This document shows positions 1 through 37,149 of a stretch of 37,149 nt of DNA, in pieces. Under the pieces are notes generated by a model that did not search any database, had not been told where the DNA came from, and saw only the letters and a program-made list of their open reading frames with translations. Within the stretch, counting starts at the first letter, position 1; the number at the start of each line of letters is the position of its first letter. Source of the DNA: an uncultured Bacteroidota bacterium (GTDB lineage: Bacteria; Bacteroidota; Bacteroidia; Flavobacteriales; Flavobacteriaceae); the NCBI GenBank assembly GCA_902509675.1, contig CABWYN010000010.1, positions 1-37,149 on the forward strand, read 5' to 3'. The position numbers and the translations under genes were made by a program.

Positions 1-1329
1 TACCATCAGTCGTGGCTGAAGCTGCAAAATTGATCGCAGTAGGATCAATACAAGTAACAGCATCACCGTTACCATCATAATAATTTCCAGTACTTACCAC
101 TGTACCGTCAGCGTCTACAATTCGCCATTCGTTTTCACCAGGATATGTTCCTGAGTAGTTGTAAGATGCTGAAACAACATCTCCAAAAGAAACATCAGCA
201 GTAGAAACGGTAAGCCAGTCTGTACCTGATCCATCCTGAGTATAGTTCCCAACACTTGTACCATTGACTAAGAAGTCAATTGTGTTGCCGTTCCATGTAT
301 CCCCGTAGGTGTCTCTAATTTGTAAAGAAAAACTACAGTCAGATGAAGGATTAATAGATTCTGAAGCAAATAATATCTGTTGTATGTCCATTTCACCTGC
401 AGAAGCAGTAGCGCCATCACCTGCATTTTCTACTAATTGAAACCACCAGCTAGCCTGAACTCCTGACCAATTTGTTAAAGCTGTCAAATCAATTTCTACA
501 GTTTGAGCTTCAGCAGAATTAATAGCCATTTCTGATGTTGAAAATTCATTTCCACCACTTGGTGATACAAATGTCAATTTATTTTTAGGTGAATTATTTA
601 CAAGTGTAACTTGTACATACTTATAAGTATCTGCATCAACACTGTATAAACCTGATTGCTCTAGTTTTGGATATGGACTTTGAGCTGCGATATCCAAATG
701 CAATTCACCAGCAACTGGCTGAGACATAGTTACCCCGTTTGCACTAGTAAACCCTTCTGAATCAGAAGTGTTGTCAAAGGTGTAATCTATTCTTGCAGTA
801 GCAGGAATTGCCTCAACAATTTCAATATTATCTACAAAAATTTCACCTGAAAAAACATTTTGAGAATTTGAAGCAGACTCTTTAAATCTAAAATTGATAG
901 TGCCTACTGTCCCAGACCAATTTGCATTGCCTGACATGTTAATGTAATGGGTTACAAAATCAGCGTCATTCGCACTAATTCCGTCAAAACTTGTAAAAGA
1001 ATTTGACCCGTTAACGGTGGTAATTACCTGAACCCTAGTATTTCCTGTGGTGTTCTTAATTGTTAATGCTATATAGTTTCCGACAGAGGTATCTATCATT
1101 GCATCTGTATTTTTCATATTAGGATTTGCAGAGCCACCATTCCCATCATCATTTGGAGATGAAATCGTATACGTTGCGTACGTATCACCCGCAACTATAT
1201 TGGAATAGTTAGATCCAACAAAATTTTCGTCAGTTCCGTTAAAGTCCCATGGGGGAGCAGTCTGAGAAAACATTGTGAAGTTAAAAGATAGCAATAAAGC
1301 TATAGCAATTGAGTAAAGTTTATTCATAG
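1..1329 (-). CDS. Secreted multidomain protein, partial (C-terminus lies beyond position 1); CBM-like modules, then a DxYGDxW-type module, then the start of a DPTAxNF..ATTDG-type repeat
   Basis: Manual minus-strand translation from ATG at 1329..1327 (MNKLYSIAIALLLSFNFTMFSQTAPPWDFNGTDENF...) is open to the window edge (...CSFSLQIRDTYGDTWNGNTIDFLVNG...NGDAVTCIDPTAINFAASATTDG). It is absent from the ORF track because it has no stop in the window. Clear signal peptide. Confidence 0.85.
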
Positions 1330-1361
1330 TAAATAGTTTTTTGGATTAATAATTTAATGAT

Positions 1362-1898
1362 TTATTTTGAAATAGTTAAGTCGTCTAAGTAAAATTCTGT
1401 TCCCTTAGTCATATACCAGAATTTTACACCCTGATTATTACTATTTGATTTTAGATCGAAGGTGTGAGAGTATTTAGTCCAATCTTCAGTCAGTATAAAA
1501 TCCTTTCCTTGATAACTACCTTGAACATCAGACTGAATGACTACTTTCATCTTTCCATTCCCCCCTTTATTCTTAGCGTGAAAGGTAATTGTGATTGCAT
1601 CTCCTTCTTTACCCTTAAACTTTTGATTAAATTGTGAGCTTAGATGATAACCCTTGTCACCTAGCTGATGAGTTTCCACTTTGAGGGCCCTTTGACTGCC
1701 AGGGTTTGTATCAAAATCCTCAACCGAAAATGTAGCATCAGCACCATTACGTGTTACGCTATTCCACCACCAAAACTTACCCTCAGGGCTTACACCTTCC
1801 AAATTAGAATTCTTTAATTCAAATGTCTTTTGAGAAAATGAATCCGTGTAAAAAAATACCGCCATTAGAACTAGAGTAAATTTGATTGATTGTTTCAT
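1362..1898 (-). CDS. Secreted stand-alone carbohydrate-binding-module-like protein (CBM4/9-like beta-sandwich)
   Basis: Signal peptide; KGYHLSSQFNQKFKGKEGDAITITFHAKNKG...QSDVQGSYQG...WTKYSHTFDLKS...VKFWYMTKGTEFYLDDLTIS matches the N-terminal module of the GH30-like protein at 8956..11118. No catalytic domain or T9SS tail. Confidence 0.75.
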   Translation of the reverse strand: MKQSIKFTLVLMAVFFYTDSFSQKTFELKNSNLEGVSPEGKFWWWNSVTRNGADATFSVEDFDTNPGSQRALKVETHQLGDKGYHLSSQFNQKFKGKEGDAITITFHAKNKGGNGKMKVVIQSDVQGSYQGKDFILTEDWTKYSHTFDLKSNSNNQGVKFWYMTKGTEFYLDDLTISK

Positions 1899-1922
1899 GT
1901 TTGATTGTTTTATGAATTATTA

Positions 1923-4430
1923 TTATTGTTTTACTAATCTTAAGATTTTTAATTGTCCTGTATTTATGTCTTCAAGTCTTAAAAAATATAAGCCTGGTTC
2001 AAGACTTGAAATATTGACAGAAATCGAATTGCTTTCAAAATTATTTATACTGTCTATTTTATACTTTTTACCTAATATATTATATAAAGAAATATTTGAA
2101 TTTGAATAAACATTATGAATATTAAGTATATCGTTAACAGGGTTTGGAGATAGAAATATATTTTTAATATCGTTTTCCGAAATGGAAAGAGGGTCAACTA
2201 CAGTAACCTCAACCTGACTGGTTGTAGAATTTCCTGAGCTGTCAGAAGCTGTAAAAATAACCAAGTATAATCCAGTTGTTGATGTATCTATATTGTGAGA
2301 AATTTCATAGCTAACATTACCATCACAATTATCTGTTACTGTTGGAGGTTCGATATCATCTACATCAAAAGTCGAATTTATCTCATATTCATAATTGCAC
2401 CCTGACCCTCCACAATCTGATAATTCCATTACAGGTGGGGTCGTATCATTTGCACATTCATTAATGGTAAACTCATATGCTCCAATATCAACAACATCTC
2501 CAAAGTTTTCAAAATCAACTGCTGGTGAGCCTTGAATAACAAGAGAAAAATCATCAATATAATAGTCAGCCCCAACACCTGCTTGAACAGGTGGTCCTTT
2601 TACATACAAAAATAAATTATCAGAAATGTCATGTGTAAAATCTGCAGTTAACAAAGTCCATTCTTGGTCTGAAGCTTCGACTGGCTCGGATAAACTATAA
2701 TACTCATTTTCGTCAGTATCCTTAATTGTCAACTGAGTAGTTCCTGTTTCGCCTTCAGCTAACTTTACCCAAACATAAAATGTATATGTTTCGCCCTGAT
2801 CCAATAAATTATTTAATACAATTCTAGGGCTATGCCAATTTGCTGTTCGATCTGTTGTAAAAAGACATCTATCACCCGATAATGATTCATCAGATGTGGT
2901 TTCGATTGTAGACCCAAATGCAGTCCATCCGCCAGTTGCATTTTCAAAACTTGTTGATGAAATAGCGCTACCCTGAACAGGTCTGGGGTTTCCGTTAATA
3001 TCATGAGTTGGGCTGTAACTTGGATTGCCTGAATTTATCGCTGGTGAACTTTCTGTGATTGAAAAGTCTGTTCCCTCAATAGTCAATTCACCGTAAACAG
3101 TTTCTGGTGCTGACACAAAAAGAGGGTCGCTATTTATTAGATTATTGCTTTCGGTTGCTGGCCATGCATAAGTTCCATTAACAATTATATTGTCAACAGC
3201 TACTCTTGAGCCGTATACATTATTTAATTGCAAGGCTGAAAACTCATTGTCTCTAGTTACAATAATATTATTTACAACAGTGGTGTTCAAAACATGGTTA
3301 GCTTTAATACCTCCAACTTTTTGACCTCTGTGTGCTGGGTTTCCTTCAGCAACAGAAATATCTTGTATGATTTCATGAACCCCATTATAGTAAAGTGTAT
3401 TGTTTTGATAAATTGCGGAAGCGGAGTGAGAATGGTCGAAATTAATCCCATTCTTTCCATTATTCAAACATAAATTATTTTCAAATAAGAAAGTCCCGTT
3501 ATATCCAGGGTCACTACGAGTCACATATATTCCCTGACCGTCCCAAATAGATTGGAAGTTTGCAGTTCCATAATCCGGATTATTATTTCCTGAATTATCA
3601 GGTAATTGTGTTACATAAAAACGAATTCTATTCCAATTATTATAAACAATGTTGCCTCTAATAATCATTTTAATATCAGAAGTATTGTCTCCATTTTGAG
3701 CAATAGACTCAGCTAAAACAATAGCGCTTGAAGCAGAAGAAGTCCACCAGTTTGAATTATAAACTATATTATTTTCTATTAATATATGATCACTATCATT
3801 AAACCGAATGGCTGAACCACAGGTGTCATGAACAATATTATTTCTGATGATAATGTGATGATGAGCGCCATAGCCTCCCCAAATCCCTTTTCCTCCAAAA
3901 TAAGAGTGGTTATAATTTGTAGAATCATCTTCATCTTCAGCCATCTCAATTTTATAATTTCTGTCTGCTTCTGCCATATCATAATCAATATTTTGAGCTG
4001 GACCTTCAACTTCAAAGCCCTCAATAATTATATAATTCATATTATTAGAAATAACGATACCGCCTCTTCCGTCAAATTGTATTTTAGGTGTATCACCAGG
4101 ATAATTTCTTAATGTAATATATGCATCTTCAGTTCCCGATTTATTTATGGTAACTACATGCTGATTATTCATGTTCGTGCTGGTTGAAGGATCAACATTG
4201 CCGTAATTGTTATTTTGATAAACTCCATCCATAACATACACTGTTCCTCCAGCATTTACCATGGAGACTCCTTTGTTTATTGTTTTAAAAGGAGAATCAA
4301 TTGTTCCTAAATTATTATCTGAACCGTTTGAATCTGAAATATAGTAATCTTGTGCGCACAGTATTTGTAAGCCAAAAGATAACATTATAGCTAAAAAATT
4401 TCTTTTCAATGTTAATTTCCTAATAGACAT
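1923..4430 (-). CDS. Secreted right-handed parallel beta-helix protein (possible polysaccharide lyase) with inserted CBM-like module, HYR-like domain and T9SS C-terminal sorting domain
   Basis: DYYISDSNGSDNNLGTIDSPFKTINKGV...GGTVYVMDGVYQNN (DUF1565/PL-type N-terminus); HHHIIIRNNIVHDTCGSAIRF..ILIENNIVYN beta-helix rungs; SPAINSG..DINGNPRP and DIGAYEF tail motifs; C-terminal FLSPNPVNDILNIHN...LEPGLYFLRL T9SS tail. Confidence 0.8.
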   Translation of the reverse strand: MSIRKLTLKRNFLAIMLSFGLQILCAQDYYISDSNGSDNNLGTIDSPFKTINKGVSMVNAGGTVYVMDGVYQNNNYGNVDPSTSTNMNNQHVVTINKSGTEDAYITLRNYPGDTPKIQFDGRGGIVISNNMNYIIIEGFEVEGPAQNIDYDMAEADRNYKIEMAEDEDDSTNYNHSYFGGKGIWGGYGAHHHIIIRNNIVHDTCGSAIRFNDSDHILIENNIVYNSNWWTSSASSAIVLAESIAQNGDNTSDIKMIIRGNIVYNNWNRIRFYVTQLPDNSGNNNPDYGTANFQSIWDGQGIYVTRSDPGYNGTFLFENNLCLNNGKNGINFDHSHSASAIYQNNTLYYNGVHEIIQDISVAEGNPAHRGQKVGGIKANHVLNTTVVNNIIVTRDNEFSALQLNNVYGSRVAVDNIIVNGTYAWPATESNNLINSDPLFVSAPETVYGELTIEGTDFSITESSPAINSGNPSYSPTHDINGNPRPVQGSAISSTSFENATGGWTAFGSTIETTSDESLSGDRCLFTTDRTANWHSPRIVLNNLLDQGETYTFYVWVKLAEGETGTTQLTIKDTDENEYYSLSEPVEASDQEWTLLTADFTHDISDNLFLYVKGPPVQAGVGADYYIDDFSLVIQGSPAVDFENFGDVVDIGAYEFTINECANDTTPPVMELSDCGGSGCNYEYEINSTFDVDDIEPPTVTDNCDGNVSYEISHNIDTSTTGLYLVIFTASDSSGNSTTSQVEVTVVDPLSISENDIKNIFLSPNPVNDILNIHNVYSNSNISLYNILGKKYKIDSINNFESNSISVNISSLEPGLYFLRLEDINTGQLKILRLVKQ

Positions 4431-4442
4431 ATTGATATAAAT

Positions 4443-5876
4443 TTAGTCATTTTGAAATGGATCCTCATTAACAAAATCTCTCATTCTCTTTAGTTTAATT
4501 CTGTACTTAATTACCAGTTCTAAATTCTCTGGCAACTTAGAAATATCTTTGTTTTGTTTTTTATCATTCTTCATGTCATATAACATATTACCTAAATAAT
4601 TTTTCCCTTGAAAAAACTCAGTATATGAATAGCTTTCATCTATCACAGCCTCCCCTTGTTTGTATCTAGTATAGATTTCATTTTTTATTATTGTATTTGG
4701 ATTTTCAAGGACAGGTGTCAAGCTTTTACCCTGAATATAAGTTGGAGGGTCAATTCCTGCCAGCTCACACAAAGTTGGATATATGTCTACCAATTCTGTA
4801 AACGAATCTGAATTATCTGTGGTGCTATATTTTGAGGAAGATATAATAAGCGGAATTTGAACTGCCTCATAAAATGTACTGTGCTTACACCAAAATCCGT
4901 GTTCTCCTAAAAAATATCCGTGGTCACTCCATAAAACAATAGTTGTGTTTTCTCTCAATCCTGAATCTTCTAAGCCTTTGATTAAATTACCAATCATTGC
5001 ATCCATATAACTTACACTAGCGTAATAACCATGAATTAAATCTCTAGAGAGATTATTGTCTAGCAAACCATTTTCTGGAATTCCTAAATAATTTTTTCTT
5101 AATTCTGCTGAATTATGCTGAGCTTCGATTGCAATTTCTGGAGAATTTATAGGCTGGTATGTATTGTCAGCAAGTTTAATCTCATTATGATCATACATGT
5201 CCCAATATTTTTTTGGTTGAATAAAAGGAAGGTGTGGAGAGACATATCCTATTGCCATAAAAAATGGTTTTCCATTTTGACTAAACTCTTTAAATTTATC
5301 AATAGCCTTTAATGTAATTTTTCCGTCATTATAGACATAGTCGTCTACATCTGGGTACTCAATGATTGGGTTTTTTTTACCATATTCACCAGTCTCAGCG
5401 TTATCTCTAAGTTTTATAGATTCGGGATCTTGAAAATCTGCCTGTTGAGCTCCATTGTCTTTTTCTGTCCAGTGCTCTTGAAAATCATCTTTATGGTGAT
5501 AAATTTTTCCGTATGAAATGGTTTCATAACCGTTCTCTTTAAATATTTGGTTTAATGGAATAGCATTCGGAGCATCTACTGAGGCTCTTGTAGAAAAATC
5601 ATTAAACCTTTTTTCACTCGGTCTTATACCGGTCATAATACTTGCTCTACTTGCTCCACATACAGCTATATTTGTAAAAGCATTATTGAATTGAACCCCC
5701 TCTGATGCAAGCTTATCCATATTGGGGGTAATCATTGTTTCATTTTCATAATTGTATGAATTCATGGTTGGTCTTAAGTCATCAATTGAAATAAACAATA
5801 TGTTATGTTTTTTCTCAACTTGATCATTACATGACACAATAAATATTCCTAAAAAGATTAATAAAAATTTTTTCAT
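4443..5876 (-). CDS. Sulfatase, S1 family, iduronate-2-sulfatase-like (S1_7-like); predicted lipoprotein
   Basis: Formylglycine motif VCGASRASIMTG; metal site ISIDDLRPTMNSY; WSDHGYFLGEHGFWCKHSTFYEA; lipobox FLGIFIVSC. Confidence 0.88.
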   Translation of the reverse strand: MKKFLLIFLGIFIVSCNDQVEKKHNILFISIDDLRPTMNSYNYENETMITPNMDKLASEGVQFNNAFTNIAVCGASRASIMTGIRPSEKRFNDFSTRASVDAPNAIPLNQIFKENGYETISYGKIYHHKDDFQEHWTEKDNGAQQADFQDPESIKLRDNAETGEYGKKNPIIEYPDVDDYVYNDGKITLKAIDKFKEFSQNGKPFFMAIGYVSPHLPFIQPKKYWDMYDHNEIKLADNTYQPINSPEIAIEAQHNSAELRKNYLGIPENGLLDNNLSRDLIHGYYASVSYMDAMIGNLIKGLEDSGLRENTTIVLWSDHGYFLGEHGFWCKHSTFYEAVQIPLIISSSKYSTTDNSDSFTELVDIYPTLCELAGIDPPTYIQGKSLTPVLENPNTIIKNEIYTRYKQGEAVIDESYSYTEFFQGKNYLGNMLYDMKNDKKQNKDISKLPENLELVIKYRIKLKRMRDFVNEDPFQND

Positions 5877-5883
5877 TTTTAAT

Positions 5884-7539
5884 TTAATTTGAGGTTATTT
5901 CTGATGCTTTGTAGCCGATTCGAATTGCTCTCGCTGCAATTTTTTGATCTTTATTAAGCTCTATTGGCTTATGGTATAGATCCCAGTTTTCTGTACCAAT
6001 TTTATCGTCAATTTGAAATCCAATTGAGGCTCCATCTGTTGCGGAATTCAGCTCAAACTTTCCCTGGTTGTTAATGCTGAATATAACATTTTCTGTCACT
6101 GGCTGAATCATATTTGGCCAAAAAGATTTTACAATTTCGTTTTCAGGAATAAAGCCCTTGTCATCAATTTCTTTTTGCCATCTCTTTAGCTCAGATCTAA
6201 GTTGATCTATTTTTGATGAGTAAGAGGGATTATCTATTAAATTATCCACTTCATAAGGATCAAATTTAAGATCATAAAACTCCTCAACCGGTTTTGTTTT
6301 CATAAAAATATAAGCAGCATCACCTTGTAGTTTTCCTTTTGAATCCATCTCAATTAATTTTGAATTCATTGGTATTCTTTCTCTATATTTATTGCGATAG
6401 ATCAAAGGTAATTCTGGCATAAAATTTTTAATATAAACATACCTTCCATCCAATACTGATCTCTGCATGTCTGTACTCTCATCAAACCTGTCAGCAGTTC
6501 CAAAAGCATATTTCCTTGGCTCTTGTTCATATCGCCCGGCGATTGCTTTACCATCATAATGATTGGGCGGCTTAATATTTAATAAGGACAAAACCGTTGG
6601 TCCTAAATCCATAAGTGATACGATTCTATCATCAACTTTTCCTGCATTTTTTTTATCAGGATATCTAATAATAAGTGGCACATTAAGCCCACTATTTCCT
6701 ACTGCTCTTTTTTGCCTCAATAAATTACCCCCATGATCACTCCAAAACATAATGATTGTGTTTTCAAGGACTCCGTCTGACTCTAATTGATCCATTAATT
6801 CTCCAACTTTTCTATCCATAGCTTCAATGTTGGAATATTTTCTTGCGATATCCTTTCTGACCTCAGGAATGTCTGCAAAATAAGAAGGGATTATTACATC
6901 CTGTGGACTTACCGTTAATGGTTTATTACTTCTTTCCCATATCCTAGATTCATGAGTTAATAAAGTATTCCAAACATAAAAAAAGGGCATTCCATTTGGA
7001 GCATCTCTAAATGAAACCGTAGAAGATACTTCATCCCATGCGGTAAAGGGTGCGTTAAATTGGTAATCGCATTTAAAATTATTTGCACAATAATATCCTT
7101 CTTTCCTTAATATTTCAGTGAATGGCTTAACATGTGGCGGTGGGACAACCTCATATTCTGGTATGTTAAATCCAGCTTTGTCAATAACTCCAATATTCTT
7201 TTTGTGAGAAACTTCTTCTGGAGTTTTATAATTATGGTAATCTCCGGTTCTCATATTATTTGCCCCAAGTCTTGCAGAATACATCCCCGTAATAATTGAG
7301 AATCTGCTTGGTGCACAAACCCCAACAGTTGAGTATGCATTGGTATATCTAACTCCTTCAGATGCGAGTTTGTCTAAATTAGGTGTCTTAATAATTTGAT
7401 TTCCATAAGATCCTAATATGGGCCCCATATCTTCGCAACTAATCCAAACAACATTTAGTGGTTTTTTAATTTTCTCTGAATGATTAGAGCAGGAAATCAT
7501 AATTAAAAAAATGCAGAAATATATATATGTCTTAAGCAT
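5884..7539 (-). CDS. Sulfatase, S1 family, heparan-N-sulfatase-like, with C-terminal chitobiase-C-like beta domain; predicted lipoprotein
   Basis: GVCAPSRFSIITGM motif; WISCEDMGPILGSYG metal site; FWSDHGGNLLRQKRAVGNSGLNVPLIIRYPD. Start moved from the track's 7560 to the internal ATG at 7539 (MLKTYIYFCIFLIMISC lipobox), which removes the overlap with the upstream gene ending at 7541. Confidence 0.85.
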   Translation of the reverse strand: MLKTYIYFCIFLIMISCSNHSEKIKKPLNVVWISCEDMGPILGSYGNQIIKTPNLDKLASEGVRYTNAYSTVGVCAPSRFSIITGMYSARLGANNMRTGDYHNYKTPEEVSHKKNIGVIDKAGFNIPEYEVVPPPHVKPFTEILRKEGYYCANNFKCDYQFNAPFTAWDEVSSTVSFRDAPNGMPFFYVWNTLLTHESRIWERSNKPLTVSPQDVIIPSYFADIPEVRKDIARKYSNIEAMDRKVGELMDQLESDGVLENTIIMFWSDHGGNLLRQKRAVGNSGLNVPLIIRYPDKKNAGKVDDRIVSLMDLGPTVLSLLNIKPPNHYDGKAIAGRYEQEPRKYAFGTADRFDESTDMQRSVLDGRYVYIKNFMPELPLIYRNKYRERIPMNSKLIEMDSKGKLQGDAAYIFMKTKPVEEFYDLKFDPYEVDNLIDNPSYSSKIDQLRSELKRWQKEIDDKGFIPENEIVKSFWPNMIQPVTENVIFSINNQGKFELNSATDGASIGFQIDDKIGTENWDLYHKPIELNKDQKIAARAIRIGYKASEITSN

Positions 7540-7540
7540 T

Positions 7541-8959
7541 TTAATAATGTAATTTAACATAATCTTCTTCCTTTAATTTACCCGTTAATTCTTCTGAAAC
7601 TTTATTCCATTTTGAATTTTTATCTAGCGGATGTAGAGTTGGTTTTATAACTGATATTGGATTATCCAAGACAAAATCGTTTTGATTTTTCATCCATTTT
7701 TCTAAAACATCGGATAATCTATTTCTGTGCTGTGTGTAATCACTGTTGTTTATTAAATTGTTTTTTTGGTAAGGATCTTTTTTTAAATCATACAGTTCTT
7801 CATATGGGATATTCGGAAAAGATTCAGCAGCAATTTTAGCAAATTCATTTACCACTGGATTTTCCCCAAGATTTGAGTCAACTACTTCAATTGAATTAAA
7901 ATTTCTGATTAATTTAAATCTCTTTCCCCTTACCATTCGAGAAGGAAATATTTTACATTCCCTAATATTTTGTTTTGTTGCAACGCCAAAAACATATTCA
8001 TTGATTTGTTCATTACTACCCAATAAAGTTTTTAAAAAACTTTTTCCGTCAATACTATTGGGAATATCCGTTTTAGCAGCCTCTAGTAAAGTAGGCAGAA
8101 CATCAACAAGAGTAAGTAAAGTATTTGATTTCATATTAGATTTAATTTTACCCGGCCATCTCACCACAAAAGGAACTTGAAGGCCTTGTTCAGACAGACC
8201 CCATTTTCCACTAAGACCATGATCAGACGCATAAAAAAACATCGAATTATCTTTATGTCCATGCCTGTCAACCATTTGTAAGACTTCCCCTAACTGATCA
8301 TTGTCATCTTGAATGTTTTGATAATACCCTGGCTTATGATTACCAACATAACCAGGGTCATATGGCAATTTATATATGTCCTGTTTGCTATAATTAGTTG
8401 TTTTTGGATAGGGGCCATGTGGAAAATCTGAAGCAATAATTAAACAAAATGGTTTATTCACGTTTTTTAAATAATCGTCAATTTTTTCTAAGGGTAAATA
8501 TCTGTTGTTTACCTTTGGAAAATAGTGGGTCCAATTAAAAACCTTGTTGGGCTTTACGTGACTTTTTCCTGCCAATACAACTTCATAGCCAGATTTTTTA
8601 AGTAAAGATGTGATACTTTTAATATCTGGCTTTACTCCAATATGATTTGCTAAACATCCATTTTTTACAGGATACATTCCAGTAAAAATTTGAGATCTAC
8701 TAGGAGCGCAAATGGCCTGGCCGGTATAAAAATTGTCAAACTTAAGACCTTGACTAACAAGTAAATCAACATTTGAGGTTTCCACATTTGGATTTCCGTA
8801 AGACCCATAATCTAATTTATCTTGATCATCTGCTAAATAAAATATTATGTTTGGTTTTTCAGAAATATCATTGTTTAAATCGTCTTCATTAGCCAATAGA
8901 CTAGTTAGTAAAACCCCAGATAAAAAGGCAATAAAATAAATAGATATTTTTGGTCTCAT
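7541..8959 (-). CDS. Sulfatase, S1 family, with signal peptide
   Basis: AICAPSRSQIFTGMYP formylglycine motif; NIIFYLADDQDKLDYGSYGNP metal site; ASDHGLSGKWGLSEQGLQVPFVVRWPG. Confidence 0.87.
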   Translation of the reverse strand: MRPKISIYFIAFLSGVLLTSLLANEDDLNNDISEKPNIIFYLADDQDKLDYGSYGNPNVETSNVDLLVSQGLKFDNFYTGQAICAPSRSQIFTGMYPVKNGCLANHIGVKPDIKSITSLLKKSGYEVVLAGKSHVKPNKVFNWTHYFPKVNNRYLPLEKIDDYLKNVNKPFCLIIASDFPHGPYPKTTNYSKQDIYKLPYDPGYVGNHKPGYYQNIQDDNDQLGEVLQMVDRHGHKDNSMFFYASDHGLSGKWGLSEQGLQVPFVVRWPGKIKSNMKSNTLLTLVDVLPTLLEAAKTDIPNSIDGKSFLKTLLGSNEQINEYVFGVATKQNIRECKIFPSRMVRGKRFKLIRNFNSIEVVDSNLGENPVVNEFAKIAAESFPNIPYEELYDLKKDPYQKNNLINNSDYTQHRNRLSDVLEKWMKNQNDFVLDNPISVIKPTLHPLDKNSKWNKVSEELTGKLKEEDYVKLHY

Positions 8960-11118
8960 TCTTTAATTATTTTATGAATTACTTCTTTAAAATTATTTAA
9001 AGAATTGATTTTTATTAAGTATGTACCTTTTGCAAATGATGAGATATCTAATGTGTATTCGATTGAATCATTGATGTCAACTCCAGTTATTTTTGTGCCT
9101 TTTAAATCAAATAATTGAACTCTATAATTAGAGTGTTTTGGAAAAATTAAATTTATACGTCCGTGTGATGGATTGGGATATAATCTTACCTTGAATTCAT
9201 TTTCATTTATTTGATTAAAATCACCATTTGAAAGTGATTCATCAATGTTAAAAACAAAAGATGTTAAAGAAAGTTCAGGCAAGGTTGTTATAAAATACCT
9301 GTCATAATAATTGATTTCTTGCGTTCCAAGGGATGTGAATTCTTCTGAATCGTTATTAGTAGTTAGAATTCGCTCTACCGAAATTGCACCAAGTGGAATA
9401 TCCATCGAAAAGTCTTTTTCTTCGCCCTCGTTAAAAACTTGTAGTATGATTTTGGTATTGTCTTCTGAAATAAAAGCACCTGTATATATTTGATTGTCAG
9501 AGGAAGTATTTGATTGTATCAGACTATACCCTTTTTTGATAAGATTTGTAAAATGTTTAAATGTATAATACCTCTTTGGTAAAATAATTTCACCTACTGG
9601 AGTCCAGGCAACTAGACTAGAATATCCATCATTGTCCGCCTGCTCATAAAATAGGTGCATCATATACGCTGTCATTCCACCTTCATTAAACCCTCTTAAC
9701 ATCCACTTTATATAATTTGCTGCATCAGTCATTGACTGATCTGTACTGTTTAAGTTAGCTGATTCGGTAACCCAAACAGGTTTGTCATTTGATGCAATTT
9801 TTAATGCATTCCAATTTGCATTGTGATTTGCGTCTGCGTAGGTGTGCGTTCCTACCACATCAACCGCATTTTCAACCGCGCTGTTATTAAACATGCTATT
9901 TATGTAGTTTGTAGCTGATGTTGAAGAGTTTTGAGATTCTACTCTAAAACACTCTGGGGAAATAATCTTAATGTTATCTAGCCCTGAATTTGACAACCTA
10001 GCATTTAAGTTTATTAATATACTTGATAATTCTGAGGGTGTAGTATTCATGGACTCGTATGAAACCTCATAATCAGGCTCATTTGTAGGTGAAATTGCAG
10101 TGACTTCAATTCCATACCTAGACTCCATACCATTTAAAAATGCAACAAGAAATTCACTAAATTCTGATTCTCCTCCACTAATCAGAGTACCTCCACCATT
10201 ATGTTGGCCGTTGGTTTTAAGCCAGGCTGGGGCGCTGTTACAGTTACCGATTACGTGATCAAATCCATTAACACTTAAGTTAAAAGCATTTTGTAAGGCT
10301 TCACCAATATATCTAGTTCTCCAACTATTTGGATCACTATCATATCTTGTCCAATCTAGTTGTGTTTCATCTAAGCTATAAGGATCATCATTATCATTTT
10401 CAGGCTCTAAGTCGTGATAAACAAAAAACCTAATCATGTTAACCTCAAGGTCATTAAAACAATATTGTTCAATCTGCTCTCTAAATGAGTCATTTAATAC
10501 ATAGAGATCCTCAGTTCTTCTTTTAATTCCCGCTCCAAAACCATCAATTGTTTGAAATTTAATGTCCGGATCAAAAGTAACCCTTTCACCTGGTGAGACA
10601 CTAACCTCATCCAAAAAGTAGGTTACATCAGATTGCATGTACCAAAACCTAACTCTATTGTTATCGCTAGAATTTTCAACAGTGAAGGTGTGGGTATATC
10701 TTTTCCATTGATTGGTTACCCAAATATTTTGACCCTGATAACTTCCAGACACGTCAGATTGAAAAACCAATTTCATCTGCCTAGAATCTGCTCCAGAAAT
10801 TTTAGCATAAAAAGTCACTGTATACTTTTGGCCTGCCAAAACTTGAAAAGGATATTCGCTTTTAGAGCTAACATGCCATCCGTTTGCCCCTAATGAATGT
10901 ACTTCGCACTTCAAAGCCTTTGTACTACCCTGAACCAAATTATCTGTTTCAATTGAGTATGTTGCATCCCCACCCTCATTAGCTTGATGGCTCCAATATT
11001 GAAATTCATTGTTTTCAATATCCTCTAAGAAACCATTAGCAAGTGGAAGTTGGTTCTGGGAGGCAAGTGAAAGTATAGAAACACTCCAAAAAAATAATAT
11101 CTTTTTTATCATCTTCAC
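8956..11118 (-). CDS. GH30-like glycoside hydrolase (clan GH-A TIM barrel) with N-terminal CBM-like module and T9SS C-terminal domain
   Basis: FQTIDGFGAGIKRRTEDLYVLND; acid/base candidate in ISPTNEPDYEVS; nucleophile candidate in KPVWVTESANLNS; C-terminal VRLYPNPSHGRINLIFP...FAKGTYLIKI. Family-level call is by motif reading only. Confidence 0.75.
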   Translation of the reverse strand: MKMIKKILFFWSVSILSLASQNQLPLANGFLEDIENNEFQYWSHQANEGGDATYSIETDNLVQGSTKALKCEVHSLGANGWHVSSKSEYPFQVLAGQKYTVTFYAKISGADSRQMKLVFQSDVSGSYQGQNIWVTNQWKRYTHTFTVENSSDNNRVRFWYMQSDVTYFLDEVSVSPGERVTFDPDIKFQTIDGFGAGIKRRTEDLYVLNDSFREQIEQYCFNDLEVNMIRFFVYHDLEPENDNDDPYSLDETQLDWTRYDSDPNSWRTRYIGEALQNAFNLSVNGFDHVIGNCNSAPAWLKTNGQHNGGGTLISGGESEFSEFLVAFLNGMESRYGIEVTAISPTNEPDYEVSYESMNTTPSELSSILINLNARLSNSGLDNIKIISPECFRVESQNSSTSATNYINSMFNNSAVENAVDVVGTHTYADANHNANWNALKIASNDKPVWVTESANLNSTDQSMTDAANYIKWMLRGFNEGGMTAYMMHLFYEQADNDGYSSLVAWTPVGEIILPKRYYTFKHFTNLIKKGYSLIQSNTSSDNQIYTGAFISEDNTKIILQVFNEGEEKDFSMDIPLGAISVERILTTNNDSEEFTSLGTQEINYYDRYFITTLPELSLTSFVFNIDESLSNGDFNQINENEFKVRLYPNPSHGRINLIFPKHSNYRVQLFDLKGTKITGVDINDSIEYTLDISSFAKGTYLIKINSLNNFKEVIHKIIKE

Positions 11119-11128
11119 TAAGAATTAC

Positions 11129-11169
11129 AAAAAATTTAGCCCGTATATAATTTCAAAATACGGGCTAAA
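11129..11169 (-). terminator. Hairpin plus U-tract between susD and the GH30-like gene (intrinsic terminator or attenuator candidate)
   Basis: Plus strand: AAAAAA (11129-11134) TTTAGCCCGTAT (11135-11146) ATAATTTCAAA loop ATACGGGCTAAA (11158-11169). Perfect 12-bp stem; read on the minus strand it is followed by TTTTTT. Confidence 0.75.
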
Positions 11170-11175
11170 CAAAAT

Positions 11176-12705
11176 TTAATCTAAATCTATTAATTCATTT
11201 GTGTTAATCTCTATCAAAGGAATTGGTAAAGACATCACTTGAGAAGGGTCTGTACTGAGTGTTAAATCAACAGACGGATTATGAATTGGATTATTATTGT
11301 GAAATAAAATTGTTCTGTTTAAAAAGTTGTCAAAACCTCTTCTTCTGTTGTTATGCGCATCTTCTCCTTCACCTAAAACCTCAAATCTGTACTCGTACAT
11401 AATTGCTTCTCTAAATTCTTCTTGTGTTCCAAAATAAGCACCTTGAGGACTCATTCCAACTCTGCTCAGTAACTCGGTTACAAAACCTAATTGTTGTCCG
11501 TTATCTAATTCGTTTGAAATTTCAGCTAACATAATCAATAGTTCACCATATCTGTATATTATTAAGTTTTGATCTCCATATTGATTACTGTGTTGTGTGT
11601 CTTTTTCGGTAAACTTAAAAAAGTACGGGTGAGCTTTAGAAAAATTAGGTCTATTAGGATTTGAGGGGTAAACTGTTACAGTATTACCATTATCCGCTCT
11701 TTGATAAGAGTGTAAATAAGTTCCTTCTAATCTGGGGTCATTTGGATAAACTGATTCGTGATGGTTATATACGTCCGCATGTACACGTAACCAGCCAAAA
11801 TGTTGTCCTAACTTATATTTCCAGGGGGTAAAATTTCTTCCCATTTGTGAGTTTGCTGCATCTTGACTTATTTGTAGTTCCCATATTGATTCAGAAGAGT
11901 TTTCATTGGTGTCAGTGAATAAACTTCCATAATCTGCAACTAAGCTATACTGACCGTAAACTTCAATAGCTTGCTCATAAGCTAGCTGCCAATAATCCAA
12001 TTCAGTAAATCCGTCTGCTCTTAAATCTGGATTTGTAGCCAATGTCATATATACTTTAGCTAATAACATATTTGCTGCATACTGCTTTGGGTATCCGATG
12101 CCGCTTGAGCCATTTATTAAAGTCAATGCCATCTGAGCATCAGCAATAATTTGAGCATAAACATCTTTAGACGAAGTAGTAGCTAAATGTAAATTTTCAT
12201 TGTTTGGAAGAGACAGCCAAAGCGGTACATCTCCCCAAAGCCTCGTTAATGAAAAATATGACCATGCTCTCACAAAATATGCCTGACCGGCTATGTCATT
12301 AAATCCAGATTCGTCTGAAGTTGTCGGTTCATTCACAGTTACAATGTTGTGTATTGCGCCATTACATCGAGCTATGGCAGAATATACTCCGCCCCACATA
12401 GCCTCTGTGTCTGCATCATAAGTGGGTTTTAAGGAGAATAGATTAGCGTTATTTATATTATTTACATTATTTCCGCCGTTTTTACCTGCGGTAAATAAAC
12501 CTGAAAATCCATTGATAGCAAATATTCTTCTTTCCTGGGCATTGTAGCTAGTTAGGGCTTGATATATACCATCAAGCGCTCCCTTAGCTACACTTATATC
12601 TGAATATACCGCGTTAGAGTCTAAAAATATTGGGTCTTCGTCTAAATCACAGGAAGTGACAAAAAAACCAATTATTGATAATAATATTATTTTAAAATTT
12701 TTCAT
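11176..12705 (-). CDS. susD: SusD/RagB-family outer-membrane glycan-binding lipoprotein
   Basis: Lipobox SIIGFFVTSCDLDEDP; FLDSNAVYSDISVAKGALDGIYQAL; GQAYFVRAWSYFSLTRLWGDVPLWL; RYGELLIMLAEISNEL. Immediately downstream of susC. Confidence 0.95.
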   Translation of the reverse strand: MKNFKIILLSIIGFFVTSCDLDEDPIFLDSNAVYSDISVAKGALDGIYQALTSYNAQERRIFAINGFSGLFTAGKNGGNNVNNINNANLFSLKPTYDADTEAMWGGVYSAIARCNGAIHNIVTVNEPTTSDESGFNDIAGQAYFVRAWSYFSLTRLWGDVPLWLSLPNNENLHLATTSSKDVYAQIIADAQMALTLINGSSGIGYPKQYAANMLLAKVYMTLATNPDLRADGFTELDYWQLAYEQAIEVYGQYSLVADYGSLFTDTNENSSESIWELQISQDAANSQMGRNFTPWKYKLGQHFGWLRVHADVYNHHESVYPNDPRLEGTYLHSYQRADNGNTVTVYPSNPNRPNFSKAHPYFFKFTEKDTQHSNQYGDQNLIIYRYGELLIMLAEISNELDNGQQLGFVTELLSRVGMSPQGAYFGTQEEFREAIMYEYRFEVLGEGEDAHNNRRRGFDNFLNRTILFHNNNPIHNPSVDLTLSTDPSQVMSLPIPLIEINTNELIDLD

Positions 12706-12734
12706 ATTTAAAGAATTTAGTTTTTTAATTTTTT

Positions 12735-15700
12735 TTAAAACCCAACATTAAGTCCTACAACAAAAGTTCTTGCATTTGCTCTTCCATTCCAATCCACTCC
12801 ATTTATAAGGCCGTTATATAAAAAGCTTGAAATTTCGGGATCGTATCCACTATAGTTTGTCCAAGTTATCAGATTTTGTCCTGCAATAAATAATTTTAAA
12901 TTACTTATTGAGTCTATATTGTTAACATCAAAGTCGTATGCAATCGTTAAATTACTCAACCTCAAATAACTTCCGTCCTCAATGATTCTGTCAGTCATAG
13001 CTGGTTGGCCATTTGTGGAATATCCAATCCTGGGATAAACATTTGTTTGAGCATCAGGTCTCCATGCATTAAAATACGCATCAGGTGCAATATTCAAATA
13101 GGTTAATCCTTCAGCATTATTTAATTGTAATAAATTTCCGTTTGCTATGTCATTACCATAAACTCCGTTAAAAAGAATATTGGCTGAAAGCCTCTTGTAA
13201 GTTAAATTAAAATTAAAGCCATATATAAAATCTGGATTTGGATTTCCTATAAATGTTCTATCGCTTAGGTCAATAATTCCATCTCCATTTTGATCAATAA
13301 TCTTTACATCACCAGGCGCCGCAAGGTTTCCAAAAACTTCTGGAAGGGCGTCTCCAGTTTGATAAATCCCGTCAGTTTCCAATCCATAAAATAAACTTGT
13401 TTCTTCACCTTCAACAAATACGTTGGCGGGGTATCTAAATAAATTACTTCTTGTTACTTCTGAACCAAAATAAAATCTTCTTTCCTCAGCAATTCCATCA
13501 ACATAAAACTCGTCCAACGGCTGAGAAGAAAGATCTGTGATTTTGGTTTTATTAATTCCTATGTTTCCTCCAAATGACAGAGTCAAATCCTGATTAGAAA
13601 TTAGGTCTGTGTTTAATGAAAGCTCAATACCTTTATTGGTGATTTCGCCTTTGTTAACCAAAATACTTTGAAACCCAGAAGACGTTGGAATACTAGCTCT
13701 TTGAAGTAAATCTTTGGTAGTCTTTTCATAAACATCAAGAGTTCCTGTGATTTTTTGATTCTTTGTGGCAAAGTCAGCACCGAAATTTAATTGCTCTGTT
13801 GTTTCCCAAGTCAAATCTGGGTTTGCTACATTCTGCAGTGCAATTGGAACATTTGTGCCTCCATCGGCATTTCCATAAAGATTAGCTGAGGCTCCATAAT
13901 TTGAAAGAGTTCCATACGATCCTATTCCGTGATTTCCTATTTGACCCCAACCACCTCTTAGCTTAAGTTCTTCAAATAATTTTAGGTCATTATTTTGATG
14001 AACATTCCATGCTAGAGCAAAGGATGGGAAAAAACCATACCTATTATTTTGTGCAAACTTTGAAACACCGTCTCTTCTAAAAGTAGCTGTTAAAATATAT
14101 GTGTTATCATATGTGTAATTAACCCTTCCAAGTAGAGAAAAAATTTGTTGATCACCCTTTATAAAAGTTAGAGGTCTGGTTACAACTTGACCAAAGGCTG
14201 GATTTTGAGTTGTAAACTGAGTAGTGACAAAATCCTCAACTGCATAAATATTATTATTAACTTTTCTAACATCATAAGTCACCCCTAAAACACTATTAAT
14301 TCGGTGTTTTCTTTTTAGTGTTCTGTTAAACCTTAAAAAGTTGTTTACCTGAAATGAGGAATTATTAAGACCTGTGATTTGCAGAGAGCCATTGGCATTA
14401 TTTCCTTGCCATGTAGTTGTTCCAAAAAATCTTCTTCTTTCTTTTGTCCTAATATTTCCACCAATTTTTACCTGATATCTAAGGCCTTGGACGGGCAATT
14501 TATATGTTAGTGCAAGATTTCCAATATATCTACTTTCCTTTGAAATATCTTCAAAATCATTAATCCATGAATAGGGGTTAGAAATATCTAAATCTTCACC
14601 AAAGTCTTCAAATTCTTCGGTAATTATGGGTCTAAATGAAATAACCTGTTTGATAAAACTCTGATTTGAACCCCCTAATAAATCTCCGCTTTCTGCAAAA
14701 TTAGTAGAGCTCAAATATCCACTCATTCTGGCCTCTAAAATTAACTTGTCATTTAGATCTTGATTAAAATTGATTCTCATATCTCCACTTTTAAACGACG
14801 AGGTGGGAACAATTCCCTGCTGATCATCAAATCCGGCAGATATATAATAATTTCCGTTGTCCGTTCCTCCTGAAACCGAGCCTCCAACTTTTCTGCTTAT
14901 GCCACTTCTGTAAATCTCATCTTGCCAGTGATAGGATTGAGCTGGTGTTTCTAAAACTGTTCCGTCTTCATCAATACTATAAATAGCATAATCATCGTCA
15001 ATAAAAAATCTAGGGTTAAGACCGTTTCCAGCATTTACTTCATTTACATAAGCCGCATAACCATAGGGGTCAAGAACATCATATTTCTTTGAAATGACAC
15101 GAACAGAGGTATTCGAAAATGCTTCTATATTCACTTTACCACTCTTACCTTTTTTTGTTGTTATAACCACAACACCGTTTGCGCCCCTAGATCCGTAAAT
15201 GGCAGTGGCAGATGCATCTTTTAAAACCTGAATACTCTCAATATCTCTGGGGTTGATTCCATTTAATCCGTTTTGACTTTCTTGTCCAATATTACCAACG
15301 CCGGCAGGCAATACATCTTCACCAGCAGAGGAAATAATTACGCCATCTACCACATACAAAGGTTCATTATTACCCCTTAAACTATTTGTTCCTCTAATTT
15401 TTACACTAATCCCAGACCCCGGATTTCCTCCGTTTTGTACCACTTGCACACCTGCTGCTCTTCCCTGAAGCAATTGATCTATAGAGTTAGACTGGTTTGC
15501 AACTTCTTCTTCAACTTTCACAGATGATAAAGATCCTGTAAGATCCTTTTTTAGTACAGATCCATATCCTATAACCACAACTTCCTCTAGTTGCTCTAGG
15601 TCTGGAAGCATCATTATACTCATTGTTTCTGTAGAGGAAACATCCGCTTCCTGGGTTGAATAGCCTAGGTATGAGAAAATTAACACTTTAGGCTTATCTG

Positions 15701-15884
15701 ACGGAATTGTTATAGAATAATTTCCGTCAAAATCACTAAGCGCACCAATGTTTGAATTTTCAACTGTGATATTTACACCAACTAGCGGTATATTATTTTC
15801 ATCGTTAACGGTTCCCGAAATCGTTTTCGTCTGTGTAAAAGCGAAAATTGGAAACAAAACAAATACTAAAAGTAGTTTTTTCAT
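12735..15884 (-). CDS. susC: SusC/RagA-family TonB-linked outer-membrane transporter
   Basis: Carboxypeptidase-regulatory-like N-terminus TISGTVNDENNIPLVGVNITVEN; plug EVVVIGYGSVLKKDLTGSLSSVK; GINPRDIESIQVLKDASATAIYGSRGANGVVVITTKKGK. Confidence 0.97.
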   Translation of the reverse strand: MKKLLLVFVLFPIFAFTQTKTISGTVNDENNIPLVGVNITVENSNIGALSDFDGNYSITIPSDKPKVLIFSYLGYSTQEADVSSTETMSIMMLPDLEQLEEVVVIGYGSVLKKDLTGSLSSVKVEEEVANQSNSIDQLLQGRAAGVQVVQNGGNPGSGISVKIRGTNSLRGNNEPLYVVDGVIISSAGEDVLPAGVGNIGQESQNGLNGINPRDIESIQVLKDASATAIYGSRGANGVVVITTKKGKSGKVNIEAFSNTSVRVISKKYDVLDPYGYAAYVNEVNAGNGLNPRFFIDDDYAIYSIDEDGTVLETPAQSYHWQDEIYRSGISRKVGGSVSGGTDNGNYYISAGFDDQQGIVPTSSFKSGDMRINFNQDLNDKLILEARMSGYLSSTNFAESGDLLGGSNQSFIKQVISFRPIITEEFEDFGEDLDISNPYSWINDFEDISKESRYIGNLALTYKLPVQGLRYQVKIGGNIRTKERRRFFGTTTWQGNNANGSLQITGLNNSSFQVNNFLRFNRTLKRKHRINSVLGVTYDVRKVNNNIYAVEDFVTTQFTTQNPAFGQVVTRPLTFIKGDQQIFSLLGRVNYTYDNTYILTATFRRDGVSKFAQNNRYGFFPSFALAWNVHQNNDLKLFEELKLRGGWGQIGNHGIGSYGTLSNYGASANLYGNADGGTNVPIALQNVANPDLTWETTEQLNFGADFATKNQKITGTLDVYEKTTKDLLQRASIPTSSGFQSILVNKGEITNKGIELSLNTDLISNQDLTLSFGGNIGINKTKITDLSSQPLDEFYVDGIAEERRFYFGSEVTRSNLFRYPANVFVEGEETSLFYGLETDGIYQTGDALPEVFGNLAAPGDVKIIDQNGDGIIDLSDRTFIGNPNPDFIYGFNFNLTYKRLSANILFNGVYGNDIANGNLLQLNNAEGLTYLNIAPDAYFNAWRPDAQTNVYPRIGYSTNGQPAMTDRIIEDGSYLRLSNLTIAYDFDVNNIDSISNLKLFIAGQNLITWTNYSGYDPEISSFLYNGLINGVDWNGRANARTFVVGLNVGF

Positions 15885-16090
15885 GAATAGTTAGTTTCAA
15901 ATTATTAAAAAACTAAATATAGCACTCTATCATCTTTTTTAAAACAAATTTGTAAAAAATGAACGTTGTTTTTAGTAGAACCTCAAAACTAATAGAAAAT
16001 CATTAGTAAATTCTCAAAATTGAAGCTTAAAAATATACTTTTAAAAAATATTTGATAAATTTTATTTGTCATTAAACTCTACATGTTTTT

Positions 16091-16123
16091 TTTGCTATGT
16101 GTGCATAGTATTTAATATATTTG
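16091..16123 (+). promoter_or_regulatory. Bacteroidota-type promoter (TTTG-N21-TANNTTTG) for the gene at 16138
   Basis: TTTG at 16091-16094, 21-nt spacer, TATATTTG at 16116-16123; ATG at 16138. Confidence 0.6.
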
Positions 16124-16137
16124 TGAAAAATCTGAAA

Positions 16138-17421
16138 ATGAAAAATTTTATTTCCCTGCTAATTCTTTTTTGCGTAGCTTCTATTAATGCTCAAATCTTA
16201 CTACCTGTAGATTTTGAAAATGACCAAGTCCTAATTGAAGATATAGTTAATTTTGACGGAGGAACGGGCTCTGTCGTTTCTAATCCTCAAATTGACGATA
16301 ACAACCCTAGCGAGCAAGTGGGTGTTATAACCAGAGAGGGGGGGGAAATCTGGGCGGGTAGCTATATCGAGCTTGATAATTATTTAGATTTTTCTACAAA
16401 TACTCATATTTCAATGAGTGTTTATACTCCAATTTCTGGGCTAACAGTTAAATTTAAATTAGAAGGAGATAATGGCGCACAAACCGAGCGTGATGCTTAT
16501 TCAACCCAGTCAAATGATTGGGAAACTCTTACTTGGAGTTTTGCAGGAGAACCCTCAAACACTTATAATAAACTTGTTTTGATGTTTGATTTTGGTAATG
16601 TTGGTGATGGTGGTGAAAATTCAACCTTTTACTTTGACAATATTAATTCTTTTGACCCGTCTGGGGGCCTAAATCAAATTGATTTGCCAGTTACCTTTGA
16701 AGATCCAGAAGTTTACTATACGGTAATTGACTTTGAAGGCAATGGGCCATCAACAATTGTTGAAGAAGGGGGTAATCACTATGTTCAGGTTATAAAAAAC
16801 GATGAGTCTGGCACCTCTGCTGGAGTAACAATTGGAACCGAAGAAGGATTTGCAACTAATATCCCAGTTACAAGTAGTGATACCAAAATGTATGCTCACG
16901 TTTATGTGGAGGGAACCACACAAATTGGTATACCTGTTCGGTTTAAGATTGAAAACTCTAATGACCCAACTCAATCTGTAGAAACTGAAGTATTTACATC
17001 TGTTGCGGGTGAATGGGAGGTTTTAGAATTTGATTTTAGCAATGAAGCATCTGGGACAGCCGCACTAAACACAAGTTATCCATTTAACATGGCTTCAATA
17101 TTTTTTAATTTTGGTACCACAGGCGATAATGAAACTATTTATCGACTTGATAATATATCCTTTGGATCGCCAATATCTTTAAGTATCAATGATAATATTT
17201 CTACATCTTACAGGCTTTATCCTAATCCAGTTGTTGACAAAATAAATATAATTGGAATTGACGGAACAGAAAGAGTTACCGTTACAGATATTTTAGGAAA
17301 AGAACTGTTTAAAGGTCTAGGGATTCAAGAAATAAACTTATCAAATTATGGCAAGGGCAGTTATTTCATAACCTTATCCAAGGAGAATAAAAGCCATACA
17401 TTTAAGATTATTAAAAAATAA
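16138..17421 (+). CDS. Secreted protein with two tandem CBM-like modules and T9SS C-terminal domain, divergent from susC
   Basis: ATG at 16138 (MKNFISLLILFCVASINAQ signal peptide) preferred over the track's TTG start at 16066. Two related segments, each starting LPV(D/T)FE and ending YFDNI/YRLDNI; C-terminal YRLYPNPVVDKINIIG. Confidence 0.85.
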   Translation: MKNFISLLILFCVASINAQILLPVDFENDQVLIEDIVNFDGGTGSVVSNPQIDDNNPSEQVGVITREGGEIWAGSYIELDNYLDFSTNTHISMSVYTPISGLTVKFKLEGDNGAQTERDAYSTQSNDWETLTWSFAGEPSNTYNKLVLMFDFGNVGDGGENSTFYFDNINSFDPSGGLNQIDLPVTFEDPEVYYTVIDFEGNGPSTIVEEGGNHYVQVIKNDESGTSAGVTIGTEEGFATNIPVTSSDTKMYAHVYVEGTTQIGIPVRFKIENSNDPTQSVETEVFTSVAGEWEVLEFDFSNEASGTAALNTSYPFNMASIFFNFGTTGDNETIYRLDNISFGSPISLSINDNISTSYRLYPNPVVDKINIIGIDGTERVTVTDILGKELFKGLGIQEINLSNYGKGSYFITLSKENKSHTFKIIKK

Positions 17422-17425
17422 TTTG

Positions 17426-17605
17426 ATGCGTAATTTTTGGAATCCAAATAATTATGATAAGTTATTTAATCTTGCTGTTTTTTTGATTATTCTGGGCGGG
17501 ATACTTTCTATTATCGAATTACTAACTGAAAATAGTGGTTCAATATTTATGTCAGGAGTTGTTCTACTTGTTTTACTGGCTATTTTTAAATCTCGATTTA
17601 GCTAA
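17426..17605 (+). CDS. Small membrane protein, unknown function
   Basis: ~59 aa, two hydrophobic stretches (LFNLAVFLIILGGILSII; IFMSGVVLLVLLAIF); begins 5 nt after the preceding stop. Confidence 0.5.
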   Translation: MRNFWNPNNYDKLFNLAVFLIILGGILSIIELLTENSGSIFMSGVVLLVLLAIFKSRFS

Positions 17606-17606
17606 A

Positions 17607-18104
17607 TTATTTTCTAAGTGAAGTTGGATTCGCTAAATCAGTCGTTACATAAGCGTCTGGGTTTACTGATCTTATTATTGATAGGACTTTACTAAGCTTT
17701 CTTCTAGGTACAATACACCACGAAATTATAACAGCGCCGTCTCTACCTTTTGCTTTAATGTCGGTAACCATAAATCCCCTTTCTCTAAGAGGCTTACTAA
17801 TATTAGCTGATTTAGACGGAGTAAAGACCCTAACCACAGCACTTCCAAGGCCAATAAATTTTTCTAATTGTATCCCTAAAAGAGTACCTCCTGCAAAACC
17901 AAATGCATAGGCGGCAATTAAAAACGGATCGTTAATGTCTTTGATTACTTGGGAAACCGCAAGGATCCAAATTGCTGACTCAATTAATCCTATGAATGCT
18001 CCAAGTACAGGTTTTTTTGTTACCACTAACGCCCTAACCGTGGTTAAAGATTGGTCAATAAGTCTAAGGACAAAAATTAATAACGCAGATAAAAAAAGAT
18101 TCAT
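17607..18104 (-). CDS. DUF5698/DUF2179-type (UPF0316) membrane protein
   Basis: RLIDQSLTTVRALVVTKKPVLGAFIGLIESAIWILAVSQVI; LGIQLEKFIGLG; C-terminal soluble domain AVVRVFTPSKSANISKPLRERGFMVTDIKAKGRDG. Confidence 0.75.
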   Translation of the reverse strand: MNLFLSALLIFVLRLIDQSLTTVRALVVTKKPVLGAFIGLIESAIWILAVSQVIKDINDPFLIAAYAFGFAGGTLLGIQLEKFIGLGSAVVRVFTPSKSANISKPLRERGFMVTDIKAKGRDGAVIISWCIVPRRKLSKVLSIIRSVNPDAYVTTDLANPTSLRK

Positions 18105-18190
18105 TTTTTAAATTTCTAAATTGTATTATCTAAAATTAGATGATTTTATAAAGCTTTTAATTTTAAATTTGTTTTTTTATTCACTTAGTT

Positions 18191-18691
18191 ATGATACGGG
18201 CTGGAAATATTTCTGACATTGATACCATTTTAAATATTACAAAGTCCTGTGCAGCTCACATGATTCAAAATGGCATCTATCAATGGAATGAACATTATCC
18301 AAATAAAAGCTCATTTGTCAATGATGCAGAAAACAACGATCTATATGTTGATGTTGAAAATGAAGAAATAATTGCCTGTATTTCCCTTTGCGTTAAAATG
18401 GATGAGGTTTATATGCCTATAACTTGGAAAACTAAAAATCAGAATAATTTATATATTCATCGGTTGGCAGTTCATCCTGATTTTCAAAAGAAAGGAGTTG
18501 GGAAAAATTTAATGGATTTTGCAGAAAACTACGCTAGGGAAAAACTGTACAAATCCATAAGGTTAGATACATTTTCAAAGAACAAAAGAAATTTAAAATT
18601 TTATGAATCAAGGGGGTATCATCGATTGGAAAGCATATATTTTCCAAAGCAAAGTGAGTTTCCTTTTTATTGCTATGAATTAATACTTTGA
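18191..18691 (+). CDS. GNAT-family N-acetyltransferase
   Basis: IHRLAVHPDFQKKGVGKNLMDFAENYAREKLYKSIRLDTFSKNKRNLKFYESRGYHR (acetyl-CoA-binding motif). Confidence 0.88.
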   Translation: MIRAGNISDIDTILNITKSCAAHMIQNGIYQWNEHYPNKSSFVNDAENNDLYVDVENEEIIACISLCVKMDEVYMPITWKTKNQNNLYIHRLAVHPDFQKKGVGKNLMDFAENYAREKLYKSIRLDTFSKNKRNLKFYESRGYHRLESIYFPKQSEFPFYCYELIL

Positions 18692-20013
18692 CAAAATCTA
18701 TAAAAACTTCTGACATCCAAAAACTAGCAATTCCTGCATTAATTTCAGGTATTGCTGAACCAATTTTATCGATAACCGATACAATTATTGTAGGTAATAT
18801 TGCAGAAAATGCAACCATATCTCTTGGTGCTGTTGGTATTGTTGGAAGTTTTATTTCTATGCTAATATGGGTTTTTGGTCAAACAAGAAGCGTTATTGCT
18901 TCAATTATTGCTCAAGCGGTTGGGAAAAAAAATTTAAAAGAAGTTCAATCCCTACCTGCTCAGGGTATTTTAATCATTATTTCTAGTAGCATATTAATTA
19001 TATTTCTTACCTACTTTAACTCTGAAAGTTTGTTTAGATTCTACAATGCAAGCGGAAAACTTCTGCAATTTTGTGTTGATTATTTTAATATTCGGGTTTG
19101 GGGACTCCCTTTTACATTGCTAACCATCGGAATATTTGGAATATTCCGAGGGTTACAAAACACTTATTATCCTATGATAATAGCAATTGTAGGTACCTTG
19201 ATAAATATTGTGTTAGATGTCATTTTTGTTTACGGGGTTGATGGCGTTATAAACCCCATGTATATAAAAGGGGCGGCATATGCTAGCCTGATAGCTCAAA
19301 TAATAATGGCTGCTCTTGCTGTTATTTTATTATATAAAAAGACCAACATAAAATTGTCAATTACGTTTCCGTTTAATCCTAAGATTAAATCCTTTCTCGG
19401 GATGTTTGGAAACCTGGTAATTAGAACCGCTTCGCTAAATGTAACTTTATATTTCTGTAATGCTTTTTCAACAAAGTATGGAGATGAATTTATAGCAGCC
19501 TACACGATAGCAATAAATCTTTGGTTTCTGGTAGCATTTATTATTGACGGATATTCGAGTGCAGGAACTATTTTATCGGGGAAATTATATGGTGAGAAGT
19601 CATATAAAGTATTGATGGAATTCGGAAATAATCTAACTAAAATTGGAGTTAAGATTGGTTTTATTATGTCAGTTGTTGGCTTTATTTTTTACTATCCCCT
19701 TGGCAGAATTTTTAATAATGACCCTGTTGTTTTACAAGAGTTTTATAATATTTTTTGGATTGTGCTTGCAATGCTTCCTCTTTGCTCAATTGCGTTTATT
19801 TTTGACGGCATTTATAAGGGGTTGGGCTGGATGAAAGATTTAAGAAATGTATTACTCTTCTCAACCTTTATAATATTTGTTCCTTTTGTTCTTCTTTTTG
19901 ATTACTATGAATTGGGGCTTCATGGGGTATTTTATGCATTTACACTTTGGATTCTAGCAAGGTCAATTCCGTTGATAATTAAATTCAAAAAAACATTTAA
20001 TAAGCTTTCATAA
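18688..20013 (+). CDS. MATE-family efflux transporter
   Basis: Polytopic protein with IPALISGIAEPILSITDTIIVGNI...GAVGIVGSFISMLIWVFG; TTG start overlaps the GNAT stop by 4 nt. Confidence 0.88.
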   Translation: MTKSIKTSDIQKLAIPALISGIAEPILSITDTIIVGNIAENATISLGAVGIVGSFISMLIWVFGQTRSVIASIIAQAVGKKNLKEVQSLPAQGILIIISSSILIIFLTYFNSESLFRFYNASGKLLQFCVDYFNIRVWGLPFTLLTIGIFGIFRGLQNTYYPMIIAIVGTLINIVLDVIFVYGVDGVINPMYIKGAAYASLIAQIIMAALAVILLYKKTNIKLSITFPFNPKIKSFLGMFGNLVIRTASLNVTLYFCNAFSTKYGDEFIAAYTIAINLWFLVAFIIDGYSSAGTILSGKLYGEKSYKVLMEFGNNLTKIGVKIGFIMSVVGFIFYYPLGRIFNNDPVVLQEFYNIFWIVLAMLPLCSIAFIFDGIYKGLGWMKDLRNVLLFSTFIIFVPFVLLFDYYELGLHGVFYAFTLWILARSIPLIIKFKKTFNKLS

Positions 20014-20027
20014 AAAATGTACATTTG
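19996..20027 (+). promoter_or_regulatory. Candidate queD promoter (TTTA-N20-TACATTTG)
   Basis: TTTA at 19996-19999 and TACATTTG at 20020-20027; one mismatch in the -33 box; ATG at 20047. Confidence 0.4.
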
Positions 20028-20046
20028 AAGCTCAATAAAAACAGAG

Positions 20047-20496
20047 ATGGCAAAAATTAGAATCACTAAAAAATTTAGATTTGAAGCTGCTCATGCCTTA
20101 TATGGATACAATGGGAAATGCAAAAATATCCACGGGCATAATTACAAATTATTTGTCACTGTAATTGGTCATCCGATCGCTGATCCAACAAACGTAAAAT
20201 TTGGAATGGTTATGGATTTTGATGACCTAAAAAAGATTGTTAATTCTGAAATAATTGAAGAGTTTGATCACTCTGTAATATTTAATAAAAATTCACCACA
20301 TATTGAGTTGGCCAACGAATTAATTAAAAACGATCATAAAGTAGTCTTAGCTGATTATCAGCCTACAATTGAAGAGATGATTGTTGATTTTGCAAAAAGA
20401 ATTTCTTCAAAGCTTCCTTCTCAAATTAAACTTCACTCACTTAAATTAGAAGAAACCGAAACTTCTTATTCTGAGTGGTTTGCTGCTGACAATTAA
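20047..20496 (+). CDS. queD: 6-carboxy/6-pyruvoyl-tetrahydropterin synthase family
   Basis: FRFEAAHALYGYNGKCKNIHGHNYKLFVTV (catalytic Cys and Zn His); MVMDFDDLKKIV; EEFDHSVIF; LKLEETETSYSEW. Confidence 0.9.
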   Translation: MAKIRITKKFRFEAAHALYGYNGKCKNIHGHNYKLFVTVIGHPIADPTNVKFGMVMDFDDLKKIVNSEIIEEFDHSVIFNKNSPHIELANELIKNDHKVVLADYQPTIEEMIVDFAKRISSKLPSQIKLHSLKLEETETSYSEWFAADN

Positions 20497-20513
20497 TCTT
20501 TTGCATATCTTTG
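20479..20513 (+). promoter_or_regulatory. Candidate lpxH promoter (TTTG-N23-TATCTTTG)
   Basis: TTTG at 20479-20482 and TATCTTTG at 20506-20513; spacer longer than the usual 19-21; ATG at 20526. Confidence 0.35.
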
Positions 20514-20525
20514 ACCTAAGAAGTC

Positions 20526-21281
20526 ATGAAAGTAACGGAAGGAAAAAAAATATATTTTGCGTCTGACAACCACTTAGGTATCCCTAATGCTAAGTCTAGC
20601 TTAATCCGTGAAAAGAAATTTGTAAAATGGTTAGATACAATTAAAGTCGATGCGCATTCAATTTATCTTTTAGGTGACTTATTTGATTTTTGGTTCGAAT
20701 ATAAAACGGTAGTGCCTAAAGGCTTTACTAGGGTTTTGGGGAAAATTGCTGAAATAGCAGATTCTGGAATTCCAATTTATTTCTTTACCGGTAATCATGA
20801 CATGTGGGTAAGAGATTACTTTCAGTCAGAACTTGGGGTAAAAGTAATCACTAAGCCTCAACAATTTGAGATTAACGAAAAGAGTTTTTTCATTGGTCAT
20901 GGCGATGGTTTAGGCCCTGGAGACACTTCGTATAAGTTGATGAAAAAATTTGTTACCAACAATAGGTTGTTCAAATGGATGTTTCGTTGGGTACACCCTG
21001 ATATTGGCGTATGGTTGGGTCAATTTCTGTCTAAGGAGAAAAAAATTATGTCTGCAAAAAAAGATATAGGAGATGTTGAAAATCAATGGTTAACTCAGTA
21101 CTGTAGAAAAAAACTAGAATCCAATAATTACAATTATTTCTTATTTGGTCATTCGCATATACCAGTTGAATTAGAGCTGAACTCTGAGTCTAAGTACATT
21201 AACCTTGGGGATTGGATTACCCATTTTACATATGCCGAGTTTGACGGAAATGAACTGACACTTAAAACCTATAGGGGCTAA
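20526..21281 (+). CDS. lpxH: UDP-2,3-diacylglucosamine diphosphatase (metallophosphoesterase)
   Basis: IYFASDNHLGIP; LLGDLFDFWFEY; FFTGNHDMWVRDYF; FFIGHGDGLGPGD; FLFGHSHIP. Confidence 0.88.
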   Translation: MKVTEGKKIYFASDNHLGIPNAKSSLIREKKFVKWLDTIKVDAHSIYLLGDLFDFWFEYKTVVPKGFTRVLGKIAEIADSGIPIYFFTGNHDMWVRDYFQSELGVKVITKPQQFEINEKSFFIGHGDGLGPGDTSYKLMKKFVTNNRLFKWMFRWVHPDIGVWLGQFLSKEKKIMSAKKDIGDVENQWLTQYCRKKLESNNYNYFLFGHSHIPVELELNSESKYINLGDWITHFTYAEFDGNELTLKTYRG

Positions 21282-21661
21282 TACCTCTGAATTTTTCTTT
21301 TAAAATCTTTGTCCTCTTTTCTTCCATAATACATATTGCCTATCAAGGACATAGCCTCTTCAATAATTTCATCAGGAATATTGGATTCAATTGGAAATAC
21401 CAAGCCATTCATACTTATTAACTCATTTTTGTCACTATCAAGATCGATTGCGGTAGCATAATAAAATCTGAGCACATAATCTAAAGTATAATCACTCTCT
21501 TTATATTTTTTTTTAAAAACTAAAGAGTCTTTAATTGTAGTTTTTAGAACTCTAAACCCTTTTTCCATTTTATTATTTTTAACATAGACTTTCATTTCTG
21601 GAATATCTTGTGCAAAAGAGCTCTGTATAAAAAGCCAAATAAACAAAACAATATATCTCAT
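21278..21661 (-). CDS. Exported hypothetical protein
   Basis: 127 aa with signal peptide (MRYIVLFIWLFIQSSFAQ); start overlaps the TonB-receptor stop by 1 nt. Confidence 0.6.
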   Translation of the reverse strand: MRYIVLFIWLFIQSSFAQDIPEMKVYVKNNKMEKGFRVLKTTIKDSLVFKKKYKESDYTLDYVLRFYYATAIDLDSDKNELISMNGLVFPIESNIPDEIIEEAMSLIGNMYYGRKEDKDFKRKIQRY

Positions 21662-23655
21662 TAGAAGGTAGTTTTAATTGATAAGATAAATTGTCTTAGA
21701 GAAGCAGGCTCATAAAATCTATTTCCAAATGCATTAGTCCTAATATTATCATAGTACTTTTCATCAAATAAATTTCTTACATGCAAGCCAACATCTAACA
21801 AAAACCCTTTAAAATTAATTTTCTTTCTCAAAGCTATATTTGACAACAAATAAGAAGGAACTTTAACTTCATTGCTGTTGTCCGCAAACATTGAATTTAC
21901 ATATTTTAAATCCACTTTTAAATCATAATTTTTATAACCATAAAGCCACTCAAGTATAAAATTAGATTTTGGAATTCCAGCAAGATTACCACTTAGTCCT
22001 TGATTTTCAAATTCATATCTAGCTTGTGTATATGAAACCTTAAATATTCCTGGTTTGCCTAAATTATAACTTGCCTCTATTTCTGCACCAACTCTTTTTG
22101 AAGTACCTATATTTCTATAAAAATTCATTCCTTCAAAACCCTGCAATTCATAGCGGACTATTTCATCTTTTGTGTCAATATAAAAAGCAGTTAGGCTATA
22201 TGAAAGATCTTGTGACTGTTTTCTAAAGCCTAAATCAAATCCTGAAGAGGTCATTGGAGATAAATCTTCATTGAAACCTGTCCCATTTGGGTTTGCTGAA
22301 AGCTCACTCAACGATGGAGTTTCATAGGCGTAGCCATAATTAATATAAAGTTCTGAGTTTTTATTTAAATTATAAATAAATCCAAGATTGGGTGAAACAG
22401 CGCTAAGCGATTTTGAGTAATCAATATATTGCTGGTCTATCCCAATATCGATCATATAATCATCAGATGAAATTTCATGTTTATCATATCTAAGCCCAGC
22501 TTGAATACTATATTTTGATTTGTTGTATGAACCCAAAGCAAAAGCTCCCAAAGACTTAAATGATTCAATTTGATCAAGTGTTTTCCCCCCTTTTTCACCC
22601 TCATTATTTTCAAACCTTCTTCTATCATCCGTCTGATTCTGAATTGATGTACCTATCATCCACTCAAAGTTTTTAGAACGGTTTTTTAAACTAAATTCTG
22701 CGCCAGAAAAATCTCTATTTAGCTCTACGTAGCCTCCGTATGTGAATGGCAGTAATCCTACGAAGTCACGATCACTATAATATATATTAGAATTTACTTG
22801 ACCTATTTTAGTATTCCAATCTAAAACCAACCCTGTTTGCAATTGCTTTACAGATTCTTGAGAGTTATAAAGTACATTTCGGTCTCTGGCCTGAGATCTA
22901 TTTTCGTCAACTGATTCAATTGTCAATCCTCCCGGATCAAATGCATATGGACTGTCAAAATAAAGTATATTAAATTTCAAATTCATGTTTTGTGTTTTCC
23001 TTGCATGATTAAAAAATAGTGACTTATTTAAGTAGCTACTGTGATCTCTATAACCATCACTCTCTTGCTGAGATACGTTTATAATTGTTGAAGAATTGCC
23101 TTTTGAAGTTGAATAAGTTCCTTGATTTACTTTGTGTCCATAATTGCCTGTTGATGTTCCTACTGATATTTTTTCCGTAAGCACAGAAAATGTATTAATA
23201 GTCACCACACCACCAGAAGCATTCCCGTACCTTGTGGAAGATAGGCTTTTCAAAACTTCGATATTTTCAATAAGCTCGAAAGGAATATTATCAACTTGTG
23301 ATTGGCCGTCCGGAGTGGTTAGTGGAATTCCATCAAGAATAATTTTAACACCTCTTATTCCAAAAGCTGACCTTGATCCGAAACCCCTTATTGACATTCT
23401 ATTATCTTGTGCTTGATTCTCACTGTTTGTAATCCAAAGGCCTGCAGAAAAATCAATGGCGTCCTGGAAATTTACAGGCCTGATTTCACTTTCATTGAAA
23501 GAAATTTCTGAAACTGTTAGGGCGGGGTTATTCTGACTAATCAAGGTGCTCTTTAAAAAAACCTGGTCAAGACTTAAGGTGTCTGACGCAAATACTGAAG
23601 TACTTAAAAAACTCAGAACAGTGGTTAAAAAAACAGGTGATTTATTTATTTTCAT
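21661..23655 (-). CDS. TonB-dependent outer-membrane receptor
   Basis: Plug MSIRGFGSRSAFGIRGVKIILDGIPLTTPDGQSQVDNIPFELIENIEVLKSLSSTRYGNASGGVVTINT; C-terminal RNLFDEKYYDNIRTNAFGNRFYEPASLRQFILSIKTTF. Confidence 0.93.
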   Translation of the reverse strand: MKINKSPVFLTTVLSFLSTSVFASDTLSLDQVFLKSTLISQNNPALTVSEISFNESEIRPVNFQDAIDFSAGLWITNSENQAQDNRMSIRGFGSRSAFGIRGVKIILDGIPLTTPDGQSQVDNIPFELIENIEVLKSLSSTRYGNASGGVVTINTFSVLTEKISVGTSTGNYGHKVNQGTYSTSKGNSSTIINVSQQESDGYRDHSSYLNKSLFFNHARKTQNMNLKFNILYFDSPYAFDPGGLTIESVDENRSQARDRNVLYNSQESVKQLQTGLVLDWNTKIGQVNSNIYYSDRDFVGLLPFTYGGYVELNRDFSGAEFSLKNRSKNFEWMIGTSIQNQTDDRRRFENNEGEKGGKTLDQIESFKSLGAFALGSYNKSKYSIQAGLRYDKHEISSDDYMIDIGIDQQYIDYSKSLSAVSPNLGFIYNLNKNSELYINYGYAYETPSLSELSANPNGTGFNEDLSPMTSSGFDLGFRKQSQDLSYSLTAFYIDTKDEIVRYELQGFEGMNFYRNIGTSKRVGAEIEASYNLGKPGIFKVSYTQARYEFENQGLSGNLAGIPKSNFILEWLYGYKNYDLKVDLKYVNSMFADNSNEVKVPSYLLSNIALRKKINFKGFLLDVGLHVRNLFDEKYYDNIRTNAFGNRFYEPASLRQFILSIKTTF

Positions 23656-24904
23656 TCATGTCTTTTGTTAAATCTAATTTTCTGAATGTAGGAAATTTAA
23701 AAGCTGTAAAACCAACGGTCAAAATTGTCATAACTCCTCCGAAAACCACCGCCGGTACAGTGCCCATTAATTTTGCTGTTGCCCCGCTTTCAAATGCTCC
23801 AAGCTCGTTTGACGACCCAACAAATATTGAATTCACAGAAGCTACTCTTCCTCTAAACTCGTCTGGTGTTTTTAATTGTAAAATTGTTTGGCGTATAATC
23901 ATTGAAACTCCGTCTGTCAATCCATACATAAATAGCGCAAATACAGAAAGCCAAAAAATATCAGAAACCCCAAATACTATTATTGAAATTCCAAAACAGA
24001 ATATTGCAAACAATAATTTCTTTCCTGCATTTACTGTAAGCGGAATATGTGCCGAAGCGATCATCATCAGGACAGAACCTACCGCTGGTGCTGCCCTTAA
24101 TATTCCAAAACCTTCAGATCCTACATTTAATATATCTTGTGCGTATATTGGAAGTAGAGCGATAGCTCCCCCAAATAATACCGCAACCATATCTAGAGTT
24201 AAGGCGACTAAAATAGATTTTGTTTTATACACAAAATTTAAACCTGCCTTTAAGCTTTGAAGTATTGGCTCTCCAATTTTTGGATTAAGAATTGGTTTTT
24301 TCTTAATAAATCCTATTAGAAAAAGGCCAACGATTATTGTTGCCAGTACTATTCCCATAGAATTATGAACGCCAATCCATGCTATTGAAAACCCTGCAAA
24401 TGCAGGTCCTAATACAACAGCTAATTGCCAGGTAGAGCTGCTCCAAGTGGCTGCATTCGGATAAACTCTTTTTGGGACAATTAGAGCGACAAGTGAAAAA
24501 ATAGTAGGGCCAATAAAAGCTCTGATAAAGCCCCCAAGAAAAACCAGTATGTATATTCCTGTTAAAACTTGAGAATTCTCATAATTGTCATATACGTATG
24601 GGCTTGTGATAAAATAATACCCAATGGCTACAAGCAAAAATGCGGTTATACATTGTACAAAAAGCATCTTCTTTTCACGCTGATCTACAATATGACCGGC
24701 AAACAATGCGGTTGATATTGCAGGGATAACTTCTACTAGCCCGATCAACCCAAGGGAAAGTGGATCCTTGGTAAGGCTGTATACCTCCCATTCCACAATG
24801 ATAAATTGCATTGACCAACCAAATACAAGAATAAATCTTATTACAAGAAAAAAATTAAACTCCTTGAATCGGAGTGCTGCGTATGGATCTAGTTTTTCTT
24901 TCAA
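23642..24904 (-). CDS. MFS transporter, EntS/MFS_3-like
   Basis: Polytopic; PLSLGLIGLVEVIPAISTALFAGHIVDQREKK; TPDEFRGRVASVNSIF motif. Confidence 0.85.
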   Translation of the reverse strand: MKEKLDPYAALRFKEFNFFLVIRFILVFGWSMQFIIVEWEVYSLTKDPLSLGLIGLVEVIPAISTALFAGHIVDQREKKMLFVQCITAFLLVAIGYYFITSPYVYDNYENSQVLTGIYILVFLGGFIRAFIGPTIFSLVALIVPKRVYPNAATWSSSTWQLAVVLGPAFAGFSIAWIGVHNSMGIVLATIIVGLFLIGFIKKKPILNPKIGEPILQSLKAGLNFVYKTKSILVALTLDMVAVLFGGAIALLPIYAQDILNVGSEGFGILRAAPAVGSVLMMIASAHIPLTVNAGKKLLFAIFCFGISIIVFGVSDIFWLSVFALFMYGLTDGVSMIIRQTILQLKTPDEFRGRVASVNSIFVGSSNELGAFESGATAKLMGTVPAVVFGGVMTILTVGFTAFKFPTFRKLDLTKDMNENK

Positions 24905-24905
24905 A

Positions 24906-25685
24906 CTATTTAGTTAATTCTTTAGCTTGACTAATCAAAAATTCTGCCTCTTTTTTCATTTCGGGTAATTTTACATGCACGTAGTCACTATAATTTGGGT
25001 GAAGCACAAGCAAATTCATTGAACTTATTTTTTTATCATAATAATTTTCAAGAATAGATTTATATACATTTTGCTGAAGGGCGTACCTATTAAAGCTGTT
25101 ATCTGCAATGTGTGAAAGTTTATCAAATCCATAGTTAAAGTCTTTTAATATGACCTGACTGTTTTTATCAACCAATTTTGATGTTCTTTTCCAATCAAAA
25201 ATAAAAAGATCTCCATTTTCTTTTTCGTAAACCATGTCAACTGTGCCGGCCAAAGAAAAACTCTCATCAAAGATCCTCCACTCTGTCCTATATGGTTTTA
25301 ATTTTTTGTATTTATGATGAAAGTTTTTAAAATACTCAAACTCCTCAGGATAATTATCATGAAATTTAGAATTGTAAAAATCTTCTATTTTTTCATGTAA
25401 TATTGTCCCCTTTGTGGCTGCATTAATTCTTTTTGTTTCCCACCCGTTTAAAATCTCTTGTATAGTTTCTTGCAGTATTTCTGAGTCAAAGTCAATATGG
25501 TCCTCATTTAATTTTTGAATTGCCTTGCGCTTCGCCCAATAGTCAGCATCAAATTCAGGAAAAAACTTATCTATAATTTCTGTAACCGAAAATTTGGTTT
25601 TTTTACCATCCACATAATAATCATGATTAGCCTCATCGAAACTAATCTTTTTATCATTTATATGTCTATTAATTTCAGCTAACAA
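24906..25685 (-). CDS. Stand-alone PD-(D/E)XK (RecB-like) nuclease-fold protein
   Basis: GTILHEKIEDFY; AGTVDMVYEKENGDLFIFDWKR; QQNVYKSIL (QxxxY) in the RecB-family order. Confidence 0.75.
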   Translation of the reverse strand: MLAEINRHINDKKISFDEANHDYYVDGKKTKFSVTEIIDKFFPEFDADYWAKRKAIQKLNEDHIDFDSEILQETIQEILNGWETKRINAATKGTILHEKIEDFYNSKFHDNYPEEFEYFKNFHHKYKKLKPYRTEWRIFDESFSLAGTVDMVYEKENGDLFIFDWKRTSKLVDKNSQVILKDFNYGFDKLSHIADNSFNRYALQQNVYKSILENYYDKKISSMNLLVLHPNYSDYVHVKLPEMKKEAEFLISQAKELTK

Positions 25686-25687
25686 CT

Positions 25688-26104
25688 CTAATTGTATTTT
25701 ACTTCTGTTTTTACCTTTGAGAAGCCTCTAAACATCTCCATTACACCACAGTATCTTGTTACAGACAAATCGACGGCTTTTTCAATTTTTTCTTTATCCA
25801 ATTGCTGTCCAAAAAAATGATATTCAACAGTAACCTCATTATAAAATCTAGGGTGTCCATCAGTTAAAGAAGCTGTTGTGTTTATTTTAAAGTCTTCTAA
25901 TTCAACCCTCATTTTTTTAAGTATTGCAACAACATCTAGCCCAGAACAAACTGCAAGCGAGCCTAGCATTATTGCCTTTGGCGAAGCTATTTTTTCTTCT
26001 CCCTCAGTGCTTGTTCCTAGAATAGTTGAAACCCCATTTGGGTTAATACACTCAAACTCTGTAGTTCCCTTTTTCCAGTGTGTAATAACTGTATTTGTAT
26101 CCAT
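25688..26104 (-). CDS. OsmC-family protein
   Basis: SPKAIMLGSLAVCSGLDVVAILKKMR; ...AVDLSVTRYCGVMEMFRG two-cysteine arrangement. Confidence 0.85.
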   Translation of the reverse strand: MDTNTVITHWKKGTTEFECINPNGVSTILGTSTEGEEKIASPKAIMLGSLAVCSGLDVVAILKKMRVELEDFKINTTASLTDGHPRFYNEVTVEYHFFGQQLDKEKIEKAVDLSVTRYCGVMEMFRGFSKVKTEVKYN

Positions 26105-26109
26105 GTTTT

Positions 26110-26778
26110 TTATTTTGGTGAAAGAACAATTACAAATTCTCCTTTCGGTTTAGTTTTTTCAAAATGTTCAATTGAATCTTTAATCGTACCCCTAAATGTT
26201 TCTTCAAATAATTTTGTCAACTCCCTTGATATGCTTATTTGACTTTCATCGTTAAAGTATTTTGAAAAATCCTTTAACGTTTTTAATATCCTATGGGGAG
26301 ACTCGTAAAACACCATTGTCTTTGTTTGATCAGATAATTCTTTCAATCGTTTAGTTCTTCCTTTTTTAACAGGTAAAAAGCCTTCAAAGCTGAATCGGTC
26401 AGTAGGTAGTCCAGAAGAAACCAAAGCCGGCACAAAAGCTGTTGGGCCGGGCAAACATTCGACCTCTAAATCATTCTTTATGCATTCTCGAACAAGCAAA
26501 AACCCAGGATCAGAAATTCCCGGAGTGCCTGCATCAGAAATTAATACAATTTCGCGGTTATCTCTAAGCTTTTTGATTATAGATTCCAGTTTTTTATGCT
26601 CGTTGTGCATATGAAAAGATTCTACAACTGTATCAATATTATAGTGCTTTAATAGTTTTGATGAAGTTCTTGTATCCTCAGCTAATATAAGATCTACCGA
26701 TTTTAGAACTTCAATTGATCTTAAAGTGATGTCTCCTAAATTTCCAATTGGTGTTGATACGATGAATAGCTTGCTCAT
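26110..26778 (-). CDS. rsmI: 16S rRNA (cytidine(1402)-2'-O)-methyltransferase
   Basis: LFIVSTPIGNLGDITLRSIEVL; LILAEDTRTSSKLL; ISDAGTPGISDPGFLLV; CLPGPTAFVPALVSSGLPTDRFSFEGFLP. Confidence 0.96.
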   Translation of the reverse strand: MSKLFIVSTPIGNLGDITLRSIEVLKSVDLILAEDTRTSSKLLKHYNIDTVVESFHMHNEHKKLESIIKKLRDNREIVLISDAGTPGISDPGFLLVRECIKNDLEVECLPGPTAFVPALVSSGLPTDRFSFEGFLPVKKGRTKRLKELSDQTKTMVFYESPHRILKTLKDFSKYFNDESQISISRELTKLFEETFRGTIKDSIEHFEKTKPKGEFVIVLSPK

Positions 26779-26890
26779 TAAAAAATCTTTAAATTAAGTC
26801 TGTGTTCGGTTAATATCAGCTTGGTTTTTACTAAATTTATCTGATTTAAAATAATATTCAGTAAAGGTATCAACTTTTTAAATTTACGAA

Positions 26891-27487
26891 ATGTTTCTTG
26901 AAAATACTTTAAACTTTAACAAACAAACGGGATGGATTGAGGTTGTATGCGGTTCTATGTTTTCCGGAAAAACAGAAGAACTTATTAGAAGAATGCGTCG
27001 TGCCCAATATGCCAATTTGGATATAATTATTTTCAAACCCAAAATTGACACTCGAGACAAAAAAGATAAAGTTGTCTCTCATGATGATTCAGAAATTGAG
27101 TGTGAAACCATTAAAAAAGCTGCTGACATTTATAAAAGGGTAAAAAATTATAGAGTTGTTGGAGTTGATGAGGCGCAATTTTTTGATGATGAGATTGTAG
27201 ATGTTTGTAATGCTTTAGCTAATAACGGTGTGAGAGTAATTGTTGCGGGGCTTGATATGGATTATAAGGGAGTTCCCTTCAAAAACATGGCTAATCTAAT
27301 GGCAACTGCTGAGTATGTTACGAAAGTTCATGCAATATGTCCAAAAACAGGTGGGCTTGCTCAGTACAGTTACAGAAAAGCAAAAAGTAAGAAAAGAATT
27401 CTTGTGGGAAAAGGCGATGAATATATGCCTCTGAGCCGAGCCGCTTATTTTAAAAAATCAAATAAAAAAGAAAAAAAATCAAAGTGA
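26891..27487 (+). CDS. tdk: Thymidine kinase
   Basis: IEVVCGSMFSGKTEELIRRMRRAQYA (P-loop); VVGVDEAQFFDDEIV; GLDMDYKGVPF. Confidence 0.95.
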   Translation: MFLENTLNFNKQTGWIEVVCGSMFSGKTEELIRRMRRAQYANLDIIIFKPKIDTRDKKDKVVSHDDSEIECETIKKAADIYKRVKNYRVVGVDEAQFFDDEIVDVCNALANNGVRVIVAGLDMDYKGVPFKNMANLMATAEYVTKVHAICPKTGGLAQYSYRKAKSKKRILVGKGDEYMPLSRAAYFKKSNKKEKKSK

Positions 27488-27525
27488 ATGGAGGCTGAAA
27501 ATATTTCAGATAAAAAAATAAGAGA

Positions 27526-28614
27526 TTGAAAAAAACTGTGTTAGAAATTGATCTTAAAGCTCTTGAGCACAACTTTACATTAATTGCTTCCAAATTAAAA
27601 CCTGAAACTAAATTCATGGCAGTAGTTAAAGCCAATGGCTATGGATCAGATAGCGTTGCGGTTGCAAAAAAACTGATTTCTTTAGGGGTTGATTACTTTG
27701 CTGTTGCCTTTGCAGATGAAGGGGTTAGGCTTAGAGAGTCGGGAATAAAAACCCCAATATTAGTTTTACTTCCTCAAGTTGAATCCATTAAAAAAATTAT
27801 AAAATATAAACTTGAGCCTAGTTTATACTCTTTTTATTTTCTTGAAAAATTCATTTCATTTCTTGATTTAAATTCTATTGATTCTTTTGACTGTCACTTT
27901 AAAATTAATAGTGGATTAAACAGGGTTGGATTTAATGATGGGCAAGTTAAAAAAGCAATCAAAAAAATCATAAGTTCTGGGAAAATCAAACTGCTTAGCC
28001 TGTATTCTCACCTGGCTGCTAGCGAGGATTTAAACGAAAGGAATTTTACTATTTCACAAATAAACCTTTTTAAAAAAATAACTTCACACATAAAATCAAA
28101 GCTGACTTATACCCCCCTGTTACACATGTCAAACACCTCTGGTATTTTAAATTACCCCGAATGCGAATTTGATATGGTAAGGGCTGGTATTGGGATATAT
28201 GGGTGCAGTAATATGTTAATCAAAGAGTTAAAAGCTGTTCACTCATTAAAGTCGATAATTTCTCAAGTCATTGAAGCGAGAGAAGGAGACTCAATCGGCT
28301 ATAATCGATCATTTATATGCAAAGAAGATACAAAAATTGGAGTTGTTCCTTTGGGGCACGCCGACGGAATTAGCAGAGAGTTTTCAAAAAATGGCCAGGT
28401 ATATATTATGGGTAAAAAATCTAACATAATTGGAAATATATGTATGGATGTTTTTATGGTGAACTTAAAGGGTATTGACGCGGCTGAGGGCGATGAAGTA
28501 ATACTTTTTGATAAACAAAATAATGCTGAGAATTTTGCACTTACTGTAGGCACAATTTCCTATGAAGTTTTAACCAATTTATCATCTAGAATTGAAAGAA
28601 AGATTATTAACTAA
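27526..28614 (+). CDS. alr: Alanine racemase (TTG start)
   Basis: FMAVVKANGYGSDSVAVAK (PLP lysine); FDMVRAGIGIYG; GYNRSFI; IGNICMDVFMVNL. Confidence 0.93.
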   Translation: MKKTVLEIDLKALEHNFTLIASKLKPETKFMAVVKANGYGSDSVAVAKKLISLGVDYFAVAFADEGVRLRESGIKTPILVLLPQVESIKKIIKYKLEPSLYSFYFLEKFISFLDLNSIDSFDCHFKINSGLNRVGFNDGQVKKAIKKIISSGKIKLLSLYSHLAASEDLNERNFTISQINLFKKITSHIKSKLTYTPLLHMSNTSGILNYPECEFDMVRAGIGIYGCSNMLIKELKAVHSLKSIISQVIEAREGDSIGYNRSFICKEDTKIGVVPLGHADGISREFSKNGQVYIMGKKSNIIGNICMDVFMVNLKGIDAAEGDEVILFDKQNNAENFALTVGTISYEVLTNLSSRIERKIIN

Positions 28615-28664
28615 CAATTGGATTAAACTCTATTTTTTATTTAAGAGCTCTCTATTAAAAAACC

Positions 28665-31600
28665 TTAATTAATTTTTATTACACGTTTTGTTGAGGTTGA
28701 ATTTTGATCAGACACTTTTATTATATAAACGCCTTCTGAATACATGCTCATATCGATTTTTGAAATGTTAAAGTCTTGATAGAGCTTCTGACCTGTTAAG
28801 GAATAAATTTCAACATTGTATTTTTCTGAACGCCCGCTTATGTTAAGAATATGATTCACTGGGTTTGGATAAATTTTTATCGAATCGAATTCTATATTTT
28901 GAGGGCTGGAAAGGTTTGAATTATTAGGTGCATTAGGGCTTCCAAAGTCGTTAATACAGTCCCAATTTTCCGCATTATAGTTGTCCAAATTAGGGTTAAT
29001 TAATTCAAGTGTATAGCCTGTACCGTCAGCACACGAAGGCCAGTCCGAAATGTTTTCAAAGCAATTTGCTAATACATTTTCCCCTTCAAGGGTGTCTCCA
29101 AATTCTCCAAATGAAATTAAATCTCCAACACCATCAATAATTTCCCAAGACACTTCTGAAGACCAAGATCCATCAGTCCAAGCAAGTTCTATTGTTGCTC
29201 CGTGCATTATTTCAAATTGTATACTTGCCGAAGCCCCATCATCAAAAGTTGCTTGGGAGTATATAGTTTGGCCGTCGGCAATAATATCTACTGCGTTTCC
29301 TTGCCATCCATCGCCATAGGAATCTATCATGTTTAAAGTATGATTACAATCAGAGCTATAATCCTCAATATCATAATAAACTTCATCTATAAGTTTACTT
29401 GTTGAATTAAATAGTCTTACTGCATCAGAGCCGCCAAGACCAAACCCTAACTCGCCTATAAATGGAATTCCTGGATAAGCATTGCTAAAGTCTGATTCAT
29501 TCTTAACAACTACTAAAAACCCTTCTGGCTCAATTACTGTTGATTGAGGAATATTATAAACATGATTGTTATTGTCGTCTTTGATTTGCCAATTTGATAA
29601 GTCAATAGCATATGATTTTGGATTATATAATTCTAGCCAGTCATTTGGGCTAAAGTCTTCGTCAGATCTATAATTAATCTCATTTATTATAACTGATTCA
29701 ATTTCGATTCGAACTGAATCCTCAAAAGAACATATTTCTTGTGAGTCGTTTACCACAATATTATAAAGTCCAGACGGCAATTCAGTAAAGAAATTGTCTT
29801 CATAGAAATTTTGCCCCCCATCAATACTGTATTGATAAGGGCCAACTCCCGAGCTAGGAATTATCGTTATGCTTCCATCAGTTGAAATACTAGATGGAAC
29901 TCCGATAACTTCAAAGTCTACGGATGTTAAGCTACAAGATTCAATTGTAACATTTTGCTCAAATATACACGCGCCGGCAGATCCAATTATTGAAACATTG
30001 TAATCTCCTGCTGATAAATCTGCAAAACCACTTGTTTCAAAAAATGACTGCCCTCCATCAATACTATATTGGAATGGGCCAACACCAGACGATACAGCAA
30101 TTGAGATATAACCATCTTCAGACTCTTCAGAGCTTGTGTTGGTGACGTCAATTTCAGCTAAAATTTCACATGCATTTTCGTCTAAACAAAATGTTTCCTG
30201 TGTGAAATTTTCGAAAGCTCCATTATTCTCAAAAATCATATTGCCGCTTGAATCAAGCATCATGAAGTCGCCTTCTCCATAGCCACAACAAATTCCATCA
30301 CCATATGAGTCAAAGAAATCTAGCGTAAAACAAGATTCGTAATTGACACAAATTTCTTCAGTATAATACTCACTATCTGAATTTAAAGAGCCTGCAGAAA
30401 TAACTTCATTTGTATTATTATCATATAATTTCCAAGAGGTTTCCTCTGGATAATCATCCGGGTTAATAATAAAAGTAATTGTGTCATAAGACGACTCAAG
30501 TGATGTTGTGGTTGAAACATTGTTGTTGATTGTATTCTGATCATTTTGGGTGTTAACAGAAAATAAATCAAATGTTATTTCATTTGATTCTTGAAGGTTT
30601 TGATCTATGATTATTGTTATAATTTCTTGATCTAAATAAGGAATATCGGCAAGTGTGTAACTTTCAAAAGATGATAAGCCGTTAACCTGAATCTCCATTT
30701 CAACTTCGTTTATTATCTCGTCTCCGAGATTTGAAATAATTAAATCAATTTCGACTATTTCGTCACATAAGACTCTAACATTGTCAATTTCTAAAGCTCC
30801 GTCAAACTGCAGTATATTGCTTATTGTGGTTGTCAGCGAATCATTATTCTCATACACATCATCGGGGTGACTAACATTAACCGTAACATCATAATCGCCG
30901 TTATTTGATAAATCTATAGGCACTGAAAATTGAAAATCGGATTCATTAAAAGGCTGAATTGTTTCTGAAATGGTAATTGTTTCAAGTGTTTGTTCGTTTA
31001 ATATAAGTTCAATATCAAATTCACTCATATCGTTTAAACCATTATTTGAAATTGTAACGGTAACCAGTTCATCATCGCTAAGACCAGACGATGTTACCGG
31101 ATTAGTAATTCCTTCAACAGCCAAATCATAATCGCCAACTATATCTGCCCAAAAAGAAACCCATGGTCGAGCTTGCTTAATAGCTAATTGATTTTGAGCT
31201 GTTACTTTGTATTCAATGTCCATAGCAAAGTCCTCTTGACCGGCAACATCATAAAGAATTGCAAATTCATCATGAATTACAGTCAAGTAGTCTCGCATTT
31301 GATCTAAATACTCTTCATCCATTATTAGCTCGCCAGCATTGACCAGGTTTGAGAGTCGAAGAACTAGATAGCCTCCAGATTGAGACGGGTCTCTGTATAG
31401 TAAAATTTCTTCTGGAACAGAATTTGGATCAGGATTCGTAATTAATGATTCTCCAACCTGAGTGTTCAAGTAGAATGTCTCTTCTGTTTCGTAAATGGGA
31501 TCAATACTAATTCCCACTCCATTTGATTGCTCCTGCTGAAAATTGGGGTGACAAAGTAAACCCATAGCTGCAGTGAAATGATCAATTCTATAAAAATCTC

Positions 31601-33356
31601 TTTCCTCATAAGCTCTAAAATTCCACATACTAGCGTATACTTGTTTTACAGATTTTGAAATATGCCCCTCGTCTGGGTATTGGGTTTTAGATGTGTACAA
31701 ACCTGCTCCACTAAAACCCGGCAGATCTTCATTATTTGTGCTAGATCTGACCCTAACAGCTGTTCCCTCGGGGAAACCGTCATGCATTGCTTGCAAGTCA
31801 TCTAACATCCACTGAGGCATTGGTGCATCTTTGATCGCTGTTCTTAGCATTTCCAAACGACTAACCCTAAAATTGATATCATTTTGAAAGCTTGGATTGT
31901 CAATGATTGTTTGAACTTCCTCATAAAAATTATTAAACTGCATGAATTCATCATAATAATAAAATGGTATACCGAATCCGTTGGGAATGGTGCCGTTGGG
32001 AAATTCAAAAGTCCGCATCGTTGAAACATTAGAACATTTTGCTCCAAATGCTGTTGACATTTCAAAATCAATTTCGTCTAGCGGTAATATCTCAGTAAAG
32101 CTTAGATCACGAATCGGAAACTGAGGTTCAGATGGCCTTATGTTTTCATACCAATCATTGACTTCATCAAGAGTGGCTTCTCTAATCTCATAACTGTCGT
32201 TCTCTACCTTATAATATATATATCCGTTCAAAAGATTTGCTATTTCATTTATTGACAAGGGATCCGCTATGTATGCATTAGGAACATTGTCTTGGATGGC
32301 ACGAAGATTTACGTGAGATAGTGGGGTTTGAATGACTGATGTAATTATTCCGCCAACCCTTGGCAATGAGTTTGGAAGGGCGTCGTAAAGAACTATGTCT
32401 CTACTCCCAGGGGTCTCACTAAGATTTTCCATGTGTCTGAAAAAACCGTATCCTTCTGACAAATGAAAGGGTATGTAGTTTACCTCCGCGAAAACATCAG
32501 TTTCTAAAACCACATCAAATCTAGAGTCTACAAATTGATCTGCATAATTATTAATGTGATTGTTTTCATCTGCCTGACCAATAAAATGATTCATATTGTT
32601 TTGTAAAAAAGGCATGCTTGCTACCAACAATTCATAGGTTCTCTGCGTATTTTCAAAATTATATGCATCCCCAAAAGAAAAATTAAATGAATATGTCCCT
32701 ATAATCCCGTTTGGCATAATAGTATTTGGGTTAAAAACAATCTCACCTGACGCATCATCACCTGTGACTGTAGCGTCTATTCCATTCCAAAAGCTAGCAT
32801 GAATTGTGTAGGTATTGCTGTTTATAAAATAAACTTTTGGCTCAGGTGTATCTCTATCCAAAATTCCAAACTTAACATAAAGCTGATCATCTAAAAATGG
32901 AGCCCAACTAACATTATTAACTGTAGCCAATTCCATAAATGTATCAGCATCAGGAATAGATGTTGCCCCGTCAATAAAATCAATTGCGCCGGCATTATTG
33001 AAAGGTGAGTCGGTTGGCATATTATTAAATTCTGTAATGTCGTCAATTCCATCACCATCATAATCGTCAGGATCATTGACATTATGCTCTGTGATAGAAT
33101 AGTTTTCTAGCGGATATGCTTGTGACGGCTCCGAGATGATCATAGTACCGTTTACTCCAATTGTTAGGGATGATGCCCAATTAAATTCTGAGTTGTGCTG
33201 AGCATGAAGAACGTAGTATTTACCTTGCTGACCCTGGATCGACAACTGAACTTGTCCAAGGTTATTAACGGAATAGTTGTCAATCGTCACATTTTGGGCA
33301 AAACAAAAAATTTGACAAAAAAATAAAAAAATAGCTGTTAGTAAATAGTTCTTCAT
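28665..33356 (-). CDS. Exported multidomain protein: TSP3-like motif, phosphohistidine-swivel-like segment, PPDK_N/glucan-water-dikinase-type ATP-grasp domain, CARDB-like modules, SprB-like repeats, interrupted lamin-tail domain, T9SS C-terminal domain
   Basis: Signal peptide MKNYLLTAIFLFFCQIFCFAQ; DPDDYDGDGIDDITEF; GGIITSVIQTPLSHVNLRAIQDNVPNAYIAD (His348); FGAKCSNVSTM (Lys440); AVRVRSSTNNEDLPGFSGAGLYTS; VKQVYASMWNFRAYEERDFYRIDH; DIEYKV..LAIKQARPW; VIINEINYRSDEDFSPNDWLELYNP; C-terminal IKIYPNPVNHILNISG...YSEGVYIIKV. His348 and Lys440 codons checked on the nucleotide sequence (32313-32315 and 32037-32039). Confidence 0.85.
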   Translation of the reverse strand: MKNYLLTAIFLFFCQIFCFAQNVTIDNYSVNNLGQVQLSIQGQQGKYYVLHAQHNSEFNWASSLTIGVNGTMIISEPSQAYPLENYSITEHNVNDPDDYDGDGIDDITEFNNMPTDSPFNNAGAIDFIDGATSIPDADTFMELATVNNVSWAPFLDDQLYVKFGILDRDTPEPKVYFINSNTYTIHASFWNGIDATVTGDDASGEIVFNPNTIMPNGIIGTYSFNFSFGDAYNFENTQRTYELLVASMPFLQNNMNHFIGQADENNHINNYADQFVDSRFDVVLETDVFAEVNYIPFHLSEGYGFFRHMENLSETPGSRDIVLYDALPNSLPRVGGIITSVIQTPLSHVNLRAIQDNVPNAYIADPLSINEIANLLNGYIYYKVENDSYEIREATLDEVNDWYENIRPSEPQFPIRDLSFTEILPLDEIDFEMSTAFGAKCSNVSTMRTFEFPNGTIPNGFGIPFYYYDEFMQFNNFYEEVQTIIDNPSFQNDINFRVSRLEMLRTAIKDAPMPQWMLDDLQAMHDGFPEGTAVRVRSSTNNEDLPGFSGAGLYTSKTQYPDEGHISKSVKQVYASMWNFRAYEERDFYRIDHFTAAMGLLCHPNFQQEQSNGVGISIDPIYETEETFYLNTQVGESLITNPDPNSVPEEILLYRDPSQSGGYLVLRLSNLVNAGELIMDEEYLDQMRDYLTVIHDEFAILYDVAGQEDFAMDIEYKVTAQNQLAIKQARPWVSFWADIVGDYDLAVEGITNPVTSSGLSDDELVTVTISNNGLNDMSEFDIELILNEQTLETITISETIQPFNESDFQFSVPIDLSNNGDYDVTVNVSHPDDVYENNDSLTTTISNILQFDGALEIDNVRVLCDEIVEIDLIISNLGDEIINEVEMEIQVNGLSSFESYTLADIPYLDQEIITIIIDQNLQESNEITFDLFSVNTQNDQNTINNNVSTTTSLESSYDTITFIINPDDYPEETSWKLYDNNTNEVISAGSLNSDSEYYTEEICVNYESCFTLDFFDSYGDGICCGYGEGDFMMLDSSGNMIFENNGAFENFTQETFCLDENACEILAEIDVTNTSSEESEDGYISIAVSSGVGPFQYSIDGGQSFFETSGFADLSAGDYNVSIIGSAGACIFEQNVTIESCSLTSVDFEVIGVPSSISTDGSITIIPSSGVGPYQYSIDGGQNFYEDNFFTELPSGLYNIVVNDSQEICSFEDSVRIEIESVIINEINYRSDEDFSPNDWLELYNPKSYAIDLSNWQIKDDNNNHVYNIPQSTVIEPEGFLVVVKNESDFSNAYPGIPFIGELGFGLGGSDAVRLFNSTSKLIDEVYYDIEDYSSDCNHTLNMIDSYGDGWQGNAVDIIADGQTIYSQATFDDGASASIQFEIMHGATIELAWTDGSWSSEVSWEIIDGVGDLISFGEFGDTLEGENVLANCFENISDWPSCADGTGYTLELINPNLDNYNAENWDCINDFGSPNAPNNSNLSSPQNIEFDSIKIYPNPVNHILNISGRSEKYNVEIYSLTGQKLYQDFNISKIDMSMYSEGVYIIKVSDQNSTSTKRVIKIN

Positions 33357-33385
33357 TTTATCAAGAGTATTTACAATATATCATA

Positions 33386-33913
33386 TTATTTGCAATTAAA
33401 GCTTGTCTCGATCAGAAATAGTTCCTTTTTATCCTTGGTAATAACGATCTTATAAATACGATTATAAATGCTTTCATCAAATGGACCCATCACTTGTTCA
33501 GTCAATAATCCAGCCAGGACAGGTGTTGTATTACTGTGGCCAACAACTAAAGTATTTTGTTTTGAATTTATCAATAATTCTGAAAAAGATTTGAGATCGC
33601 TTGAATCATAATATTGTATTTCAAGAATCTTAGCTAATGCTATTGGCATAACCGTGTTTTTTGTTCTTGAATAGTTGGTGCTATAAATCTTCTCTATTTC
33701 GGTTTCTTGAAACAAATCTTTGAAAAAATCTGATCTTTTCACTCCACATTTTGTCAAAGGTGGGTTAGTTTGATTTTCTGATAGAAGATCTTTTTCAGCA
33801 TGTCTTATTAAATATATTGTAAAGTCTTCATTATTCGTTTGGGCGATTAAATAATTAAAGCCTAGAGGTATTAAAAGGGTTAAAAGAGTTAAAATTGATG
33901 CTGTCCTTTTCAT
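33386..33913 (-). CDS. Exported histidine phosphatase superfamily protein
   Basis: IYLIRHAEKD (RHxE motif), STNYSRTKNTVMPIA, LVVGHSNTTPVLAGLL. Start moved from the track's 33946 to the ATG at 33913, which precedes a signal peptide (MKRTASILTLLTLLIPLGFNYLIAQ). Confidence 0.83.
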   Translation of the reverse strand: MKRTASILTLLTLLIPLGFNYLIAQTNNEDFTIYLIRHAEKDLLSENQTNPPLTKCGVKRSDFFKDLFQETEIEKIYSTNYSRTKNTVMPIALAKILEIQYYDSSDLKSFSELLINSKQNTLVVGHSNTTPVLAGLLTEQVMGPFDESIYNRIYKIVITKDKKELFLIETSFNCK

Positions 33914-33954
33914 AACACTGGGTAATAATAAATGTATAAAAAACATTATCGTTT

Positions 33955-33989
33955 ATGTTTCAAAAAGTACTTTTAACTTTTTGAAACAT
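33955..33989 (-). terminator. Perfect inverted repeat at the end of the accB-accC-saccharopine-dehydrogenase-like run
   Basis: ATGTTTCAAAAAGT (33955-33968), 7-nt loop, ACTTTTTGAAACAT (33976-33989): 14-bp perfect stem overlapping the stop codon at 33973-33975. No long U-tract afterwards, so the terminator role is inferred. Confidence 0.55.
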
Positions 33990-35082
33990 TATATATAACA
34001 TCTCTCTTTTTTAAGTAGTCGTTTATAGCTTCAAAATGTTCACCCAGAAATTCTGGCGGTGAAATTCCGGTTCTCATGAACTTTTTTTCTAAAATAAGGT
34101 TTGCAACCGCCGTGCAGGTAAAACCAGTGGTCCTGGCCATTGATATTGTGTTGTTTTGAAACCTGTCAAGAAGCGTGTAAGTATATTGTACCTCATTATC
34201 TTTCTCCATTCCTGTAATTTTAATTCGCATTACCGTGAAGTCTTCATCTCCTTCTTTCATTTGCCACTTTGGAAATAAAAGTTTTGCTGTAAGATCAATT
34301 GGTCTTATTTTATTGCCGTCAATTTCCAACGGCTCGTAGGAGAAATATCCGCATTCACGCAATACCTTTAAATACTCTACACACCCTGGGTACCTTAAGG
34401 TTTTCTCAATCATATTAGGAACATGGCTCATGGTTTCTATTAGTGTTCTCAGCCCGTCTGAGTTCCAGCTTTCAAGAGTTCCTATTTCATCAAATTCAAC
34501 CAGTTCTGTGTCAGAAAGAGCCTCTTTTGTTATTAGAGATTTATTAAGAACATATCGTGCAGGCCTTATATATTCTTCAATAACATCAATTGGTGAAAAA
34601 ACAGCCTGATATTCAAATGGCCATTCTCGTTTTTTAGGCAATCCCCCAACCAGACACTCATAATTTTCAATTGTCATGGTTTTGTCATGATGTGCAAAAA
34701 TTATATTTCCCATTCCCGGCGCAACACCACAATCCATAACAGCAACAACATTGTTATCTTTTGCTAATTGATCTAATTCGAAAGGGTCTTCTGGATAAAA
34801 TGATATGTCTACAATGTTTTTTTTTGCCAATATCACCTTCTTCATAGTTTGGTACCCCATAAATCCTGGAAGAGCTCCGACTACTAAATCACAGTCCTTG
34901 ATTACCTCATTCAAAACCGAAGAGCAGGAGACATCTTTGCATAACCTGATAACTTTTGAAGACCCTAGTTTATCCAGATTTTCTTTTGAAATATCAACAG
35001 AAGTCACTTTGTGTCTGTGAGAAAGATCTTGAGCCATTACCCTTCCTACTAGTCCACAACCTAAAACAACAATTTTTTTCAT
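33973..35082 (-). CDS. Saccharopine dehydrogenase-family protein
   Basis: MKKIVVLGCGLVGRVMAQDLSHRHKVTSVDIS Rossmann start; VDISFYPEDPFELDQLAKDNNVVAVMDCGVAPGMGN. Start moved from the track's 35196 to the ATG at 35082, 1 nt after the accC stop; the track start would overlap accC by more than 100 nt. Confidence 0.87.
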   Translation of the reverse strand: MKKIVVLGCGLVGRVMAQDLSHRHKVTSVDISKENLDKLGSSKVIRLCKDVSCSSVLNEVIKDCDLVVGALPGFMGYQTMKKVILAKKNIVDISFYPEDPFELDQLAKDNNVVAVMDCGVAPGMGNIIFAHHDKTMTIENYECLVGGLPKKREWPFEYQAVFSPIDVIEEYIRPARYVLNKSLITKEALSDTELVEFDEIGTLESWNSDGLRTLIETMSHVPNMIEKTLRYPGCVEYLKVLRECGYFSYEPLEIDGNKIRPIDLTAKLLFPKWQMKEGDEDFTVMRIKITGMEKDNEVQYTYTLLDRFQNNTISMARTTGFTCTAVANLILEKKFMRTGISPPEFLGEHFEAINDYLKKRDVIYNVSKS

Positions 35083-35083
35083 A

Positions 35084-36424
35084 CTAGTTTTCCATTGAAA
35101 AATCTTCCATAAACTTAGTTGTATAATTTCCCTCAAGATAATCTTTGCTTTCCATGAGCTTTCTGTGAAACGGAATAGTTGTTTTGATGCCTTCAATCAC
35201 AAATTCATCTAACGCCCTTTTCATTTTATCAATTGCCTCCTGTCTTGTTTGGGCGGTTGTTATAAGTTTTGCGATCATCGAATCATAATTAGGAGGTATT
35301 GTATACCCTGAGTAAACGTGAGTGTCTATTCTAATTCCATGCCCTCCAGGTAAATGAAGGTTGGTAATTTTTCCTGGTGAAGGTCTAAAATTATTGTAGG
35401 GGTCTTCAGCATTAATCCTGCATTCAACCGAGTGTAATTGAGGCAAGTAATTTTTTCCTGAAATTTTTTGGCCACTAGCAACTAAAATTTGTTCTCTTAT
35501 CAAATCATAATCTATGACTTGCTCCGTTATCGGATGCTCAACTTGAATTCTTGTATTCATTTCCATGAAGTAAAAATTTCTGTTTTTATCCACAAGAAAT
35601 TCAACTGTACCTACGCCTTCATATTTAATATATTCTGCTGCTTTTACAGCGGCCTTACCCATTTTTTCCCTCAATTTATCAGTCATAAAGGGGGACGGAA
35701 CTTCCTCTGTTAGCTTTTGATGTCTTCTTTGAATAGAACAATCTCTTTCTGATAAATGGCAAGCTTTTCCTTTGGAATCGCCAACAATTTGAATTTCAAT
35801 ATGTCTTGGCTCTTCGATTAATTTTTCCATGTACATATCATCATTGGCAAACGCTGCTTTAGACTCAACTCTTGCTGAGTTCCATGCATCTTCTAGTTGA
35901 CTTTCTTCCCAAACGGCTCTCATTCCTTTTCCTCCACCTCCAGCACTAGCTTTTAACATGACAGGGTATCCTACTTTTTTTGCTAACTTTTTACAGTGGT
36001 CAAAAGATTCAATAATCCCTTGACTTCCAGGAACACAAGGAACTCCAGCCTCAATCATAGTTGCTTTTGCTGTGGCTTTATCTCCCATTTTGTTAATCAT
36101 TTCAGGGGATGCACCTATGAACTTTATCCCGTGTTCTTCGCAAATCTTTGAAAATTTAGAATTCTCTGAAAGGAATCCATAACCTGGATGAATGGCGTCT
36201 GCATTTGTAATTTCAGCAGCAGCAATAATATTAGAAATTCTCAAATAAGAATCTGAGCTAGGTGCTGGGCCTATACAAACAGCTTCATCAGCAAACTTAA
36301 CGTGTATACTTTCTGCATCGGCAGTTGAGTAAACTGCTACTGTTTGTATACCCATTTCTTTACATGTTCTAATGACACGCAGGGCAATTTCACCTCTATT
36401 GGCAATTAAAATCTTTTTAAACAT
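35084..36424 (-). CDS. accC: Acetyl-CoA carboxylase biotin carboxylase subunit
   Basis: [86 protein letters not shown]. Confidence 0.97.
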
Positions 36425-36437
36425 AATTATAATATAA

Positions 36438-36911
36438 TTAAGAAGGGTCTACTAAAAATAAGGGCTGGTCGAATTCAACAGGGCTTGAATCGTCAACAAG
36501 AATCTTTACAATCTTTCCTGAAACTTCAGACTCAATATCATTAAAAAGCTTCATGGCTTCAATAACACAAAGGACAGAGCCTTCTGAAATAACATCGCCG
36601 ACCTCAACAAAGGAGGGTTTATCTGGCGAAGGCTTACGATAAAAAGTTCCAATTATAGGCGATTTGACAGTGATTAAATTAGAATCCTCATCAGCGCTTG
36701 TGATATTATCATCAGCGGGGACGGCTTGCTGGGATGGGATCGTTGGAATAACGGTTTGAGCAGGCAAAACAACAGGCTCGTGTACAACAACTGGAGACTG
36801 GCCACCTGTGGTTTTGATGGTGATTTTAACATCTTCCATCTCAAGACTAACTTCACTTGCACCAGATTTAGCAACGAACTTAATAAGGTTTTGAATTTCT
36901 TTTATTTTCAT
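36438..36911 (-). CDS. accB: Acetyl-CoA carboxylase biotin carboxyl carrier protein
   Basis: C-terminal [73 protein letters not shown] (EAMKL biotinylation site). Confidence 0.97.
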
Positions 36912-36930
36912 AGGTTAAAGTAATTTGATC

Positions 36931-37019
36931 AAAAATCTAAACTTTTTTGGCAAAAAGCAACAAAAAACATTAAAAATGGCCCAAAAAGTTATAAAAAGCG
37001 GCAAAAATTAGCTAAAAAA
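36931..37019. other. Helically phased A/T-tracts (predicted intrinsically curved DNA)
   Basis: Tract centres at 36933, 36945.5 (T6), 36954, 36964.5, 36974, 36985, 36995, 37005, 37016.5; mean spacing 10.44 bp. Confidence 0.8.
36932..36964 (-). promoter_or_regulatory. Candidate accBC promoter (minus strand TTTG-N21-TAGATTTT)
   Basis: Plus-strand CAAA at 36961-36964 and AAAATCTA at 36932-36939; one mismatch to TANNTTTG; accB ATG at 36911. Confidence 0.4.
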
Positions 37020-37149
37020 GGTAAGATTATAAAATTTGAGTAAGGAAAGTAATAATGAGAATAACATAATTAGCATAAATTCATCAAATTGTAGGCAAAA
37101 TTGATTAAAATGAGAAATTATGTTGTAAAAAAGCATAAAAACTTAATCT

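Follow-up and report, generated by a model that had tools for sequence, protein, structure and literature searches.

Helically phased A/T tracts upstream of accBC in a Flavobacteriaceae genus look like a curved, UP-like promoter element

The main finding of this study is that an array of nine A/T runs, phased with the DNA helix and placed upstream of accB (36931..37019, minus strand), looks like a selected, built-in promoter-boosting bend and not like a product of chance. It probably serves RNA polymerase as an extended, intrinsically curved upstream element of UP-like type, which would form the upstream half of the accBC promoter. Little is known of how Bacteroidetes control fatty-acid synthesis, and the array is a concrete cis element at the committed step of this pathway. 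The window that we analysed is a whole contig (G000:C10, 37,149 nucleotides) of a Flavobacteriaceae draft genome that comprises 1.08 Mb and is 56% complete, in which genes were called by our scripts as plain open reading frames. The genes accC, for biotin carboxylase (35084..36424; Biotin_carb_N, CPSase_L_D2 and Biotin_carb_C domains), and accB, for biotin carboxyl carrier protein (36438..36911; Biotin_lipoyl domain, E 3e-20), lie on the minus strand at the contig end, and the nine-tract array is found between accB and that end. At the other end of the window, positions 1-16000 resemble a polysaccharide-use locus, with a SusC/SusD-like pair (12735-15884 and 11176-12705), three sulfatase-like genes (4443-8959) and a glycoside hydrolase-like gene (8956-11118). 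Assemblies break less than 240 bp upstream of accB in 3 of the 17 genus assemblies (at 37149 in the window, at the start of G020:C25 and at the end of G007:C11), perhaps because such an array resists assembly or differs between strains.

The geometry of the array is unusually regular. Nine A/T runs had been listed in the initial annotation, and re-deriving them gave the same positions, with centres spaced 12.5, 8.5, 10.5, 9.5, 11, 10, 10 and 11.5 bp (mean 10.44, SD 1.24) and a best-fitting period of ~10.25 bp, or 10.2-10.3 bp across 16 species. On the accB sense strand the runs are T-tracts, the sole exception being an A-tract at 36943-36948. The array has the defining features of phased A-tract DNA, namely A/T runs of at least 4 that recur about one helical turn apart over several turns. 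When phasing was scored as the resultant of tract centres at 10.5 bp over 90 bp, the array reached 7.71 with its 9 tracts—a value attained by 0 of 5000 dinucleotide shuffles (maximum 5.8)—and when identical runs were joined by randomised linkers, its phasing had P = 7.6e-4. Genome controls consisted of a 437-kb sample of stretches and a whole-genome pattern search. In the 437 kb of its own genome, the array is the top phased window, with a runner-up at 4.74 when runs of 5 or more are counted; this first rank and the shuffles bear out the earlier contention that the phasing goes beyond AT-richness. Four T5 tracts one turn apart, searched for in 21 genus genomes, matched the accB promoter in 8 genomes and gave only ~7 scattered matches elsewhere in the 21, mostly of low complexity. 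A wider regulon was considered and rejected, other high-scoring windows (in G032, G026, G017, G029 and the genome under study) being intragenic or located at unrelated genes. If runs of 4 or more are counted, the second-best phased window of the 437-kb sample (L046:19579, score 6.8) precedes a 113-aa open reading frame resembling ribosomal protein S6, which is likely rpsF.

Phased tracts of this kind are predicted to bend the DNA strongly. A wedge model with angles in the style of Bolshoy predicts that the array bends by 138.8 degrees over 84 bp (36943-37026), the highest value among 435,406 own-genome windows with a mean of 30.5 and a 99.9th percentile of 88.9. A synthetic A5N5 repeat gave 138.6, which equals the array, a 15-bp repeat gave 6.5, and a second, AA-only model likewise ranked the array first in the own-genome sample. 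The curvature prediction that the initial annotation had proposed as a check yielded a predicted peak above both genome and shuffled controls (rank 1 of 435,406 windows, with the shuffles compared by phase score). In every one of the 16 genus genomes the predicted bend at the accB promoter lies between 106 and 174 degrees, and in each of the five genus contigs examined curvature is highest at this promoter region. A- and T-tracts share their phase within ~1-1.6 bp, as curvature would predict, and the array would accordingly be curved in solution.

Conservation within the genus concerns the spacing of the tracts and not their sequence. Our sample comprised 21 genomes, 17 of which have accB and 16 of which also have DNA upstream of it; a T-tract array is present upstream of accB in all 16, and in all 16 it ends in TTG-N19/20-nAnTTTTG followed by ~20 nt to the ATG. 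Tract centres lie ~4.5, 14.5, 25, 35, 45.5, 56 and 66 bp upstream of the TTG (in L010 and L014 the script picked a different TTG, and the aligned one fits the common layout), and distances between tract pairs cluster at multiples of 10.3 bp. The tracts thus stand directly upstream of the inferred -33 element and in helical register with it (R = 0.92, 16 genomes); combined p-values for this register overstate the independent evidence because the species are related. Aligning related accB upstream regions, another check that had been suggested, accordingly showed tracts kept in register with the promoter. Linkers vary freely among species, spacing is constant, and on the sense strand T runs outnumber A runs by 135 to 20. 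Ordinary motif searches would miss elements that are kept by spacing rather than by sequence. A second and sometimes a third phased A/T array, with strong predicted curvature, is found ~170-320 bp upstream of accB in four relatives (G002, G009, G015 and G016; L184-L188, L179-L183 and L169-L173). Where the window ends, it contains two more A runs with a spacing of 9.5 bp (37127..37141, minus strand; 37127-37132 and 37137-37141), perhaps the start of such a distal array, as in relatives.

Where the array meets accB, the genus alignment points to a core promoter of Bacteroidetes type. The putative -33 element TTG (36958..36960, minus strand) is kept in 16 genus genomes, 48-50 nt before the ATG, and the putative -7 box GATTTTTG (36930..36937, minus strand) reads nAnnTTTG for a consensus TAnnTTTG (PMC9723704). 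Flavobacterial sigma-A promoters have a -33 TTG and a -7 TAnnTTTG ~17-23 bp apart; here TTG-N19/20 is present and the first T of the -7 box is missing. In F. psychrophilum, the mapped -7 box spans -12 to -5, with the consensus TAnnTTTG (PMC9723704), and the same placement predicts a transcription start at 36925 (minus strand), with a ~14-nt leader. The promoter reading of the initial annotation fits a core at near-constant distance from the ATG in 16 genomes, the core itself being a prediction from sequence. Its statement that most tracts lie upstream of the -33 element holds for six of the nine; the other three fall inside the putative core promoter, in the -7 box and spacer. The six upstream tracts, for which tract register and the curvature peak suggest the role of an UP-like curved element (36962..37019, minus strand), have their centres 4.5, 14, 25, 35, 45 and 56.5 bp upstream of the TTG in the genome under study. 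The alpha-subunit subsites of the E. coli UP element have a defined geometry relative to a -35/-10 promoter, and its consensus, NNAAAWWTWTTTTNNAAANNN, comes from outside the Bacteroidetes. If the -7 box has its F. psychrophilum placement and the TTG is at about -35 to -33, tract centres would be near -39.5, -49.5, -60 and -70, which would be close to the E. coli subsites when the shift from -35/-10 to -33/-7 is allowed for. At other promoters of the genus, tracts in the same register were not significant (R = 0.25, p = 0.075, with only 14 strict candidates that could be checked), and a general UP-like rule in the genus is unproven. As for the leader, a structured RNA was rejected, with no Rfam family found; the one match, to OmrA-B, was sub-threshold and fell within the coding sequence of accB.

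The array can also be traced across the family and through the loss of a gene. In other Flavobacteriaceae, the gene order is rpmF-fabH-accB-accC, and the phased tracts are found between rpmF and fabH. Mean predicted curvature is 98 degrees in 74 rpmF-fabH promoters versus 52 in 68 other upstream regions that come from these loci and have the same GC, and the two sets are separated with an AUC of 0.90 by curvature and 0.93 by phase score. No window is better phased than the rpmF-fabH region in the stretches scanned of G032 (200 kb), G026 (140 kb) and G029 (60 kb); strong arrays are also present at this promoter in culturable flavobacteria, for example of Winogradskyella, Cellulophaga or Polaribacter (arrays in L060, L061, L075 and L110), and the strongest case beyond the genus (G024) reaches 173 degrees with a unit close to TTTTTTACCA. 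Arrays at the rpmF-fabH promoter are weak or low scoring in Flavobacterium species, and several other families of the order have no comparable array, which suggests that the element is not indispensable. The E. coli accB upstream region has scattered runs only and no array. In the genus studied here, the canonical fabH is missing from the operon and the array directly adjoins accB. What is left of KAS III is a divergent 352-aa relative encoded elsewhere (e.g., G000:C24:12867-13913, L137), which scores below the TIGR00747 cut-off and has no array upstream, and an element of the KAS III gene was rejected on this ground. The single cell AG-319-A09 (L122) has its array between rpmF and accB, and G041 and G053, from another family, show the order rpmF-array-accB with 141-143 degrees; in all, at least three lineages have no fabH between rpmF and accB (L002-L018 of genus g1, L122, L253 and L262). 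Since accBC keeps the array even without fabH and the substitute KAS III gene is without one, the array belongs to accBC and not to fabH. It is an ancestral feature of the fabH-accBC promoter of the family. The leader of L122 contains, ~20-60 bp upstream of accB, the sequence GGTTTTACACGGGGAGTATCATTTTAAAATGGGAATATAA, and the 3' end of fabH in relatives is GFTWGSIYLKWAY; judging from this resemblance, GGTTTTACACGGGGAGTATCATTTTAAAATGGGAATATAA appears to be a degenerate fabH 3' end left over from the gene's deletion. L263 (G054), from another family of the order, has a tandem array between fabH and accB, starting from the accB side at ~50 and reaching to ~200 bp upstream, with units like AAAAAGCACCATTTTCTTT of ~20 bp in which an A-tract and a T-tract are half a unit apart.

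Several explanations compete with an UP-like element. It is possible, if unlikely, that a dedicated regulator or nucleoid protein reads the shape of the array—its narrow minor groove and bend—and sets accBC expression, maybe as a repressor or in response to fatty-acid demand. The array is nearly private to one operon, and the product of this operon is as a rule under tight control; the array is longer than the two subsites of a classical UP element, several relatives have a second, distal array, and the sense-strand T bias leaves room for such a protein. However, no word is conserved in the linkers across species, so no sequence-specific site is apparent; an HU/IHF-type protein was not found in the 56%-complete own genome. 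We give less credence to the bend being a physical sensor, by which the promoter would fire more in the cold and marine cells would adjust their supply of membrane lipids to temperature. Warming reduces A-tract curvature, which also responds to supercoiling; the output of some bent promoters depends on cold or heat, and accBC supplies malonyl-CoA for membrane lipids. Elements of both ideas might be combined in a dedicated, near-single-copy, order-level accBC promoter of unusually strong curvature that would sense temperature or supercoiling, or be read by a shape regulator, that would set carbon entry into membrane lipids, and that was kept through repeated losses of fabH; we put this forward only tentatively and think it rather unlikely. 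It is more doubtful still that the T-rich array mainly shields accBC or fabH from transcription that arrives from upstream, in the manner of a terminator or pause site after rpmF, with phasing as a by-product. T-tracts do predominate on the sense strand, and in L122, L128 and L268 the array follows rpmF directly with no obvious hairpin terminator. In most family members, however, a hairpin-plus-T terminator precedes the phased tracts, so that both are present, A- and T-tracts are mixed in the family with the same phase, and insulation leaves the helical spacing and the promoter register unaccounted for.

Two further readings have very little in their favor. That the array marks or belongs to the chromosomal replication origin, as AT-rich bent DNA at a GC-skew switch, is highly improbable. 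The cumulative GC-skew minimum does fall at accB in G016 (G016:C4, near 67.5 kb) and G009 (G009:C4, near 24.2 kb), and 7-11 kb from accB in G017 and G002. However, in the complete genome G034 the minimum is at 889,868, ~89 kb from accB, accB is at no skew switch in G039 and G048, strong arrays occur in G032 and G026 without a clear skew turn at the operon, and dnaA is on other contigs. No DnaA box within 1 mismatch was found near the array in 15 of 16 genomes, the single match being 706 bp upstream. We rejected the origin on the skew of complete genomes and the lack of DnaA boxes. The origin of the genus may nevertheless lie near accB, as the skew minima in the G016 and G009 contigs indicate. 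Least credible of all is a chance or compositional by-product: A/T runs abound in genomes of this kind and the region itself is AT-rich, but the shuffles (0 of 5000), the first rank among 435,406 windows, the phase kept in 16 species and the far lower matched-GC controls refute it at the level of sequence. A remnant or mobile repeat was also rejected, blastn against plasmids giving short, weak matches only.

We therefore return to an UP-like, curved upstream element. Six or seven A/T tracts would lie on one face of the helix, one per turn, continuing upstream of the Bacteroidetes-type core TTG-N19/20-nAnTTTTG, and this curved element would keep expression of the committed step of fatty-acid synthesis high. 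An alpha subunit with a C-terminal DNA-binding domain is present in the genus: PF03118 scored above cut-off in 12 of the 21 genomes, all of them incomplete, and was not found in the 56%-complete own genome. In Helicobacter pylori, phased A-boxes upstream of sabA bind RNA polymerase and affect output (PMC4081817). The subsite-like positions of the tracts, the alpha C-terminal domain in the genus and this precedent favor the UP-like reading. The first T of the -7 box, which deviates from TAnnTTTG, and the T-over-A bias of the sense strand, which curvature does not require, count against it. The transcription start, the contact with alpha and the sign of the effect, activation, are what we infer.

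Comparison with known systems shows similarities and differences. In the part of the literature that was covered, we found nothing on the accBC promoter of Bacteroidetes. For E. coli, UP elements and upstream A-tracts contacting the alpha subunit of RNA polymerase are described in work cited in PMC4081817 (Ross 1993, Estrem 1998 and Aiyar 1998). As in the E. coli UP element, the accBC array has helically phased A/T tracts directly upstream of -35/-33, and the tracts predicted to lie one and two turns upstream agree in position with the two alpha subsites, given the -33/-7 geometry. Unlike that element with its two subsites, the array extends over at least seven turns, has a T-rich sense strand and is found in a Bacteroidetes host, with a presumed alpha contact. 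The UP-like elements of H. pylori sabA are similar in their phased A-boxes upstream of the core, their predicted curvature and the proposed contact with the alpha C-terminal domain (PMC4081817). The difference is that sabA uses one long variable T-tract as a rheostat, which shifts alignment and gives phase-variable output (PMC4081817), while accBC, a housekeeping operon, has many short tracts whose register is the same from species to species. A static bend upstream of the core promoter is also shared with curved-DNA promoters as a class, which were reviewed by Perez-Martin 1994 (cited in PMC4081817), but the accBC bend is kept at one operon across a family, and no stronger bend is predicted in the part of the genome that was sampled. 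Genome-wide A-tract periodicity, which has been tied to nucleoid organisation, likewise involves A/T runs about one helical turn apart; it is a weak and dispersed signal (PMC3940949, PMC3431218), whereas the accBC array is intense, single and tied to one promoter. The array is thus a shape-encoded element traceable across a family and through gene loss, and its counterparts provide a natural series of promoters, alike in role but not in linkers, in which phased A-tracts can be studied outside E. coli.
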